This document shows, piece by piece, positions 1 to 64,000 of a stretch of DNA of 64,000 nucleotides. Under the pieces are notes generated by a model. The model made no database searches and had not been told where the DNA came from. It saw only the letters and a program-made list of their open reading frames with translations. The stretch spans positions 1 to 64,000 of the forward strand of contig WASS01000019.1 of NCBI GenBank assembly GCA_009712635.1, written 5' to 3'. The translations under genes and the position numbers were made by a program. The stretch's first letter is position 1; each line of letters starts with the position of its first letter. The stretch is from Hungatella sp. (GTDB taxonomy: Bacteria > Bacillota > Clostridia > Lachnospirales > Lachnospiraceae).

Positions 1-138
1 GAATGTCCGAAGCCTGAGCCCTGTCCAACATGTCCGGTCTGTCCGGTTTGTCCGGAGTGCCCGAAACCAGAACCCTGCCCGGTCTGCCCGGTCTGTCCGG
101 AATGTCCAAAGCCAGAGCCATGTCCAGTCTGCCAGGAA
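1..138 (+). repeat. tandem ECPKPEPCP-type coding repeats
   Basis: Three successive in-frame units start at bases 1, 55 and 100, each beginning with a GAATGTCC- or GAGTGCCC-like codon set for Glu-Cys-Pro. Units are 18, 15 and about 12 residues long because the CPVCP sub-unit number varies. The array continues upstream of the window, so its full length is unknown. Codons differ between units (TGT/TGC, CCG/CCA), so these are aged rather than freshly duplicated repeats. Confidence 0.8.
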
Positions 139-417
139 TGTCTGATTAAGCCAGGTATTATTGCCGGATGTATCTGGGGCTGCGGCTGCGGTGATTTCCA
201 TGATTGGGAAGTAAAGTTATACAAGAGGGTCAATGATGTTGATACAATGATGTTCTGTATCAAGATCTGTGGTTGTGGCTGCTTTGAATTTGCAGCTCCT
301 TATGATGGCTGCTATATTTTAAAAGTAAGGATGTGTGAGAACTGTTGGAACACATTCTGGTGTAAGCCAATTATTACACTGAATAACATTGGTGTAGCCA
401 GTTTCATGATTGATTAA
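1..417 (+). CDS. Cys/Pro-repeat protein, C-terminal 138 residues (5' truncated by window)
   Basis: The frame is open from base 1 to TAA at 415-417 with no start in view, so this is the C-terminal part of a longer protein. It opens with three repeats built on ECPKPEPCP plus CPVCP units, then has a compact domain of about 90 residues rich in Gly, Cys and aromatics (WGCGCGDFHDWE, CGCGCFEFAAPYDGCY). Twenty-four of the 138 residues are Cys. No lipobox, membrane segment or sorting signal is visible at the C-terminus. The C-terminal part reads like a small beta-rich domain, with a Cys/Pro stalk ahead of it. Metal binding or disulfide-linked surface or spore-coat roles are possible, but I do not recognise the family. 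A strong terminator follows 32 bases downstream. Confidence 0.8.
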   Translation, partial: ECPKPEPCPTCPVCPVCPECPKPEPCPVCPVCPECPKPEPCPVCQECLIKPGIIAGCIWGCGCGDFHDWEVKLYKRVNDVDTMMFCIKICGCGCFEFAAPYDGCYILKVRMCENCWNTFWCKPIITLNNIGVASFMID

Positions 418-448
418 ATATTATAATGTGTTTTGGATTATGAAAAAC

Positions 449-490
449 TGCCGCAAGCGGTTTAATTACCCGATTGCGGCAGCTTTTTTA
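449..490. terminator. bidirectional intrinsic terminator
   Basis: A 9-bp perfect stem, CTGCCGCAA / TTGCGGCAG (449-457 and 474-482), is followed on the + strand by CTTTTTTA and on the - strand by TTTTTCA. It can therefore end both the Cys-rich gene on the + strand and rsmH coming from the right on the - strand. Confidence 0.85.
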
Positions 491-513
491 TGGGGGAAAA
501 TATACGTTCAGTG

Positions 514-1563
514 TTATGATTTTATAGCCCAGCGTAATTTAGCGCACCGGGCACGTCCGTTGGAATTACATTCTTCTGCAGAAGGTCTGATTGCATCAGG
601 CGCGATTTCTTTATAAATACCGCTTCGATGGAGACGCTGAAACGATTTTTTTACAAGACGGTCTTCGCCTGAATGAAAAGTAAGAATCGCCACACGTCCC
701 CCTTTTGCCAAAGCATCCGGAAGCTTTTCTAAAAAGTCGTATAATACCTCAAATTCATTATTCACATCAATCCGCAGCGCCTGGAAGCATCGCTGGCAGG
801 ATTTTTTAATTTCATTCTCTCTGTCCTTTTCCGGAATAAATTTCAGCGTATCCTTAATAATCTGCCGGAGCTGGCTGGTTGTTGTTACCTCTTCCCCTTT
901 TTTTATCGCTAAAGTCACCGCACGGGCAATTTCTTCCGCATGAGGCTCGTCTGCATTTTCTAAAAGCATTCCGCATAATTCATTTTGGGAAATGGTTTTT
1001 AAACGCTCAGCAGCAGAGATTTCCTTTGACGGATTCAGCCGCAGATCAAGAGGTCCCTCGGTTTTAAATGAAAATCCCCGATCCGGGTTGTCTATCTGCA
1101 TGGAAGATACACCTAAATCAGCCAGGATAAAATCCAGGGGGCCCGATTCCGGGATTATCTCGTCAATATTGGAAAAATTGGTTTGCCTGATTGTCAGTAT
1201 CTCCGGACCATAACCCAGATTATCCAGGCGTTCCCTTGTTCGGGGTAATTCGATAGGATCCACATCGGTTGCATACAGATGCCCTTTTGAATCCAGACAT
1301 TTAAGCATCTCTAAGGTATGACCGCCGTAGCCTAATGTTGCATCTAATCCGGTCTCGCCGGGGGTGATTTTTAAAATATCCAGTATTTCCTGTACGCAGA
1401 TTGAGCGATGCATGCCAGCCGGTGTATTGCCCTTTTGAATCACCTTAGCTACGGTATCAGAATATAATTCCGGATTTAATTCTTTATATTTATCCTTAAA
1501 AGCCTTGGGATGAGTCCCTTTGTATCTGGGACGGCGCTGATGTTTTTGTTCCTGATTATCCAT
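514..1563 (-). CDS. rsmH: 16S rRNA (cytosine1402-N4)-methyltransferase, RsmH/MraW family
   Basis: RsmH uses SAM to N4-methylate C1402 in the decoding centre of 16S rRNA. Visible family motifs are the SAM-binding DATLGYGGHT at about residue 74, the acidic DVDP near residue 100, DLGVSSMQID plus RGFSF in the middle, and LTFHSGEDRLVKK near the C-terminus. At 349 residues it is longer than a usual RsmH (about 310). The extra length is a basic N-terminal extension of about 50 residues before HRSICVQEIL, which replaces the usual HxPVLLxE start. It is a solo gene here, with none of the dcw partners (ftsL, pbp, mra genes) beside it, so it is probably a second, dispersed copy. A paralogue acting on another site cannot be excluded. 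Confidence 0.88.
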   Translation of the reverse strand: MDNQEQKHQRRPRYKGTHPKAFKDKYKELNPELYSDTVAKVIQKGNTPAGMHRSICVQEILDILKITPGETGLDATLGYGGHTLEMLKCLDSKGHLYATDVDPIELPRTRERLDNLGYGPEILTIRQTNFSNIDEIIPESGPLDFILADLGVSSMQIDNPDRGFSFKTEGPLDLRLNPSKEISAAERLKTISQNELCGMLLENADEPHAEEIARAVTLAIKKGEEVTTTSQLRQIIKDTLKFIPEKDRENEIKKSCQRCFQALRIDVNNEFEVLYDFLEKLPDALAKGGRVAILTFHSGEDRLVKKSFQRLHRSGIYKEIAPDAIRPSAEECNSNGRARCAKLRWAIKS

Positions 1564-1705
1564 TTTTGTTCCACCTTCTTAAAATATCTTTTATAAATGT
1601 ATCTGCTTACATGATAACAAACCCATGACAGAATGGCAAATGATTGTTTTTATTTTATTTCGTTATATAATGTAATTATCTATGTTTAAATGGGAGGTAA
1701 AAATT

Positions 1706-2227
1706 ATGTTATTGGATATTTTGAAATCCAGAAGAAGCATCAGGAAGTTTCAGTACAAAGAGATTGAACAGGAAAATATTGATACCATTCTAAAAAGTGC
1801 ACTGCTGGCCCCCTCATCCCGCTCCATAAGACCCTGGGAATTTGTCGCAGTCACCAATAAAGAAACAATAAACCAGCTTTCCCAAAGCAGAGATCCTGGT
1901 TCGGGGTTTTTGGCAGGTGCACCTCTTGCAGTTGCTGTAATTGCAGATCATACACTTAGTGACGTTTGGATTGAAGATGCGTCCATAGCTGCAACTATAA
2001 TTCAGTTAACAGCTCAGGATTTAGGCCTTGGCTCGTGCTGGATTCAGGTGAGGGAACGTTTTCATAAAGAGCAGGAAACAGCTGGAGATTATATCAGAGA
2101 AGTTCTGGGAATACCGGAACAGTACTGTGTTGAATGCCTGATAGCCATTGGTTATCCTGATGAAGAGAAGAAACCGTATGAGGAAGATATGCTCAAGCGG
2201 GAAAAGCTGCATTATGACAGATTTTAA
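1706..2227 (+). CDS. nitroreductase-family FMN oxidoreductase
   Basis: This is a 173-residue nitroreductase-fold protein expected to bind FMN as a dimer and reduce nitro or quinone-like compounds with NAD(P)H. The N-terminal SRRSIRKF motif (FMN phosphate contact), the APSSRSIRPWEF stretch and the central DASIAATIIQLTAQDLGLGSCW segment are typical. I start it at ATG 1706 because GGGAGG lies 8 bases upstream; an upstream in-frame ATG at 1682 has no ribosome site. The physiological substrate cannot be read from sequence. It is a monocistronic gene between divergent rsmH and the metal transporter operon. Confidence 0.85.
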   Translation: MLLDILKSRRSIRKFQYKEIEQENIDTILKSALLAPSSRSIRPWEFVAVTNKETINQLSQSRDPGSGFLAGAPLAVAVIADHTLSDVWIEDASIAATIIQLTAQDLGLGSCWIQVRERFHKEQETAGDYIREVLGIPEQYCVECLIAIGYPDEEKKPYEEDMLKREKLHYDRF

Positions 2228-2301
2228 TAATTTATTTAGAATTTATGAAAGCAGGGTTACAAGTTAACATAAAAATATAAAATTATATCCTCCACCGGGG
2301 C

Positions 2302-2329
2302 TTGTTGAGATTAAATAACGTTTTATAAT
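2302..2329 (+). promoter_or_regulatory. putative sigma-A promoter of cbiMQO
   Basis: TTGTTG (2302-2307) and TATAAT (2324-2329) are 16 bases apart, with about 42 bases from the -10 to the cbiM start. I looked for a cobalamin or NiCo riboswitch in the 140-base leader and could not recognise one. Confidence 0.5.
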
Positions 2330-2371
2330 TGTACTTAGCAGAAAGTAAAATTATGAAAGGTTGGTAAGAAC

Positions 2372-3385
2372 ATGCATATTCCAGACAATTATTTAAGCCC
2401 GTCGACCTGTGCTGCTATGGGGGCTGCCATGGTTCCCGTTTGGACAAAGGCAATCAGGAAGGTGAAGGAAGAGATTCCTAAAGCAAAGATACCCCTGCTT
2501 GGCGTGGGAGCAGCGTTTTCATTTCTTCTTATGATGTTTAATGTACCGCTTCCAGGAGGAACAACAGGGCATGCTGTAGGCGGTACGCTGCTGGCCGTTT
2601 TGATGGGTCCTTACGCTGCCTGCATCAGCGTTACGGTTGCTCTCTTTATTCAGGCGCTGTTATTTGGCGACGGTGGTATTCTTGCTTTTGGGGCCAATTG
2701 TTTTAATATGGCATTTGTTCTGCCGTTTTTTGGATATTTTATTTATAAACTGATTAAAGATCATGTCAGGTCAGAAAAAGGGGAATACCTGGGTATTATT
2801 CTGGGCTCTTATGCTGGTATTAATATAGCTGCACTCTGTGCCGCCATTGAATTTGGAATTCAGCCTCTTTTATTTAAAGATGGCGGGGGGCTGGCACTTT
2901 ATTGTCCTTACCCCCTCTCTGTTTCCATACCTGCCATGCTGATTCCCCACCTGCTGGTTGCAGGAATTGTGGAAGCTGTTTTTACGGCTGCAATTGTTAT
3001 TTACATAAAAAAGGTCTCTCCAGGTACATTTTATAAGGGTGCCAAAGAAAAGACGAGAGCTGTTTACGGTCTGGTAGCGGGGCTTGTCTGCTTTACTCCC
3101 CTTGGTCTTCTGGCGACAGGAACCGCGTGGGGAGAATGGGGAGCAGATGAAATTAAGGAGGTAGTATCTGGGGGAAATGCACTGGGATTTGTTCCTCACG
3201 GTATGAAGGAAGGGTTCAATTTTAGTGCTGTTATGCCAGATTACGCAGTGAGCGGTCTGCCGGAAGCTGCAGGATATTTATTGTCCGCAGTTGCTGGTGT
3301 GGCAATCATGATTATTTTCTTTAAAATACTCAGTAATCTGAAAAAAGAAAAGGCTGGAAACAACGTTGGATCATACAGAAATTAA
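2372..3385 (+). CDS. cbiM: ECF transporter substrate-binding component for Ni2+/Co2+, CbiM/NikM family fused to an N-like tail
   Basis: This is the membrane S-component that captures Ni2+ or Co2+ and passes it to the ECF module. The protein starts MHIPDNYLSP: His2 plus the free N-terminus, together with His67 in TTGHAVGG, match the metal ligands described for NikM-type proteins (ligand numbering recalled, not looked up). At 337 residues it exceeds a bare CbiM (about 220). The C-terminal part, with a soluble stretch around residues 250-300 and a final TM helix, resembles a fused CbiN/NikN-like unit. cbiQ follows with overlap. Nickel and cobalt cannot be told apart from sequence alone. Confidence 0.88.
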   Translation: MHIPDNYLSPSTCAAMGAAMVPVWTKAIRKVKEEIPKAKIPLLGVGAAFSFLLMMFNVPLPGGTTGHAVGGTLLAVLMGPYAACISVTVALFIQALLFGDGGILAFGANCFNMAFVLPFFGYFIYKLIKDHVRSEKGEYLGIILGSYAGINIAALCAAIEFGIQPLLFKDGGGLALYCPYPLSVSIPAMLIPHLLVAGIVEAVFTAAIVIYIKKVSPGTFYKGAKEKTRAVYGLVAGLVCFTPLGLLATGTAWGEWGADEIKEVVSGGNALGFVPHGMKEGFNFSAVMPDYAVSGLPEAAGYLLSAVAGVAIMIIFFKILSNLKKEKAGNNVGSYRN

Positions 3386-4190
3386 AGTGGATGATATGCC
3401 TGAATGGCTTTTAGAAAACGAGAACTACATATCGTCGGCCGAAAAGGATACTTTTGTTAACAAAAGTATCCTGTCTGTATTTAAGGTGCTATCCAGAATA
3501 AAAAAACAGGATTCACCAGGGGAAACAGGATCTCAAATGAATGTACCCCTTCAGGTTTTTGGCACACTCGTTTTAATTTTACTGGTTTCACTCACAAGAA
3601 GCTTCGTATTTGTTATTATTGTAAATGTCTGGTTATTGGCGGTCTTAAGCATGACGGATACAACGCGCATGGTAGTAATCTTAAAGCTGAGTATGAGTAT
3701 TACTTTCTTTACGGCTATTGTCATGCTGCCGGCATTTGTTTTGGGTAATATCTATAGCAGTATCATGATCACTACAAAAGTGTTTGCTACAATCACTGCC
3801 ATGGGTCTGCTTTCTCATTCCACAAAGTGGAGTGCACTTACACAGGCACTGAAACGATTTCATGTACCTGATATTTTTATATTTATACTTGATATTACAA
3901 TCAAATATATTTATATGCTGGGCGAATTCTCGTTAAATATGTTTTATGCGTTAAAACTTCGGTCTGTGGGAAAGAACTGCAGCAAATATTCGTCACTGGC
4001 AGGAATTGCAGGAACTGTATTTCTTCAGTCCAAAGAAATGGCCGAGGATATGTATCATGCCATGGAATGCAGAGGATTTACGGGAGAGTATCATTTAAAT
4101 GATAAGTCAAAGTTTAAATGGCGGGACTACCTCTATATTGGGATAATTGCTGTCTTTTTCACTTTATTTATTTACTTTGGAAGGGTGTAA
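3366..4190 (+). CDS. cbiQ: ECF transporter transmembrane (T) component, CbiQ family
   Basis: CbiQ couples the ATPase to the metal-binding component. An unusually long cytoplasmic N-terminus of about 58 residues precedes hydrophobic segments. The C-terminal half carries the coupling-helix type motifs ALKLRSVG and AMECRGFTGEY (Ala-Arg-Gly type motifs of T components). The frame opens at TTG 3366, overlapping cbiM by 20 bases; ATG 3396 (MPEWLLENE) is an alternative start with an equally weak ribosome site. It is followed after one base by the ATPase gene. Confidence 0.85.
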   Translation: MDHTEIKVDDMPEWLLENENYISSAEKDTFVNKSILSVFKVLSRIKKQDSPGETGSQMNVPLQVFGTLVLILLVSLTRSFVFVIIVNVWLLAVLSMTDTTRMVVILKLSMSITFFTAIVMLPAFVLGNIYSSIMITTKVFATITAMGLLSHSTKWSALTQALKRFHVPDIFIFILDITIKYIYMLGEFSLNMFYALKLRSVGKNCSKYSSLAGIAGTVFLQSKEMAEDMYHAMECRGFTGEYHLNDKSKFKWRDYLYIGIIAVFFTLFIYFGRV

Positions 4191-4191
4191 C

Positions 4192-4953
4192 ATGATTGAA
4201 CTAAAGGATGTCTGTTTTTCATATTCGGATATGATTGCATTGGATCACATTAATCTCAGCATAAAAACAGGTGAAGCAATTGCGTTAATGGGGGCAAATG
4301 GCTGCGGCAAGTCTACTTTGTTAAAGCTGATAAATGGAATTATTTCTCCAGACTTTGGAAGCTATGGGTTTCATGGGGAAGAAGTCACTCATAAAAAACT
4401 TCAGGATGAAAAATTTTCAAAGCTTCTTCATCAGAAAATTGGATTCGTATTTCAGAATTCCGACACCCAGCTGTTTTGTTCCAGTGTCTATGATGAAGTG
4501 GCGTTTGGGCCAAGGCAGATGGGCGTTGGAGAATCAGAGGTGGAACATCGGGTAAATGACTGTCTTGCTTTGCTGGGGATACAGGAATTTCGTAATAGAA
4601 TTCCATATCACTTAAGCGGAGGAGAGAAGCGGAAAGTTGCGATTGCCTGCGTGCTGTCACTAAATCCTGAGGTTCTGGTTCTTGATGAACCAATGAACGG
4701 ACTTGATCCCAAGACACAGAGATGGCTTGTGGATTTTCTGAAAAAGTTAAATAAAGCAGGGAAGACTTTAATAACTTCCACTCATAATCTTGAGCTTGTG
4801 CATGAAATATCCAACAGGGCTGTACTTTTTGGAGAATCCCATACCATTGTGGCAGATATGTTGACCGAAGAGCTGCTAAAAGATGTGGAACTGTTAAAAA
4901 GGGTAAATCTTGTGGATACGTGTTATCCATACAAGGTGCAGCCTTATATTTAG
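4192..4953 (+). CDS. cbiO: ECF transporter ATP-binding protein, CbiO/NikO family
   Basis: The 253-residue ATPase of the metal ECF transporter. It shows Walker A (GANGCGKST), the Q-loop in FQNSDTQLF, the signature LSGGEKRK, Walker B with catalytic Glu (LVLDEPMNG) and the switch His (TSTHNLE). The start is ATG 4192, preceded by GGAAGGG; the frame extends further upstream into cbiQ but without a better start. A single ATPase subunit is typical of dedicated (group I) ECF systems. Confidence 0.92.
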   Translation: MIELKDVCFSYSDMIALDHINLSIKTGEAIALMGANGCGKSTLLKLINGIISPDFGSYGFHGEEVTHKKLQDEKFSKLLHQKIGFVFQNSDTQLFCSSVYDEVAFGPRQMGVGESEVEHRVNDCLALLGIQEFRNRIPYHLSGGEKRKVAIACVLSLNPEVLVLDEPMNGLDPKTQRWLVDFLKKLNKAGKTLITSTHNLELVHEISNRAVLFGESHTIVADMLTEELLKDVELLKRVNLVDTCYPYKVQPYI

Positions 4954-5028
4954 ATGGAAAGACTTGATTAGTTGATCAGCCAAAGATATAATAAGTTATT
5001 GATTAATAATAGTTTACGGGGAAAGAGA

Positions 5029-5628
5029 ATGAAAAGTAAGGTGATTTTATTTGCAGCAGCAATACTGACATTAAGTCTGACAGCGGGATGCCAGAAGCAA
5101 AAGGCTGAGAACCTGCCTCAGGAGTCAGAAACTACCAGTGGGATCGATATTAAAAATGAAACAGGTTTAGATGTAAAGCTGGATGAAAACCGGATTATAC
5201 TGGAGCAGTCCTTTCATGCTGAACTGGGTGACTGGGGAGATGTCAGGTTTGTATCATACGGTCCTGGAGCTGGTTCGGATTTTGAAGATGTCTCATTTTA
5301 CCTGATGAAAAATGGTAAGGCGGTTTTTGCATTTCCCTATTATGGTGAAAATAATAAAACGGATCAATATGCCGGGCTTTTTGACAGTGTGGAGGCGGTG
5401 GCGTTTCATGATGTAAATGGAGATAATTTAAAGGATGTAATTGTTATTATTAACTACATTACCGGTGCCGGTCCCCAGGGGATGGAACCACGCCCCAAAG
5501 CCAGGATATTCCTCGGGGATAAAAAGGGCTTTATTCTGGAGAAGGACTTGACAGATGATGTAAATGATCATATTGAGGAAGAAGATATGAGCATGGGGCA
5601 CATTTACGATTATCTGAAAAACAAATAA
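5029..5628 (+). CDS. lipoprotein with VCBS/FG-GAP-like Asp-rich motif
   Basis: 199 residues with a signal peptide and lipobox LTAGC (lipidated Cys21). A Ser/Glu/Lys-rich linker is followed by a domain of about 130 residues containing DVNGDNLKDVIVII, an Asp/Asn calcium-loop-like motif of the integrin/VCBS type. The C-terminal domain is clearly related to that of the lipoprotein at 23423-24394: both have QSF-x-(A/V)-(E/D)-L-x-(D/S)-W-G-(D/K)-V-(R/K)-FVS and D-(V/L)-N-x-D-x-LKD. The start ATG 5029 has GGGGAAAG upstream. It follows the metal transporter by 75 bases and may be co-transcribed. Function is unknown. Confidence 0.8.
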   Translation: MKSKVILFAAAILTLSLTAGCQKQKAENLPQESETTSGIDIKNETGLDVKLDENRIILEQSFHAELGDWGDVRFVSYGPGAGSDFEDVSFYLMKNGKAVFAFPYYGENNKTDQYAGLFDSVEAVAFHDVNGDNLKDVIVIINYITGAGPQGMEPRPKARIFLGDKKGFILEKDLTDDVNDHIEEEDMSMGHIYDYLKNK

Positions 5629-5658
5629 CTTCTGATTACTTTTATGGCTTACTTTAAA

Positions 5659-5703
5659 CAAGCGCCCCAGGTGTTCATAGGACACTGGGAGCGCTTATTT
5701 TTA
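5659..5703 (+). terminator. intrinsic terminator after the cbiMQO/lipoprotein operon
   Basis: An inverted repeat (AGCGCCCCAGGTGT pairing with ACACTGGGAGCGCT, one offset) closes a short loop and is followed by TATTTTTAT. Confidence 0.8.
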
Positions 5704-5838
5704 TATAATTTATTTTTTAGTTTACAAATCACTCTTCCCAGTCTTTTTATCAGGTAGATTTGCAGATCAATTGCTTCTCCGTCTATGCCGGCTAAGGGGG
5801 GCCATTTGAAATTTTAAAATTCCAGGAGGTAATGAAAG

Positions 5839-7293
5839 ATGAATAAAACAATTGCAAAATCAGTAGGCAATTCCAACCCTCTGATCGATCACCACTTAGG
5901 AGCAGATCCGTTTGCCCTGACTTACAATGGAAGAGTTTATATCTATATGTCAAGCGACAATTATGAGTATAACGCAGATGGATCAATCAAAGAAAACAGT
6001 TTTAATAATTTAAAGAGTGTTTTTGTAATTTCTTCAGAAGATATGGTTAACTGGACCGATCATGGAGCGATTCCGGTAGCAGGTGCAAACGGTGCTAACG
6101 CAGGGCAGGGAATTGCAAAATGGGCAGGCGGCTCCTGGGCACCGGCAGCTGCGGTGAAAAATATCAATGGCAAGGACAAATTTTTCCTTTATTTCGCCAA
6201 CGGCGGAAATGGCATCGGCGTATTGACGGCTGACAGCCCCATTGGACCATGGAGTGATCCCCTGGGCAGAGCGCTGGTATCAGGAAATACACCAGGTATC
6301 TCCGGTGTGGTATGGCTCTTTGATCCGGCTGTCTTTGTAGACAGTGACGGAACAGGATATCTGTACTGCGGCGGCGGAATTCCGGGAGGACAGAATCCGT
6401 CACAGTCCCAGTGGGCAAATCCCAAGACTGCCAGGGTTCTCCGGCTGGGCCAGGATATGATCAGTATTGTAGGAAGCGCTGCTACCATTGATGCTCCTTT
6501 TATGTTTGAAGATTCAGGAATCCATAAGTATAACGGTGTTTATTACTACTCTTACTGTATTAATTTTTCCGGCTCTCACCCAGGAAGCGTTCCTCCAGGA
6601 GAAATCGGATATATGACCAGCAACAGTCCTATGGGACCATTTACCTATAGAGGTCATTTTTTAAAGAATCCGGGCAACTTTTTCGGAGGCGGAGGCAATA
6701 ACCATCATTGTGTTTTCCAGTTTAAGAATCAGTGGTACGTAGTTTATCATACTCAGACCGTGAGTCTTGCATTATATGGTTCCGGTAAAGGTTACCGTTC
6801 TCCCCACATTAACCAGTTGTTCCACAACAGCGATGGAACCATTCGTGAGGTTGCAGCAAACTATGCAGGAGTGGGTCAGCTTTCCAATTTAAATCCATAT
6901 AAGCGGGTAGAAGCGGAAACTATGGGATGGAACGCCAGAATTTTAACAGAGAAGTGTTCTGCTTCGGGAGGACCTGTATATAATCAGGATGTGACAGGAA
7001 TTCAGAATGGAGACTGGATTGCTGTAGGAAATGCAGATTTTGGTTCTACAGGCGCCAAACGTTTTAAGGCTAATGTTGCTTCCACTTCCGGAGGTAAAAT
7101 TGAGGTCCGCCTTGACAATGAAAGCGGTACACTGGTAGGAACTTTAAATGTACCAAATACCGGCGGTATGCAGAACTGGAGAGAAGTAGAAACAACCATC
7201 AGCGGTGCCACCGGGGTACATAAACTGTTCTTTGCATTTACTGGAAATGGCAGCGGAAACTTATTTAATTTCGACTATTGGCAGTTTATGTAA
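5839..7293 (+). CDS. GH43 arabinoxylan arabinofuranosidase/xylosidase-like enzyme with C-terminal CBM6, no signal peptide
   Basis: A five-bladed propeller hydrolase of the XynD-like GH43 group that removes arabinose or xylose units from (arabino)xylan. Catalytic candidates are Asp23 (HHLGADPFAL, base), Asp162 (WLFDPAVFVD, pKa modulator) and Glu224 (PFMFEDSGIHK, acid). Residues about 353-484 are a CBM6-type xylan-binding module (YKRVEAETM ... NFDYWQF). The start ATG 5839 has AGGAGGT upstream, and the protein begins MNKTIAKSVG with no hydrophobic leader, which is odd for a CBM-bearing enzyme. The next glycosidase gene is 12 bases downstream, so the two form an operon. Exact specificity (arabinose at O2/O3, or xylose) is not decidable here. 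Confidence 0.88.
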   Translation: MNKTIAKSVGNSNPLIDHHLGADPFALTYNGRVYIYMSSDNYEYNADGSIKENSFNNLKSVFVISSEDMVNWTDHGAIPVAGANGANAGQGIAKWAGGSWAPAAAVKNINGKDKFFLYFANGGNGIGVLTADSPIGPWSDPLGRALVSGNTPGISGVVWLFDPAVFVDSDGTGYLYCGGGIPGGQNPSQSQWANPKTARVLRLGQDMISIVGSAATIDAPFMFEDSGIHKYNGVYYYSYCINFSGSHPGSVPPGEIGYMTSNSPMGPFTYRGHFLKNPGNFFGGGGNNHHCVFQFKNQWYVVYHTQTVSLALYGSGKGYRSPHINQLFHNSDGTIREVAANYAGVGQLSNLNPYKRVEAETMGWNARILTEKCSASGGPVYNQDVTGIQNGDWIAVGNADFGSTGAKRFKANVASTSGGKIEVRLDNESGTLVGTLNVPNTGGMQNWREVETTISGATGVHKLFFAFTGNGSGNLFNFDYWQFM

Positions 7294-7305
7294 AGGGGAT
7301 CTATT

Positions 7306-10128
7306 ATGGATAATAGTATAAAAGAATCAATGAAAGCAGCCTGGCAGTCTGATAATGGAAATGGTACTTACACCAATCCGATTTTAAATGCGGATTATCC
7401 TGACATTGCAGCAATTCGGGTTGGAAAAGATTTTTATATGGTCAGCTCTACGTTTGTGTCCTTTCCTTCCATTCCAATCATGCATTCAAGGGATCTGGTA
7501 AACTGGGAGATAATCGGATATGTGACTGCAGATTTAAACGGTACCGGGAAATCCTATACTCTCACTAATAATTTTGAGGATTATGGGCATGGATGCTGGG
7601 CACCTACCATTGCCTACCGTAACGGCGTTTATTTTGTGGGAATTTATCAGGCACAGGGCAAATTTATTCTGTGTACTTCCACCAATCCGGCGGGGCCTTA
7701 TACAAAAACAGTGTTTAATCAGGGATTTCATGATCCGGCGCTGTTTCTTGATGACGATGGGACCGGATATATTATTTCAGAAGCAAATGATGTGAAAATC
7801 AGTAAACTGAGCGGGGACTATAAGTCTGTGGTAAACAGCAAAGTATCCACCCGCATCGAAGGAATCACCGGCAAGTATCTGGTGGAAGGCACTCATGTTA
7901 TAAAAAAGAACGGGTATTACTACATATTCCGGAATTCTACACCACCAGAATCCTATACTTATTGTCTGCGGTCTAAAAATATTTACGGACCTTATGAAAT
8001 GAGAATCCTTTTAAATGGACCCAGGATATCGGGCGGAAGCCAGATTCATCAGGGGGGGCCCATTGACACACCGACCGGAGAGTGGTGGTTCTATGTATTT
8101 CAGGATGGAAACGGCTTAGGACGCCGTGATATTCTGGTACCCATGCAGTGGCAGAATGACTGGCCGGTGCTGGGTGATCCATCTACCATTAAGAATGTGA
8201 CAATCGGAGGAAAGAGCTACCCCATGGGAAGTGTTCCCATTACGTACAAAAAACCAGATGTGGGGGCTTCTTATCCGGTGGTATCTATTCCTGACAGCGA
8301 TGAATTTAATTCCACTGTTCTGGGAGTTCAGTGGCAGTGGAACCATTATCCCGACAACAGCAAATGGTCACTTAGCGAGCGCCCTGGATACTTACGGCTT
8401 CGGGCAAAACAGGCTAATAATCTGTGGAGAGCAACAAATACGCTTACCCAGAGAGTTCAGGGACCGGACTGCCAGGGAACCATTGAGCTGGATACTGCTA
8501 ATATGGCAGATGGGGATCAGGCAGGACTTTGCCTGTTAAACATTCCTTATGGCTCCATTGGTGTGGTGAAATCCGCAGGTGTGAAAAAGATAGTTGCCAA
8601 TATCAATGCTAAGGAAGATGCCCAGGGAGCGATCACCAATGGTCCTGAACTTCGCAGCAACATTGTGTATTTACGGGCCAATGCAAATCTTCTTACAGAT
8701 AAGGCAGTTTTTTCCTACAGTACAGACAATGTAAATTTCACTCAGCTTGGAGGTCAGCTGAATATGCCGTTTGACCTTGGGTTCTTCCAGGGTGATAAGT
8801 TTGGTATTTATAACTTTAACACAGCATCAGCCGGTGGATACGTTGATGTTAACTGGTTCCGTTTTGTCTCCTCAAACAGGAAAACAACAGGTACTATGGA
8901 GGCAGCCGTCGCAGAAGATATGCTGGAAACAAGTATGGCGGTATCGTCGTCAGGCGGAGATGCAACGATTAATCTGGCAGCACAAAAGCAGCTGATCCGG
9001 GGGTACGGAGGAATCAACCACCCAGCATGGATTGGAGATCTGACGGCGGCTCAGAGAGAGACTGCATTTGGAAACGGAAATAATCAGCTTGGATTTAGTA
9101 TTTTAAGAGTTTACATTGATGAAAATAAGAACAACTGGAGCAGGGAACTGGCGACGGCGAAAAAGGCAAAGGAAAAGGGAGCCTTACTATTTGCCTCTCC
9201 ATGGAATCCGCCCAGTGATATGGCAGAGACATTCACCCGCGACGGTGTAGCAAATCAGAAGCGGCTTAAGTACGATAAGTACGGTGCCTATGCCCAGCAT
9301 CTCAATGATTTTGTCACCTTTATGAAGAACAATGGAGTGGAGCTTTACGCCATATCCGTTCAGAATGAGCCTGATTATGCACATACCTGGACCTGGTGGA
9401 CTCCCTCTGAAATGCTGAACTTCATGAAAAATTATGCGGGATCCATTAACTGCAAAGTCATCGCACCGGAATCATTTTCTTATATGAAGAACATGTCAGA
9501 TCCCTTATTAAATGATTCTCAGGCTCTTGCGAATATGGATATTCTTGGAGCTCATCTTTATGGTACACCGGAGGGAAGCTTCTCGTATCCTCTTTTCAAG
9601 CAGAAGGGTGCAAATAAGGAGCTTTGGATGACTGAGGTATATTATCCAAACAGCAATAATAATTCCGCTGATCTATGGCCGGAGGCACTGGAGGTTTCCT
9701 ATCACATTCATAATGCTATGGTACTAGGTGATTTCCAGGCTTACGTATGGTGGTATATCCGCAGACAGTATGGTCCCATGAAGGAAGACGGAACAATCAG
9801 CAAACGGGGCTATAATATGGCACACTTCTCCAAATTTGTCAGACCTGGCTATGTGAGAGTGGACGCTTCCGCGAATCCGTCAAATGGTGTTTATATTTCC
9901 GCTTATAAAGGAGATAATAAGGCAGTAATTGTAGCAATTAATAAGAATACATCTGCTGTCAGTCAGAAATTTACATTCCAGAACGGAACGGGAGGTTCGG
10001 TATCCTCCTGGATCACTGACGGAAGCAGAAATCTTGCAGCAGGTTCCAGTTACCGTGTATCCGGTAATGCCTTCACTGCCCAGCTTCCAGCCAGAAGTGT
10101 CACAACCTTCGTAACCAGTTTAAGCTAA
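7306..10128 (+). CDS. bifunctional GH43 - beta-sandwich - GH30_8 (XynC-type glucuronoxylanase) fusion, no signal peptide
   Basis: 940 residues in three parts. Residues about 20-320 are a GH43 xylosidase/arabinofuranosidase propeller with Asp33 (DYPDIA), Asp143 (FHDPALFLDDDG) and Glu194 (LVEGTHV). Residues about 330-520 are the concanavalin-like GH43 C-terminal domain. After a Ser/Gly linker, residues about 565-940 are a complete GH30 subfamily 8 glucuronoxylan endoxylanase: Glu688 in SVQNEPDY (acid/base), Glu777 in LWMTEVYYPNS (nucleophile), and Arg819-Arg820 in WWYIRRQYGP, the motif that reads the methylglucuronic acid side group in XynC. The start has GGGG upstream and no secretion signal. 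In Bacillus subtilis xynC and xynD are separate neighbouring genes for secreted proteins; here both activities sit on one leaderless chain. Confidence 0.92.
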   Translation: MDNSIKESMKAAWQSDNGNGTYTNPILNADYPDIAAIRVGKDFYMVSSTFVSFPSIPIMHSRDLVNWEIIGYVTADLNGTGKSYTLTNNFEDYGHGCWAPTIAYRNGVYFVGIYQAQGKFILCTSTNPAGPYTKTVFNQGFHDPALFLDDDGTGYIISEANDVKISKLSGDYKSVVNSKVSTRIEGITGKYLVEGTHVIKKNGYYYIFRNSTPPESYTYCLRSKNIYGPYEMRILLNGPRISGGSQIHQGGPIDTPTGEWWFYVFQDGNGLGRRDILVPMQWQNDWPVLGDPSTIKNVTIGGKSYPMGSVPITYKKPDVGASYPVVSIPDSDEFNSTVLGVQWQWNHYPDNSKWSLSERPGYLRLRAKQANNLWRATNTLTQRVQGPDCQGTIELDTANMADGDQAGLCLLNIPYGSIGVVKSAGVKKIVANINAKEDAQGAITNGPELRSNIVYLRANANLLTDKAVFSYSTDNVNFTQLGGQLNMPFDLGFFQGDKFGIYNFNTASAGGYVDVNWFRFVSSNRKTTGTMEAAVAEDMLETSMAVSSSGGDATINLAAQKQLIRGYGGINHPAWIGDLTAAQRETAFGNGNNQLGFSILRVYIDENKNNWSRELATAKKAKEKGALLFASPWNPPSDMAETFTRDGVANQKRLKYDKYGAYAQHLNDFVTFMKNNGVELYAISVQNEPDYAHTWTWWTPSEMLNFMKNYAGSINCKVIAPESFSYMKNMSDPLLNDSQALANMDILGAHLYGTPEGSFSYPLFKQKGANKELWMTEVYYPNSNNNSADLWPEALEVSYHIHNAMVLGDFQAYVWWYIRRQYGPMKEDGTISKRGYNMAHFSKFVRPGYVRVDASANPSNGVYISAYKGDNKAVIVAINKNTSAVSQKFTFQNGTGGSVSSWITDGSRNLAAGSSYRVSGNAFTAQLPARSVTTFVTSLS

Positions 10129-10152
10129 GCAGGCAGATAAAAATGAATGAGG

Positions 10153-10189
10153 CAGGGTGCTCTGACAGTCAGTCAGGGTGCCCTGTTTC
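10153..10189 (+). terminator. hairpin after the glycosidase operon
   Basis: CAGGGTGCTCTGAC pairs with GTCAGGGTGCCCTG using three G-U pairs (10153-10185), and is followed only by TTTCA. It is a good stem with a weak T-run, so termination may be partial. Confidence 0.6.
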
Positions 10190-10221
10190 ATCGGCTAAAT
10201 TCTTAAGTATTTTGTTTTGTA

Positions 10222-10250
10222 TTTACGGGCTGGGAAACTGGTATTATAAT
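10222..10250 (+). promoter_or_regulatory. putative sigma-A promoter of the peptidase/two-component operon
   Basis: TTTACG (10222-10227) and TATAAT (10245-10250) are 17 bases apart, about 31 bases before the start at 10282. Confidence 0.5.
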
Positions 10251-10281
10251 ACGCTTATAATGAAAATAAGAGAGGAGAAAG

Positions 10282-10890
10282 ATGAAGAAAGAATTACCCT
10301 ATTTCAGTATTGGAGATTCCTTCGGGGGAAATCAGGACTGGTTTCGGGATCCGATGATGCATTTAGGCGGCTGCGGAGCCGCAGCTGCATGTGATGTCTG
10401 TATTAATCTGGCGCTCCATCACAACAAAACTCATCTGTATCCATCTGATATCCAGGAACTTGACAAGGAAGCTTACATCAGGTTTTCCAGCACGATGAAG
10501 CCGTATCTGAGACCGCGCTTTGGGGGGATTGATACGCTGGAAGTGTTTATGGATGGATTTAATCAATATTTAAAATATGTAAATGAGAAGAAGATACAGT
10601 TGTCCGGCTGTCCTGGCGATACTCCTGCAAAGGAAGCTGCAGCTAAAGTGAAAGATCAGATTGACCGGGGAATTCCCATTCCTTTTTTACAGCTTCGCCA
10701 TAAGAATGTGAACTTTAAGGATCTGGTGTGGCATTGGTTTATGCTGGTGGGATATGAAGAATTTGAGGATGAATTTTATGTAAAAATTGCTACCTACGGT
10801 GGATTTCGCTGGCTTTCCTTCTATGAATTGTGGGAGACAGGATATAATCGTAAGGGCGGTATGGTGTTACTGCGGCAGCAGGAGGAGTAA
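10282..10890 (+). CDS. putative papain-fold (C39-like) cysteine peptidase
   Basis: 202 residues with no signal peptide. HLGGCGAAAACDVC near residue 30 has the look of a nucleophile Cys at the start of a helix, as in C39/papain-fold peptidases. VWHWFMLVGYEEFEDEFYVKI near residue 150 resembles the His-containing strand (HWFMLVGY), followed by an aromatic region TYGGFRWLSFYELWE. These two motifs and their order are what I rely on; a third catalytic residue is not assigned. The start has AGAGGAG upstream. The response-regulator gene follows after 9 bases, linking this protein to the Agr-like system. It could instead be a non-catalytic acyl or peptide transferase of the same fold. Confidence 0.55.
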   Translation: MKKELPYFSIGDSFGGNQDWFRDPMMHLGGCGAAAACDVCINLALHHNKTHLYPSDIQELDKEAYIRFSSTMKPYLRPRFGGIDTLEVFMDGFNQYLKYVNEKKIQLSGCPGDTPAKEAAAKVKDQIDRGIPIPFLQLRHKNVNFKDLVWHWFMLVGYEEFEDEFYVKIATYGGFRWLSFYELWETGYNRKGGMVLLRQQEE

Positions 10891-10899
10891 GGAGATACG

Positions 10900-11604
10900 G
10901 TGAAAGCAGCAATTTGTGATGATGAAGTGGCGTTTCAGTTGTTCCTGCGGGAAAAACTGGAATCGTATTATGGTATCCTGGAGATTGAAGTAGAAGTTTT
11001 TTGTACCGGTATGAGTTTTATTGAGAAGTTCAGAGATCATCCATATGAATATCATCTGATTTTTATGGATATTGAAATGCCGGGCATGAATGGAATAGAG
11101 ACTTCAAGACTGATTCGGAATATCAATCCATCCGTGCCGGTGATTTTTTTAACCAGCCACAGGGAATATGCTTTGGAAGGGTATGAAGTGGATGCATTCC
11201 GTTACCTCGAAAAACCGCTGCAGGTGGAGAAACTGGAAAAAGCATTAAATGATTATAATAAATTATGGATGCAGAGCGGCAGGGTTTCTTTCCAGGACGG
11301 GGAAAATACCATTTTGTTAAACTGGGCAGAGATACAGTATGTACATAGTGAGAATGTATATATTCATATCTATCTGGAACAGGGAAAATATCTGATTCGT
11401 AAAAGAATCAGTGAGATGGAAACGCAGATGCCAAAAAAAATATTTTTTAAGCCTCACCGAAGCTATCTGATCAATCTGGGGTTTGTAAGTTCCTTTGATG
11501 GAAAAAAAATAATCATGAAAAACAGCTATAAAATACCCGTTAGCAGGGGAAAACGGGAAGAATTAAAAGCAGCCGTATTAAATTATTTACGGATATCAGG
11601 ATAA
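10900..11604 (+). CDS. LytTR-family response regulator (AgrA-like)
   Basis: 234 residues. An N-terminal receiver domain has the acidic pair in CDDEV, phospho-acceptor Asp57 (IFMDIEMPGMNG), the Thr in FLTSH and Lys in EKPL. A C-terminal LytTR DNA-binding domain spans about 140-232 (ILLNWAEIQYVHSENVYIHI, FFKPHRSYLINL). The start is GTG 10900 with AAGGAG 6 bases upstream. The kinase gene begins 12 bases downstream. Regulators of this class usually bind pairs of short direct repeats and control peptide signalling, bacteriocin or virulence genes. Confidence 0.92.
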   Translation: MKAAICDDEVAFQLFLREKLESYYGILEIEVEVFCTGMSFIEKFRDHPYEYHLIFMDIEMPGMNGIETSRLIRNINPSVPVIFLTSHREYALEGYEVDAFRYLEKPLQVEKLEKALNDYNKLWMQSGRVSFQDGENTILLNWAEIQYVHSENVYIHIYLEQGKYLIRKRISEMETQMPKKIFFKPHRSYLINLGFVSSFDGKKIIMKNSYKIPVSRGKREELKAAVLNYLRISG

Positions 11605-11616
11605 AACAGGTGAGTC

Positions 11617-12942
11617 ATGTTTGAAAAAGCTTATTTGATTATGGGGTGTACAGAATTATTATTGTTAATGATATTAATTAGTAAATATATTTATTTTGAA
11701 CAATTATTACATCATGTCCGATCGTGGTGTATCTATCTGATGCTTTTTCTTGTCTGTGAAGTTTTGGTCTGTTTTATGAATAACCAAGATCTGTCCCCGA
11801 TTGCGTTGCCTTTTGTGTTTTTTAGCGGAATGATTTTTTTTACAAGAAAGTCTAAAAAGATCAGAGGCATATTTTTAACAGTGCCGGTCACTGGTATGAT
11901 ACTTTCACTGGTGATCCTGCCGGTCTCTCTTATTTTTCTTTTTTCCGGATCCATGATTTCAACTATTGACCATTCAAATGCATGGATGTGGATTTACGAT
12001 CTTTTATTCCTGATAGGCTTTTTCTTATTCTTTTGGAAGGTGAAAAGACGTTTTGATGAATCGGTTATAAACAGAACACTTTCAATTTGGGAAAGAAATC
12101 TAATCAATATGACAGGTCTGTTTCTATTTATTTTTACCATGCTGATTGTGTGTGTGGATGAGTTTAAAATTGCATCTTTTTACTCAAAGTGCTTTGTGGG
12201 GTCTGGCATTTTCATTATTGTTATTCTGGAAGCATCAATTATCGCAATGGTGATACAGGGCAATGGTAAGATTTATTTTCAGCAGGCCGCTGTTTTAAAT
12301 GAACATTATCTGAAAGTACAGCTGGAGCATTTTAAAGCATATCAGGAAACTCAGAAAGAGACAAGAAGAGTATATCATGATATGAAAAACCATATCAGCT
12401 GTGTATACAATCTGATTCAGCAGGGCAGATATGAGGAAACCGGAAATTATCTGATGGATTTAAATAGACAGATACAGAACATAAAAAAAGAACTTTACAC
12501 CGGAAATGATATTGTAGATGCCATCATGAATGAGAAGCTGTCAATCGCTTCAAATAATAACATATCCATATCAATTGATGGGAAACTTGGGTATCTGCCT
12601 GTTAATCCCATTGATCTCTGCACTATTTTTTCCAATGCTGCAGACAATGGAATAGAGGCGTTAAAGGACAGTTCTATTTTGGATAAGGTGTTGGAAATCC
12701 GGTTTAAGAAACAAGGAGAGATGCAGTGGATTATGTTCCGCAATCCGGTGAAGTTCAGGGGAGCTGCCTTTTTGCCCGTTACGTCAAAAGGGGATTATTC
12801 CAATCATGGATTTGGTCTGATAAATATTAGGATGGCTGTGGAAAAATATAAGGGACACATGGAGTATCGTCTGGAAGCTGATGGTGATCTGACGTATTTT
12901 GTCCTGGAGATCCTTCTGTTTGTGCACAGCACAACACGATAG
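11617..12942 (+). CDS. sensor histidine kinase, GHKL type (AgrC-like)
   Basis: 441 residues. About six hydrophobic helices occupy residues 1-215. A coiled linker is followed by the H-box with His254 (VYHDMKNHIS) and a GHKL ATPase domain with the N-box FSNAADNGIEAL and the G-box GFGLINIRMAV. The DMKNH form of the phosphorylation site is typical of the HPK10/AgrC group, whose sensors read secreted peptides. It pairs with the LytTR regulator immediately upstream. No agrB- or agrD-like gene is seen nearby. Confidence 0.9.
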   Translation: MFEKAYLIMGCTELLLLMILISKYIYFEQLLHHVRSWCIYLMLFLVCEVLVCFMNNQDLSPIALPFVFFSGMIFFTRKSKKIRGIFLTVPVTGMILSLVILPVSLIFLFSGSMISTIDHSNAWMWIYDLLFLIGFFLFFWKVKRRFDESVINRTLSIWERNLINMTGLFLFIFTMLIVCVDEFKIASFYSKCFVGSGIFIIVILEASIIAMVIQGNGKIYFQQAAVLNEHYLKVQLEHFKAYQETQKETRRVYHDMKNHISCVYNLIQQGRYEETGNYLMDLNRQIQNIKKELYTGNDIVDAIMNEKLSIASNNNISISIDGKLGYLPVNPIDLCTIFSNAADNGIEALKDSSILDKVLEIRFKKQGEMQWIMFRNPVKFRGAAFLPVTSKGDYSNHGFGLINIRMAVEKYKGHMEYRLEADGDLTYFVLEILLFVHSTTR

Positions 12943-13024
12943 CAACATTTCACAACAAAAATTACTTTGAGCAAATATCTGGAGCTATGATGAATCATGA
13001 AATATAGCAAAGGAGATAAAAGAA

Positions 13025-13999
13025 ATGAGTTGTGATTTCAAAACAAATGTAAAACAATGGAATAAAAGGGAGATAAGAAAAAATACATCTAAATTAGTCC
13101 TGGGCATTCTGCTATTTGAACTGATTATGTTTCTTACTGTAATTGCTGATATAACCTGCAGAATCATTCGCGTTTCCCGCAACGCAGATTTTAATATGGA
13201 TGCAGTTCTTGATGAGGCCATGAAGAGTGGTACTTCCAGTATTATTGCAGTAATTGTGGGTATTGCTTTTCTGTTCCTTTATTTCCGAAAAAGTGACTGC
13301 CGCAAGCTGGTGTTTTATAACAGGAATAAAATGACCTGGAGGTCATTCCTGATTCTGCTGACTGTATTTATGTCCGCACAGGCTGCTTTCAGTTTATTAG
13401 GCGGAGGTATGGAGTTTGGTTTTAACCAGTTTGGTTACAGTATTCTGGGAGAGATTGAAAATGCTTCTGCTAACAGCAGCACGTTCTCTATGTTGATCTA
13501 CGTTTCATTCATCGGACCGGTTTCAGAAGAAATTATTTTCCGAGGTTTCATAATGAGAGGGTTTAAAAAGTATGGTGCCAGATATGCAGTAGTAATGTCT
13601 GCTGTCATCTTTGGATTGTTTCATGGAAATCTGATTCAGAGTATTTTCGCAGTGATGGTTGGTCTGGTGCTTGGATATACAGCCATGAACTATTCTATAA
13701 AATGGTCTGTTTTGCTGCATATAATAAATAATTTTGTATTTGGTGAATTATTTACCCGTTTGATTTCAGGCATGAATGAATCCGTGCAGTCTATTGTATT
13801 TTATGCCGTAGAGGGTGCGTTCCTGGCAGGAACAGTGTTTCTGATGGTGATGAATCGGAAGAAGTTAAGAGAGAAAATGAAGGAGACTAGGATTGAACGG
13901 GGATTACTGGGAGTGACATGTTCTTCTATATGGCTTCTGATATTTTTTGCCTTTCAACTTTTTTTAGGAATATCCGGAATAGAAAAACTGCCGGTTTAA
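13025..13999 (+). CDS. CPBP-family intramembrane metalloprotease (Rce1/Abi-like)
   Basis: 324 residues with about eight hydrophobic helices. The three CPBP motifs are present: Glu168-Glu169-x3-Arg173 in SEEIIFRG, the FGLFHGN His motif, and HIINNF. These form the glutamate/histidine active site of the Rce1-type protease family. Bacterial members process or protect against peptides (bacteriocin immunity, peptide maturation) or act on membrane proteins. The AAAGGAG site and 82-base gap after the kinase suggest co-transcription with the Agr-like pair. Its substrate is not known. Confidence 0.88.
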   Translation: MSCDFKTNVKQWNKREIRKNTSKLVLGILLFELIMFLTVIADITCRIIRVSRNADFNMDAVLDEAMKSGTSSIIAVIVGIAFLFLYFRKSDCRKLVFYNRNKMTWRSFLILLTVFMSAQAAFSLLGGGMEFGFNQFGYSILGEIENASANSSTFSMLIYVSFIGPVSEEIIFRGFIMRGFKKYGARYAVVMSAVIFGLFHGNLIQSIFAVMVGLVLGYTAMNYSIKWSVLLHIINNFVFGELFTRLISGMNESVQSIVFYAVEGAFLAGTVFLMVMNRKKLREKMKETRIERGLLGVTCSSIWLLIFFAFQLFLGISGIEKLPV

Positions 14000-14005
14000 A
14001 CTTTT

Positions 14006-14041
14006 AGTGCCCGCCTCCTTGAGACAGAGGCGGGCACTTTT
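14006..14041 (+). terminator. intrinsic terminator after the CPBP gene
   Basis: A 12-bp stem, AGTGCCCGCCTC / GAGGCGGGCACT (14006-14017 and 14027-14038), is followed by TTTTG. Confidence 0.85.
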
Positions 14042-14078
14042 GTGGACAGAACGCGGGAGTTGTTTATAATTTACTGCA

Positions 14079-15263
14079 TTAGGCGGCCGCTAAGTCTCCC
14101 GGACTTTTTCTGCCAATGGTTCTGACTGCAGAAACAGCAAATATCAGCATTAGTATTAAGGTACATACATAATAGCGGCCGCGTACGCTGTCACCGGCCA
14201 AAATATAAGATACTCTTGTTACTACATAGGGAGCCAGTGTCTGACCAATGTTAACAACAGCTCCGTTAATAGCGATGCATAAAGTAATGGCCGCTGGAGA
14301 AACGCTGGAGACGATATTGGTGATGATCTGTGGAAATACCATCATCATACCTACACCTGTAAGAAGACCTGAAACATAGACAAGAATCGGTGAGTATGCC
14401 AGGGCCATGGAAAGAAGACCGAGAGCAGAGAGCAGAAAGCCTGTTGGAAGAGTCCATCTCTTAAGCACATTTGCAATTTTTCCATAGACCGCTCCGCATA
14501 TAAATCCTCCGATGGTGAGCATGGAAAGGCCAATCCCGGATATAGCAGCAGTACCGATTCCTTCACCTTCCACAAATAGGGATAAGTTTACTGCAAAGCA
14601 GTGAAGGAATGTCATGTAGACAAATATGACTGCATACCAGTAGAACACTGCCCCTGGAAGCTTCATCTTCTGTCCGGCAGTACCTTCTTTTTTCTTCCGA
14701 ACCGGCTGATCCTGTGGAAGACAGAACAATACACCGAAAAATGCTGCAAGACCAAGAAGATGAACAAGGAATATGTATTTATAGCTTATGACAACTACAA
14801 TACCCCCAATAATGGTCATTATGATGCTTCCTACTGAGCCGGAACTGTTTAACCAGCCCAGTATGGTATCTCTTTCTGATGGTGCGCCAGCAAAGCTTTC
14901 GAAAATAATCGCCTGGCTGAGGGGCTGGAGTAAACCGATTCCAAGACCCACCAGTAACCTTGAAAAATACAGTACTGTAAAGGAATCAGAAAAAAACGGG
15001 ATACATCCGCCTGCTGTAAAGATGCACAGAGCAATCAGAGACAGTGTCTTTTTTGAAATTACATTAGCAATTGGCCCGGATAGAAAACTCACTACAACGA
15101 TAACAAGAGCTGGAATCGTGATCAGTGTCTGAATGGTCTCGATGCTTACGTCCGGATAAGCTGCTGCAATACTGCTTAAACCAGCGGAAATAGCCATTGC
15201 CCCCATTGATATTAGTCCCAGAAACAAAATCCCTATAACTGTTTTGATATTACCCTTAAACAT
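14079..15263 (-). CDS. MFS transporter
   Basis: 394 residues with 12 predicted helices and the MFS-1 pattern: a signature loop near FSRLLVGLGIGLLQPLSQAI and a second half of matching layout. GAGAGGGG precedes the ATG. It is the last gene of a minus-strand run behind the enoate reductase and Fe-alcohol dehydrogenase genes, 43 bases after the former, so it most likely imports the substrate or exports the product of that pathway. Substrate unknown. Confidence 0.85.
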   Translation of the reverse strand: MFKGNIKTVIGILFLGLISMGAMAISAGLSSIAAAYPDVSIETIQTLITIPALVIVVVSFLSGPIANVISKKTLSLIALCIFTAGGCIPFFSDSFTVLYFSRLLVGLGIGLLQPLSQAIIFESFAGAPSERDTILGWLNSSGSVGSIIMTIIGGIVVVISYKYIFLVHLLGLAAFFGVLFCLPQDQPVRKKKEGTAGQKMKLPGAVFYWYAVIFVYMTFLHCFAVNLSLFVEGEGIGTAAISGIGLSMLTIGGFICGAVYGKIANVLKRWTLPTGFLLSALGLLSMALAYSPILVYVSGLLTGVGMMMVFPQIITNIVSSVSPAAITLCIAINGAVVNIGQTLAPYVVTRVSYILAGDSVRGRYYVCTLILMLIFAVSAVRTIGRKSPGDLAAA

Positions 15264-15306
15264 AAAATTCCCCTCTCAATAATTACCTGTCCTGACTGAG
15301 TAATAA

Positions 15307-17259
15307 TCAGCGAAGCTTGTAAGCCTCACGGTATCCGGAAGCAACGGCCTGTTTGATTCTGCCGATGTGGCTGGCATCACCGATCACGATTACGTTCATA
15401 AATTCTTTCTTCAGTTCATCAGCCAGCTGGTTCTCTGGTTTTACCCCAAGTGAAAGTACCACAGCGTCTGCAGCCAGAGTCTTCTTATTTCCCTCTTTAT
15501 CTTCTAGTACAACTCCGTCAGGCAGAATCTCAAGCAGCTTATGGCCGGGATAATATTCAGGATTAGAAGCGCCCAGTTTTTTCTTAATATCAGTCAGTGG
15601 CTGCCAGTAAGCTCCAGGTCCGATCTCATCTGCCATGTCCACAATTTCCAGAGTATTTCCCAAGTCTGCCAGCAGTTCTGCAGTTTCCATGCCGGTCAGC
15701 CCGGAGCCGATAACTGCTATTTTTTTATGTGAAAATGATGTCTTTCCGCTTAAAATCTCTTCCGTTGTATAGACATTGGAACCACTTACACCAGGAATAG
15801 ATCCGGGAATGACTGGCTTTGAACCGGTGGCAACGAATACTGCATGGGGGTTCAGCTTTTTGATTTCCTCTGTTGTGGCGGGAGTATTAAGGCGAACGTC
15901 CACATTCAGCTTCTTAAACATGCTTTCATAGTATTCGCCCAACCAGCCCATTTTTTCTTTGCATGGGGGTTTTGAGCCAAGCCATACCTGACCGCCAAGG
16001 TGATCACATTTTTCAAATAATGTAACAGCGAAACCTCTCTGAGCAAGTGTCAGTGCGGCTTCCATACCAGCGGGACCAGCTCCGATTACTGCAACACAAC
16101 GTCCGTTACCATTGTTTTCAATGTCATTATAAAACCACTCCTGTCCGGTACGTGGGTTGACAGAGCAGTTAATGCCGTCAAACATTGTCTCCATACAGTT
16201 CAGGCATGAGATACAGCGGCGGATTTCATCCGTGCGTCCGCTCTCTGCTTTATTGCACCACTCCGGATCGGCAAGAAGTCCGCGGGCAATGGTCACTCCG
16301 TCGGTGCGCCCCTGGGCAATGATACCTTCTGCAAATTCCGGATTACGGATCACTCCCACTGCAAACACGGGAACATCAATTACTTTTTTAATCTCCTCAG
16401 CAAGATATACCTTCCAGCCTTCCGGATAGGAAACTGGCTCCCATGCCTCGTTCATGGTCTCGTATACGCCTGCAGAGACATTGACTGCATCAATTCCAAA
16501 GGGTACTAAATATTTAACGATTTCAATGGATTCCTCCAGTTTTAAGCCTGTTTCATTTTCTGGAATTGGAAATACAGAGCGCTCAAGGAATTCATCTGCT
16601 GATATTCTCAGCATAATTGGGTAGTCGCCCAGTCTCTCACGAATCCCAGTTATAATTTCCTGAATGATGCGGGCACGTTTCTGGGGGCTGCCGCCGTATT
16701 TATCCGTTCTTTTATTGGTGTAAGGAGAGAGAAACTGATTGAGCATGTAGCCGTGAGCAGCGTGAATTTCAACTCCGTCGATTCCGGCTTTTTTACACCG
16801 TTCTGCACCGTCTACAAACTGCTTTACAAGCTCTTCTACCTGTTCGGTCGTCATCTCAAAGCATGGCCAGTTTATCAGCAGGCTTTTTACTCCGCTGGGG
16901 GTTGCGCACATTCCTCCTGGTACTGCAGTCTGGCGGCCCGGGTGGTGAAGCTGAACAAAGATGGCGCCGTCATAATAGTGAACCGCATTAGCGAGTCTTG
17001 TAAGATCCGGGATAAACTTATCATCAGTAACAGAGGTCTGGCGGTCGCCCATCATACCATGTTCATCATTTACACGGGTTACTTCGTTAACAATAAGACC
17101 GACTCCGCCCTTTGCACGGGCAGCATAGTATGCGATTTCCTTATCAGAAACTGTCTGATCCGGATTGGCAGTCATGTTGCCCATTGCTCCCATGACCACA
17201 CGGTTTCTGATTGTTAAAGAGCCTATTTTTAAAGGAGAAAATAAATTTGGATAGTTCAT
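15307..17259 (-). CDS. NADH:flavin oxidoreductase / enoate (dienoyl-CoA) reductase-type multidomain flavoprotein
   Basis: 650 residues in the FadH/BaiCD/enoate-reductase layout. The N-terminal Old-Yellow-Enzyme FMN barrel (about 1-335, with HPGRQTAVPGG and VEIHAAHGYMLNQFLSPYTN) is followed by a 4Fe-4S site (CISCLNC ... INCSVNP). FAD and NAD(P) Rossmann halves follow (VIGAGPAGMEAAL near residue 388, VIGSGLTGMETAELL near 520). Such enzymes reduce activated C=C bonds with electrons passed FAD to Fe-S to FMN. Substrates in the family include 2-enoates, dienoyl-CoA esters and bile-acid intermediates. AAAGGAT precedes the start. The divergent PucR-like gene is a plausible regulator. Confidence 0.9.
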   Translation of the reverse strand: MNYPNLFSPLKIGSLTIRNRVVMGAMGNMTANPDQTVSDKEIAYYAARAKGGVGLIVNEVTRVNDEHGMMGDRQTSVTDDKFIPDLTRLANAVHYYDGAIFVQLHHPGRQTAVPGGMCATPSGVKSLLINWPCFEMTTEQVEELVKQFVDGAERCKKAGIDGVEIHAAHGYMLNQFLSPYTNKRTDKYGGSPQKRARIIQEIITGIRERLGDYPIMLRISADEFLERSVFPIPENETGLKLEESIEIVKYLVPFGIDAVNVSAGVYETMNEAWEPVSYPEGWKVYLAEEIKKVIDVPVFAVGVIRNPEFAEGIIAQGRTDGVTIARGLLADPEWCNKAESGRTDEIRRCISCLNCMETMFDGINCSVNPRTGQEWFYNDIENNGNGRCVAVIGAGPAGMEAALTLAQRGFAVTLFEKCDHLGGQVWLGSKPPCKEKMGWLGEYYESMFKKLNVDVRLNTPATTEEIKKLNPHAVFVATGSKPVIPGSIPGVSGSNVYTTEEILSGKTSFSHKKIAVIGSGLTGMETAELLADLGNTLEIVDMADEIGPGAYWQPLTDIKKKLGASNPEYYPGHKLLEILPDGVVLEDKEGNKKTLAADAVVLSLGVKPENQLADELKKEFMNVIVIGDASHIGRIKQAVASGYREAYKLR

Positions 17260-17280
17260 AGTAAATCCTTTCTTTTTGCT

Positions 17281-18438
17281 TTACTGATAATTGTCATAAA
17301 CTTTTGCCATCATATCTGTGAGGACAGCTTCATCCTGGGGAACAATACATCCCATGCGCATCATTTCGCCAAGTGCGTATGTAACAGTGGACAGAACCTG
17401 CTCTCTTGTAAATCCGAGGTCCTTCATGGAAGGGATTCCGATTCTGCGGTTGAACGAACGCACCGCATCTGCAAGTTTTGTGGGAAGTTCTTCAGCTGAA
17501 GAAATCTCCAGTTCAAATATTTTCGCTACTTTTCCATAAATCTCTGGTCTTGCTGCAGCTACCAGTTCGATTACAGACGGAGTTACAAGGGCACAGCCGA
17601 TACCATGAGGAATATGTAATCTGGCTCCCAGTGCGTGTGCCATGGCATGTCCCACATTAACCTGGGAATCCTGGAATGCGATACCTGCAAAGTTGCTGGC
17701 AATTGCCAGATTATAACGAGCCTCTTTACAGTCCGGGTCGTCTACAGCCACAGGAAGCCATTTGTAGATTCGTTCCATGCTGCTTAGTGCTAACGTATCC
17801 GAATGAGGGTTTGGCATTACGTTACAGAGACATTCGTTGCAGTGGGAAAATGCATCCATGCCAGTGTAGGCAGTAATTGTTTTACCCAGTCCCAGTGTTA
17901 AGTCAGGATCTACAATAGCAGCGTTTGCCCATACGATGCAGCCACATTTCTGGTGTGTTTCTGTATCAGTAATAACAGCTACGAAAGTAGACTCTGAACC
18001 GGTTCCTGAGGTAGTTGGTATCATAATTGTTTTAAGCGCAGGTGCTAATGTGAGGGGATTTGCCGGATCAAAATGAATCATTTTTTTAATGTCAACAGTT
18101 TTCTTATTTGTAACATATAAAGCAATTCCTTTTGCTGTATCAAGACTGGATCCGCCACCGCACCCGATGATGGCGTCTGCGCCCATGCTTTCTGCAAGAT
18201 CAGCTCCTTCCATAACGGTTGTGTCTGGGGCATCCATTTTTACTCCGTCATATATACTGACTTTGATTCCGCTCTGCAAAAGGCTGTCCATGACTTTCTT
18301 TGGAATTCCTGTTTCTGCAATTGCTTTTTCTGTTACCAGGAGTACATAGGTCATTCCTAATTCTTTTGCTATGGTACCTGTGTTGTTTACTTCCCCTGGT
18401 CCGAAATAAACCGGGCATAATTGTGAATATCTTGACAT
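17281..18438 (-). CDS. iron-containing alcohol dehydrogenase
   Basis: 385 residues of the group III Fe-ADH family. It has a nucleotide-binding GCGGGSSLDTAKGIAL, and the metal-site motifs GMDAFSHCNE and HAMAHALGARLHIPHG with the expected His residues. It interconverts an aldehyde or ketone with an alcohol using NAD(P)H. It is the first gene of the minus-strand operon (AAGGAG upstream) and precedes the enoate reductase gene by 21 bases, so the pair could reduce both the C=C and the C=O of one unsaturated aldehyde-type substrate. That pathway reading is inference. Confidence 0.9.
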   Translation of the reverse strand: MSRYSQLCPVYFGPGEVNNTGTIAKELGMTYVLLVTEKAIAETGIPKKVMDSLLQSGIKVSIYDGVKMDAPDTTVMEGADLAESMGADAIIGCGGGSSLDTAKGIALYVTNKKTVDIKKMIHFDPANPLTLAPALKTIMIPTTSGTGSESTFVAVITDTETHQKCGCIVWANAAIVDPDLTLGLGKTITAYTGMDAFSHCNECLCNVMPNPHSDTLALSSMERIYKWLPVAVDDPDCKEARYNLAIASNFAGIAFQDSQVNVGHAMAHALGARLHIPHGIGCALVTPSVIELVAAARPEIYGKVAKIFELEISSAEELPTKLADAVRSFNRRIGIPSMKDLGFTREQVLSTVTYALGEMMRMGCIVPQDEAVLTDMMAKVYDNYQ

Positions 18439-18581
18439 TGTGGCATCTCCTTATTAAGATAGTAGTAGAAAATGTTTGTTACTATAATAACAATCTCTCT
18501 GCACTCAGTGTAACAATTATAATGTGTGCCTACAATGGCGTAGATTATGAAAATTTTAACAAAGTATTGTTGTTATAAGAT

Positions 18582-18616
18582 AGACGGCGTTTGTTTAAGA
18601 ATGACAAACGCCGTCT
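18582..18616. promoter_or_regulatory. 13-bp perfect inverted repeat in the divergent promoter region
   Basis: AGACGGCGTTTGT (18582-18594) and ACAAACGCCGTCT (18604-18616) are exact reverse complements around a 9-base loop. It lies between two divergent starts (18438 and 18721), where no transcript should end, and neither side has a T-run. I therefore favour an operator for the PucR-type protein or another regulator over a terminator. Confidence 0.6.
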
Positions 18617-18720
18617 GTGCGATTTGTTGAAATTTTACAACCGTTTGCGTGAGAAGTATGGTAAAATTTATGAATACATCTCATTTGTTACCAGGCGAAA
18701 AAGAAAGGCGATGACGATTT

Positions 18721-19995
18721 ATGATGACTGATTCTGAAGCTGGAAAAAATACCGATGATTTTATTGACAAACTGCTTGATGCCTCCAATAGCAGTCATAA
18801 TATACAGCTATTGCTGGATATTGGTTATCAGGAACTGGGCAATCCTGTGCTGCTGGTTGATGTTGCCCTTTGCTTTGTTGCACAGACCGGAGGTGGTCTG
18901 ATCACCGATGAACCGCTTTGGGACTGGACTCTTTCCAAAGGCTATGTGACAGAGGAATACGTGAAGTATATCTTAAGTGGTGATAATTCCCAGTATGACC
19001 CCGGTGAAGAGTGGTCGACCGGTGACTCCAGATTCATCTGGCAGGAAGGACTCCTTCACCACAGGCAGCTGGTTGGAAAGGTGAACAGAAACGGGATTCC
19101 CATAGGTTATCTGAAGCTTCTGGAATACAACAAGCCTATAACGGATGAAGATGTGAATAAGCTGAATATTCTCTGCAAATTTCTTGCAATCTGTATGAAT
19201 TCCTCCATGGGAATGTCAGACCAGGAAGATTCACTGATCGATACGCTCCTGACTTCCATGCTCACCCAGCGTCTGTATGACAAATATGCCATTGAGGAAA
19301 GAGTGAATCACTTTGGCTTAAAGCTTTATGAATATCTGTCGGTAATTGTACTGGGTACCCGTGGACTAATGACCGATAAGATTTATTTTATAAAGAAAAA
19401 AATGAAGAATTTTTTAAACCGGGAGACAGTTATTACATTTAAAGGGAATCTGGTTATTCTTTATGATTGCAAAACAAAGGAACCGTTTTCTGAAAATGAA
19501 CTGATTAATCTGGAAAAATTATGCGCCGATTTTGATATTAAAGCGGGCATAAGCAATTCGTTTAAAGAGATTTATAAATTCGAATCGTTTTATCACCAGG
19601 CACTCACTGCACTGGAACTCAGTACGGAAACAAATCATAAAGAGCGGGTAGCCTTATATGATAAGTTCTGCATTCATCATATGGTCAGCCTGTTTTCGGA
19701 GCATAGTGATCCAGTGGTTTTAATCCATCCTGCTATAACGTTTTTAAAAGAGCATGACATGGAATACAGCAGTGAATTGTGCCCCACGTTAAAGGAGTAT
19801 TTAAAAAACAATCAGGATTTATCTCTGACTTCGTCAGCGCTGCATATTCATTACAATACGCTGAAATACCGGATTAACAAGATTATTGAACTTACAGATC
19901 TTAGCTTTTCTGATAAAACTATTTTTCGTCTGCATCTATCGTTTATCGTATTTGATTATCTGACTGAAACAGGAAAATCAAATCTATTGAAATAA
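18721..19995 (+). CDS. PucR/CdaR-type transcriptional activator
   Basis: 424 residues. There is no classical N-terminal DNA-binding domain. The middle has a GGDEF-like/CdaR segment, and the C-terminus carries the PucR-type helix-turn-helix (YLKNNQDLSLTSSALHIHYNTLKYRINKI). Family members sense small catabolic substrates and activate neighbouring genes. It is divergent from the Fe-ADH/enoate reductase/MFS operon, its obvious target. Two ATGs (18721 and 18724) are possible starts, and the ribosome site (GAAAGGCGATG) is loosely spaced. Confidence 0.82.
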   Translation: MMTDSEAGKNTDDFIDKLLDASNSSHNIQLLLDIGYQELGNPVLLVDVALCFVAQTGGGLITDEPLWDWTLSKGYVTEEYVKYILSGDNSQYDPGEEWSTGDSRFIWQEGLLHHRQLVGKVNRNGIPIGYLKLLEYNKPITDEDVNKLNILCKFLAICMNSSMGMSDQEDSLIDTLLTSMLTQRLYDKYAIEERVNHFGLKLYEYLSVIVLGTRGLMTDKIYFIKKKMKNFLNRETVITFKGNLVILYDCKTKEPFSENELINLEKLCADFDIKAGISNSFKEIYKFESFYHQALTALELSTETNHKERVALYDKFCIHHMVSLFSEHSDPVVLIHPAITFLKEHDMEYSSELCPTLKEYLKNNQDLSLTSSALHIHYNTLKYRINKIIELTDLSFSDKTIFRLHLSFIVFDYLTETGKSNLLK

Positions 19996-20025
19996 AAGCA
20001 GAGGCAGGCTGAATATGGGGGGAAT

Positions 20026-21750
20026 ATGTTACATTTCGTTTTTAATTATTATAGTAAATATAAGAAAGAGATAGCTTTGGCACTACTGCTATCCTTACTT
20101 AATTCTGTCATGACAGTGATGTGTTCACAGTTTTTAAAAGATGTAATTAAGGGCACTTTGGCAGGAAAAAGCAGTTTTCTGGCAGAAAAGATTGCTCAGA
20201 TACTTTGTCTGACTCTGATTTGGGTTATGGTAATCTATAGCTCCAAATTGGTTACTGGAAAATTAAGTATTCAGATGACCAGCAGGTTAAGGCAGGATGT
20301 AATGGAAAAGATAATGAATATGCGTTATGATTATCTTATGGGCCAGCAGAAGGGAACTTTTTTAAATAAACTGAATGAAGATATCTCGGATGTCAGCAGA
20401 TACTTTGAGCAGCTTTTGTTTTCTGTTTTTTTAAATGGAATCAGCGTTTTGGTGATTCTGGTTTATTTAATTGGGACTGACTGGAAGCTTACTTTAATAT
20501 CCATGATCTGGATTCCATTTACCACTATACTATATCATAACTTTTTAAACGGCATTGCTCGTTTTACCAGAGAAAAGAAGAAACAGCAGGATGCACTTAC
20601 CGCTAAAACCCAGGAACTGTTTGAATGCTATGAGACAGAGAAAAGCTATAATTTACAGGAGATAAATTTATCTGAAATTGATACTAATATCGTTCAGGTT
20701 TATCAGGCTGATTTAAAACGGCAGAAAAAAGAGGCTATGACAAATGCTTTCAGCTCTATGATTCGCTGCCTGCCTGTTTTATTTTGCAGTATATTTGCAG
20801 CTGGTATGGTGGTAAAGGGAGCATTAACAGCGGAAAACTTTATTTCTTTTCTTGTCCTGCTGGGGTTCATTTCATCGCCCATCAGCAATTTTACGTCAGT
20901 ATTAGTGGAACTGAATAAAGCAGGAGTCAGTGCAGACCGGTTACGCAGACTGCTAGAAGCACCGGAAGAAAGCAGCAGAGGCAATATGACCAGCCTTCCT
21001 TTTTCTGACCCGGTGATACAATTTCAGGATATCTGTTTTTCTTATGATGGTTTAAATCCTATTTTAAATAATCTGACTTTTGAATTGAAAAAAGGAGAGC
21101 GGATTGCATTTGTGGGAGGTTCCGGAAGCGGAAAGACAACGTTAATGAATCTGATTCTGGGACTATTTGAGCCTCAGAAGGGGAATTACTTCCTTTATGG
21201 AACACAGGTTTCCGATCTGGATATAAAACTGGTGCGGGGGTGCTTTTCCATCGTTTCTCAGGAGACTTTTTTATTTCCGGATACCATTGAACAAAACTTA
21301 TTGTACGGAAACCGCAGTGCAACCAGAGCAGAGATAGAAAAAGCGGTAGGTGACGCAGGGCTTGCTCCTTTCATTAAAAGCCTGCCTGAGGGGTATGATA
21401 CCATACTGGAAGAGAATGGGGTCAATCTGTCAGGAGGGCAGAGGCAGAGATTTGCCATAGCAAGGGCTCTTCTTAGAAACAGTGAAGTGATTATATTTGA
21501 TGAACCAACTTCCGCTCTTGATCCAAAATCAGAAAAGGAAATCATGGAATTAATTGAAAGGACATTGAGTTCCAAAACCATTATCTCCGTTGCTCATAAG
21601 CTGAATACAATCCTGGACTATGACAGGATTTATCTGATGGACCACGGGGAATTGAAGGAACAGGGGAGTCATCAAGAACTGCTTGGGAAAAAAGGATTTT
21701 ATTATCAGTTATTTCACAGTCAGAATGGTATGGGGAGGGATTTGGTATGA
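20026..21750 (+). CDS. ABC exporter, fused TMD-NBD half-transporter (first subunit)
   Basis: 574 residues. Six N-terminal helices (about 1-300) are followed by an ATPase domain with Walker A GGSGSGKTT, signature NLSGGQRQR, Walker B VIIFDEPTSALD and switch His in SVAHKL. All catalytic residues are canonical. A GGGGGG site precedes ATG 20026. The stop overlaps the start of the next half-transporter in ATGA, so the two should form a heterodimer. Substrate unknown; lipid, peptide or drug export are the usual options. Confidence 0.9.
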   Translation: MLHFVFNYYSKYKKEIALALLLSLLNSVMTVMCSQFLKDVIKGTLAGKSSFLAEKIAQILCLTLIWVMVIYSSKLVTGKLSIQMTSRLRQDVMEKIMNMRYDYLMGQQKGTFLNKLNEDISDVSRYFEQLLFSVFLNGISVLVILVYLIGTDWKLTLISMIWIPFTTILYHNFLNGIARFTREKKKQQDALTAKTQELFECYETEKSYNLQEINLSEIDTNIVQVYQADLKRQKKEAMTNAFSSMIRCLPVLFCSIFAAGMVVKGALTAENFISFLVLLGFISSPISNFTSVLVELNKAGVSADRLRRLLEAPEESSRGNMTSLPFSDPVIQFQDICFSYDGLNPILNNLTFELKKGERIAFVGGSGSGKTTLMNLILGLFEPQKGNYFLYGTQVSDLDIKLVRGCFSIVSQETFLFPDTIEQNLLYGNRSATRAEIEKAVGDAGLAPFIKSLPEGYDTILEENGVNLSGGQRQRFAIARALLRNSEVIIFDEPTSALDPKSEKEIMELIERTLSSKTIISVAHKLNTILDYDRIYLMDHGELKEQGSHQELLGKKGFYYQLFHSQNGMGRDLV

Positions 21751-23390
21751 AACATTACCTGTCTCAGATAAAAGAGGCACTGGACTATCTGGGCAAAGAA
21801 AAGAGACTGTATCTTGTATTTCTTCTTTCTCTGGGATTTGGATATTCGGGAATGGCCATTACAATTTCGCTGATACCACAGGTGCTCATTGATGCTTCTG
21901 TCAGTGGGAACTATGAACATATGAAGGGAAAACTGTTCCTTTATTCCGGACTGTTTTTTATGTCCTTTGTAACTTCAATCCTGTCCCAATACATATACAG
22001 ACGATGTGTTCTCCGGTTCCAGGCCGGGCTTAGAAGAAGTGTCATGGAAAAGAAAGCAAGGCTGCCAGTTTCCTATTTTGAAAACAGCCACAGCGGAGAG
22101 TTTCTTTCACAGATGATCTATGATATTAATAAGGCAGAAGAACTTTACCGGTCTAAATTCAAAGAAGCGTTTAATCCCATTGTTGCTTTGATTACCAGTG
22201 TAATTCCCATGTTTCTGCTGGATCATACTTTGACAATGCTGTTGCTTTTTATTTCCCTCCTTTGTGTTTTAGCCAATACTGCTTTCTCAGAACGGGTGAA
22301 AACAGCCGGCCGTCTAACCGCTGGTGCAAGTGCAAAGCTGTCAGAACGGTCAACGGATATTTTATCCGGAATACTGACCATTAAGGAATATCAGTTAAAT
22401 GAGGTTCTATCCGGCAAATTTCGTACTACAAATGAAGAATATGCAGGGAATGCCCTTAACAGGGAGAAAATTGGTGCATTTTTAGAGGCTATGAACAGTG
22501 GTTTTACTGTAATATGCAGCATTGTATTTCTCGTTGCCGGATCGGTTATGGTACAGTCAGGGAAGACAACCTATGGAACTCTGGTAGCACTTATGAATCT
22601 GGAATCCGGTATTATCTGGGCTGCCTTATCAGCAGGAAAGAGATTCCCGGAACTTTTTGATAATATTGCAAGCCTGGAACGCATTCAATCCTTTTTAACG
22701 ATGGAGGAAGAAGTAATCCATGTACCAGACCAGCTGGAAGAGAATCAAAATCAAAGCTTTATTGAGTTTAGAAATGTGGATTTTAGCTACAAAAATAACA
22801 GAGAAGTACTGAACAATTTCAATATGCAGATTTACCAAAATGAGGCGGCAGTTATAACTGGCAGGTCAGGATGCGGGAAATCAACCATTTTTAAATTATT
22901 GCTGGGATTTTATAATGCGGATAAAGGTTATATAGCAATAGATGGAAAGAGTCTGGAGGAATACGGAGCAAATGCACTCCGCCAGATGATTGCATATATA
23001 CCACAGCGGCCATTTCTGTTTTATGGCACCATTGAAAAAAACATACGTTACGGCAACCCGCAGGCGTCCTTTGAACAGATTGTTAAGGCGGCTAAAGCAG
23101 CCTGTGCCCATGATTTCATTATGGAACTGCCGGGGGGATACGATTACGTTGTGGGAGATAAAGGCAGTAAATTATCCTTTGGACAACGGCAGCGGATAGC
23201 AATTGCCAGGGCATTTTTGAAAGATGCTCCCATTATTCTGTTTGATGAAGCGACATCTGGATTGGATTATGAGTCAGAACGGTTCGTATTACAGGCGGCA
23301 GAAAAATTGATAAAGAATAAAACAGCCCTCATTATCTCACATCGGGAATCCGGTGTAAGGTCATGCAACAGAAAAATTGAAATCTCATAA
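21747..23390 (+). CDS. ABC exporter, fused TMD-NBD half-transporter (second subunit, variant signature)
   Basis: 547 residues with six helices and an ATPase domain: Walker A GRSGCGKST, Walker B IILFDEATSGLD, switch His in IISHRES. The signature reads KLSFGQRQR instead of LSGGQ, so one of the two composite ATP sites of the heterodimer is altered. This kind of asymmetry is common in heterodimeric exporters. It starts inside the stop of the upstream gene. A lipoprotein gene follows after 32 bases. Confidence 0.9.
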   Translation: MKHYLSQIKEALDYLGKEKRLYLVFLLSLGFGYSGMAITISLIPQVLIDASVSGNYEHMKGKLFLYSGLFFMSFVTSILSQYIYRRCVLRFQAGLRRSVMEKKARLPVSYFENSHSGEFLSQMIYDINKAEELYRSKFKEAFNPIVALITSVIPMFLLDHTLTMLLLFISLLCVLANTAFSERVKTAGRLTAGASAKLSERSTDILSGILTIKEYQLNEVLSGKFRTTNEEYAGNALNREKIGAFLEAMNSGFTVICSIVFLVAGSVMVQSGKTTYGTLVALMNLESGIIWAALSAGKRFPELFDNIASLERIQSFLTMEEEVIHVPDQLEENQNQSFIEFRNVDFSYKNNREVLNNFNMQIYQNEAAVITGRSGCGKSTIFKLLLGFYNADKGYIAIDGKSLEEYGANALRQMIAYIPQRPFLFYGTIEKNIRYGNPQASFEQIVKAAKAACAHDFIMELPGGYDYVVGDKGSKLSFGQRQRIAIARAFLKDAPIILFDEATSGLDYESERFVLQAAEKLIKNKTALIISHRESGVRSCNRKIEIS

Positions 23391-23422
23391 GTAATATAAA
23401 GATTGATTAATTTGGAGGTATT

Positions 23423-24394
23423 ATGAATAAAAAAATTTTACTTACGATAATTACAGTATCCTGTCTGGCAGCAGGCTGCGGGAAAGCGGCTTCGTCGGAC
23501 CACTTACAGGAAACAGAAAGCTCGTCTGTGAAAGAGACTCAGGATATAACCATATCCATACAGTCATCTCAGGAGAGTAAGCCTTCTGAAACTACCATGG
23601 CAGAGAAAGAAAAAGAAACAGATTATATGGATTATTTTAAAAAGAACTGGATCAGAAATACAGACAGCAACTTCCCTGAAAACGGAGGTATTACGTTTGT
23701 GATTAACGGTATTTACAATGGTAAGCTTAGGGGAGAGATTACAGCGGTTAGCGGCAGTCCTTCTTACAACATAGACAATTCACAATTTGAAGGAATTGTA
23801 GATGGAAATACAGCAGAGTGTGTGCTTGTGAATGATACAAGGGGAAATGAGGGGACACTGAAACTCACATTTAAATCCCTCAGTGAAATGACTGCAGAAA
23901 TTGCAATTACTAAGAAATCGGAAGATACGGTAATGACGATTCCCGAAGGTAAGTTTGACTTTGCTCCCAATAACCTGAAAAACATAGAAGGCTTTGAGCC
24001 CATTGAGAATCAGTCCTTTATGGTTGATCTGGATTCATGGGGGAAAGTGAAATTTGTATCAGGTAAGTTAACTCAGGGTGATCATATACCGGTAGTTTTT
24101 TATCTGACCAATGAAGAAGGCGATATATTCTATGAATTTACCAATGGCTTTCCTTACAGTGTTGATGTAGAAGCTGTTTCATTTAAAGATTTAAATAATG
24201 ATGGGTTAAAGGACATTATTACAATCGTATCTGATCAATACGACGGAGGCAGCGGCCAGTTAATTGCTGAAGTATGTTTTCAGCAAAAGGATGGTACCTT
24301 TATAACCAATTATGAGCTCAGTCAGGAAATCAATGATTCCGGTAACAATAAAGATATTAAAACCATTACCAGTTATATCCTGAATAAAAAATAA
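23423..24394 (+). CDS. lipoprotein with C-terminal VCBS/FG-GAP-like motif
   Basis: 323 residues with lipobox LAAGC (lipidated Cys19), a Ser/Glu/Thr linker, a middle domain of about 110 residues (KKNWIRNTDSNFP ...) and a C-terminal domain with DLNNDGLKDIITIVSDQYDGG. The C-terminal domain is homologous to the whole mature part of the lipoprotein at 5029-5628. The GGAGG site and short spacing put it in the operon of the ABC pair, suggesting an extracytoplasmic partner or self-protection factor. This is inference only. Confidence 0.8.
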   Translation: MNKKILLTIITVSCLAAGCGKAASSDHLQETESSSVKETQDITISIQSSQESKPSETTMAEKEKETDYMDYFKKNWIRNTDSNFPENGGITFVINGIYNGKLRGEITAVSGSPSYNIDNSQFEGIVDGNTAECVLVNDTRGNEGTLKLTFKSLSEMTAEIAITKKSEDTVMTIPEGKFDFAPNNLKNIEGFEPIENQSFMVDLDSWGKVKFVSGKLTQGDHIPVVFYLTNEEGDIFYEFTNGFPYSVDVEAVSFKDLNNDGLKDIITIVSDQYDGGSGQLIAEVCFQQKDGTFITNYELSQEINDSGNNKDIKTITSYILNKK

Positions 24395-24412
24395 AAAAAT
24401 CAGAAACAACTA

Positions 24413-24441
24413 TTGACAAAATAATTAATAGTGTATATAGT
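24413..24441 (+). promoter_or_regulatory. strong sigma-A promoter of the marR-type gene
   Basis: TTGACA (24413-24418), a 17-base spacer and TATAGT (24436-24441). The following TTAACTGTGTTAGCTAA lies where an autoregulating MarR protein could bind. Confidence 0.75.
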
Positions 24442-24483
24442 TAACTGTGTTAGCTAATTAAAATAGTACAAGAAGGTGACAAA

Positions 24484-24912
24484 ATGGATTATACAAGCCT
24501 GGCCCGTGAATATATGCAGATCATGCACCAGATGCGTAATATAAATGGGCAGAAGAAGATACATGATTCCATGCATGGCGAAAATTTTATGCTCTTTTAT
24601 ATCTCTAAGCGTCAGGGCGGTATTATTCCAAGTGAAATCAGCAACGAAATGGGAATTACCTCTGCCAGAATCGCTGCAGCGCTGAACAGTCTGGAGTCAA
24701 AAGGCCTGATTACCCGGAGAATTGACACAGAGGATCGCAGAAGAATTCTTGTAGATCTGACAGAAGCAGGAAGAGAACAGGCGAAGAAACATTCTGATAT
24801 GATTTTAAATATTACAAGAAGCATGCTTGAATATCTGGGAGAAGCGGATGCGACGGAGTTGATCCGGATAATGAAGAAGCTTGCAAAAAGAAATCCACAA
24901 GAGTTTAATTAA
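24484..24912 (+). CDS. MarR-family transcriptional regulator
   Basis: 142 residues with a winged helix: IIPSEISNEMGITSARIAAALNSLESKGLI (recognition region) and the wing RRIDTEDRRRILVDLT. GAAGGTG precedes the ATG. It stands just ahead of a two-gene ABC exporter, a widespread arrangement in which the repressor is released by the exported compound. The flanking promoter and the 24953-24967 palindrome are candidate targets. Confidence 0.9.
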   Translation: MDYTSLAREYMQIMHQMRNINGQKKIHDSMHGENFMLFYISKRQGGIIPSEISNEMGITSARIAAALNSLESKGLITRRIDTEDRRRILVDLTEAGREQAKKHSDMILNITRSMLEYLGEADATELIRIMKKLAKRNPQEFN

Positions 24913-24942
24913 TATGCGGCCGATTAATCGGCTGCATATTTT
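24911..24942 (+). terminator. hairpin directly after marR (attenuator or terminator)
   Basis: AATATGCGGCCGA pairs with TCGGCTGCATATT around TTAA (one G-U pair), followed by TTACC. It could uncouple marR from the exporter genes. Confidence 0.6.
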
Positions 24943-24952
24943 ACCAGAATTA

Positions 24953-24967
24953 ACTAATACTATTAGT
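24953..24967. promoter_or_regulatory. 15-bp perfect palindrome upstream of the ABC pair
   Basis: ACTAATA-C-TATTAGT lies 34 bases before the start of the first ABC gene. It shares TTAACTA with the marR promoter region (on the opposite strand), so it is a candidate MarR operator. Confidence 0.6.
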
Positions 24968-25000
24968 ATATAACGAAGTTAGTAAATAGGAGGATCATAC

Positions 25001-26761
25001 ATGATAAAATTACTGAAACGTTTGAAAAAGGCAGAATGGCTACAGGTTTTTGCCAGTCTGATATTTATTGTTGCTCAGGTCTGGCTGGATTTAAAACTTC
25101 CGGACTATATGTCAGAAATTACCAGGCTGACACAGGTTCCAGGCAGTGAGATGGCAGACATATGGGCGGCAGGAGCAAAAATGTTAGTTTGTGCTTTGGG
25201 CAGCCTGGTTTCTGCAGTAGCGGTCGGTTTCTTTGCAGCCAGAATTGCAGCTTCTTTTTCCCAGAGACTCAGAAGTCTTTTGTTCTCAAAAGTAGATTCT
25301 TTCTCCATGGAAGAAATTAACCGCTTTTCTACTGACAGTTTAATTACCCGATCCACCAATGATATCACCCAGGTGCAGATGCTTATTACCATGGGGCTTC
25401 AAATGCTTATTAAGGCTCCCATCATGGTGGTTTGGGCGATTACGAAAATTGCAGGAAAAGGATATGAGTGGACTGTGGCAACGGGTGTTACGGTCGGAAT
25501 TATGGTTGTGGTGATTGGAACAATTATGATGTTCATTATGCCCAAATTTAAAAAAATGCAGTCACTGACGGATAGTTTAAACCGGGTTACAAGAGAGAAT
25601 TTAACCGGTTTACGGGTTGTAAGAGCATATAATGCAGAGAATTACCAGGAAGAGAAGTTTGAACAGGCCAATCAGGAACTGACTGCCACCCAGTTATACA
25701 CCAACCGCGGCATGGCAATTATGATGCCAATGATGACTACATTAATGAGCGGGTTGTCTCTGGCAATTTACTGGATTGGAGCTAATTTAATTAACGCCGC
25801 ACAGGCCGTGGACCGGCTGACCATATTCTCCAACATGGTGGTATTTTCATCTTATGCGGTTCAAGTAATCATGTCCTTTATGATGCTGGTAATGATTTTT
25901 ATCCTTCTTCCAAGAGCATCCGTCTCTGCCAAACGTATTAATGAGGTACTTGAAACAAAGCCGGTTATTATCGACGGGGACAAAAAAGATGGAGAGGCGG
26001 GGGCACAGGGAACCATTGAATTTAGAAATGTCAGCTTTCAATATCCGGGAGCTGCCGACTATGTTCTGGAGAACATTAGTTTTCAGGCAGGTAAGGGAGA
26101 GACCGTGGCATTTATCGGTTCTACCGGTAGCGGTAAAAGTACGCTGATCAGTCTGATACCCAGATTTTATGATGCGACAGAAGGCGAGATTCTGGTTGAT
26201 GGTGTGAATGTAAAGGATTATACACAGGAGGCTCTTCATAATAAGATTGGTTATGTGCCCCAGAAAGCAGTGATGTTTCGCGGAACAGTAAGCAGCAATG
26301 TGGCGTTTGGTGATAATGGAAAGAAGAAACCACTGCCAGAAGAGATTAAATCAGCAGTAAGGACTGCTCAGGGCAGTGAATTTGTGGAGAACATGGAACA
26401 TCAGTATGAGGCGGAGATCGCACAGGGAGGGACCAATGTATCAGGTGGACAGAAACAGCGTCTTGCCATTGCCCGGGCCGTCTGCCGAAAACCGGAGATT
26501 TATATTTTTGATGACAGCTTTTCAGCACTGGACTATAGAACTGACCGGGTGTTACGAACTGCTCTTAAAAAGGAATCTCAGGGAGCCACCAGCCTGATTG
26601 TTGCACAGAGAATTGGTACAATTATGGATGCAGATCAGATCATTGTTCTCGATGAAGGAAAAATAGTAGGAAAAGGAACACACAGAGAGTTGCTTCAAAC
26701 CTGCAGTGTTTACAGGGAAATCGCAATGTCACAGCTTAGTCAGGAGGAATTGATATCATGA
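25001..26761 (+). CDS. ABC exporter half-transporter (first subunit, degenerate Walker B Glu)
   Basis: 586 residues with six helices and an ATPase domain: Walker A GSTGSGKST, signature NVSGGQKQR, Walker B YIFDDSFSALD. The catalytic Glu after Walker B is Asp, and the switch position reads VAQR (Gln for His). This is the inactive-site pattern seen in LmrC/YheI-like subunits of multidrug heterodimers. AGGAGG precedes the ATG. It overlaps the next gene by ATGA. Confidence 0.92.
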   Translation: MIKLLKRLKKAEWLQVFASLIFIVAQVWLDLKLPDYMSEITRLTQVPGSEMADIWAAGAKMLVCALGSLVSAVAVGFFAARIAASFSQRLRSLLFSKVDSFSMEEINRFSTDSLITRSTNDITQVQMLITMGLQMLIKAPIMVVWAITKIAGKGYEWTVATGVTVGIMVVVIGTIMMFIMPKFKKMQSLTDSLNRVTRENLTGLRVVRAYNAENYQEEKFEQANQELTATQLYTNRGMAIMMPMMTTLMSGLSLAIYWIGANLINAAQAVDRLTIFSNMVVFSSYAVQVIMSFMMLVMIFILLPRASVSAKRINEVLETKPVIIDGDKKDGEAGAQGTIEFRNVSFQYPGAADYVLENISFQAGKGETVAFIGSTGSGKSTLISLIPRFYDATEGEILVDGVNVKDYTQEALHNKIGYVPQKAVMFRGTVSSNVAFGDNGKKKPLPEEIKSAVRTAQGSEFVENMEHQYEAEIAQGGTNVSGGQKQRLAIARAVCRKPEIYIFDDSFSALDYRTDRVLRTALKKESQGATSLIVAQRIGTIMDADQIIVLDEGKIVGKGTHRELLQTCSVYREIAMSQLSQEELIS

Positions 26762-28623
26762 GTGAACAACAAGGAAAAAAGAATTCCCATACAGGTCCAA
26801 TGTCAGGCGGTCCTATGGGAAAGGGATCTATGGGGCAGGTTGTGGAAAAACCCAAAAACTTTAACAGTACAATGACAAAGCTGCTGGCATATTGCAAACA
26901 ATATCTGCCTGCCATTATCTTTGCTCTTGCTGCTGCGGCTGCTGGAACCATATTACAGATTATTGGACCGGATCAATTAAAAAATTTAACAAATGAAATC
27001 ATGAAAGGGCTTCCTGCCATGGTAAATGGAGCGCCTGTTTTAGGAACCATTGACATGAATGCCGTTTTAAAAATTGGGCGGACGCTGGCTGTGTTTTACG
27101 CTGTTTCTCTACTGTTAAACTATATACAGAGTCTGGTTATGGCAACTATTACACAGGTTATCTCGAAAAAGATGAGGACAGATATTTCTCAGAAGATGAA
27201 CCGCCTGCCCTTGAAATACTTTGATTCCGTAAGCATCGGAGATGTATTAAGCCGTGTGACCAATGATGTAGATGCCATCGGACAGACTTTAAATCAAAGT
27301 GTTGGAACCTTGATTTCTGCTATTACCATGCTGGCTGGTTCTTTGATCATGATGATTTATAACAGCTGGATTCTTGCACTGACTGCGGTAGGTTCCAGCG
27401 TATTAGGTTTTGGTTTCATGATGATTATCATGAAACAGTCACAGAAATACTTTAAACAACAGCAGACAGAATTAGGTCAGATTAATGGGCTGATTGAGGA
27501 AGTTTATACCGGCCATAATGTTGTTAAGGTTTATAATGGCAGCAGGGAAGCGAAAGATGCTTTCGAAAACAGCAACCGCAGTTTATACAGCAGTGCATGG
27601 AAATCACAGTTTCTTTCAGGACTCATGATGCCTCTGATGAACTTTGTGGGGAACTTCGGCTATGTTGCTGTCTGCGTGGTTGGTGCAGCTCTTGCTATGA
27701 AAGGAACCATCACCTTTGGTGTGATTGTGGCATTTATGTTGTATATCCGTTTATTTACCCAGCCATTATCCCAGATTGCTCAGGCTATGAATAATCTTCA
27801 GAGGACGGCAGCAGCAAGTGAACGTGTTTTTGAATTCCTTGATGAAGAGGAACTTGAGAATGAATCGGAGAAAAAGAATGTTTTAACAAATGTAAAAGGA
27901 ACTGTGGAATTTAAAAATGTCAGATTTGGTTACACACCCAATAAGCCAGTAATTAATAATTTTTCCGCAAAAATTCACGCAGGACAGAAGGTCGCTATCG
28001 TTGGGCCTACAGGAGCCGGAAAGACTACCATGGTCAATCTGCTTATGAGATTTTATGAGACAGATGGAGGAGAAATACTGATTGACGGGGTTCCAGTGAA
28101 TCAGGTACCAAGAGAGAATGTGCATGCACAGTTCAGTATGGTATTACAGGATACCTGGATTTTTGAAGGAACCATACGGGAAAATATCATTTACAGCAAG
28201 CAGGGAGTGACGGATGAAGATGTGATCAATGCCTGCAAAACGGTAGGACTGCATCATTTTATTATGACATTACCCAGAGGTTATGATACAATATTAAATG
28301 ATAAGGCCAGTCTTTCAGAAGGTCAGAAGCAGCTGATTACCATTGCAAGAGCCATGATACAAAACGCACCTTTATTAATCCTTGATGAAGCCACAAGCTC
28401 GGTTGATACCCGTACAGAACGTATGGTTCAGACGGCAATGGATCAGCTTACAAAAGGAAGAACCTCCTTTGTGATTGCACACCGGCTTTCAACGATTAAA
28501 AATGCAGATTTAATTCTGGTTATGAAGGATGGTGATATTATCGAAAGCGGAAGCCATGAGGAACTGCTTTCAAAGAACGGATTTTATGCACAGCTCTATA
28601 ACAGTCAGTTTGAGGCAGCTTAA
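26758..28623 (+). CDS. ABC exporter half-transporter (second subunit)
   Basis: 621 residues. A Gly/Met-rich N-terminal tail (about 45 residues) leads to six helices and an ATPase domain with Walker A GPTGAGKTT, Walker B LLILDEATSSVD with Glu present and the switch His in IAHRL. The signature is SLSEGQKQL. With the partner upstream it gives one competent and one degenerate ATP site, as in LmrCD-type multidrug exporters. The substrate is unknown, though MarR control favours a toxic compound. Confidence 0.92.
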   Translation: MSEQQGKKNSHTGPMSGGPMGKGSMGQVVEKPKNFNSTMTKLLAYCKQYLPAIIFALAAAAAGTILQIIGPDQLKNLTNEIMKGLPAMVNGAPVLGTIDMNAVLKIGRTLAVFYAVSLLLNYIQSLVMATITQVISKKMRTDISQKMNRLPLKYFDSVSIGDVLSRVTNDVDAIGQTLNQSVGTLISAITMLAGSLIMMIYNSWILALTAVGSSVLGFGFMMIIMKQSQKYFKQQQTELGQINGLIEEVYTGHNVVKVYNGSREAKDAFENSNRSLYSSAWKSQFLSGLMMPLMNFVGNFGYVAVCVVGAALAMKGTITFGVIVAFMLYIRLFTQPLSQIAQAMNNLQRTAAASERVFEFLDEEELENESEKKNVLTNVKGTVEFKNVRFGYTPNKPVINNFSAKIHAGQKVAIVGPTGAGKTTMVNLLMRFYETDGGEILIDGVPVNQVPRENVHAQFSMVLQDTWIFEGTIRENIIYSKQGVTDEDVINACKTVGLHHFIMTLPRGYDTILNDKASLSEGQKQLITIARAMIQNAPLLILDEATSSVDTRTERMVQTAMDQLTKGRTSFVIAHRLSTIKNADLILVMKDGDIIESGSHEELLSKNGFYAQLYNSQFEAA

Positions 28624-28655
28624 TAAAATTATTATAAGAAAAATGGAGGCGGGAT

Positions 28656-29015
28656 ATGAAATTTTGCTGGACAACCATTCATGTAAAATCGTTAGATGAA
28701 TCAATCCGGTTTTACCACGACATCATTGGTCTTGGGATTGTAAGTCAATTTGAAGCAGGACCTGATATGAAAATTGCGATGCTTGGAGAGCCGGGCAATG
28801 CGCTCATTGAGTTAATTGAACAGAACGGTATTTCCCAGGAGAGCAAAGGGTTATCAATTGGGTTTGAAGTGCCATCGATTGAAGAAGCAATGGAGCTGAT
28901 GAAGCAGAATCAGATAGAAATTAAAAGCGGTCCTTTTTCACCGGCACCTTCCACCACTTTCTTTTTTGTGGAAGACCCCAATGGTCTGGAAGTACAGATT
29001 GTGCAGCATGGATAG
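28656..29015 (+). CDS. VOC-family (glyoxalase/bleomycin-resistance fold) protein
   Basis: 119 residues with the paired beta-alpha-beta-beta-beta layout: TTIHVKSLDESIRFYHDIIGLG at the start and FFFVEDPNGLEVQIVQ at the end. His9, Glu in ALIELIEQ and Glu in LEVQIVQ fit the usual metal ligands. GGAGGCGGG precedes the ATG. It trails the exporter operon by 33 bases, so it could be a lyase or resistance protein co-expressed with it. The substrate cannot be assigned. Confidence 0.82.
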   Translation: MKFCWTTIHVKSLDESIRFYHDIIGLGIVSQFEAGPDMKIAMLGEPGNALIELIEQNGISQESKGLSIGFEVPSIEEAMELMKQNQIEIKSGPFSPAPSTTFFFVEDPNGLEVQIVQHG

Positions 29016-29025
29016 AGATATGTAT

Positions 29026-29067
29026 AACAAAGGAACCATGACACAGAGTTGTCGTGGTTCCTTTGTT
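29026..29067 (+). terminator. long-stem hairpin after the VOC gene
   Basis: An 18-bp stem with one wobble (AACAAAGGAACCATGACA at 29026-29043 against 29050-29067) and a 6-base loop. A T-rich tract within the stem (CCTTTGTTATA) replaces a separate T-run. Confidence 0.7.
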
Positions 29068-29100
29068 ATAATAGAAGAAAATGAAAGATGAGGTTTACAT

Positions 29101-29664
29101 ATGTCTGGTGTTTATGAAAAATGTCCTGTACTGGAAAACGAAAATTATCTGCTTCGGTTTGTTGAACATGGAGATATTCCCTTTCTTTTACGTGTGTACA
29201 GCGATAAAAAGTCCGTGTTGCTTTTTAATAGTGATAACTGCCACGGAGATGATTTCTATTATAATTCACATAAACGTATGGAAGAGGCAGTAAATTACTG
29301 GTTTGATGAATATGAGAGAAAAGGCTTTGTGCGTTGGGCTGTTATTTCGAAGAAGAGGGATGAAGTGATTGGGACCATAGAGGTATTTCAAAGAAGATCC
29401 AGTGATTATTTTAACCAATGCGGTTTATTAAGAATAGATTTAAGAAGCGATTATGAAACGGAAAGCTGCATTGAAAATTTGATTTCCATATTGATTACAC
29501 CTATTTATGAACTATTTGAATGCCAGATGATTGCAACAAAAGCGGTTCCTCTGGCGGCAGAAAGAAGGAAAGCACTGGAAAAAATGAATTTTCAACTGAC
29601 AGATCAAAAACTGGTTGGATATGACGGAACAGAATATGAAAATTATTGGATTCTTTTAAAATAA
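29101..29664 (+). CDS. GNAT-family N-acetyltransferase-like protein
   Basis: 187 residues resembling RimJ/RimL-type GNATs: an N-terminal LENENYLLRFVEHGDIPFLLRVY, a central WAVISKKRDEVIGTIEVFQR strand pair, and a late A(A)ERRKALEKMNFQ acetyl-CoA-side helix. The usual R-x-x-G-x-G/A loop is not clean, so it may be a divergent or non-canonical acetyltransferase. A loosely spaced GATGAGG precedes ATG 29101. Confidence 0.7.
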   Translation: MSGVYEKCPVLENENYLLRFVEHGDIPFLLRVYSDKKSVLLFNSDNCHGDDFYYNSHKRMEEAVNYWFDEYERKGFVRWAVISKKRDEVIGTIEVFQRRSSDYFNQCGLLRIDLRSDYETESCIENLISILITPIYELFECQMIATKAVPLAAERRKALEKMNFQLTDQKLVGYDGTEYENYWILLK

Positions 29665-29771
29665 AATTATTGAATCCCCTTTGCTTTTTTTCTCATTATC
29701 AGTATAATAAAAGTACCTTTCAAAAAGGAAGATACTTTAAACCGCCAAAAAAAGGAAAAGGAGCTGATCGT

Positions 29772-30410
29772 ATGAGAATAGAAATTTGGTCCGATTTTGT
29801 CTGCCCCTTCTGCTATATGGGCAAAACCAAGTTTGAAATGGCATTAAACCAGTTTGAGCATAAAGATGAAGTAGAAGTCGTATATAGAAGTTTTGAATTA
29901 AACATGTCAGGCGAATCGGTGAAGGGCAAAGACATTCATCAGGTTATCGCAGATAAGTACCACATCAGCTATGAGGAAGCAAAAAGTAATAATGATATGA
30001 TTGTGAAAGCAGCAGCTGAAGTGGGACTTCATTACCGTTTTGATTTATTAAAGCTAAATAGTACAGAATTGGCTCATGAAATAATTCAGTATGCAAAGCC
30101 AAAGGGTAAAGCGAACGAACTGGTGAAACGTTTCTTCCAGGGGTATTTTGAAGAAGGGATGGACATCGGAGACAGGGATGCTCTTTTAAAACTGGCAGAA
30201 GAGGCTGGTCTTGATATTCCTGATTTAACAATACATCTAAATGGTGATCAGCTCAAGTCAGAAGTGAAAAAGGAAGAAGAAATGGCTCAAAAATTAAAAA
30301 TCAATGCAGTTCCGTATTTTTTAATTAATAATTGGTATGCAGTCTCTGGAGCCCAAAATCCTGATACATTTCTTCACGCACTACAGGAAGCATATGAATC
30401 GGAAAAATAA
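29772..30410 (+). CDS. DsbA-family oxidoreductase, FrnE type
   Basis: 212 residues with a thioredoxin fold interrupted by a helical domain. The active-site CPFC sits at residues 10-13 (WSDFVCPFCYMG), and the cis-Pro motif AVPYF lies near residue 175. There is no signal peptide, so it acts in the cytoplasm. The start ATG 29772 has AAGGAG upstream; the frame runs further upstream but into a terminator-like AT region. Related proteins handle disulfide or polyketide redox steps and oxidative stress. It is a single-gene unit closed by a terminator. Confidence 0.88.
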   Translation: MRIEIWSDFVCPFCYMGKTKFEMALNQFEHKDEVEVVYRSFELNMSGESVKGKDIHQVIADKYHISYEEAKSNNDMIVKAAAEVGLHYRFDLLKLNSTELAHEIIQYAKPKGKANELVKRFFQGYFEEGMDIGDRDALLKLAEEAGLDIPDLTIHLNGDQLKSEVKKEEEMAQKLKINAVPYFLINNWYAVSGAQNPDTFLHALQEAYESEK

Positions 30411-30440
30411 TATGACTTTATGATTTACAGTTAATAATAA

Positions 30441-30487
30441 AACTGCCGTTATAAACCGCCTTAAAACCGGTATAAACGGCAGTTTTT
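30441..30487 (+). terminator. intrinsic terminator after the DsbA-like gene
   Basis: AACTGCCGTT ... AACGGCAGTT with an inner ACCG/CGGT extension, followed by TTTATT. Nearly the same AAACTGCCGTT stem is used again at 36133-36180. Confidence 0.85.
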
Positions 30488-30575
30488 ATTATTTATTTTT
30501 ACTTTCAGACACTACCTGCACCACCGGGCGACTTCACAATTAAGTGAACTGCGGGATCCAATACGGCTGACTTAA

Positions 30576-30619
30576 TGATAAATTTATCACATATATTATA
30601 AAATATGTGCAAAGTGCAC
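30576..30619. promoter_or_regulatory. three overlapping palindromes upstream of hpdB (candidate Crp/Fnr-type sites)
   Basis: TGATAAATTTATCA (30576-30589) is a perfect 14-bp palindrome. CACATAT-N8-ATATGTG (30588-30609) overlaps it, and GTGCA-AAG-TGCAC (30607-30619) follows. A -10-like TACAAT at 30642-30647 has no good -35, which fits activator-dependent transcription. The last gene pair of this operon includes a Crp/Fnr regulator, the natural candidate to bind here. Confidence 0.5.
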
Positions 30620-30678
30620 TACAAAAAAAGTCATAAAAGAATACAATCAGTACAAATGTATTGAAGGGAGAAGCTTTT

Positions 30679-33375
30679 ATGAATGATGCACAAAGTAAAA
30701 TATATGATATTTTAAAAGCGCGTGGAATTGATGCAGAAAATGCTGATGGCATTAAGGAAGAGGATATACCGGAAGCGTCAGAACGCTTTAGTAAGCTAAT
30801 GGAAATCTATTATTCCATGAAGGTTACCGCAGATATGGAGATACCTTACTGGTATAACAGGCTGTGGTGGGAGAATGACGGAGATATACTTGAGGTAAGA
30901 AGAGCCAGAGCAGTGGGAGGTGCGTATGCTCACAGCACTCCGACAGTACTGCCTTATGAAAAACTGGTCATGAGCAAAACAAAGAATTTCCGCGGAGCAT
31001 TTCCATTTCCCTGGGTCTGTGCCAGCTTTTTCAATTCTCTTGCAGAATCCCTGATGAATGAAGTAGATGCCCCTGCAGAGAGCGAGGCAGATGCTGTTTC
31101 AGTAGTAGGCGCAGGAGGCGGTAACGTAACTGAAAGCTACGGAGATATTATTTCCATTGCGAAGAAATTTGGAATGAGAAAAGAAGAAATTCCCGTCCTG
31201 GTAAAGGTTTCCAAGTATTGGGAGGGTATATCTGTTGAAGACATCAGTGATAAATATGCACAGATGCTTCCGGATTACGATCAGTTCAAGCGCAACATGG
31301 ATGCAGTGGTTGTCATGTTTGATTCTTTTGCCATTCCTCAGGGCAGGGAGGTAATCAATTATTATATGCCATTGCAGTATGGTTTTGACCGGATCATCCA
31401 GCTTTGCGATGAAAAGATTAATGAGACAATGGGGGAAGCAGGCGAAGACGGCATATTAGGAATGAGCCGCGGTTATTATTATGCAGCAATGAAGGAAATT
31501 ACGGCAGGCTTAAGTAAATGGTGCGATAACTATGGAAAAAGGGCAGAGGACCTTGCAACAAGAGAGCCGGATGAAGAAGTCAGGGCAAATTATTTAGAAA
31601 TCGCCCAGGTGATGCACAATGTTGCCCATAAACGTCCATCCACCTTCCGTGAAGCCCTTCAGATGACGTTATGCTGCCATTTGGGCGTCGTAAACGAAGA
31701 TCCTCAGTCAGGACAATCCATCGGTCGTCTGGGTCAGGTGCTTCAGCCGTTCTATGAGAAAGATATGGAAGATGGTATTACCACAGATGAGGAAGTAATC
31801 GAACTGCTGGAACTCTACCGGATTAAGATAACCTGTATCGAGTGCTTTGCCTCTGCCGGTGTATCAGGCGGTGTGCTTTCCGGAAATACCTTTAATAACC
31901 TTTCCCTTGGAGGACAGAATTATGACGGTTTATCAGCAGTCACTCCTCTTGAATATCTGATTGTGGAAGCGGCTATGAGAGCAAAGACCCCGCAGCCCAC
32001 GCTTTCTGTTCTTTATGATGAAAAGACACCGGAAGATTTCTTAATGAAAGCCGCAGCCTGTACAAAGCTTGGTATGGGTTTCCCGGCATGGATGAACAAT
32101 CAGACTGGAATGAACTTTATGTTAAGGCAGTACGGTGCAGAGGGAATGGACCTTTACGATGCAAGAGCGTGGTGTCTGGGCGGGTGCCTGGAATCGGCTC
32201 CGGGCTGTTTTATGCCTCTGGATTATAACGGAAAAGTCACCATGATTCCCGGAGGCGCCTCTCCAACCTGCGGAACCGGAATTCATTTTACCGGTCTGCC
32301 AAAGATTCTGGAGCTGGTTCTTACAAACGGTCTTGATAAGCGAACCGGAAAACAGGTATTCCCTCCCCATAATGAGAAAATTGATACATATGAGCAGATG
32401 GTGGATTTATGGAAAAAGTATCTGGATATATCAAACCGGATTGTGAACCGGATCAACAATATGCAGATGGATATCTGGAGAAAGTATAATATGCCTGCTG
32501 TGAATTCCCTGCTGAAACCGGACTGCTTTGCAAAGGGACAGCACATTGGCAACTGTGGATCCAGATATAATGCCTGTATCAACTTTGAATCCTGCGGCAC
32601 CATAACATTTATTAACTCCCTGGCTTCTATAAAGAAGAATGTATTTGATGACCGGGCGTTTACACTGGAAGAGATGACAGAGGCTCTGGTTAATAACTTC
32701 GGTTTTAAGACTGCGTATGAGACCAATGTATTTTCCCCGGATTTCAGAGAAAGCACTGAGTCAGCTTCTAAGTATGACCGGATATTTGCAGCATGCATCC
32801 ATGCTCCCAAATACGGAAATGCGGATTCCTATGTAGACAGTCTGCTGAAGGACTATCACATGTTTATGCTTCACTACCTGCCCACACTCCGCTCCTATTA
32901 TGGCAAGCCGGAATATTTATGTCAGATTTCCGTATCCACCCATGGCCCCCAGGGCTTTGTCACTCTGGCGACTCCGGATGGAAGGCTTGCAGGAACCACT
33001 TATTCCGACGGTTCTGTTTCCGCAGCGGCAGGAACCGATAAGAATGGAATTTATGCCATCTTTGAATCAGCCACTGTATATGACCACTCTCAGAATCAGA
33101 ATGCGCAGATGAACTTAAAGCTTCATCCGTCAGCCGTAAAAGGACTTTCCGGAACAAGAAAGCTCCTTGACGTAATCCGTGCCTATATGCGCAAGGGCGG
33201 TTTCCATGTTCAGTTTAATGTTGTTGGCTCGGATACCTTAAAGGAAGCTCAAAAGGAGCCGGACAAATACAGGGACTTAATGGTCCGTGTAGCCGGGTTC
33301 ACCCAGTATTGGTGTGAAATCGGCAAGCCGATTCAGGATGAAGTGATCTATAGAACCGAGTATGATCAGGCTTAA
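30679..33375 (+). CDS. hpdB: p-hydroxyphenylacetate decarboxylase, glycyl radical large subunit
   Basis: This 898-residue glycyl radical enzyme decarboxylates 4-hydroxyphenylacetate (from tyrosine fermentation) to p-cresol. Counting from ATG 30679 (GAAGGGAG upstream), the thiyl Cys503 and Glu505 fall in GGCLES, His536 in GIHFTG, Glu637 in NFESCG, and the radical Gly873 in VRVAGFTQ. These are the positions I recall for the Clostridium scatologenes enzyme, so numbering and length both match. The small Fe-S subunit and activase genes follow directly, which separates it from indoleacetate decarboxylase, which lacks the small subunit. The related phenylacetate decarboxylase remains a less likely alternative. 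The enzyme is oxygen-sensitive and cytoplasmic. Confidence 0.95.
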   Translation: MNDAQSKIYDILKARGIDAENADGIKEEDIPEASERFSKLMEIYYSMKVTADMEIPYWYNRLWWENDGDILEVRRARAVGGAYAHSTPTVLPYEKLVMSKTKNFRGAFPFPWVCASFFNSLAESLMNEVDAPAESEADAVSVVGAGGGNVTESYGDIISIAKKFGMRKEEIPVLVKVSKYWEGISVEDISDKYAQMLPDYDQFKRNMDAVVVMFDSFAIPQGREVINYYMPLQYGFDRIIQLCDEKINETMGEAGEDGILGMSRGYYYAAMKEITAGLSKWCDNYGKRAEDLATREPDEEVRANYLEIAQVMHNVAHKRPSTFREALQMTLCCHLGVVNEDPQSGQSIGRLGQVLQPFYEKDMEDGITTDEEVIELLELYRIKITCIECFASAGVSGGVLSGNTFNNLSLGGQNYDGLSAVTPLEYLIVEAAMRAKTPQPTLSVLYDEKTPEDFLMKAAACTKLGMGFPAWMNNQTGMNFMLRQYGAEGMDLYDARAWCLGGCLESAPGCFMPLDYNGKVTMIPGGASPTCGTGIHFTGLPKILELVLTNGLDKRTGKQVFPPHNEKIDTYEQMVDLWKKYLDISNRIVNRINNMQMDIWRKYNMPAVNSLLKPDCFAKGQHIGNCGSRYNACINFESCGTITFINSLASIKKNVFDDRAFTLEEMTEALVNNFGFKTAYETNVFSPDFRESTESASKYDRIFAACIHAPKYGNADSYVDSLLKDYHMFMLHYLPTLRSYYGKPEYLCQISVSTHGPQGFVTLATPDGRLAGTTYSDGSVSAAAGTDKNGIYAIFESATVYDHSQNQNAQMNLKLHPSAVKGLSGTRKLLDVIRAYMRKGGFHVQFNVVGSDTLKEAQKEPDKYRDLMVRVAGFTQYWCEIGKPIQDEVIYRTEYDQA

Positions 33376-33400
33376 AGCCAACAATAAGGAGGAAGAACAG

Positions 33401-33676
33401 ATGAAGCATGTTAAATGCGTGAACTTTTTAAACTTAGATTGTGAAAAGGGAATGTGTGCCCTGAGCAAGGCAATCGTTCCGATTGATGGAGAAGGAAGTG
33501 ACGCATGTCAAAGTTACCAGCCGGCTCCGGAATGCGGAAATTGCCGCCATTTCTATGATGGAGACAAATACGGAATGGGAATGTGCAAAGGATATGAAAA
33601 GGAAAACTGGGCATATGCCACCTGCGGCGCATTCTCCTGTGAAAAATATGAAAGCAGAAGATATCAGGAAGCCTGA
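33401..33676 (+). CDS. hpdC: p-hydroxyphenylacetate decarboxylase small Fe-S subunit
   Basis: 91 residues, the small subunit that forms the hetero-octamer with HpdB and carries two 4Fe-4S clusters thought to tune radical activity. The ligand pattern is complete: His3, Cys6, Cys19, Cys36 for the first cluster and Cys45, Cys48, Cys62, Cys80 for the second. The His/Cys3 plus Cys4 arrangement is specific to this family. AAGGAGGAAG precedes ATG 33401. It ends one base before the hpdA start. Confidence 0.95.
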   Translation: MKHVKCVNFLNLDCEKGMCALSKAIVPIDGEGSDACQSYQPAPECGNCRHFYDGDKYGMGMCKGYEKENWAYATCGAFSCEKYESRRYQEA

Positions 33677-33677
33677 T

Positions 33678-34616
33678 ATGGAAAAAAAGGGGCTGATATT
33701 TGATATTCAGGCTTTTTCCGTACATGACGGTCCGGGCTGCCGCACCAATGTTTTTCTGGCCGGCTGCCCGCTTCAGTGTAAATGGTGCGCCAATCCCGAA
33801 AGCTGGATCTGTAAAAAGCACCTGATGTTTGCTGAAAAAATGTGTAAATATGATCATGGATGCAGGGCATGCAAGGATGCGTGCCCCTACGGCTCCATTG
33901 TCATAACGGAAAGCGAAAAGCCACGTATAAACTGGGAGATATGCAAGAACTGCCGGACCTTTGAATGCACCGGAGTATGCCCGAACAATGTTTTAAAGCA
34001 ATGTGTGAAAGAGTATGAGCCGGAAGAACTGGTAAGCATTCTGCGGCGTGATTTTAATAACTGGGGGGCTGAGGGGGGTGTGACCTTTTCCGGAGGCGAT
34101 CCCATGCTCCAGCATGAGTTTCTCATTGAGGTGCTGAAAGACTGCAGGAAATGGAATATTCATACAGCCATTGAAACCAGTGCATACTTTCCGGAAGAAA
34201 TATTTCTCCAGGTAATGGAGTACATTCATTTCGCTTTTATTGATGTGAAAAATATGGACTCCATCGCTCATGAGATGGGAACGGGGGTTGGAAATGAACG
34301 GATTCTTTCCAACATTTCCGCATTGAAAGCCTCTGGATGGAAGGGCAGACTCGTATTGCGTCAACCCACCATTTCGGGTTATAATGACAGTGATGAAAAT
34401 GCCAGACAGCTGATTGCGTTCATGCAGGAGAATGACTTATTCGAAGTGAATCTTTTAAAATTTCACCGGTTAGGTACAACGAAGTGGGAGCAGCTGGGTA
34501 AAACTTATGAATACTCCGATCATGGAGATATGAGTGACCAGCGGATGAAAGAATTACAAAATATTTATTTAAAAGCAAATATAGCGTGCTACATTGGTGA
34601 TGACACCTTGTTTTAA
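33678..34616 (+). CDS. hpdA: glycyl radical enzyme activase for HpdB (radical SAM)
   Basis: 312 residues. The radical-SAM cluster motif is C-x3-C-x2-C at Cys30, Cys34, Cys37 (LAGCPLQCKWC). It is followed by an inserted ferredoxin-like segment with two Cys clusters (GCRACKDACPYGS and CKNCRTFECTGVCPNN), as in HPAD and glycerol dehydratase activases. FSGGDPMLQ is the SAM-binding GGE-type motif. It abstracts a hydrogen from HpdB Gly873 to make the radical. The start ATG 33678 follows hpdC by one base; the open frame upstream overlaps hpdC and is not used. Confidence 0.94.
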   Translation: MEKKGLIFDIQAFSVHDGPGCRTNVFLAGCPLQCKWCANPESWICKKHLMFAEKMCKYDHGCRACKDACPYGSIVITESEKPRINWEICKNCRTFECTGVCPNNVLKQCVKEYEPEELVSILRRDFNNWGAEGGVTFSGGDPMLQHEFLIEVLKDCRKWNIHTAIETSAYFPEEIFLQVMEYIHFAFIDVKNMDSIAHEMGTGVGNERILSNISALKASGWKGRLVLRQPTISGYNDSDENARQLIAFMQENDLFEVNLLKFHRLGTTKWEQLGKTYEYSDHGDMSDQRMKELQNIYLKANIACYIGDDTLF

Positions 34617-34641
34617 TACCTATAACCAGCAGGAGAAGAGT

Positions 34642-35301
34642 ATGGATTTAAAGGACAGTTACATTTATGAATTTATTAAAGAGAGGAATATCGGTGATAT
34701 CTCTTTAAAAAGCTGCAAAAAAGGAAGCGTCATTACAGACGGGGCCGATGACAGAATCCATGTAATTTTCCTGCTGGAGGGCGCTATTAAGGTTGTGACT
34801 ACCAGTATTGAAGGCAAGCAGATTCTCATAGATGAGGTATGTGAAAACAGTTTCAGCGGACACATCAGCAAGGTAAGGGGACAGAACTTTTTTGCCACTG
34901 TCATAGCCAAAACAAATTGCATTTATCTGGATTTTCCTGACAAGGTATTTGATGAATTGATGAAAAACCAGGATTTTGCCTGCTTCTTCTACAAAAGCAC
35001 CAGTGACCGGGTTTATCTCATGTACCGTAAGCTGTTAGCAAAAGAACTGTTTTCACAGGAAGAAATGATCGCTTATTACCTGCTTTCCAAAGCAGATAAA
35101 GAAGATCTGGTTGCGCTCAGTAAATATTATATCTGCGAAGCCATGGGAATCAGCAGAAGAAATTTTTATAATATAATAAACAGATTTTATAAAAATGGCT
35201 GGGTTAAAAAAGAGGGTATGTGTGTCAGAATCATAAGAGGTGACGAGCTGGAGAGAGTTTCTAATCGTATGCGATGGTTTTTTGCGGAAAGCAGCATATA
35301 A
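34642..35301 (+). CDS. Crp/Fnr-family transcriptional regulator
   Basis: 219 residues with a cyclic-nucleotide-binding-type beta barrel (about 20-120; IHVIFLLEGAIKVVTTSIEGKQI) and a C-terminal winged helix (LSKYYICEAMGISRRNFYNIINRFYKNGWV). There is no N-terminal Cys cluster of the Fnr type, so it is unlikely to sense oxygen by Fe-S. The layout resembles YeiL/Crp-like clostridial regulators. AGGAGAAG precedes the ATG, and the gene lies 25 bases after hpdA, so it is probably part of the hpd operon and may control it from the palindromes at 30576-30619. Confidence 0.85.
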   Translation: MDLKDSYIYEFIKERNIGDISLKSCKKGSVITDGADDRIHVIFLLEGAIKVVTTSIEGKQILIDEVCENSFSGHISKVRGQNFFATVIAKTNCIYLDFPDKVFDELMKNQDFACFFYKSTSDRVYLMYRKLLAKELFSQEEMIAYYLLSKADKEDLVALSKYYICEAMGISRRNFYNIINRFYKNGWVKKEGMCVRIIRGDELERVSNRMRWFFAESSI

Positions 35302-35328
35302 CTGTATCGTGCATGGAAGCAGGAGAAT

Positions 35329-36126
35329 GTGAGATCGAAGAAGATGGCATATATAATTGAAAAAATAACAGAGAATCACTGGAAGATCAATTTTACAACA
35401 CCTGCCGCCCACTGGATGAAGCTGTTGGAGAGTGATGCAGGAAAAACAAAGCATAAGCTGGAGAGATTCGCCCAGGAAGAATTTGAAAAATTTGCGGAGG
35501 ATTGTGAATGTATCATACTTTCAGAGTCCGCTTTTCATATGGAGCAGATGAAGCTTGACAAGCCGCTGGTTTTTTCTATAAAGGCTGAGCTGTCACCCAA
35601 GGTCATCCCTGGTCAATATAAGAACCTTAAAGTGTTTGTCAAAGAGGATTCTTATACTGAGGCAGATAAAAGAGAGTCGGCGTTAATGGAACTTCTGATT
35701 CAGGGTTCCGGATTTGGAGATGTCACAGCAATGATTGAGAAGATGATACAGCAGATGACAGAAGAATATGCCAGCCGCTTAAGTCAGGAGGGATTGTCCC
35801 TTGAACAGTTTTACAAGATGACAGGCAGCTCCCTGACAGACTTAATGAAGCAGTTTCAGCCTGCGGCAGAGCGCAGGGTAAAGGGCCGGCTGGTTTTGTA
35901 TGCCGTTGCAAAGGCTGAGGGAATTAAGGTCAGTCCCGAAGAACTGGATAATGAACTGAAACGCTTATCAGCGCTTTATCTGATGCCGGCTGACCAGATC
36001 AGAAAGCTTTTGGCCGGAAGTGAGGGCAGAAAGCTGAAGCAGGATATTCTGATCAATAAAACCATGAGATACTTAATGGATCAGAATGAATTTGCGGTAA
36101 GCGCAGAGGCTGGCGTTGTAAAATAA
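35329..36126 (+). CDS. trigger-factor-like protein lacking the ribosome-docking motif and PPIase domain
   Basis: 265 residues. Residues about 1-95 resemble the trigger-factor N-terminal fold, including the PLVFSIKAELSPKVIPGQYKNLKV strand region, but the ribosome-binding GFRxGxxP loop is absent. No FKBP domain follows. The rest is a helical trigger-factor C-domain (RRVKGRLVLYAVAKAEGIKVSPEELDNEL). It would act as a chaperone not tied to the ribosome. It sits 27 bases after the Crp/Fnr gene at the end of the hpd operon, which suggests help in folding or protecting HpdB, but this is inference. The start is uncertain: GTG 35329 sits 3 bases after AGGAG, and ATG 35344 is the alternative. Confidence 0.72.
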   Translation: MRSKKMAYIIEKITENHWKINFTTPAAHWMKLLESDAGKTKHKLERFAQEEFEKFAEDCECIILSESAFHMEQMKLDKPLVFSIKAELSPKVIPGQYKNLKVFVKEDSYTEADKRESALMELLIQGSGFGDVTAMIEKMIQQMTEEYASRLSQEGLSLEQFYKMTGSSLTDLMKQFQPAAERRVKGRLVLYAVAKAEGIKVSPEELDNELKRLSALYLMPADQIRKLLAGSEGRKLKQDILINKTMRYLMDQNEFAVSAEAGVVK

Positions 36127-36132
36127 CAATAA

Positions 36133-36180
36133 AACTGCCGTTAGAACCGGATGTATTCCGGTTTATACGGCAGTTCTTTT
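36133..36180 (+). terminator. intrinsic terminator of the hpd operon
   Basis: AACTGCCGTTAGAACCGG ... CCGGTTTATACGGCAGTT followed by CTTTTTG. Confidence 0.87.
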
Positions 36181-36202
36181 TGTATAAGGATATTTTAATT
36201 AC

Positions 36203-36919
36203 TCAGATTATTAATTTGAATTTATCACCAATACAAAGTTGCTGACAAAGAATGGTGAGAGTATTATCTGAATCATGTACAACACTATCAATACGTAATA
36301 GTGGATAACCTTTTGCAATTTCTAAGGATCTGGCTTCTTTCGGAGGCGCGAATATAATGTCTATCTCCTTGGAAGAATGCTCTAAAAAAATGTTATACTT
36401 GGTTTTCAAAATTTCATAGAGTGATTGATCATTGAGGTTTTCAGAGAATAGGAATGAAAACATCTCAGGAAATCTGTTTGACTCCAATACCACGGGTTTG
36501 GAATCTGCATAACGGATGCGCTCTAATACTAATATTTTTTCATCTGGCTTTAAATTCATAAGCTCAATATCTTTCGCGGTGGGGTCTTCCAATGCAATTT
36601 TTGTAGTTTTTGCACCAGGAATGGCTCCGATTAGCTTGCACAGTTCTGTAAAGCTTACTGCACCGGAAGAAATACCTCTTTGCAGTTTCTTTTCCGCCAC
36701 AAAAGTTCCCTTACCGGTTTTTCGCTCCAGATAACCAAGCTCTGAAAGTCTGGCGAGTGCTTTCCTTACCGTTACTCTGCTTACATTGTATTGCTCGCTT
36801 AATTCATTTTCTGTTGGGATACGCGTACCAGCGGCACGTTCTCCCCGTTCAATTTCACTGCGAAGTATATTCTCAAGCTGCTGATAGAGCGGGGTAGCGA
36901 CTGTACTATTTAATTCCAT
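36203..36919 (-). CDS. GntR/HutC-family regulator (FraR-like)
   Basis: 238 residues. The N-terminal GntR winged helix spans about 1-75 (RIPTENELSEQYNVSRVTVRKALARLSELGYLERKTGKGTFV). A UTRA effector domain spans about 95-235 (EKILVLERIRYADSKPVVLESNRFP), as in HutC-subfamily repressors that sense sugar phosphates or amino-acid derivatives. It is divergent from the SIS deglycase gene across a region holding TTGTATACAA-type sites, so it most likely represses the Amadori-product operon. Confidence 0.88.
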   Translation of the reverse strand: MELNSTVATPLYQQLENILRSEIERGERAAGTRIPTENELSEQYNVSRVTVRKALARLSELGYLERKTGKGTFVAEKKLQRGISSGAVSFTELCKLIGAIPGAKTTKIALEDPTAKDIELMNLKPDEKILVLERIRYADSKPVVLESNRFPEMFSFLFSENLNDQSLYEILKTKYNIFLEHSSKEIDIIFAPPKEARSLEIAKGYPLLRIDSVVHDSDNTLTILCQQLCIGDKFKLII

Positions 36920-36992
36920 AAAACTTCACCTCTGATTCCTAAATAATTACCCAATTTGTACTATAGAAATTATTATAATACAATAAGCTACG

Positions 36993-37004
36993 TTTGTATA
37001 CAAA
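36993..37004. promoter_or_regulatory. TTTGTATACAAA palindrome, candidate GntR operator
   Basis: A perfect 12-bp palindrome between the divergent GntR gene and the deglycase gene. It shares TTGTAT/ATACAA half-sites with 38316-38330 ahead of the transporter gene. Confidence 0.65.
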
Positions 37005-37037
37005 AAAACCATATTTACCTATTTATTCTTTTGATTA

Positions 37038-37066
37038 TTGACAAATGTATTATAATGTATTATTAT
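37038..37066 (+). promoter_or_regulatory. sigma-A promoter of the deglycase gene
   Basis: TTGACA (37038-37043), a 17-base spacer and TATTAT (37061-37066), 48 bases before the start at 37114. The spacer holds two AATGTATTA copies that may be weak operator half-sites. Confidence 0.75.
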
Positions 37067-37113
37067 GAAACTACAAAATTAAAATACAAAACAAACATAA
37101 AAGGAGAGTTTAT

Positions 37114-38127
37114 ATGTCGTATAATAGTTCAGATATTAAAAGTATCATATCAGAAATAATTGAAGCAAAGAAAGATAAGGGCGGTGTAAGATCTCTTTAT
37201 CTGGTAGGATGCGGGGGATCCCTGGGAGCTCTTTATCCTGCAAAAACATTTATGGAAAAAGAAAGTGCAAAGATTAAATCAGCCTGGATCAACAGTAGTG
37301 AATTTATCCATAGCACACCAAAAGATTTTGGAGAAAATTCTATTATCGTTCTTGCATGCCATAAAGGTAATACACCAGAAACAATTCAGGCTGCCAAGCT
37401 TGGAAGAGACAGAGGAGCAGCGGTGATTATTCTTACATGGCTGGAGGAATCTGAGATTGTTGAGTTTGGTGATTATATTGTATTGTATTCTTTTGATGCA
37501 AGTCCGGACCATCTTGCCGGTAATATCGACTATTCGGGAGAAAAAACACTCTGCGCTTTATATATAGCTGTTGAACTTCTGGCACAGACAGAAGAGGGTT
37601 ACGCAAATTATGACAAATTCTATGAAGGTGCCAAAATGATTACCACAATTATTCGTAATGCAAGAAATCATGTGGCTGATCGGGCAAAGGAATTTGCAAT
37701 GGCAAGAAAGAATGACAGTGTTATTTATACAATGGGAAGTGGAGCTTCTTATGGAGCGGCTTATATGGAAAGTATCTGTATATTTATGGAAATGCAGTGG
37801 CTGGATTCCAGTTCTATTCATACGGGAGAGTATTTCCATGGACCATTTGAAATTACAGATTCTAACAGGCCATTCATGATTCAAATTTCCGAAGGTTCGA
37901 CACGGGAATTAGATGAAAGAGCACTTGTATTCTTGAAAAAATATGCTAAAAACATCGAAGTTCTGGATGCAAAAGAGCTTGGTTTATCTGTGATTGATGC
38001 CTCTGTAATCGATTATTTCAATCACTCTTTATTTAATAATGTATATCCGATTTATAACCATGAGCTGGCAGCGGAGCGCCAGCATCCATTGCCAACACGC
38101 CGTTATATGTGGAAGGTAGAATACTAA
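37114..38127 (+). CDS. SIS-domain sugar-phosphate deglycase, FraB/FrlB family
   Basis: 337 residues with two SIS domains (LVGCGGSLGALYPAK near residue 29 and YTMGSGASYGAAYMES near residue 205). The C-terminal RQHPLPTRRYMWKVEY matches the conserved tail of fructoselysine-6-phosphate deglycases. It splits a 6-phosphofructosyl-amino acid to glucose-6-phosphate plus the amino acid. AAAGGAG precedes the ATG. The neighbouring Dcu-type carrier and PfkB kinase make it more like the fra (fructose-asparagine) than the frl (fructoselysine) system. The exact amino acid is not provable from sequence. Confidence 0.87.
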   Translation: MSYNSSDIKSIISEIIEAKKDKGGVRSLYLVGCGGSLGALYPAKTFMEKESAKIKSAWINSSEFIHSTPKDFGENSIIVLACHKGNTPETIQAAKLGRDRGAAVIILTWLEESEIVEFGDYIVLYSFDASPDHLAGNIDYSGEKTLCALYIAVELLAQTEEGYANYDKFYEGAKMITTIIRNARNHVADRAKEFAMARKNDSVIYTMGSGASYGAAYMESICIFMEMQWLDSSSIHTGEYFHGPFEITDSNRPFMIQISEGSTRELDERALVFLKKYAKNIEVLDAKELGLSVIDASVIDYFNHSLFNNVYPIYNHELAAERQHPLPTRRYMWKVEY

Positions 38128-38153
38128 ATATATAGTATGGCAGGAGCGTAATA

Positions 38154-38196
38154 AGGTCCCGGTATGGAGAGACTTCTCTATGCTGGGGCTTTTTTG
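38154..38196 (+). terminator. terminator between deglycase and transporter genes
   Basis: GTCCCGGTATGGAGA pairs with TCTCTATGCTGGGGC (several G-U pairs), followed by TTTTTTG. Confidence 0.8.
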
Positions 38197-38198
38197 AA

Positions 38199-38220
38199 CA
38201 AATGTATTGCATTGTATTTG
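38199..38220. promoter_or_regulatory. imperfect palindrome, candidate auxiliary GntR site
   Basis: CAAAT at 38199 and ATTTG ending at 38220 flank GTATTGCATTGT, which contains the same GTATT/TTGTATT elements seen at the two stronger sites. Confidence 0.45.
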
Positions 38221-38287
38221 TTATCTGTGAAAAATGCCCAAATAAATATTGATAAATTATACAAAATGTAGAAAAAACCAATAACTA

Positions 38288-38330
38288 TTGACAATATAGT
38301 AAGAAAAATATAATATTGTATTAAATACAA
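38288..38330 (+). promoter_or_regulatory. promoter of the Dcu-type carrier gene with an overlapping operator
   Basis: TTGACA (38288-38293), 17 bases and TAATAT (38311-38316). The perfect 15-bp palindrome TTGTATTAAATACAA (38316-38330) starts on the last base of the -10, exactly where a repressor would block initiation. Confidence 0.8.
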
Positions 38331-38443
38331 AGCAATACAATTAGATACAATATAAAATAAATCGAACGGTTGTGAGTATTAATAATGTGCGCGCATTGTT
38401 TTAAAAGAAAAGACAAAATTTATAAACTAGAGGAGGATTTGTT

Positions 38444-39763
38444 ATGTTTTGGATAGAGTTAGCTATTGTCCTGGCAATTATATTCCTGGGTGTGCGTAAA
38501 GGGGGAACATTCCTTGCCTTTGCTGGTGGAATTGGAATGTTAATCATGACTTTTGTATTACATGTGAAACCATCTGATCCGCCAATTACAGTTATCCTGA
38601 TCATGATCGCAGTAATCTGTGCCGCTTCAACAATGCAGGCGTGTGGTGGCCTTGATTTTCTGGTAATGATTGCGGAAAAGATTCTTCGGAAGAATCCTAA
38701 AATGATTACAGTATTGGCACCAATTGTTTCTTATGTATTTACATTTATGTGTGGAACGGGGCACATAGTATACAGCTTACTTCCAGTTATTAATGAAATT
38801 TCAATTGATACCGGCGTTAGACCAGAACGTCCAATTTCTGCCTCCGTTATTTCATCACAGCAGGCAATTACAGCTTGTCCAATATCCGCAGCAACCGTAG
38901 CGATTCTTGCATTTATGGCTGAGTCACCTTATACAGGTGTAAATATTTTTACATTGCTGTTTGTCTGTATTCCGGCAACACTGATTGGAACCATTGCAGC
39001 GGCACTTGCAGTTATTAAAAAGGGGAAAGAGCTTGCTGATGATCCGGAATTCCAGAGACGTGTAGCGGCTGGTCAGATTATCGGATCAATTGAAAAGCAG
39101 AAAGAGGAGAAAGAAGTTTCAAAAGAAGCTAAAGCATCTGTCACAATTTTTTTAACCGCAATGATAGGGATTGTTCTTTTAGGCGCAGTGAAAGCATTGG
39201 TTCCAACGCTTTCCGATGGTTCAAAACTGCCGCTTACCACCGTAATTGAAATATTTATGTTAGTTGCTGCAGCAGTTATGGTGCTCGCAACAAAGCTTGA
39301 CAGTAATAAAGTATTAGACCAGCCAGTTTTCCGCACCGGAATGTTTGCAGTTATCTTGGCATTTGGCCTTTGCTGGTTAGTTAATACATTTATCGGGGAT
39401 CAGGCTTCCTTTATCACAGATCATATGTCGGCGCTGACAAATCAGTATCCCTGGATTTACATCCTGGCAGTATTTATTGTAGGAGCGATCACAACCAGCC
39501 AGTCTTCTACAACGATGATCATGGTTCCCATTGGAATTGCATTAGGACTACCAGCTAATATCATTGTCGCGGGCTGGATCGCCTGTTCTTCAAATTATTT
39601 TATCCCGGCTTCCGGACAATGCGTTGCGGCTTTAGCATTCGATTCTGCTGGTACAACTAAAATTGGAAAGTTTGTTATTAATCATAGTTATATGATTCCA
39701 GGTCTGGTATGTACGGTTGTTTCTGTAACAGTGGCAATGCTTCTCGGGGCATTTATTTTCTAA
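38444..39763 (+). CDS. Dcu-family (DcuA/DcuB-like) C4-dicarboxylate-type transporter, FraA-like
   Basis: 439 residues and about 12 helices, starting MFWIELAIVLAIIFLGVRKGG as in DcuA/DcuB. Dcu hallmarks are MQACGGLDFLVMIAEKILRKNP and FMCGTGHIVYSLLPVI. Dcu proteins exchange aspartate, fumarate and succinate. In the Salmonella fra operon the carrier for fructose-asparagine belongs to this family (recalled). Its place between an Amadori deglycase and a sugar kinase gene suggests uptake of a fructosyl amino acid with an acidic or amide side chain, not of plain dicarboxylates. AGAGGAGG precedes the ATG. Confidence 0.85.
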   Translation: MFWIELAIVLAIIFLGVRKGGTFLAFAGGIGMLIMTFVLHVKPSDPPITVILIMIAVICAASTMQACGGLDFLVMIAEKILRKNPKMITVLAPIVSYVFTFMCGTGHIVYSLLPVINEISIDTGVRPERPISASVISSQQAITACPISAATVAILAFMAESPYTGVNIFTLLFVCIPATLIGTIAAALAVIKKGKELADDPEFQRRVAAGQIIGSIEKQKEEKEVSKEAKASVTIFLTAMIGIVLLGAVKALVPTLSDGSKLPLTTVIEIFMLVAAAVMVLATKLDSNKVLDQPVFRTGMFAVILAFGLCWLVNTFIGDQASFITDHMSALTNQYPWIYILAVFIVGAITTSQSSTTMIMVPIGIALGLPANIIVAGWIACSSNYFIPASGQCVAALAFDSAGTTKIGKFVINHSYMIPGLVCTVVSVTVAMLLGAFIF

Positions 39764-39788
39764 GACTATAATCAGAAGGAGTAGAAGG

Positions 39789-40676
39789 ATGAAACACAGT
39801 AGAATAATTGCTATCGGAGATAATGTCTGTGATAAATATCTTTCCAGAGGAACGATGTATCCGGGCGGACAATGCGTGAATACCTGTGTCTATACCACAA
39901 TGAATGGATTGGAATGCGCATATCTTGGAAAGTACGGAACTGATGAGGTAGCTGATTGTGTTCATAATACACTTGAAAAAATTGGTATTGATGACAGCCG
40001 CTGCAGAAAATTTGAAGGTGAAAATGGATTTGCACTTGTCACTTTAAATAATAGTGACCGAGTATTTCTTGGTTCCAATAAAGGAGGAATAGCAAAGGAG
40101 AATCCATTTAATTTTACAGATGAGGATTTTCGTTATATTAAGAATTTCCAGCTGATTTATACAAACCTAAACAGTTATATTGAGGATGATCTGGAAAATC
40201 TGAAAGAGACAGGTGTGCCAATAGCATTTGACTTTTCTACCAGATGGACGGATGAATATCTGATAAAGGTGTGCCCATATGTTACAATTGCAATCCTGTC
40301 CTGTGCCCATTTAGATGAAAAAGACAGGGAAATAGAGATGCGGAAAGTACAGGGGAATGGCGTAAAAATTGTACTGGGAACCGTGGGGGAGGAAGGGTCT
40401 TACGTGTTATACAAAAATAAGACTTATTATGCCAAAGCAGTGAAGGCTGAGAACGTGATTGATACAATGGGTGCTGGAGATTCCTATTTTTCCGCATTTC
40501 TCTGTTCCTTATTAGAAAGCTCTGAAACAGCTGAACTTATAGAAGAGGATGATCGTAAAATGGAGTTGCGATTACTGGACGCAATGAAACAGGGAGCAGC
40601 ATTTGCTGCAAAGGTCTGCGCTATGGAAGGTGCTTTTGGTTACGGGGTACCAATTGCCGGAAGGACACAGCTATAA
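39789..40676 (+). CDS. PfkB-family sugar kinase, FraD/FrlD-like
   Basis: 295 residues of the ribokinase fold. It has an N-terminal GG substrate motif (MYPGGQCVNTCVYTTMNG) and the catalytic DTMGAGDSYFSAFL near residue 222, where the Asp in GAGD is the base. It would phosphorylate the fructosyl amino acid at O6 to feed the SIS deglycase. AGAAGGAG precedes ATG 39789, 25 bases after the carrier gene. The length and motif set match FrlD-type kinases. Confidence 0.88.
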   Translation: MKHSRIIAIGDNVCDKYLSRGTMYPGGQCVNTCVYTTMNGLECAYLGKYGTDEVADCVHNTLEKIGIDDSRCRKFEGENGFALVTLNNSDRVFLGSNKGGIAKENPFNFTDEDFRYIKNFQLIYTNLNSYIEDDLENLKETGVPIAFDFSTRWTDEYLIKVCPYVTIAILSCAHLDEKDREIEMRKVQGNGVKIVLGTVGEEGSYVLYKNKTYYAKAVKAENVIDTMGAGDSYFSAFLCSLLESSETAELIEEDDRKMELRLLDAMKQGAAFAAKVCAMEGAFGYGVPIAGRTQL

Positions 40677-40710
40677 AGTCAAAAAATAAGAAAGTATGAG
40701 GTTAACTAAC

Positions 40711-41124
40711 ATGAGACCAGATATATATGAAAATAATAATGAAGGAATCTTATGTGTATACAAAAACGAGAAATGGCTGGTAAGCATTAAAAACTGGAAG
40801 CCGGATAATGACATTGATGGTATTGCACATCTGGAAATTCATCACACAACTGATGAGCAGTTTATACTTGCGGCTGGAAAGGCAATTTTAATTACTGCAG
40901 AAAGAGAAAATGATCAGTTTAAAATTGAGTTAACTCTTATGGAGCAGGGAAAAGTATACAATGTACCAAAGGAGGTATGGTTTTATTCCATCACACAAAA
41001 GGATACCAAGATGATGTATGTGCAGGATTCCAATTGTTCTATGGAAAACAGCGACTTTTTGGATCTGACAGAGGCGGAAGTGGCTTACATAAAGGGAAAA
41101 GCCAGAAAAATGTTTGAAATATAA
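40711..41124 (+). CDS. uncharacterised protein of the Amadori-product operon (cupin-like beta fold suspected)
   Basis: 137 residues with no Cys cluster, signal or membrane segment. The pattern of beta strands, with WLVSIKNW, LEIHHTTDEQFILAAGKAILIT and VYNVPKEVWFYSI, suggests a small jelly-roll: the HHTTDEQF...G...VPKEVWF arrangement is reminiscent of cupin metal motifs (His, His, Glu and a late position). I chose ATG 40711 because TGAGG lies 9 bases upstream; ATG 40696 has no ribosome site. It is the last gene before the terminator and is probably an epimerase- or isomerase-like accessory or a sensor. I do not recognise it further. Confidence 0.7.
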   Translation: MRPDIYENNNEGILCVYKNEKWLVSIKNWKPDNDIDGIAHLEIHHTTDEQFILAAGKAILITAERENDQFKIELTLMEQGKVYNVPKEVWFYSITQKDTKMMYVQDSNCSMENSDFLDLTEAEVAYIKGKARKMFEI

Positions 41125-41132
41125 GAGGCATT

Positions 41133-41184
41133 AAAAAGAGAGTTATTGCTTAAGCAGAAATCTACTGGCATAACTCTCTTTTTG
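41133..41184. terminator. bidirectional terminator between the convergent operons
   Basis: AAAAAGAGAGTTAT pairs with ATAACTCTCTTTTT (41133-41146 and 41170-41183). A-run and T-run on both sides let it serve the fra-like operon and the minus-strand regulator. Confidence 0.85.
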
Positions 41185-41195
41185 TGTGTAAAAGG

Positions 41196-41840
41196 TTATT
41201 TGTGGTTTAAGTACCGGTAAACAGTGGGTTCAGAAACAAAAAGCTGTCTTGCGATTTCAGAAACTGCCCCTTTCATGGTCAGAATCCCCTGTTCATTCAA
41301 CTGTTTAACAATATTAATCTTTTCTTGTCTGGACATACGCTGGGGTGAGACTCCCGCGTCTTTCACTGCCTGGTTTACAAGGGTGGAAAGCATCTCTTCA
41401 ACCGGAGTGCTTAAATCTTCCTGTATATCCTTTCTTCCTTCTGTCAGATTATAATGCTTTTTTAAATTGGACAAAGCCAGATCCAATTCATGAATCGCTG
41501 TTGTGTTACGGTTCACGCAGAGCAGACCGATCAGCCTGTCCTCATTCTTAATAAAATAGGTGTTGGATATAAAATTCTTGCTTTTACTCACACCATGATA
41601 ATTCGTAAGATAATCCTGGGTTTTGTAAATCTGATCTTTTCTGATCTGATTGGCAAGGTCAGTCATGGGGGAACCAATCCCACGCCCGGAGTGATGGCCA
41701 TTGGCAACCGCTATTACAGTGCCGCTGTCTGATTTTGACACATCATGAAGCAGAACCTCGCAGCCAGGACCGCACAGGCTGGATAAAAAAGATACCATTG
41801 GTTTATACATATCTAATAATTCGTTATCTGTCATTATCAC
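41196..41840 (-). CDS. YheO/DauR-type PAS - helix-turn-helix regulator
   Basis: 214 residues. The N-terminal YheO-like PAS domain (MVSFLSSLCGPGCEVLLHDVS ... GRGIGSPMTDLANQI) is followed by a C-terminal helix-turn-helix (EKINIVKQLNEQGILTMKGAVSEIARQLFVSEPTVYRYL). Relatives control D-amino-acid or sulfur-amino-acid catabolism. It is divergent from ridA, the permease and the C-S lyase, its likely targets. The ribosome site GGAATG-type region upstream is weak, but the N-terminus is conserved from MIMTDNELL onward. Confidence 0.85.
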   Translation of the reverse strand: MIMTDNELLDMYKPMVSFLSSLCGPGCEVLLHDVSKSDSGTVIAVANGHHSGRGIGSPMTDLANQIRKDQIYKTQDYLTNYHGVSKSKNFISNTYFIKNEDRLIGLLCVNRNTTAIHELDLALSNLKKHYNLTEGRKDIQEDLSTPVEEMLSTLVNQAVKDAGVSPQRMSRQEKINIVKQLNEQGILTMKGAVSEIARQLFVSEPTVYRYLNHK

Positions 41841-41941
41841 TCACATTCCTTTCATACTCTCTTTCATTATATCATTTTTCCATGAAGAATCAATTATGAA
41901 ACAAAAAAATATATAAAAATTTTGTCACGTTGATAAAAATA

Positions 41942-41970
41942 TTGTCAAATATTGAAAAATGTGATATGAT
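41942..41970 (+). promoter_or_regulatory. promoter of the ridA operon
   Basis: TTGTCA (41942-41947), 17 bases, TATGAT (41965-41970). A TTGTCA-like direct repeat (41922-41927 and 41942-41947) is a candidate site for the divergent YheO-type regulator. Confidence 0.6.
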
Positions 41971-42018
41971 AAATTTACAATCAAAAAGATAAAAATATTA
42001 TTAAAAAGGAGGAATGTT

Positions 42019-42402
42019 TTGTTGCAGAAAAAAGAACTGAGTACTGACAAAGCTCCATCTGCGATTGGACCTTATTCTCAGGCAGTTATGGCATCTGGAA
42101 TGATCTATGTATCGGGACAGCTTCCCATTGATCCATCTACCGGATCATTTGCCGGAGATGACATTAAGGCTCAGACCAGGCAGTCTCTGGAGAATATCCG
42201 GGCTGTCTTAGAATCTGCCGGTGGCAGTTTGGAGAATGTGGTGAAAACCACCGTATTACTAAAGGATATTGGGGAGTTTACAGAAATGAATGAGGTTTAT
42301 GCACAATATTTCACGGGTACCTGCCCTGCCAGAGCGGCATTCCAGGTAGGCAGCCTTCCAAAGGATGCCAGAGTGGAGATTGAGGCGGTCGCAGTATTGT
42401 AG
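42019..42402 (+). CDS. ridA: RidA-family enamine/imine deaminase
   Basis: 127 residues of the YjgF/YER057c/UK114 family, which hydrolyses reactive 2-aminoacrylate and related enamines to keto acids. It has AIGPYSQAV at the start, SGQLPIDP, and the family C-terminal motif CPARAAFQVGSLPKDARVEIEAVA, in which the Arg is the carboxylate-binding residue. It starts at TTG (42019 or 42022) after a strong AAAGGAGG. The downstream C-S lyase would generate 2-aminoacrylate, so the pairing makes chemical sense. Confidence 0.93.
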   Translation: MLQKKELSTDKAPSAIGPYSQAVMASGMIYVSGQLPIDPSTGSFAGDDIKAQTRQSLENIRAVLESAGGSLENVVKTTVLLKDIGEFTEMNEVYAQYFTGTCPARAAFQVGSLPKDARVEIEAVAVL

Positions 42403-42449
42403 TATGTATGAAAGCTAATTGATAAGACGATCACGGAGGAGGAAACATA

Positions 42450-43823
42450 ATGGAAGAGCATGGCAAAAAGCTCGGTATGTTAAATATTTTCGGTCTTGGT
42501 TTGGGTGGCGCAATTGGTTCAGGTATCTTTGTTTTACTTGGATTTGGAATCGGTTATACAGGCAGATCTATTGTCCTGGTATGTGTCGGCGGATGTTTGT
42601 TTATGCTTCTGGCTTATATGTACAATGTAATCATGAGTTCCATGTTTGTATTTAAAGGGGGGGATTACAGCCAGAAAGCGCTGCTGTTTAATCCGACAAT
42701 GACTGGTTTTTCAGCAACGATGGCTCTCGTAAACAGCATGGCTATGTCAAGCTATGCCCTTGGTATGGTTAACTATATTTCAGCCGTATTTCCCGGAGTT
42801 GCGCCCTTTACCCGTCCGGTGGCGATTCTGATTATGACTCTCTTTTTTGCAAGCACTCTGCGGGGGTCTCGTTTTATAACGCTTTTAGAAAATGCAATGA
42901 CATTAATTTTAATTGGGGCAATTGCAGTCTTTGTTATTTTTGGTATGCCTCAGGTTAGACCTGACTATTTCTCCAATGCAGACGGTGGTTTCTTCCATGG
43001 AGGATTCGCTGGTTTTGTCAGTGCAATTGCAATTATGGGCTGGGCCTGCCAGGGAACCACAATGGCACCGGTATCCATGGTTGCAGTTACTGAAAAACCG
43101 AAGAAAACCATCCCGCTTGCAATTCTCTGGATCACTGTGGCATTAGCTGTAATATATGGTTTGATGAGTATTGTTGCGGCCGGAGTACTGCCATATGACC
43201 AGGTTGCAGGAGCAAATTTAGGAGCAACTGCGAAAGCAATATTCCCTAATAGCATTTATGTTGTGTTCATTTTAGGCGGCGGTGTATTTGCCATTGCCAC
43301 CAGCTTATTAGGCGGTATTGCCATGTTCCGTTATCCGCTGATGAAAATCGCAGAGGATGGATGGCTTCCTCCTGTATTTAAAAAGACGACAAAAGGTGGC
43401 TTTCCTTGGGTCATTCAGCTTGCCTTTTATTTACTCAGTGTAATGCCAATTCTGCTTGGATTCAGTCTGGATTCCATTATTTCACTGGTAATGATCCCAT
43501 CCATGGTGATGAATGTTTATCTTAATATGGCATGTATTACACTGCCGAAAAAATATCCGGACCAGTGGAAAAAATGTGCACTTCGTATGCCAATTCCGGT
43601 GTATAATGTTATTTGTGTCCTGTCTGCAGCCTGTGCTGGAGTGGTAGCTTTTAACTTATTTAAAGATTTAAAAGGAAAGGATATTATTGCTTCCCTTGTT
43701 ATTCTGGCAATATGCGTTGGATTCTCCTTGCTTCGTATCCATACCGGAGCAGTGAAAAAGGAGTTCCTGGAGGAAAACAAAAAGGCGATTATCGTTCAGG
43801 CACTTGCAGATGATGAGGAGTAA
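42450..43823 (+). CDS. APC-superfamily amino acid permease
   Basis: 457 residues and about 12 helices. GLGLGGAIGSGIFVLLGFGIGYTG in helix 1 holds the GSGIF substrate-binding break of APC carriers. It probably imports the amino acid processed by the C-S lyase encoded next. GGAGGAAAC precedes ATG 42450, 47 bases after ridA. The substrate (cysteine, cystine, cystathionine, a D-amino acid or another thioether amino acid) is inference from context. Confidence 0.85.
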   Translation: MEEHGKKLGMLNIFGLGLGGAIGSGIFVLLGFGIGYTGRSIVLVCVGGCLFMLLAYMYNVIMSSMFVFKGGDYSQKALLFNPTMTGFSATMALVNSMAMSSYALGMVNYISAVFPGVAPFTRPVAILIMTLFFASTLRGSRFITLLENAMTLILIGAIAVFVIFGMPQVRPDYFSNADGGFFHGGFAGFVSAIAIMGWACQGTTMAPVSMVAVTEKPKKTIPLAILWITVALAVIYGLMSIVAAGVLPYDQVAGANLGATAKAIFPNSIYVVFILGGGVFAIATSLLGGIAMFRYPLMKIAEDGWLPPVFKKTTKGGFPWVIQLAFYLLSVMPILLGFSLDSIISLVMIPSMVMNVYLNMACITLPKKYPDQWKKCALRMPIPVYNVICVLSAACAGVVAFNLFKDLKGKDIIASLVILAICVGFSLLRIHTGAVKKEFLEENKKAIIVQALADDEE

Positions 43824-43906
43824 AAATAATAAAATAAATACAAGGTGTTTGCTGTCACTAAGGTTTACCGTGCCGACGGCGAATTAAGATGAAGGAGGAT
43901 ATAGCT

Positions 43907-45121
43907 ATGAAATACGATTTTACATCAATTATGGACCGCAGAGGCAAAGATGCCATTGCTGTGGATGGTCTTGGAACTTTACCAGGTTTCGCTCCGGATC
44001 TTCCAAAGGAGGGCTATGATACGATTCCGATGTGGGTTGCAGATATGAACTTTCCAACTGTGCCATCCATATGTGCAACCATTGTGGAACGTGTGCAGCA
44101 CCCGGCATTTGGTTATTTCAGCCCATCAGAGGAATATTACGATGCCATTATCAAGTGGCAGGAGGAGAGAAACGGGGTAACAGGACTGACAAAAGAATGC
44201 ATCGGTTATGAAAACGGTGTACTTGGGGGAGTTATCTCTGTATTGAATGCATTTTCAGCACCTGGTGATGCAGTACTTCTCCATTCCCCTACCTATATCG
44301 GTTTTACCATGAGCCTTGAGAATAATGGACGTAAAATCATACATAGTCCATTAAAGCAGGACGAGAACGGCGTATGGCGCATGGACTATGAGGATATGGA
44401 TAAAAAAATAAAGGCTCATAAGATTCATACCGCTATCTTCTGCAATCCTCACAACCCATGCGGACGTGTATGGGAAAAATGGGAGATTGAAAAAGCGATG
44501 GAAGTCTATAAGAATAATGATTGTATCGTTATTTCTGACGAAATCTGGTCTGATCTTATTTTAGACGGAAATAAACATATTCCGGTTCAGTCTGTCAGTG
44601 AAGATGCCCGCAAGCGTACCATAGCCCTTTATGCGCCCAGCAAAACCTTTAACCTGGCAGGACTGATTGGATCTTATCATATTATTTATGATCCATATAT
44701 AAGAGACCGCGTCCGCGCCCAGAGCAGCAAATCCCATTACAATGACATGAATGTGCTGAGCATGCATGCGTTAATCGGTGCATATGGAACGGAAGGTGCA
44801 GAGTGGGTGGATGAGTTGTGCCAGGTGCTCACAAACAATGTGGAATATGCTTATGACTATATCACAAAGAATTTCAAAGGTGTAAAGCTTTCCAAACCAC
44901 AAGGAACCTATATGCTGTTTATGGACTGCACAGATTGGTGTAAAGAGAATGGAAAGACCATTGATGAACTGGAAAAGGCCGGCTGGGATGTAGGTGTTGC
45001 ATGGCAGGATGGCCGCATGTTCCACGGACCATGCTCCATTCGCCTGAATCTGGCTCTTCCTTTCAGCAGAGTTGAGGAAGCAATGAAGCGCCTGGATGAG
45101 CATGTTTTTAACGCCAAATAA
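43907..45121 (+). CDS. PLP-dependent C-S lyase, MalY/PatB-type (cystathionine beta-lyase-like)
   Basis: 404 residues of the fold-type I MalY/PatB group. It has WVADMNFPTVPSICATI near the start, NPHNPCGRVWEKWEIE in the middle, the Asp in ISDEIWSDLIL, and the PLP lysine in APSKTFNLAGL. It splits cysteine, cystathionine or cysteine S-conjugates to a thiol, ammonia and pyruvate through 2-aminoacrylate. ATG 43907 has AAGGAGG 7 bases upstream. Context with RidA and a permease points to catabolism of a sulfur amino acid. Confidence 0.9.
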   Translation: MKYDFTSIMDRRGKDAIAVDGLGTLPGFAPDLPKEGYDTIPMWVADMNFPTVPSICATIVERVQHPAFGYFSPSEEYYDAIIKWQEERNGVTGLTKECIGYENGVLGGVISVLNAFSAPGDAVLLHSPTYIGFTMSLENNGRKIIHSPLKQDENGVWRMDYEDMDKKIKAHKIHTAIFCNPHNPCGRVWEKWEIEKAMEVYKNNDCIVISDEIWSDLILDGNKHIPVQSVSEDARKRTIALYAPSKTFNLAGLIGSYHIIYDPYIRDRVRAQSSKSHYNDMNVLSMHALIGAYGTEGAEWVDELCQVLTNNVEYAYDYITKNFKGVKLSKPQGTYMLFMDCTDWCKENGKTIDELEKAGWDVGVAWQDGRMFHGPCSIRLNLALPFSRVEEAMKRLDEHVFNAK

Positions 45122-45147
45122 ATTCACAGAAAAACGAGGTGCACAAT

Positions 45148-45690
45148 ATGGGGAAAATATATGTAAATGACAAAATGCGTAATTTTACATTTGATACACC
45201 TTTTCGTAAAAATGTCAGTCTCAGTGAGGCAGCAGGCGGAAAGAAACTGGCTCTTGTATTTCTTCGCTATTATGGTTGTACGCTGTGCCAGTATGACCTT
45301 TCCCAGTATGCCAAAAACTATGAAAAGATCACGGCAGCAGGAGGAGAATTACTGGTGGTTCTGCAGAGCGATCCGGATTTATTAAGAGAGGACATGGGAA
45401 AAGAAGATATGTTCCCCTTTGAAATTGTCTGTGATCCAAAGGAAGAACTCTACCGGGAGTTTGAGATCCTTCCTGCAGCCAGTAAAAAAGATCTGGCTGG
45501 ATTAAAAACCATGGTGAAAGTCGGGAAAGCCATGGCAGCAGGTTTCAATCACGGAAGGTATGAGGGGGATGAGCTGCAGCTGCCGGCGGCATTTATCCTG
45601 ACACCCGATCTTACCGTAACATACGCTCACTATGCAAAGGTGATAGACGATGTTTTGGATGCAGAACAGATTGCAGACATGATGAAATAA
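45148..45690 (+). CDS. peroxiredoxin-like (AhpC/TSA-type) protein with CTLC motif
   Basis: 180 residues with a thioredoxin fold. LVFLRYYGCTLCQYDLSQY carries a CxxC pair at the usual redox position, as in the Prx-like2 group rather than a classical PxxxTxxC peroxiredoxin. PAAFILTPDLTVTYAHYAK is the late beta-hairpin. ATG 45148 with GAGGTG upstream is preferred over GTG 45139. It closes the ridA operon and may handle the sulfide or persulfide released by the lyase, or peroxide stress. Neither is proven. Confidence 0.75.
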   Translation: MGKIYVNDKMRNFTFDTPFRKNVSLSEAAGGKKLALVFLRYYGCTLCQYDLSQYAKNYEKITAAGGELLVVLQSDPDLLREDMGKEDMFPFEIVCDPKEELYREFEILPAASKKDLAGLKTMVKVGKAMAAGFNHGRYEGDELQLPAAFILTPDLTVTYAHYAKVIDDVLDAEQIADMMK

Positions 45691-45699
45691 TTTAACCAG

Positions 45700-46632
45700 C
45701 TAAGAAATCAATTTCAAAAATTCAGACATGGCAAACGTAATATACCGGTTCTTCTTACTGAAGAAACAGATATTACGTTTGCTTTTTTCTTCGTCAAGCT
45801 TGTAATAGATCATATCCGTAAGTGCCGGTGATTTACATAAAAGTGTATCGCTGACAAAACAGATCCCCATACCGGAGCAGGCAATGTGATATGCGGTTGA
45901 CTGCTGATCCAGTTCAAACAGGATATGAGGCTTAAAACCATTTGCTTTACATAAATAGTTTCCCCTTTGCATGGTATCATTATTTGGCTTCAGCATGATG
46001 AAAGGATAATCCTTAAATTCCATCAAAGGCACTACAGGAACTTTCGGGTCCTGACACGCATCTGACCGGATCTGTTCCAGTGAAACCTGATATTCCTGAA
46101 GGCTTTGATTAATCTGGTATTTTTTAGGAACGGCGATCATTAAATGTTCTTCCCGGTATAAAAAAGAATCAAACTTTGTTTCGCACAGGGTGCTGTTATC
46201 TACAATAAAATCCAGTGAACCCAGTAAAAGCTGAGATTCAAGATTACTGGTATTGTCTTCAATGATCGTTACGTTAATCCCTGGATACTGCTGGTGCAGG
46301 CTGGAGATAAGAGGGGGAATGACATAGGAAGTAAATAAATTGCTGCCTCCAATGGTCAGCGTTCCGGTCTGTAAGTTCCTGGCATCATCGAGATAATTAC
46401 GAAAGTCCTGTTCTATGGCCATGATAGATTCGGCTGCCTGTATGTATTTATAACCGCACTCCGTCAGCCCTACAGGTGTTATGCTCCGGTCAAAAATCGG
46501 CATACCGATTTTTGTTTCAATTCTTTTAATGGTGGAACTCAACGAGGGCTGTGAAATATAAAGATTGTTTGCTGCTTTTGAGAAGCTCTTTTCTTTGTAG
46601 ACCTCATAAACGTATTCTTTTCCAGAAAACAT
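45700..46632 (-). CDS. LysR-family transcriptional regulator
   Basis: 310 residues with an N-terminal winged helix (SFSKAANNLYISQPSLSSTIKRIETKIGMPIFDRS) and a two-lobed effector domain (GTLTIGGSNLFTSYVIPPLI). I start it at ATG 46632 because GGAGG lies 6 bases upstream; the upstream ATG overlaps that site. It is divergent from aspA with an AT-rich 128-base gap containing ATCAATTGAT and is its likely regulator. It converges on the peroxiredoxin-like gene. Confidence 0.88.
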   Translation of the reverse strand: MFSGKEYVYEVYKEKSFSKAANNLYISQPSLSSTIKRIETKIGMPIFDRSITPVGLTECGYKYIQAAESIMAIEQDFRNYLDDARNLQTGTLTIGGSNLFTSYVIPPLISSLHQQYPGINVTIIEDNTSNLESQLLLGSLDFIVDNSTLCETKFDSFLYREEHLMIAVPKKYQINQSLQEYQVSLEQIRSDACQDPKVPVVPLMEFKDYPFIMLKPNNDTMQRGNYLCKANGFKPHILFELDQQSTAYHIACSGMGICFVSDTLLCKSPALTDMIYYKLDEEKSKRNICFFSKKNRYITFAMSEFLKLIS

Positions 46633-46760
46633 GGCTGCCTCCATATAAATGTAAAGTTATGATTATTATAAATCAATTGATATTTGATTATAGTATAAAT
46701 GGAATATATAATTATTACAAGAATTACATATCAAACAATTGTAAAAAGAGAGGGTATCCT

Positions 46761-48191
46761 ATGGAATACAGGTTGACTGATAAAGAGGAAGAGTATCGTG
46801 TGGAAAAAGACATCATTGGTGAGCTGAAGGTTTTAAAAAGTGCTTACTACGGGAGTCAATCTTTAAGAGCTAAAGAAAATTTTCATATTACAGGACTTAG
46901 CATGCATCCGGAGATTATTAAAAATGTAGCTTATATTAAAAAAGCTGCTGCAATTACCAATTTTGAAGCGGGTCTTCTGGATGAAGCAATCTCACTGGCA
47001 ATTGTACAGGCATGCGACGAATTACTGAAAGGAAAGTTTCTGGAATATTTTATCGTAGATCCCATACAGGGCGGAGCAGGGACTTCCCTGAATATGAATG
47101 CTAATGAAGTTATTGCAAACAGAGCCATAGAGATCCTGGGCGGAGAAAAAGGGGATTATAGCCTGGTTAATCCCAATGATCATGTAAACTGCGGGCAATC
47201 CACCAATGACGTAATTCCTACAGCAGGCAAAATGACATGTTACGTTCTTTTAAAGAAAGCATTTATACAGCTGGAACGTCTTAAGCAGGCATTTGAGGAA
47301 AAATCAAAGGAATTTGATCATGTGATTAAAATGGGAAGAACCCAGTTACAGGATGCAGTACCCATTCGTCTGGGCCAGGAATTCCACGCATATGCAACGG
47401 CTGTCAAAAGAGATATGATCCGTATTGAGAAAGTATTTGAAGAAATAAGGTATGTCAATTTAGGCGGAACCGCCATAGGAACCGGAATTAACGCAGATGA
47501 ATATTACATGAAGCAGATTGTGCCAAAGTTAAAAGAAGTATCCGGCATAGATGTGATACAGGCATCCGATCTTTTTGATGCAACACAAAGCCTGGATGCC
47601 TTCGTAGCAATATCCGGTGCGGTTAAGACCTGTGCAGTTACCCTCTCAAAGATAGCCAGTGATTTACGGCTGATGTCTTCAGGACCAAGAACAGGATTTG
47701 GAGAAATCAACCTTCCGGCAAGACAGAACGGCTCTTCCATTATGCCTGGAAAAGTAAATCCGGTAATTCCCGAGGTAGTCAATCAGGTGGCATTTCATAT
47801 CATTGGAAATGATCTGACCATAACATTAGCGGCTGAAGCGGGACAGCTGGAGTTAAACGCCTTTGAACCTATTGTGTTTTATACTCTGTTTCAATCCCTT
47901 GATACGTTGACATATGCGGTACAGACATTTGTAGATCATTGTATCACCGGTATTACTGCAAATGAGGAGAGATGCCGTCAATTAGTAGAAAACAGTGTAG
48001 GAGTCATTACTGCGTTATGTCCTCACATCGGTTATAGAGATTCTGCGGAGATTGCCAAAGAGGCCATACGGACAGGAAGACCGGTGAGGGAGCTTATTAT
48101 TAAAAAAGGATTACTGTCTCCGGCTGACGTTAATATAGTTCTGAATCCAATGAATATGACACGGCCGGGAATTGCAAAAAAGAGTTGTTAG
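46761..48191 (+). CDS. aspA: aspartate ammonia-lyase
   Basis: 476 residues of the aspartase/fumarase superfamily. It shows GAGTSLNMNANEVIANRA, HVNCGQSTNDVIPTA, and the flexible signature loop GSSIMPGKVNPVIPE that holds the catalytic Ser. The MPGKVNPVIPEVVNQ form favours aspartase over fumarase. It deaminates aspartate to fumarate plus ammonia. The start ATG 46761 follows AGAGAGGG; a long open frame further upstream overlaps the divergent LysR gene and is not coding. The product could feed fumarate reduction or exchange through Dcu-type carriers. Confidence 0.92.
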   Translation: MEYRLTDKEEEYRVEKDIIGELKVLKSAYYGSQSLRAKENFHITGLSMHPEIIKNVAYIKKAAAITNFEAGLLDEAISLAIVQACDELLKGKFLEYFIVDPIQGGAGTSLNMNANEVIANRAIEILGGEKGDYSLVNPNDHVNCGQSTNDVIPTAGKMTCYVLLKKAFIQLERLKQAFEEKSKEFDHVIKMGRTQLQDAVPIRLGQEFHAYATAVKRDMIRIEKVFEEIRYVNLGGTAIGTGINADEYYMKQIVPKLKEVSGIDVIQASDLFDATQSLDAFVAISGAVKTCAVTLSKIASDLRLMSSGPRTGFGEINLPARQNGSSIMPGKVNPVIPEVVNQVAFHIIGNDLTITLAAEAGQLELNAFEPIVFYTLFQSLDTLTYAVQTFVDHCITGITANEERCRQLVENSVGVITALCPHIGYRDSAEIAKEAIRTGRPVRELIIKKGLLSPADVNIVLNPMNMTRPGIAKKSC

Positions 48192-48194
48192 TTT

Positions 48195-48234
48195 TAAAGC
48201 CATTGCAAAGACAAAACATGCAGTGGCTTTTTTT
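48195..48234 (+). terminator. intrinsic terminator after aspA
   Basis: AAAGCCATTGC pairs with GCAGTGGCTTT around a 13-base loop, followed by TTTTG. Confidence 0.85.
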
Positions 48235-48346
48235 GAGTAAAAAGCGTAAGTCGTAAACATATATTTAATATAACTATAAATATATAGACACAAGATAATA
48301 AAGGTGGTATTATATCCAATATATTAGATAGAAGGGAGATGATACT

Positions 48347-49096
48347 ATTTTTTGGGACGCATCAAAGGATGAATTAAAAAACGGTTATATCAAAGAGGGG
48401 GAGACATATACCTGTGTTGTCTGCGGGGAAAGCTATCTGAGAGGACGGATCTATGAAAAGGATGGGCTTTTCTATGATGCAGAAAAATCTATGAAAGAGC
48501 ATATAAAAGAAAAACATGGGTCTATGTTATCCTATGTCCTGAATATGAGCTATGGAAATACCGGAATTACCCAGGCGCAGCAGAAGGTGCTGCAGCTCAT
48601 TGCACAGGGGATGTCAGATAAGGAGGTAGCTTCTGCACTGGGCGTTGCTGATTCAACCATTCGAAATCACAAGTATAAATTAAGGGAAAAAGAAAAGCAG
48701 GCCAAGGTTTTTCTGGCTATGATGGAACTGCTGTCTGAGCAGACACAAAAGGAGATCAGCCGGCTGGAAGGAAGTGTTCTGCACGACGCACACAACACTG
48801 CCACCATGGTGGATGACCGCTATAATATAACAGATAAAGAGGTTGAGAGTATTAGAAAAACCTATTTTAATGAAAAAGGCGGTTTAAAAAGCATACCTGC
48901 AAGAGAGAAGAAAAAGCTGGTTGTGTTAAGCGAAATTGTAAAGAATTTTGTCCCGGGTAAGCAATATGAAGAGAAGGAGTTAAACCGTATTTTAAAAAGA
49001 ATTTACGATGATAATGCCGCCATTCGAAGAGCGCTTATTGAATATGGTTTTATGGATCGGACGAACGATAATACCTTCTACTGGGTGAAAGAGTAG
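48347..49096 (+). CDS. zinc-finger - LuxR-type HTH - DUF2087 regulator with apparent AUU start
   Basis: 249 residues if begun at ATT 48347. The open frame (from TAG 48329) has no ATG, GTG or TTG before ATG 48491, yet the stretch between is clearly coding: it supplies CVVC near residue 23, which pairs with HIKEKH (residues 51-56) to complete a C2H2-type zinc finger. Starting at 48491 would cut the finger in half. GAAGGGAG ends 8 bases before the ATT, ideal spacing. A LuxR-type helix-turn-helix (ITQAQQKVLQLIAQGMSDKEVASALGVADSTIRNH) and a C-terminal DUF2087 domain follow. The alternative is a one-base loss in the T6 tract after ATG 48339, which would also restore the frame but leaves no spacing from the ribosome site. 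Confidence 0.75.
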   Translation: MFWDASKDELKNGYIKEGETYTCVVCGESYLRGRIYEKDGLFYDAEKSMKEHIKEKHGSMLSYVLNMSYGNTGITQAQQKVLQLIAQGMSDKEVASALGVADSTIRNHKYKLREKEKQAKVFLAMMELLSEQTQKEISRLEGSVLHDAHNTATMVDDRYNITDKEVESIRKTYFNEKGGLKSIPAREKKKLVVLSEIVKNFVPGKQYEEKELNRILKRIYDDNAAIRRALIEYGFMDRTNDNTFYWVKE

Positions 49097-49119
49097 GGAT
49101 AAGCTGAGGAGGTTTTGGA

Positions 49120-49812
49120 ATGAAGGAGAAGATTCGAAGTGCGGTCCTTCAGCTGGGGGCGGATGTATGCGGATTTGTAAGTGCAAAAGGGTTTGAACAG
49201 GCACCGGAGAGCTTTCGGCCTGGCAGTATTTTTAAGCGCTGTAAAAGTGTTGTTGTATTTGGATTAGCGTTACCCCGCGGGCTATATGAGGTTGATTCCC
49301 GTTTCGCCTATTCCCATTATAACAGTTTTGCCTGTCCCCAGGCAGACCGCATCGCGCTACAGACTGCCAGGTTGTTAGAAGACAGATTTGAAGCCTGCGC
49401 AGTTCCGCTGCCATGTGATTCCCCCTATGAATACTGGGATGAAGAGAAGATGGAAGGGAGGGGGCTTATATCCATGAAGCATGCGGCATGTCTTGCGGGT
49501 CTTGGTACATTAGGTAAGAATACGCTGCTTTTAAATAAAGACTATGGAAACCGCCTGGTCGTGGGCTGTGTTCTCTTAGATCTGGATATTGAGCCGGATG
49601 AACCGGCTGTTTCTTTCTGTCCCGACAACTGCCGGCTGTGTATTGAAAATTGCCCTCAGGGGGCTATTAAGTCAGGTTTTGTGGAGCAGAAGCCATGCCG
49701 GTTATATAGCTATGGCAAGACAAAGCGGGGTTTTGAAACGGTGGAATGTAATCGATGCAGAACTGTCTGCCCCATGGGTTTTGGAATCAGAAAAGGAAAG
49801 GAAAAAGTATGA
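49120..49812 (+). CDS. QueG-like double 4Fe-4S protein
   Basis: 230 residues related to the Fe-S part of epoxyqueuosine reductase. A C-terminal ferredoxin-type unit carries C-x3-C-x2-C-x3-CP (CPDNCRLCIENCPQGA) and a second CNRCRTVCPMG cluster. Upstream is the conserved AACLAGLGTLGKNTLLLNKDYG segment. The cobalamin-binding N-terminal domain is short and its catalytic Asp is not obvious, so it is unlikely to be a true QueG (about 380 residues). AGGAGG precedes the ATG. The stop overlaps the following tusA-like start by ATGA, suggesting a redox role in sulfur transfer. Confidence 0.8.
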   Translation: MKEKIRSAVLQLGADVCGFVSAKGFEQAPESFRPGSIFKRCKSVVVFGLALPRGLYEVDSRFAYSHYNSFACPQADRIALQTARLLEDRFEACAVPLPCDSPYEYWDEEKMEGRGLISMKHAACLAGLGTLGKNTLLLNKDYGNRLVVGCVLLDLDIEPDEPAVSFCPDNCRLCIENCPQGAIKSGFVEQKPCRLYSYGKTKRGFETVECNRCRTVCPMGFGIRKGKEKV

Positions 49813-50030
49813 AAAAAATAGACTGTCTGGGCGAGATCTGCCCGGTACCAGTAATGAAACTGCAGGCAGTTATGGATTCCATACAAAAAGGCGAGGACTA
49901 TCTGCTTGTTACAGATCACAGCTGCACCATTTCCAATCTGGAATCCTTTTGCAAAGCCAATAAATTAAGTTACCAGTTGGATGAGGTAATGAATGGCGTA
50001 TGGGAGATTACCGTAACTGCTAGCAGATAG
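49809..50030 (+). CDS. TusA/SirA-family sulfur carrier (first copy)
   Basis: 73 residues with the family motif CLGEICPVPVMK, whose Cys in CPxP carries persulfide sulfur. It is translationally coupled to the QueG-like gene (ATGA overlap) and ends overlapping the 3' end of the convergent LysR gene by 11 bases. A second TusA lies at 51861-52088 inside the transporter operon; the two share CLGE-x-CPVP and a DHSC segment. Confidence 0.9.
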   Translation: MKKIDCLGEICPVPVMKLQAVMDSIQKGEDYLLVTDHSCTISNLESFCKANKLSYQLDEVMNGVWEITVTASR

Positions 50031-50919
50031 TGTCCTTCAATATTTTTTCAATATATTTTATGAGCTTTGCCGATTCAGGAGAAGCAGGAACATCACCAGA
50101 ACGTTTGATGGAGTAGTAATCATTTTCAAACTCCAGCCCGGGACATTCAATGATGCGAAGCTGCTTATGGTAAAGCTCTTTTTTTATTGCCATATACGGC
50201 AGAAATGCCAGACCAAAGCCGTTAATTGCGGAAAGCTTAATGGATTCCGTGGATTCCAGTGTGTAGGGAATATGAAGTCTTCCAATCTGAATTCCGTTTT
50301 TAACCAGGGATTTGTCCAGGAGCTGCCTGGTTTTCTGGTTCTTTACAAGCATCAGCAGAGGAAAATGATAAAGTTCCTCAGAGGACAGCTGATCCGGAAC
50401 TTGCATCTTTTCTCCGGCAACCAGACAGAACCGGTCGGTGAATACCTTTTTGGAGGAAAGATTTTTATCCTTTGGTTTGCCGATGATAATCCCCATATCT
50501 GCCTGACCTTTTGTTATTTTTTCTTCAATGTTCTGGCTGGACATGACCTCCATCTGAAGGGTGTATTGGGGATAATTGTTCTTAACATGATAAAGGGTAC
50601 AGGGCAGGGCATAGGAATAGACACAGGGGTTGGCCATAATATGTATGGTTTTATTCTGGTTTTGAGAGTTGGAGATATCAAGAAACATTCGGTCATAAGA
50701 AGATGTAATTTCCGTGGCATAATGGGATACGATTTTACCTGTATCCGTAGGAACGACCCCGTTATAATTGCGCTCAAAAAGCCGGGTTCCAATTTCCAAC
50801 TCCATGGCACGAAGCTGCTGGCTTAGTGCAGACTGGCTGATGTTCATTAATTCTGCAGCCTTTGAAATACTTCCAGTTTCCACTATTTTTATAAACATCT
50901 TCAGATTTAGAACGTTCAT
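50020..50919 (-). CDS. LysR-family transcriptional regulator of the sulfur cluster
   Basis: 299 residues with the LysR winged helix (GSISKAAELMNISQSALSQQLRAMELEIGTRLF) and effector domain. I start at ATG 50919, which has GGGGG 7 bases upstream; 20 further in-frame residues before it lack a ribosome site. Divergent from the YeeE/TusA operon, it is probably its regulator. Relatives of this shape (CysB/CbbR-like or GltC-like) respond to sulfur or amino-acid metabolites, but the effector here is unknown. Confidence 0.88.
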   Translation of the reverse strand: MNVLNLKMFIKIVETGSISKAAELMNISQSALSQQLRAMELEIGTRLFERNYNGVVPTDTGKIVSHYATEITSSYDRMFLDISNSQNQNKTIHIMANPCVYSYALPCTLYHVKNNYPQYTLQMEVMSSQNIEEKITKGQADMGIIIGKPKDKNLSSKKVFTDRFCLVAGEKMQVPDQLSSEELYHFPLLMLVKNQKTRQLLDKSLVKNGIQIGRLHIPYTLESTESIKLSAINGFGLAFLPYMAIKKELYHKQLRIIECPGLEFENDYYSIKRSGDVPASPESAKLIKYIEKILKDTIC

Positions 50920-51060
50920 AAGAATCCCCCTTCTTAAAACTGCCAACTGTTTAAATTCGATACGCTTCCCCTTGGCCAATTATAACAAATATACGGCATT
51001 ATGACTAGTGGCAAGATTTATTTGGGTATAAGGAAATCTTATACCATATAAAAATCTTGA

Positions 51061-51090
51061 TTAACAGCTTTCCAATTATTATGATATAAT
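51061..51090 (+). promoter_or_regulatory. putative promoter of the split-YeeE operon
   Basis: TTAACA (51061-51066), 18 bases and TATAAT (51085-51090), 50 bases before the GTG start, in the region divergent from lysR. Confidence 0.55.
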
Positions 51091-51140
51091 TTAACAGTAA
51101 AGATCGTTATATAATTATCAATGTAGAAGGGAGGATTCAA

Positions 51141-51833
51141 GTGTCAGAGACTAATTCAAGTACCGAAACAGGTACACAAAGAGTGCGTAAGCCAAGAAAG
51201 CCAAAAAAGAGTCAGATTCCATTTGCTCTGTTACTTACTGCACTGATTATCGCTTTTGGATTCTATTTGGGGCAGGGGAGTAATAAGCTTCCGGTTTACT
51301 GGATTTTTGGTATTGCATTTGGCTATATTCTGCAGCGTTCCAGATTCTGCTTTACAGCAGCGTTCCGTGATCCATGCATAACAGGGAGCACATCAGTAAC
51401 AAGAGCTGTCTTAGTGGCAGCTGCTGTATCCAGCGTGGGATTTGTAGCAATTAAGTATGCCAGCGCCATGGGCGGCGGAGATTCCAATTTAAACATGGCG
51501 GGGGTATCCCCTATTGGGCTGCCGCTAATGATCGGAGCCGTACTATTTGGAATCGGTATGGTAATTGCAGGAGGCTGTGCTTCCGGAACATTAATGCGTG
51601 TAGGAGAGGGCTTCCTTATGCAGATGCTGTCACTGGTATTTTTTATTGCAGGATCCGTCTGGGGTGCTCATGACATGGGATTCTGGGGTAAATTAAATAC
51701 CAATGCTCCGAAGATATTCTTACCTGACGTGTTTGGCTGGTTTGGAGCAATTGTAGTTCAGGGCCTGATTATTGTATTGCTCTACATAGCTGCTGTGAAA
51801 TGGCAGCAGAAGAAAATGGGAAGTATTGAATAA
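51141..51833 (+). CDS. YeeE/YedE-family transporter, N-terminal half (split TsuA-like)
   Basis: 230 residues and about five helices after a basic, cytoplasmic N-tail. It holds the first half of the YeeE/YedE repeat: QRSRFCFTAAFRDPC and GGCASGTLMRVGEG, with Cys residues of the kind that relay thiosulfate in TsuA. The second half is a separate gene at 52116 with a tusA-like gene in between. The full-length single-chain family (about 330-400 residues) has both halves. GTG start with GGGAGG upstream. The substrate is likely thiosulfate or another sulfur or selenium oxyanion, by family. Confidence 0.83.
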   Translation: MSETNSSTETGTQRVRKPRKPKKSQIPFALLLTALIIAFGFYLGQGSNKLPVYWIFGIAFGYILQRSRFCFTAAFRDPCITGSTSVTRAVLVAAAVSSVGFVAIKYASAMGGGDSNLNMAGVSPIGLPLMIGAVLFGIGMVIAGGCASGTLMRVGEGFLMQMLSLVFFIAGSVWGAHDMGFWGKLNTNAPKIFLPDVFGWFGAIVVQGLIIVLLYIAAVKWQQKKMGSIE

Positions 51834-51860
51834 ATTTTATTATTTAAAGGAGATAAAAAA

Positions 51861-52088
51861 ATGGCTGAATTTACACTGGATTGTTTAGGCGAGGCTTGTC
51901 CTGTACCGTTAATGAAAACAGAAAAAAAGATGAGTGAGTTATCTGTTGGAGATGTGCTGGTTGTTTCCATCGACCACAGCTGTGCAATGAAGAATGTACC
52001 TGAATGGGCAAGAAAACAGGGACACAATGTTGAAATTGAAGAAGTAGATGACGGTGAATGGGAAATCGTTATTGAGAAAGCAAAATAA
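51861..52088 (+). CDS. TusA-family sulfur carrier (second copy, TsuB-like)
   Basis: 75 residues with CLGEACPVPLMK (persulfide Cys in CPxP) and the DHSCAMKNVPEWARKQGHNV segment. AAAGGAG precedes the ATG. In known thiosulfate uptake a TusA-like protein (TsuB) supports the YeeE transporter by receiving sulfur on the cytoplasmic side. Its location between the two transporter halves fits that job. Confidence 0.92.
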   Translation: MAEFTLDCLGEACPVPLMKTEKKMSELSVGDVLVVSIDHSCAMKNVPEWARKQGHNVEIEEVDDGEWEIVIEKAK

Positions 52089-52115
52089 TAACCGCTTTGA
52101 AAGTAGGTGAATGAA

Positions 52116-52664
52116 TTGAAAGAGTTTTTTATTAAACTGGGTGATCATCCGATTTACAAAAAACTGTTAAAGGAACCTTTAACCTATGTGGCGGGAGCTG
52201 TTTTACTTTCCGTTTTCCAGATTGCACATTTCACAGTATTTCAAAAAGGCTGGGGAGTAACAAGTACATTTGCTGTCTGGGGAACCTGGGTTTATAACGT
52301 ACTGGGCGGAGACGCAGGCAGCTGGGCCTATTATGCATCAGAAAAGATGCAGCAGGAGCTTCACACCAGCTTTCTGGCAGACGGTGGTTCCATCCGTAAT
52401 CTTGGCATCATATTCGGAGCATTGGCAGCGACCTTATTTGCATCACAGTTTAAAATAAAGAAGATTAAAACCCTGCGTCAGGTAGTGGCAGCTATCCTGG
52501 GCGGTCTGCTTATGGGATACGGAGCAAGACTTGCAAATGGCTGTAATATCGGAGCTTTGTTTACAGCAATTGCCTCCTTCTCCTTATCCGGCTGGGTATT
52601 TGGAGCGTTTCTTCTGGTGGGAGCATTTATCGGAAGCAAATTACTGGCAAAATATTTTATGTAA
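52116..52664 (+). CDS. YeeE/YedE-family transporter, C-terminal half
   Basis: 182 residues and about four helices. It holds the second YeeE signature MGYGARLANGCNIGALFTAIASFSLSGW with its conserved Cys. TTG 52116 follows AGGTGA by 5 bases and is my choice; GTG 52107 in the same frame overlaps that site. With the protein encoded at 51141 it rebuilds one complete transporter, so the two chains presumably pair in the membrane. Confidence 0.83.
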   Translation: MKEFFIKLGDHPIYKKLLKEPLTYVAGAVLLSVFQIAHFTVFQKGWGVTSTFAVWGTWVYNVLGGDAGSWAYYASEKMQQELHTSFLADGGSIRNLGIIFGALAATLFASQFKIKKIKTLRQVVAAILGGLLMGYGARLANGCNIGALFTAIASFSLSGWVFGAFLLVGAFIGSKLLAKYFM

Positions 52665-52669
52665 TGGAT

Positions 52670-52693
52670 GGAGCAATCAGAAATGATTGCTCC
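52670..52693 (+). repeat. 9-bp hairpin between transporter and reductase genes
   Basis: GGAGCAATC (52670-52678... ) pairs with GATTGCTCC (52685-52693) around a 6-base loop, directly upstream of the AGAAAGGAT ribosome site. No T-run follows, so it may act as an mRNA processing or stability element rather than a terminator. Confidence 0.6.
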
Positions 52694-52719
52694 AATCCTT
52701 TAGAAAGGATCTTATTACC

Positions 52720-53940
52720 ATGGAAAAGAAGACATTACAGTATGATGTAGTTATCATTGGCGGTGGTGCAGCCGGTTTAACAGCCGGTATTTATTGTGGC
52801 AGGGCAAAATTAAAGACTCTGATTATTGAAAAGACTCTGGTCGGAGGACTGGCGACGTATACCAATGAGATTGAAAACTATCCTGGTTTCCCGGAAGGAG
52901 CCACCGGTCTTGGATTGATGGATCTGTTTCATAAGCAGGCTAAAAAATTCGGAGTGGACTTTAAATTAACCGATGTAAGAAGCGTATCTCTTGAGGGAAA
53001 TGTAAAAAAAGTGGAAACCTTCCGCAATATTTTTGAGGCAAAGGCAGTGATCATTGCAAGCGGCGGAAAGCCCCGTCTGACCGGTGCAAAGAATGAGGAA
53101 CTGTATCTTTATGATAAAGGAATCTCTTTCTGTGCTACCTGCGATGCAGCAGCCAACACCGGTAAAACCGTTATGGTAATCGGCAGCGGAGATGCAGCCA
53201 TTGAAGAGGGAATGTTCTTAACAAAATTTGCGGATAAGGTCATTGTTTCCGTCATGCATGAGAACGGAAAAATGGACTGTAATGAAATTGCAAAGTCTCA
53301 GGCACTTGACAATCCTAAAATGGAATTTATGTGGAATACGGTTGTGGACAGCTTTGAGGGAGAGGAAAGACTTGGCACGGTTGTCTTAAAAAATGTAAAA
53401 ACGGAAGAAAAGATTCCTGTTACCGTTGACAGCTGCTTTTTATTTATCGGTTATCTGCCTAATACCGAGATATTTGAGGGGATGCTGGATATGAACCGCG
53501 GTGGCTATTTAATTACCAATGAGCGGATGGAATCCAATATACCCGGAGTTTATGCAGTCGGTGATGTCCGGGATAAATTCTTAAAGCAGGTTGCAACTGC
53601 AGTGGGAGACGGAGCTGTAGCAGGCTATGGAGCAGAAAAATACCTTTCTGAGTGTGAGATATTTGAGCAGCAGATTTTGAATGAAGGAAAGCCTTCCCTG
53701 GTCTATATCTATAATGCAGTTGATGCAAATTCCAGAGAACTTCTATCTATATTCAAAGAATTTGAGCAGAACCACTGTGATATACGGGTATCCTGTATTG
53801 ACATCTATAAATCTGACGGACTTGCAAAACGCCTTGGTGTATCAAATGGTCCCTGCGCAGTCTGGATTAAGGACTGTAAGATACAGAAGAAGATTGACAG
53901 TGAAATTACAAAGGAACAGATTGAACGTATTTGTATATAG
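52720..53940 (+). CDS. thioredoxin-reductase-like flavoprotein with C-terminal thioredoxin-fold domain
   Basis: 406 residues. Residues 1-305 are a TrxR-type FAD/NAD(P) module: GGGAAGLTAGIYCGRAKL, the redox pair Cys138-Ala-Thr-Cys141 (FCATCDAA) and VIGSGDAAIEEG. Residues about 310-406 look like a thioredoxin fold (PSLVYIYNAVDANSRELLSIF ... NGPCAVWI) without a CxxC at the usual place. AGAAAGGAT precedes ATG 52720. It may reduce persulfide or disulfide on the TusA or rhodanese partners. The HPr-like order (reductase plus its own Trx-like tail) recalls AhpF-type fusions but with the domains reversed. Confidence 0.85.
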   Translation: MEKKTLQYDVVIIGGGAAGLTAGIYCGRAKLKTLIIEKTLVGGLATYTNEIENYPGFPEGATGLGLMDLFHKQAKKFGVDFKLTDVRSVSLEGNVKKVETFRNIFEAKAVIIASGGKPRLTGAKNEELYLYDKGISFCATCDAAANTGKTVMVIGSGDAAIEEGMFLTKFADKVIVSVMHENGKMDCNEIAKSQALDNPKMEFMWNTVVDSFEGEERLGTVVLKNVKTEEKIPVTVDSCFLFIGYLPNTEIFEGMLDMNRGGYLITNERMESNIPGVYAVGDVRDKFLKQVATAVGDGAVAGYGAEKYLSECEIFEQQILNEGKPSLVYIYNAVDANSRELLSIFKEFEQNHCDIRVSCIDIYKSDGLAKRLGVSNGPCAVWIKDCKIQKKIDSEITKEQIERICI

Positions 53941-53961
53941 GTTAATAAATTCATAAGTATG

Positions 53962-54003
53962 ATCCCCGGTCAGGTGCCATCTGGTGCCTGTCAGGGGATT
54001 TTC
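53962..54003 (+). terminator. hairpin after the reductase gene
   Basis: ATCCCCGGTCAGGTGCC pairs with GGTGCCTGTCAGGGGAT with two mismatches, followed by TTTTCTG. Confidence 0.72.
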
Positions 54004-54110
54004 TGTTTCAGCCGTCGGTATATGTGAGTTAGTCACGGATAATAATAAAATAGGTTTTATAATAAAAATCAGCTTAATAAATATCTGGAACTACTAGAGG
54101 AGATAATAAT

Positions 54111-54431
54111 ATGTTTGAATTTTTAAAAAGAAATACAGGAAAAGTAATTCATGTCAATGATTTGGACCCGCTTATTGGCAGTATTGAGTTAATTGATATT
54201 CGGGAACCATTTGAATTTAAAAGCGGAACCATGAGAACAGCAAAAAATATCCCCATGGGCAATTTAATCAATAACCCGGAAAAATATTTAATAAAGGACA
54301 AAACCTACTATATTATGTGCCAGTCCGGTGCAAGAAGCAAACGTACCTGCAGTTCTCTTTTAAAAAAGGGCTTTGATGTAGTAGACGTGGCGGGCGGAAT
54401 GGGCTCCTACGTTGGTACAAAGAGAAAATAA
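54111..54431 (+). CDS. single-domain rhodanese
   Basis: 106 residues of the rhodanese fold. It has LIDIREPFEFKSG near residue 27 and the persulfide-forming Cys70 in the loop CQSGARS. Rhodaneses move sulfane sulfur, for example from thiosulfate to TusA-type carriers, matching the transporter and TusA genes just upstream. AGAGGAG precedes ATG 54111. It lies behind a terminator-like hairpin, so it may be expressed on its own or by read-through. Confidence 0.92.
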   Translation: MFEFLKRNTGKVIHVNDLDPLIGSIELIDIREPFEFKSGTMRTAKNIPMGNLINNPEKYLIKDKTYYIMCQSGARSKRTCSSLLKKGFDVVDVAGGMGSYVGTKRK

Positions 54432-54443
54432 AAAATGTCAGCT

Positions 54444-54487
54444 TCCGGTTTCATTTTCAGGGCTCTGAAATGAAACCGGATTTTTTT
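54444..54487 (+). terminator. intrinsic terminator after the rhodanese gene
   Basis: TCCGGTTTCATTTTCAG pairs with CTGAAATGAAACCGGA around GGCT, followed by TTTTTTT. Confidence 0.92.
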
Positions 54488-54539
54488 GCTTGTCTTAAGA
54501 AAAATCTCTTCTGTTAATCCCTTTGAAAGCATCATATAA

Positions 54540-54583
54540 TGAAAATAAGTTTCATAGTTTTCGCCTCATATTGAAACTATAAT
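54540..54583 (+). promoter_or_regulatory. candidate MurR operator and -10 of the mur operon
   Basis: TGAAA-N5-TTTCA (54540-54554) is a perfect inverted repeat, and a second AGTTTCA ... TGAAACT pair spans 54548-54578. TATAAT at 54578-54583 is a clear -10 with no good -35. RpiR-family proteins such as MurR bind TGAAA/TTTCA-type repeats. Confidence 0.6.
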
Positions 54584-54661
54584 ACAAACCCGCTAGAATG
54601 AGATTCAATACAACTGCAAAGCGCATGGAATCCCTTCAGGCTTTTTAGAAAGGAACAGAGA

Positions 54662-55510
54662 ATGAAAGGTCTGCTTGTAAGAATTGATGATTATGTTCAG
54701 AATGCCGGAGAGGCCGAAAAACAACTGATAAGCCGGCTTCAGAGAAATCCGGAATCTGTGTTAAGAAAGACCATTAAGGAGATTGCAAAAGAAACCTACA
54801 CTTCCCCCGCAACCATTGTCCGGCTGTGTAAAAAGCTGGGCTGCAAAGGTTATAAGGACTTTCAGAGTACCCTTGCCTACGAGGTGGCTTTATTTCGGGA
54901 AAGCCGGGACATCGCATTTCAGAAGATTACCCAGAAGGATACGGTGGAAGACATTATCTACAAGGTAACAAAGAAAAACATTGAATCACTGGAAACTACA
55001 AGAAAGCTTCTGGAACCTAAGACAATCACTTCCTGTGTGAAGCTTTTGGAAACCAGCAGAACCGTTTCCCTGTTTGGACTTGGCACCTCCCTTCTGGTGG
55101 CAAGGGATTTATATCTTAAGCTTTTAAGGGCAGATGTAATCTGCAATTTATGTGATGACTGGCATGCCCAGTTTTTAACAGCAAGAAATTTACGAACCGG
55201 AGATGTGGCAATTGTTATCAGCTATTCCGGTCTGACAGAAGAGATGCTTCAGTGCGCCAAAGAAGCAAAGGCTAACGGTGCAAAGGTAATTGCCATTACC
55301 AGGGCTGTAGAATCAAAGCTTGCGGCAGAGGCAGATTACGTTTTGCCTGTAGCTGCGACGGAGCTCATTCACAGAAGCGGAGCCATGTCTTCCAGAATTT
55401 CACAGTTAAATGTGGTAGATGTACTGTTTACTGCTTACGTAAATCGGAATTACGAGTTCTGCATGAACCAGTTCGGCAGAACCCATATACAGAAGGACGG
55501 AGGAACATAA
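54662..55510 (+). CDS. murR: RpiR-family regulator of MurNAc use (MurR-like)
   Basis: 282 residues. The N-terminal RpiR helix-turn-helix (SVLRKTIKEIAKETYTSPATIVRLCKKLGCKGYKDF) is followed by a SIS sugar-phosphate sensor domain (VSLFGLGTSLLVARDLYLKLL ... VISYSGLTEEMLQCAKEAK). It is the first gene of the mur operon (AGAAAGGA upstream) and ends 3 bases before murQ, so it is almost certainly the MurNAc-6-phosphate-responsive regulator. Confidence 0.87.
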   Translation: MKGLLVRIDDYVQNAGEAEKQLISRLQRNPESVLRKTIKEIAKETYTSPATIVRLCKKLGCKGYKDFQSTLAYEVALFRESRDIAFQKITQKDTVEDIIYKVTKKNIESLETTRKLLEPKTITSCVKLLETSRTVSLFGLGTSLLVARDLYLKLLRADVICNLCDDWHAQFLTARNLRTGDVAIVISYSGLTEEMLQCAKEAKANGAKVIAITRAVESKLAAEADYVLPVAATELIHRSGAMSSRISQLNVVDVLFTAYVNRNYEFCMNQFGRTHIQKDGGT

Positions 55511-55513
55511 AAG

Positions 55514-56407
55514 ATGATTGATTTATCAAAACTGACAACGGAGTCAAGAAACCCGGATACTATGGGGTTAGATGAGATGACTCCCACTCAAATTGCCCGG
55601 ATTATGAACCAGGAGGATGGTGCTGTTATTAAGGCAATTGGGGAAGTAATCCCCCAGATTGCACAGGCAATTGAATGGGCGGCGGAAAGCCTGAAATCAG
55701 GAGGCAGAATCATCTACGTAGGAGCAGGGACATCAGGCCGCCTGGGAGTACTTGATGCAGTGGAATGTCCTCCTACCTTCGGCGTGCCGCCACAGATGGT
55801 TGTGGGTCTGATCGCAGGAGGTGAGAAGGCATTTGTGGAGGCAGTGGAAGGCGCAGAAGACAGTGAAACCCTGTGCAAAGAGGAATTAAAATCCATCTGG
55901 CTGTCAAAAGAAGATATCGTAATAGGTCTTGCTGCATCCGGCAGAACGCCTTATGTCATTCATGGACTCCGGTATGCACGTTCCCTTGGCTGTAAAACCG
56001 TAGCCATTTCATGCAACAGGAATTCTGACATTGGAAAGGAAGCGATGTTAGCCATTGAACCGGTCACCGGACCGGAAGTACTTACCGGTTCCACCAGGCT
56101 GAAGGCAGGAACTGCTCAGAAAATGGTTTTAAACATGATATCAACCGGAAGTATGATCGGAATTGGAAAGGTCTATCAGAATTTAATGGTAGATGTGAGA
56201 CAGAGCAATGAAAAGCTTGTAGTGAGATCACAGAATATTGTGATGACTGCAACCGGGTGTGAAAGAGAGGAAGCAAAAGAGGTACTGGAACAGGCTGACG
56301 GTCATGTGAAAACAGCAGTAATTATGATTTTGTCTGATTGTGATGCCAGCGAAGCGAGAGAAAAGCTGTTAAAAGCAGGCGGAAATGTCCGTCAGGCTTT
56401 GAAATAG
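55514..56407 (+). CDS. murQ: N-acetylmuramic acid 6-phosphate etherase
   Basis: 297 residues. MurQ cleaves the lactyl ether of MurNAc-6-phosphate to GlcNAc-6-phosphate and D-lactate. The SIS phosphate loop YVGAGTSGRLGVLDAVECPPTFG carries Glu84, and EGAED carries Glu115, matching the two catalytic glutamates of the E. coli enzyme (83 and 114, recalled). GSTRLKAGTAQKMVLNM is the second sugar-phosphate motif. It lies between the regulator and PTS genes. Confidence 0.96.
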   Translation: MIDLSKLTTESRNPDTMGLDEMTPTQIARIMNQEDGAVIKAIGEVIPQIAQAIEWAAESLKSGGRIIYVGAGTSGRLGVLDAVECPPTFGVPPQMVVGLIAGGEKAFVEAVEGAEDSETLCKEELKSIWLSKEDIVIGLAASGRTPYVIHGLRYARSLGCKTVAISCNRNSDIGKEAMLAIEPVTGPEVLTGSTRLKAGTAQKMVLNMISTGSMIGIGKVYQNLMVDVRQSNEKLVVRSQNIVMTATGCEREEAKEVLEQADGHVKTAVIMILSDCDASEAREKLLKAGGNVRQALK

Positions 56408-56476
56408 AATAAGAAAGGGGGCTTTGGTTTACCAGCTAAGCCGGAACTATAAAATTATCATTAAAGGAGGAGAACA

Positions 56477-57913
56477 ATGGATTACAAGCAAGTCAGTGAA
56501 GAACTGTTATCACTGTTGGGAGGAAAAACCAACATTACATCCAATGCTGCATGTATGACAAGGCTTCGCATCGGGGTGAAAGATTTATCAAAAGTGGACT
56601 TAGAGCAGTTAAAGAAGGTGGAGGGAGTCCTTGGCGTAGTGGAAAGCAATACTCTTCAGATCGTCTTTGGTCCTGGCAAGGTAAACAAAGTATTAGAAGA
56701 ATTTTATAAGCTTACAGGACTTCCCAAAGGTCAGGCAGATGACGGGGAAAATGGCGCAGATATTAATACAGTTACAAGAGAAAACAAAGAACTGCAAAAG
56801 GCAAAATACGACAAACCAGTCCAGAGATTCTTAAAGAAAATTGCCAATATTTTCGTAGCACTTCTACCGGGAATCATCGCAGCAGGTTTAATTAACGGTA
56901 TCTGCAATGTTATCAATGTTTCTACACACGGAGCACTGGCAGGAGTCTGGTGGTTCGCCTGCATCAGAACCATGGGCTGGGCTTTGTTTGCCTACCTTCC
57001 CATTCTGGTTGGTTACAATGCAGCAAGAGAGTTCGGAGGTTCTGGGGCACTGGGCGCCATTGCAGGAGCTATGTCAATAGCCAATGCAGGTATGCCGCTT
57101 CTTGCAACCATTAATGAAAAGCAGATTCTTCTGCCGATTACCAACGCCCCGTTTAACCCTGCTTCCGGAGGTCTTTTAGCAGCGTTAATTGCAGGTATGT
57201 TTTTTGCAGAGTTGGAGAAACGGATCAGAAAGCACATGCCGGATCTAATCGATACCTTTATCAGCCCCCTTCTGGTACTGATAATAGGCGGAATTGTTGC
57301 TTTGTTAGTCATTCAGCCCCTGGGAGCCGGACTGACCAAGGTGATCTTTGCAGTATTAAGCTTTGCATATGAGAAAATGGGCGTAGTCGGCGGTTATATT
57401 CTGTCAGCGGGCTTCCTGCCTCTGGTAGCAGTTGGACTCCATCAGGCACTGACACCCATTCATGCCATGTTAAATGACCCGGCTGGTGCCACAGGCGGCA
57501 TCAATTATCTGCTCCCAATCTTAATGATGGCAGGCGGCGGTCAGGTTGGAGCCGGTATTGCTCTTTATGTAAAAACAAAAAATAAGAAATTAAAAAGATA
57601 CATAAGAGACTCCATACCAGTAGGAATTCTTGGAATCGGAGAACCAATGATGTACGCAGTTACCCTGCCTCTTGGCAGATCATTCTTAACTGCCTGTATC
57701 GGCAGCGGCTTCGGAGGAGCGCTGGCAGCTCTTCTTCATCTGGGAACTGTTTCCCAGGGTGTTTCCGGTCTGTTCGGGCTTCTCATTGTAAAACCCGGTC
57801 AGCAGCTGTCCTTTATACTGGCAATGCTGGTAGCTTACGCAGGCGGATTTTTAGTAACTTACTTCTTTGGCGTAGATGAAAACAGAATCAATGAGGTATA
57901 CGGAGAGGAATAA
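56477..57913 (+). CDS. murP: PTS EIIBC component for MurNAc or a MurNAc-GlcNAc disaccharide
   Basis: 478 residues. The N-terminal EIIB domain has the phospho-Cys27 in NITSNAACMTRLRI. An acidic/basic linker (about 80-115) leads to the EIIC membrane domain with about ten helices (HQALTPIHAMLNDPAGATGG, GIGEPMMYAVTLPLGR). No EIIA domain is attached, so a general EIIA must serve it. Neighbouring murQ and mupG define the cargo as MurNAc or, as in Staphylococcus aureus, MurNAc-GlcNAc. AAAGGAGGAG precedes the ATG. It overlaps mupG by one base. Confidence 0.92.
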   Translation: MDYKQVSEELLSLLGGKTNITSNAACMTRLRIGVKDLSKVDLEQLKKVEGVLGVVESNTLQIVFGPGKVNKVLEEFYKLTGLPKGQADDGENGADINTVTRENKELQKAKYDKPVQRFLKKIANIFVALLPGIIAAGLINGICNVINVSTHGALAGVWWFACIRTMGWALFAYLPILVGYNAAREFGGSGALGAIAGAMSIANAGMPLLATINEKQILLPITNAPFNPASGGLLAALIAGMFFAELEKRIRKHMPDLIDTFISPLLVLIIGGIVALLVIQPLGAGLTKVIFAVLSFAYEKMGVVGGYILSAGFLPLVAVGLHQALTPIHAMLNDPAGATGGINYLLPILMMAGGGQVGAGIALYVKTKNKKLKRYIRDSIPVGILGIGEPMMYAVTLPLGRSFLTACIGSGFGGALAALLHLGTVSQGVSGLFGLLIVKPGQQLSFILAMLVAYAGGFLVTYFFGVDENRINEVYGEE

Positions 57914-58971
57914 TGAAAACTGGAATTTCCATTTACTTCTCCAGTGGAATGGAGAAGAATGAAGCGCTGATTAAAAAAGCGGTAAAAAACGGAGTCACCT
58001 ATGCATTTACCTCTCTCCATATACCGGAAGAGACTGAGGTGGATTATAGCAGGAGTATCAGGCAGCTTTTAGACTGCTGCAGGGAAGAAAAATTAAACCT
58101 GATTGCAGATGTAGGACCGGAAACCTATGAAAAGCTGGGTGTTGCCAGCATGGAAGAATTAAAATCGTTAGGAATCACCCATGTAAGGCTGGATTATGGC
58201 TTTTCCCCCAGGGAAGTGGTTGAAATATCCAAACACTTTTATGTTGTTTTTAATGCCTCCACCATAATGGAGGAAGAACTTTTGGAATGGAAGCAGTATG
58301 GGGCAGACTTTACTAAATTTGCAGCCTGCCATAACTTTTATCCCAAGCAATTTACCGCCTTGTCCTTAAGACAGGTGAGAGAAATCAACAACCGACTAAA
58401 GTATCTGGGATTTACAACCATGGCATTTGTGCCAGGCAGTTTAACGCTCAGGGGGCCGCTTTTCGAAGGATTACCAACCGTGGAAGACCACAGAACCCGT
58501 ATGGATGAGGTAGCTTATAACATGCTGGAGCTTTCCATGGAGGGAGGCTGTGATGTGGTGCTGGTCGGAGATGTGGACGTCAGAGAGAAGGACTGGGAAG
58601 CGGTGAAATGCATCAGCCAGGGTTATGTGGAGCTGAGGGCTGATTTATCACCAGGCTATGAATTTGTAAGAGACCAGATTCATCATGACAGACCAGATTC
58701 CAGTGAATATCTGTTCCGCTCCCAGGAATCCAGATTGTATCAGCAGGTGATTGAAGCGGAAGAAAGAGAAAACGGGATGCTGATCAGAAAAGCAGGAAGC
58801 ATCTCCATATCCAATAAAAAATATTTAAGGTATATGGGGGAGCTTGAGATTGCCCGCGTGGATCTTCCCATGGATGAACGTTTAAATGTAATCGGGCAGA
58901 TAAAGGAAAAGGATCTGAAATTTCTAACTTACGTTCAAAAAGGTTTCGGAGTAAAGCTGATATTGGATTGA
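57913..58971 (+). CDS. mupG: 6-phospho-N-acetylmuramidase (MupG, DUF871 family)
   Basis: 352 residues: an N-terminal TIM-barrel (GISIYFSSGMEKNEALIKKAV, ADVGPETYEKLGV, HVRLDYGFSPREVVEIS, AACHNFYPKQFTALS) and a C-terminal cyclophilin-like domain. MupG splits 6-phospho-MurNAc-GlcNAc taken up by the PTS into MurNAc-6-phosphate and GlcNAc. With murQ and murP it completes peptidoglycan-sugar salvage. The start overlaps the murP stop (TAATG). Confidence 0.92.
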   Translation: MKTGISIYFSSGMEKNEALIKKAVKNGVTYAFTSLHIPEETEVDYSRSIRQLLDCCREEKLNLIADVGPETYEKLGVASMEELKSLGITHVRLDYGFSPREVVEISKHFYVVFNASTIMEEELLEWKQYGADFTKFAACHNFYPKQFTALSLRQVREINNRLKYLGFTTMAFVPGSLTLRGPLFEGLPTVEDHRTRMDEVAYNMLELSMEGGCDVVLVGDVDVREKDWEAVKCISQGYVELRADLSPGYEFVRDQIHHDRPDSSEYLFRSQESRLYQQVIEAEERENGMLIRKAGSISISNKKYLRYMGELEIARVDLPMDERLNVIGQIKEKDLKFLTYVQKGFGVKLILD

Positions 58972-58991
58972 GGAATCTCAAAAATAATCAG

Positions 58992-59030
58992 ACCGGAGAA
59001 AATGACACTGACTGTCTTTTCTCCGGTATT
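58992..59030 (+). terminator. intrinsic terminator of the mur operon
   Basis: ACCGGAGAAAA pairs with TTTTCTCCGGT around a 14-base loop, followed by ATTTAC. Confidence 0.78.
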
Positions 59031-59031
59031 T

Positions 59032-59064
59032 ACTGTCCCCTAACAGTGACTATTAGGGGACAGT
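59032..59064. repeat. 12-bp perfect inverted repeat ACTGTCCCCTAA / TTAGGGGACAGT
   Basis: Arms 59032-59043 and 59053-59064 around a 9-base loop, immediately behind the mur terminator. Neither side has a T-run. It resembles REP/MITE-like GGGGACAG palindromes found scattered in clostridial genomes, but I see only one copy here. Confidence 0.6.
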
Positions 59065-59113
59065 TTACCCTTTTTGCGCTGCTATATAGGAGATGTTAAC
59101 AAAATCAATGATT

Positions 59114-59908
59114 CTATGATTCTAAGTCAGTGGATGCAGGATGATTACCACGAGTTTTTTCAGGCATAGCTGCCTTAATGGCATCAGCCTCTGTTTGTGT
59201 GATAATACCCTTGTTCACCATTTCTGTAAACAGATCAATTCTTTCTTTCTTGTTATTCGAAGAAAAATATTCCTGTTTTTCTGTTTCGGTCATAGCTTCC
59301 ACTTTAGCTCTCTCGGCTTCCCTTTCGGATTTAAGATTGTTTAAATAAGCTGTAATCTTATCAGCTGCATCCTGGTCTATGGTTCCGGCAGATACAAGAC
59401 TAGCAAGGTTTTTTTCAAGGTTGCCGAATCCAAAACCTCGCTTTCCTTCTCCATCTTCCTTCTTGCGTTCCGGCATAGCTGCCTTCATTGCATCTGCCTG
59501 GGTCTGGGTAATGATTCCCTCACTCACTAAATTTGAGAATATATTACCTTTCTTTTTTCCCTTATTTGCAGAGAAGTATTCTTTTCTTTCCTCCTTTGTC
59601 ATAGCATCCGTCTTTGCTTTTTCCTCTTCCCGGATTGCTTCCTGGGTTTTCAAATAAGCAATCACCTTATCGGCAGTTGCCTGATCTAAGGTTCCGTTTG
59701 CGACAAAGCTTTCCAGACTGCTCTGGTCTAATCCAAAGCCACCCTTATGATCACGCCTGCCATCTTTTGTTTCGGCTGTTTTTGAATCCGTCTGTGAAGT
59801 ATCTGCAGATGATGCAGTCGTCTCTGCATATACGATAGCGCTGCTTCCAATTGTTATAGATGCTAATGCAAAGGCTAATAATGAATAATTTCTAATGTTT
59901 TTCCTCAT
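59114..59908 (-). CDS. secreted protein with two tandem helical repeats
   Basis: 264 residues. A signal peptide ends near VYA (about residue 27) and is followed by a Ser/Thr/Asp linker. Two homologous units of about 83 residues follow (65-147 and 168-250): each opens L-x-S/F-V-x-x-G-T-(L/I)-D-Q-x-(T/A)-A-D-K, runs through a charged REEEKAK/REAERAK helix and AMT-x-x-E(R/K)-x-EYFS, and ends GIITQT-x-ADA-x-KAAMPE. The (D/T)Q-x-x-AD-K type helix pairs recall DUF2680-like secreted proteins. AAGGAG precedes the ATG. It is divergent from an OmpR/HK pair that may control it. Function unknown. Confidence 0.82.
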   Translation of the reverse strand: MRKNIRNYSLLAFALASITIGSSAIVYAETTASSADTSQTDSKTAETKDGRRDHKGGFGLDQSSLESFVANGTLDQATADKVIAYLKTQEAIREEEKAKTDAMTKEERKEYFSANKGKKKGNIFSNLVSEGIITQTQADAMKAAMPERKKEDGEGKRGFGFGNLEKNLASLVSAGTIDQDAADKITAYLNNLKSEREAERAKVEAMTETEKQEYFSSNNKKERIDLFTEMVNKGIITQTEADAIKAAMPEKTRGNHPASTDLES

Positions 59909-60069
59909 ATAATCATCTCCTTACATATAATAGTCAACAGTTGCTTTTACCTATTACAGATACTGCCTCCTTTCGTGTACTCTACATATCATACCCGGTA
60001 AATTTGACGGACTTATGTTCGCAATCTGATTTTTCTCTGAACTTTTAATGCATCTTCCTGTCATTTTTA

Positions 60070-60137
60070 TTTCAGGTAAAAATTTCAGTTTATTTTCAGG
60101 TGGAAGACAAAATAACATCATTTCTATGTTATATAAT
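60070..60137. promoter_or_regulatory. TTTCAG direct repeats and -10 in the divergent promoter region
   Basis: TTTCAG occurs at 60070, 60083 and 60094, spaced 13 and 11 bases, the kind of one-turn direct repeat OmpR-type regulators bind. TATAAT at 60132-60137 is the -10 for the regulator gene with no proper -35, which fits activation. Confidence 0.5.
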
Positions 60138-60169
60138 AAATGGATGTTGTTGGAATGAGGAGTTTAATT

Positions 60170-60856
60170 ATGGCAAAATTATTACTATGTGACGATGAGG
60201 CTGCGTTGCGTGCTGTCCTTAAGCGTTATGCAATTTTTGAGAAACATGATGTGGTAGAGGCAGCAAATGGTATGGAAGCAATTTCACTGTGCCAAAAGGA
60301 GTCCTTTGATATAATTATTATGGATGTTATGATGCCGGTGCTGGACGGCTTTTCTGCCGTGAAAGAAATACGTAAAACATGCAAGACCCCAGTTCTCATG
60401 CTTTCCGCAAGGGGCGAGGAATATGACAAGATACTTGGCTTTGAACTGGGAATCGACGATTATGTGGTAAAACCTTTTTCTTCAAAAGAAATTATGCTGC
60501 GGGTAAACGCTATTTTACGCCGCACCTCAATTAGCACAGCCACTGTACTTGAGGATATGAACCATGTTATTTATGAAAAGGAAGGACTTCGGGTTGATAT
60601 CACTGCCTACAAGGTATTTATTGATGGTAATCTGGCAGAGATGGCTGCTAAGGAATATGATCTTCTCTTCTTTCTCATTCACAATAAAAATATTGCTGTT
60701 CCAAGAGAGAGGATTCTATCAAAAGTATGGGGGTATGATTACTTTGGTGATGACCGAACTTTGGACACTCATATAAAACTATTGAGAAAATCACTTGGTC
60801 CTTACGCCAAATTCATTACAACCTTGAGGGGATATGGGTACCGGTTTGATGGATAA
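60170..60856 (+). CDS. OmpR/PhoB-family response regulator
   Basis: 228 residues. The receiver domain has the acidic pair in CDDEA, phospho-acceptor Asp52 (IIMDVMMPVLDG), and Lys in VVKPFSS; a C-terminal winged helix follows (AAKEYDLLFFLIHNKNIAVPRERILSKVWGYDYFGDDRTLDTHIKLLRKSL). ATG 60170 has GAGGAG 7 bases upstream and is preferred to ATG 60140. It overlaps the kinase gene. The direct repeats at 60070-60099 are its likely binding site. Confidence 0.94.
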   Translation: MAKLLLCDDEAALRAVLKRYAIFEKHDVVEAANGMEAISLCQKESFDIIIMDVMMPVLDGFSAVKEIRKTCKTPVLMLSARGEEYDKILGFELGIDDYVVKPFSSKEIMLRVNAILRRTSISTATVLEDMNHVIYEKEGLRVDITAYKVFIDGNLAEMAAKEYDLLFFLIHNKNIAVPRERILSKVWGYDYFGDDRTLDTHIKLLRKSLGPYAKFITTLRGYGYRFDG

Positions 60857-62132
60857 GATAAAATTACAATGGAGAATGTTTGGGTTTTTGCTGGGTTTTT
60901 GTACGCTTCTACTGGTAGTGCTTTGGTTGATGCAAACAGTTTTATTAAACAGCATGTACAAAATGGTCCGAAGATTAGAAATGAAACAGGCAATAGAAAC
61001 GGTGGAACGAAGTATCAACAGTCCTGATCTACCAAACGTACTTGTTACACTGAAGGATACAAAAGAGATTACCGTATCCCTTGCCAATGAGAAAACTCCA
61101 AGGCCAAAGAGAAGACCTTATAGTAAACACAAAATGGAAATAACTCAGGTGAGAAATTTTACCCTGGAAGACGGGAAGACCATAACGTTGATGTTTAATG
61201 CAGTAATCACCCCTGTAAATGCAACCCTGACTACCCTGAAACTGCAGCTTTATATTGTTACCGGTATCATGATCATCCTATCCGTGTTTCTTGCGCTGAT
61301 GATCGCCAAAAAGGTTTCGACCCCCATAGCCGAAACCAATAAGAGTGCAAAGGCACTGGCCGCCGGCAATTACAATGTCAGCTTTAAAGGTCATGGGTTC
61401 CTGGAAATTATGGAGCTTTCTGATACACTTAATACCGCAGCGGCCGAACTTCGCAAAACGGAAAACCTCCGGCGGGAATTAATGGCCAATATTTCCCATG
61501 ATCTGCGGACTCCTCTTGCACTAATTTACAGCTATGCCGAAGTGATGCATGATTTCCCTGATGAAATATCACAAGATCAGACTCAGATTATTATGGATGA
61601 AACGAAGCGGCTAAGCTCTCTGGTCAATGATGTATTTGATGTATCACGATTGGAAACCGGGACTATGGAAATTAACAAAAGGACTTATTCCATCACCAAA
61701 AGCATAAGCCAGACCATTGAACGGACAGCAGAGCTTGTCCGAAAGGATGGGTATAAGCTTTCTTTTGATTACCAGGAAGAGGTCTATGTCAATGCTGATG
61801 AGATAAAAATTACACAAGCGTTTTATAATCTCCTGATTAATGCCATTCACTATAGCGTACTTGAAAAAGATATCGTGATACGCCAGATCTCTCACAAAGG
61901 CTTTGTTCGGATCGAAATTGAAGACCACGGTTGCGGAATCGCGCCTGAGGACCTTCCTTATATCTGGGACCGATATTATAAAGTAGATAAAGCACATAAA
62001 CGAGGGATCACAGGAAGTGGATTGGGGCTTTCCATTGTAAAAAAAATTATCCACCTCCACGGGGGTACCTGCGGCTCAAAATCCAGTCAGAATAAGGGGA
62101 GTGTGTTCTGGTTTCAGTTAAAGTCAGGGTAG
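60849..62132 (+). CDS. sensor histidine kinase, HAMP type
   Basis: 427 residues with a TM helix at 8-35, an extracytoplasmic domain of about 95 residues rich in Lys/Arg (TPRPKRRPYSKHKM), a second TM, and a HAMP (MIAKKVSTPIAETNKSAKALAAGNY). HisKA follows with the phospho-His in ANISHDLRTPLALI, then HATPase (NLLINAIHYS, DHGCGIAPEDLPYIWDRYYK, GSGLGLSIVKKI). I start at ATG 60849, overlapping the regulator stop by 8 bases; ATG 60834 sits only 2 bases after GAGGGG. The small basic sensor loop may read cell-envelope charge or a peptide. This is inference. Confidence 0.93.
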   Translation: MDKIKLQWRMFGFLLGFCTLLLVVLWLMQTVLLNSMYKMVRRLEMKQAIETVERSINSPDLPNVLVTLKDTKEITVSLANEKTPRPKRRPYSKHKMEITQVRNFTLEDGKTITLMFNAVITPVNATLTTLKLQLYIVTGIMIILSVFLALMIAKKVSTPIAETNKSAKALAAGNYNVSFKGHGFLEIMELSDTLNTAAAELRKTENLRRELMANISHDLRTPLALIYSYAEVMHDFPDEISQDQTQIIMDETKRLSSLVNDVFDVSRLETGTMEINKRTYSITKSISQTIERTAELVRKDGYKLSFDYQEEVYVNADEIKITQAFYNLLINAIHYSVLEKDIVIRQISHKGFVRIEIEDHGCGIAPEDLPYIWDRYYKVDKAHKRGITGSGLGLSIVKKIIHLHGGTCGSKSSQNKGSVFWFQLKSG

Positions 62133-62242
62133 AAATCAATACAGGGCTGCATAATATCCACATAGGCATAACCCGGATACTCAATGGCTGCTTTCATAAG
62201 AGCCGTCAATTGCCTGGCATGGGCGTTTGCACTGGATTCCAT
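62114..62242 (-). pseudogene. decayed fragment of a 2-oxoacid:ferredoxin oxidoreductase beta subunit
   Basis: On the minus strand the frame from ATG 62242 to TGA 62114 reads about 42 residues, including RQLTALMKAAIEYPGYAYVD and IMQPCIDFY. This matches the C-terminal part of KorB/PorB-type beta subunits (L-x-x-L-(I/M)-K-x-AI-x-x-x-GYAxVDIxQPC). An in-frame stop lies just upstream and the rest of the gene is absent. Its 3' end overlaps the kinase gene's end by 19 bases. I see no other remnant in the 250-base gap. Confidence 0.6.
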
Positions 62243-62294
62243 AACGGAAATACTTCAGGTTTTGCCAGCTTAAATTTAATATATGTGAAAATTT

Positions 62295-62332
62295 TCTCAT
62301 TGGTTGACAAATGAGATTGTATGAGAGATACT
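62295..62332 (+). promoter_or_regulatory. promoter of the rubredoxin-like gene with an operator-like inverted repeat
   Basis: TTGACA (62304-62309), 17 bases, GATACT (62327-62332). The arms TCTCATT (62295-62301) and AATGAGA (62310-62316) flank and cover the -35, a repressor-site layout. Confidence 0.6.
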
Positions 62333-62384
62333 AATAGTAATCTTCAAGTATTGATAAAAATAATTCAATTAGGAGGCATGTTAT

Positions 62385-62717
62385 ATGAAATTATTTAAAT
62401 GTACTGTATGCGGCTATGTTCATGAAGGAGAGACCGCTCCGGAAGTTTGCCCGAAATGTAAAGTGGGAGCAGAGAAGTTTGAAGAACTCAGTGAGGAAGA
62501 TGCTGAAAAAATATACCGTTCTGATCGTACCAATGCCATTCACATGGAAGTGATCACATTAGCTGAGAAGATGATCGCATTATGCAAGGAAGGTATTGAG
62601 GATAACTTAGATCCAAAATGTGTATCTGCATTCACACAGGCGAAGGATGAAGCATGGGTTATTAAACAGAGATCCAAAACAGAGCTTGCAGGTCATATGA
62701 AATTAGGAAAATACTAG
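62385..62717 (+). CDS. rubredoxin-like domain protein
   Basis: 110 residues. The first 35 form a rubredoxin/rubrerythrin-type metal site with Cys6, Cys9, Cys22 and Cys25 (CTVCG ... CPKC). A helical tail of about 75 residues follows, rich in acidic and basic residues, without the diiron ExxH motifs of a full rubrerythrin. Clostridial genomes carry such proteins next to oxidative-stress genes, and they are often labelled NADH peroxidase-like. An electron carrier for peroxide or oxygen reduction is the likely role. TAGGAGG precedes the ATG. Confidence 0.8.
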   Translation: MKLFKCTVCGYVHEGETAPEVCPKCKVGAEKFEELSEEDAEKIYRSDRTNAIHMEVITLAEKMIALCKEGIEDNLDPKCVSAFTQAKDEAWVIKQRSKTELAGHMKLGKY

Positions 62718-62796
62718 AAAACAGAAAATTTTATTGACTATCTGGTATAATCCGCTATAATTATTTGTAAAGATACAAAGAAGTATTTGAATATGG

Positions 62797-62908
62797 ACTG
62801 CTTCTTGTATAAGCTCATTAATATGGTTTGAGCGTCTCGACCAGGCGACCTTAAATTGCCCTAGGCTACATGAGCACAGACTGAACTGCCGCTTCAAAGG
62901 AAGCAGTT
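62797..62908 (+). promoter_or_regulatory. purine-class riboswitch (guanine-type core) with antiterminator/terminator, upstream of xdh
   Basis: The core aligns with purine riboswitches: P1 CTTGT/ATGAG (62804-62808, 62870-62874, two G-U pairs), J1/2 ATAA, P2 GCTCA/TGAGC (62813-62817, 62829-62833) closing an ATATGG-containing L2, J2/3 GTCTCGACC, P3 GGCGA/TTGCC (62844-62848, 62856-62860) with L3 CCTTAAA, and J3/1 GGCTAC. The C in GGCTAC stands at the specificity position read as C in guanine/xanthine-type and U in adenine-type members. ACTGCTTC (62797-62804) can pair with GAAGCAGT (62900-62907), which would break both P1 and the terminator, a textbook OFF switch. P2 is short. Confidence 0.75.
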
Positions 62909-62918
62909 GTTTTGTGTG
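62884..62918 (+). terminator. riboswitch-controlled terminator
   Basis: AACTGC (62884-62889) pairs with GCAGTT (62903-62908), with an inner TTC/GAA extension, followed by GTTTTGTGTG. The 3' arm is the part sequestered by the antiterminator at 62797-62804. The T-run is modest. Confidence 0.6.
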
Positions 62919-63014
62919 TGTTTCGTGTGCCTGGGGCTTTTTTTAATCCATATGCCCGAAGAAATGCATGCAGACCAGCGGTAAAAACAGGAATGAAAAG
63001 GAGTAAGGAAAGGT

Positions 63015-64000
63015 ATGAAAAAAACGATTCGCTTCTTTCTGAATGGAAAATTGAAAGAGATTTCAGTCAATGGGGAAACAACCGTATTGGAGCTTCTCCG
63101 CAGCGGGTTTCAGTTAAATGGAATCAAGGAAGGCTGCGGTGAAGGGGACTGCGGAGCATGCACGGTAGTAATCGGGGAGGTAAGAGAAGGAAAGGTACAT
63201 TATAAGTCTGTAACGGGCTGTTTGTATCTGGCAGCAAAGCTGGAAGGGAAGCATCTCATAACAATTGAGGGGCTTGCACAAAAAGAAAAGCTTCATCCAA
63301 TACAGGAAGCTGTTTTAAATGCACATGCGACCCAGTGCGGATTTTGTACACCAGGAGTAATTTTGTCTATACTGGCGCTTTATCTGGAGAGACCCAATCC
63401 TGGAAAAGAAGAATTTCGCAGATATTTAGAGGGAAATCTCTGCCGGTGCACGGGATATGCATCCATTCGGAAAGTGCCCGAATACTTAAAGGATTTAACC
63501 ATTCATTCTGAAGAAATCCGCCCCTCTTATCTGGAGGAGACAGAAGAAAAACAGCTGGCGTTTGTCCATGAAGACATTTTTATTGACGATGGGGTTCACG
63601 CATATTATTCTCCTGTTTCAGAAGATAACCTGGAAGCTTTTATAAGAGACCACGAAGAACTCGTTTCCGGACAGAATTTAAGATTTTTAAATGGCGGAAG
63701 TGATGTAGTAGTGGGAATCAAGAAAAGAAACCAGCATTACAGACTACTTGTGGATATCAGCAGAATTCCATCTTTGCAGAATATTTCATACAGGGATAAT
63801 CAACTGACCATAGGCGGCGGAGTTACTTTGTCGGAGATTATTGATCAGGTAAATCCATATTTCCCCCAGTTTTCCGATGCAGTTTCAGGCATGTGTTCGG
63901 AGCAGGTAAGATCGTCAGCTACCTTGGCAGGTAATCTTGTTAATGCCTCGCCAGTAGCAGATACCGTTCCTCTTTTGATGGCAGTAAACGCAGTCGTACA
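63015..64000 (+). CDS. xanthine dehydrogenase family Fe-S/FAD subunit (3' truncated by window)
   Basis: Open from ATG 63015 (AAGGAAAGG upstream) to the window end, 328 residues so far. Residues 1-155 are the two 2Fe-2S domains: the plant-type cluster EGCGEGDCGACTVV with a later Cys, and QCGFCTPGVI ... CRCTGYA. From about residue 185 the CO-dehydrogenase-type FAD domain begins (GGSDVVVGIKKR, SSATLAGNLVNASPVADTVP). This is the XdhA-like fused small/medium subunit; a molybdopterin subunit should follow outside the window. Family members hydroxylate purines or related heterocycles. The purine riboswitch upstream supports purines. Confidence 0.9.
   Translation, partial: MKKTIRFFLNGKLKEISVNGETTVLELLRSGFQLNGIKEGCGEGDCGACTVVIGEVREGKVHYKSVTGCLYLAAKLEGKHLITIEGLAQKEKLHPIQEAVLNAHATQCGFCTPGVILSILALYLERPNPGKEEFRRYLEGNLCRCTGYASIRKVPEYLKDLTIHSEEIRPSYLEETEEKQLAFVHEDIFIDDGVHAYYSPVSEDNLEAFIRDHEELVSGQNLRFLNGGSDVVVGIKKRNQHYRLLVDISRIPSLQNISYRDNQLTIGGGVTLSEIIDQVNPYFPQFSDAVSGMCSEQVRSSATLAGNLVNASPVADTVPLLMAVNAVV

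Follow-up and report, generated by a model that had tools for sequence, protein, structure and literature searches.

The last gene of an hpd operon in the window, the 64,000-nucleotide stretch of DNA analyzed here, encodes a derivative of trigger factor (TF) with a trimmed N-domain and no prolyl-isomerase (PPIase) domain, an assignment we regard as confirmed. HpdBCA, 4-hydroxyphenylacetate decarboxylase (HPAD), is the glycyl radical enzyme (GRE) system that makes p-cresol. From sequence comparisons we propose tentatively, giving the proposal slightly less than an even chance, that a TF duplicate free of the ribosome and devoid of PPIase was captured by one lineage of hpd operons in Lachnospiraceae, where it would act as an off-ribosome chaperone for an Hpd protein. 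Radical enzymes that are both large and oxygen-sensitive pose problems of assembly and activation, and little is settled about the helpers they require in vivo. If the proposal is true, the gene would be a natural test of a TF C-domain acting alone and would show a route from a general to an enzyme-specific chaperone; it might also aid the production of HPAD-type enzymes for study.

A trimmed trigger factor after hpdBCA and a Crp-type gene

The operon runs on the forward strand in the order hpdB-hpdC-hpdA, a Crp-type gene and the TF-like gene, and all three Hpd proteins score above curated cut-offs, which bears out the placement after hpdBCA and a regulator given in the first-pass annotation. 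The large glycyl radical subunit, HpdB (30661..33375, with 30661 or 30679 as its start), matches NF033715 with 1650 bits (cut-off 1150). The small Fe-S subunit, HpdC (33404..33676, start placed from the model match), reaches 108.7 bits against NF033716 (cut-off 50) and has Pfam matches to HPIP_like and 4HPAD_g_N, and the radical-SAM activase, HpdA (33678..34616, predicted start), reaches 526.1 bits against NF033717 (cut-off 420). The Crp-type regulator (34642..35301, predicted start) matches Pfam cNMP_binding (44.4 bits, cut-off 27.5), HTH_Crp_2 weakly (22 bits, under the cut-off of 27) and, as a weakly YeiL-like protein, NF007707 (51.4 bits, under the cut-off of 180).

The TF-like gene (35344..36126, forward strand) begins 42 bp beyond the regulator, or 27 bp if the start at 35329 is used. 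Its open reading frame (35329-36126) encodes 265 aa from a GTG at 35329; the ATG at 35344, which gives 260 aa and aligns with Met1 of true TFs, has an equal claim to be the start. Directly 3' of the gene lies a terminator-like hairpin with a T run (36132..36182, forward strand), and beyond it a convergent GntR gene. The fold of 36120-36190 has an energy of -29.9 kcal/mol (z -6.83), and none of 200 shuffles was as stable. The hairpin is absent from the list of a simple promoter and terminator pattern scan. Since that scan found 11 promoter-like sites against 12.7 in shuffles, and 7 terminator-like sites against 5.3 (sd 2.6), it reveals nothing above chance. From the layout, with one strand, a small gap and the TF-like gene last before the hairpin, we infer co-transcription.

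Pfam Trigger_C (PF05698) matches residues 115-250 of the TF-like protein at profile positions 25-161 (E 9.1e-25, 88 bits, cut-off 22.7), and Trigger_N matches with 27.7 bits against a cut-off of 22.2 (E 3.7e-6), confined to profile positions 66-136. At E<=1, Pfam finds neither an FKBP family nor an AAA family or ATPase match in the protein, and the NCBI tig model (TIGR00115) gives 99.4 bits, under its cut-off of 180.2. Alignment to six true TFs shows that the beginning and a later part of the N-domain are retained and that the roughly 29 residues that hold GFRxGxxP are deleted; this motif is present in all six true TFs and in neither of two TF-likes. The linker, GQYKNLKV, is also retained, after which the PPIase domain is skipped and the C-domain follows. 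Thus, the features of the first-pass annotation, a TF N- and C-domain with GFRxGxxP and the PPIase missing, all stand, and the TF match is solid in domain searches. As the ribosome loop is deleted, the protein should not dock on ribosomes through it, as that annotation had also expected. The gene is intact and in the same place in two other hpdB-positive congeners, with an omega of 0.22-0.30, and is therefore not a chance reading frame.

Structure prediction, for which the input was only three near-identical rows, gave a low-confidence model (mean pLDDT 55.6, pTM 0.38) with a strand-strand-helix-helix-strand-strand arrangement and a mostly helical remainder. With this model, Foldseek returned no match at E<=0.001 and listed glutamate dehydrogenase chains first and TFs from rank 5. 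In a structural second look, TFs took ranks 1-4, and the N-domain of the low-confidence model superposed on that of E. coli TF with Z 7.1 (rmsd 2.5, 85 residues); as unrelated proteins start at Z 6.5, with no clear gap below the TFs, the comparison appears to fit a TF but is not decisive. A PDB sequence search gave two weak matches, one of them a TF. On plasmids, the TF-like protein matched six records by the C-domain at 24-37% identity, of which three carry the annotation tig and three carry none; no HpdB was found there at E<=1e-100, and viral contigs held no TF-like relative.

Linkage of the TF-like gene to hpd loci

HpdB above the cut-off is rare: it occurs in 4 of 397 genomes of the family sample, 3 of 25 of the genus and 5 of 391 of the class sample. 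These samples overlap and together hold ten hpdB loci in nine genomes. A TF-like gene stands beside four of the ten. In the window genome (G000), Lacrimispora xylanisolvens DSM 3808 (G417, L012) and G410 (L013), it is intact and in the same operon place, and the operon of DSM 3808 is nearly identical to that of the window; Lacrimispora belongs to Lachnospiraceae (NCBI taxonomy). The fourth is one of two hpdB loci in G214 (G214:C83). The other six (G214:C78, G203, G261, G486, G537 and G712) have no TF-like gene in the 19.9 kb around each, and the latter five genomes have no Trigger_C match with an open frame under 360 aa anywhere. Within the window's genus, the TF-like gene was present in all three hpdB-positive and in none of seven hpdB-negative genomes tested (ten of 25 genomes). 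PPIase-less TF genes adjoin hpd genes in three genera, those of the window, G214 and G191, the genus searches around G191 and G214 comprising one genome each. The neighborhood conservation near hpdB that the first-pass annotation proposed as a check is partial: linkage recurs in three genera, but six of ten loci do without the gene.

At G214:C83 (L023), the TF-like protein has 169 aa, consists of the linker and C-domain only, and is encoded upstream of hpdB, the order being TF-like gene, ClpC/ClpB-type gene, hpdBCA. The ClpC/ClpB-type AAA+ gene (L023:1003-3434) lies in two overlapping frames between the TF-like gene and hpdB. It is possibly a second helper of the hpd system, and its frame split is possibly a sequencing error or the mark of a pseudogene. 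Downstream of hpdBCA follow DUF6198, hemerythrin, TPR, DUF4037, DUF4125 and two Crp-type genes, the second called by similarity only. As G214 is listed with 6% contamination, the C83 contig might stem from another organism.

The third genus is represented by G191, a single contig of 3.19 Mb that is 99% complete. On one strand (L114:9601-11085), it carries an hpdA that is both truncated and internally deleted, a scrap of DUF6198, a Crp fragment and a TF-like fragment; the order of hpdA, crp and TF is that of the window, and the locus is a decaying hpd operon. No pieces of hpdB were found in the 5.5 kb searched at this remnant, and the family search found no HpdB in the genome at E<=1e-200.

Separate genes for TPR, DUF4037 and DUF4125 are found no more than about 5 kb from three GRE or activase genes at different loci (L023:9016-11556, L109:7383-9810 and L112:1696-4209; two loci in G214 and one in G253). 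Single long proteins that hold all three together are common away from GRE genes. DUF4125 occurs in 94 of 397 genomes, with an open frame over 700 aa in 50 of 97 matches, and at 13 of 20 loci around DUF4125 the three parts form one long protein. Proteins with DUF4125 and DUF4037 are also found in an anaerobic limonene degradation operon (PMC12583861, in excerpt). Of the 20 DUF4125 loci, two include GRE genes and another has a short HpdA-like scrap. Together the 20 contain one true Tig, one 349-aa TF paralogue and no PPIase-less TF-like gene, so DUF4125 is no marker of the TF-like gene, and we rejected the DUF4125/DUF4037/TPR set as a marker of a chaperone module.

The window genome has three Trigger_C genes: a Tig at C7, a PPIase-containing protein at C30 and the TF-like gene. 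The C7 copy is a true Tig with the motif GFRKGKAP, which the window copy lacks, and its neighbors are presumably clpP-like and clpX-like genes; the PPIase and Trigger_C protein at C30 begins with what we take to be a lipoprotein-like motif. A PPIase and Trigger_C protein with a lipoprotein-like start lies at L031:9235-10377. Trigger_C matches with frames of 363-409 aa occur in 13 of 13 same-family genomes compared, the domains having been checked only at L031. No Trigger_C gene adjoins any of the three other GRE loci of the window genome.

TF relatives, trees and selection

All 397 family genomes have Trigger_C, and 117 of them have at least three matches (a count read from the table); single Trigger_C matches cited from this search are among the matches listed. 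A TF-like profile search covered 80 of these 117 genomes, and we opened 17 places (12 plus five) with shorter open frames and E 1e-6 or better. Six PPIase-less TF relatives were opened, three at hpd genes or their remnant and three, in G338, G193 and G069, with no HpdB or HpdA hits nearby. The G338 relative is a divergent 156-aa C-domain protein. The G193 relative (L131:6923-7801) has 292 aa, no PPIase and, by eye, an export-type start, and that of G069 (L129:7014-7991) has 325 aa and an export-type start, and is PPIase-less as read by eye, not by Pfam. When these two export-type proteins are left aside, the hpd-linked share is three of four. By its own terms, the first-pass annotation would fail if homologues sat mostly away from GREs, and with three of six PPIase-less relatives at hpd and three elsewhere this is only partly answered.

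Among the matches opened were five of 303-341 aa, with a PPIase in L127, L128 and L130 and none in L131 and L129. Nine proteins lack the N-domain and combine PPIase, seen as an FKBP match, with the C-domain (L116-L122, L128 and L130), and L127 is a lipoprotein-like protein with PPIase and C-domain; no HpdB or HpdA was found near these nine or L127 in the stretches read. N-less TFs of about 320 aa with PPIase and C-domain (L117, L118 and L119) lie near a gene that we take to be DNA polymerase I-like, and similar proteins recur in the family. Matches in G129, G128 and G048 were rejected as short TF-likes, being contig-edge pieces of the true tig locus. The short TF C-domain protein of G338 is the second found within a metabolic cluster. 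That cluster (L115:345-10196) also holds a variant GroEL-like chaperonin, an MtaA/URO-D-like methyltransferase, an AcsV-like corrinoid activation protein, two short-chain dehydrogenases and a ketopantoate hydroxymethyltransferase-like gene.

In a 31-row C-domain tree, one branch (91/97, not starred) sets the five hpd-linked TF-likes apart from the other rows, in a run that carries the program's warning that long branches meet. Three rows, those of G338, an N-less protein and a lipoprotein-like protein, are left out of this tree because they are very long; in a first tree that kept the three, the TF-likes do not form one branch, and the G191 fragment groups with G338. Neither tree includes the proteins of G193 and G069. 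As the branch depends on omitting three rows, a single origin is likely, short of shown. HpdB itself groups into one clade (100/98) across the four TF-linked loci, and the nearest HpdB outside it, that of G537, is 78% identical and comes from a locus with no TF-like gene. Together, the TF-like branch and the HpdB clade fit one capture in one lineage of hpd operons and then retention through rearrangement, and the trees support this capture and co-inheritance as likely.

Among the three congeners, pairwise omega is 0.22-0.30 for the TF-like gene, 0.02-0.03 for hpdB, 0.085-0.106 for hpdA and 0-0.03 for the regulator, all as simple pairwise counts with few changes. The TF-like gene is under purifying selection, yet it is the least constrained of the four genes compared.

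Candidate roles and known systems

In the reading we prefer, a TF duplicate would have lost its ribosome-binding loop and prolyl-isomerase domain and then been captured, probably once, by one lineage of hpd operons in Lachnospiraceae. Its product would be made together with HpdB, HpdC and HpdA. With an N-core, a C-domain and no loop, it should hold clients off the ribosome, presumably as a passive holding and assembly chaperone working through the TF C-domain. As it would be made with HpdBCA, the Hpd proteins are its likeliest putative clients, either the large HpdB or the Fe-S proteins HpdC and HpdA. The linkage in three genera suggests, short of proof, that the TF-like protein has become the enzyme's own helper; it strengthens the dedicated-chaperone reading, which is plausible but confined to one HpdB clade.

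The first-pass annotation had suggested that the protein may be a dedicated chaperone for a large radical enzyme, which is partly supported. The recurring hpd linkage speaks for this, but the claim as stated is unsupported, given the six of ten hpdB loci that lack the gene, the three other GRE loci of the window genome that have none, and the finding that hpdBCA of C. difficile alone makes p-cresol in Bacteroides thetaiotaomicron (PMC10746243, in excerpt), so that HPAD as such needs no TF-like protein. In its own lineage, the protein may benefit yield, stability, or the capacity to withstand oxygen or heat. The hpdB loci without the gene and the Bacteroides result also weigh against our own reading, as do the three PPIase-less TF relatives away from hpd, the faster evolution of the gene than of its neighbors, the loss of the TF-like branch when three long rows are kept, the contamination of G214 and the decay of the G191 copy. 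A more specific version, in which a single capture by an hpd operon would have given rise to an enzyme-specific assembly or rescue chaperone of the GRE, joined in one lineage by a ClpC-like unfoldase, strikes us as doubtful.

Like the duplicates of Myxococcus, the gene could also encode a common type of TF paralogue, free of the ribosome and acting widely in stress or as a holdase; the hpd operon would then offer it only expression and hitch-hiking. Such a role would sit well with the PPIase-less TFs away from hpd in G338, G193 and G069, with the 117 of 397 genomes that have at least three Trigger_C matches, and with the literature, in which TF duplicates lacking the ribosome motif form an established class of diverse function and 209 of the 238 Firmicutes genomes that carry several TFs are Clostridia (PMC11559001, in excerpt). 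We nevertheless consider it unlikely: the hpd linkage recurs in three genera, with the gene order changed in one case, the gene is absent from the seven hpdB-negative congeners tested, and the N-less and lipoprotein-like paralogues show no HpdB or HpdA nearby in the stretches read.

Alternatively, the TF-like protein might be a quality-control adaptor that passes unactivated or oxygen-cleaved HpdB to a Clp unfoldase for clearing or recycling, rather than for folding. In the window, no ClpC-like gene was seen next to the operon, and the copy in G214 is split between two frames, so we rate this as distinctly improbable, even though the TF C-domain gene of G214 directly precedes the ClpC/ClpB-type gene, with hpdB following and hemerythrin encoded downstream, and rescue of an oxygen-damaged activated GRE by a spare part protein is known (PMC8683613, in excerpt). 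It is very improbable that the gene is no more than what drift has left of a TF duplicate, its function slight, since its faster evolution than its operon neighbors, the decayed copy in G191 and the reduction to a C-domain in G214 are set against an omega of 0.22-0.30, an intact frame in all three hpdB-positive congeners and a G191 copy whose decay also took in hpdA and crp.

The proposed chaperone for an Hpd protein differs from each known system that it resembles. Like Tig (TIGR00115), the TF-like protein has the C-domain, the linker and part of the N-domain, but it has no GFRxGxxP loop and no FKBP/PPIase domain and scores below the tig cut-off, and is therefore no member of Tig. As an extra motif-less copy beside one complete Tig, it is like the ribosome-free TF duplicates already described (PMC11559001, in excerpt). 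The N-terminally defective TF homologues of Myxococcus xanthus keep PPIase and the C-domain, whereas the TF-like protein has no PPIase, keeps a trimmed N-core and is tied to one catabolic operon (PMC11559001, in excerpt). Plant Tig2 is likewise a truncated TF with a new job, but is the reverse case, as it keeps only the ribosome-binding domain (PMC11731035).

The first-pass annotation had not seen the role itself described, which holds for its TF origin and not for its setting. Helpers borne by GRE operons are known, namely TutH, IbsE and BssE, of which TutH and IbsE are of the same AAA+ type as BssE. As precedents for the proposed role, TutH and IbsE are called chaperones in work on X-succinate synthases (PMC10239695, in excerpt), and BssE is an AAA+ protein and putative chaperone (PMC7285207, in excerpt). 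The TF-like gene is like these three in being a helper-type gene in a GRE system, and unlike BssE in being a TF derivative with no ATPase match. In the open-licence literature, we found no described case of a TF-derived chaperone dedicated to one metabolic enzyme and no link between TF and HPAD or GREs, the latter being weak evidence of absence. To our knowledge, the gbu pathway is not a GRE pathway. In a foreign host at 37 C, it needed a GroEL-like chaperone (PMC10653785, in excerpt), which is like the TF-like gene in being pathway-linked and near its cluster only in some species, and differs from it in being of GroEL type. The activase of indoleacetate decarboxylase has been co-expressed with GroES-GroEL (PMC6181972, in excerpt). 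Collectively, ribosome-free TF duplicates and GRE-operon helpers are known, and a GRE operon that appears to bear a TF-derived, PPIase-less helper would be new.
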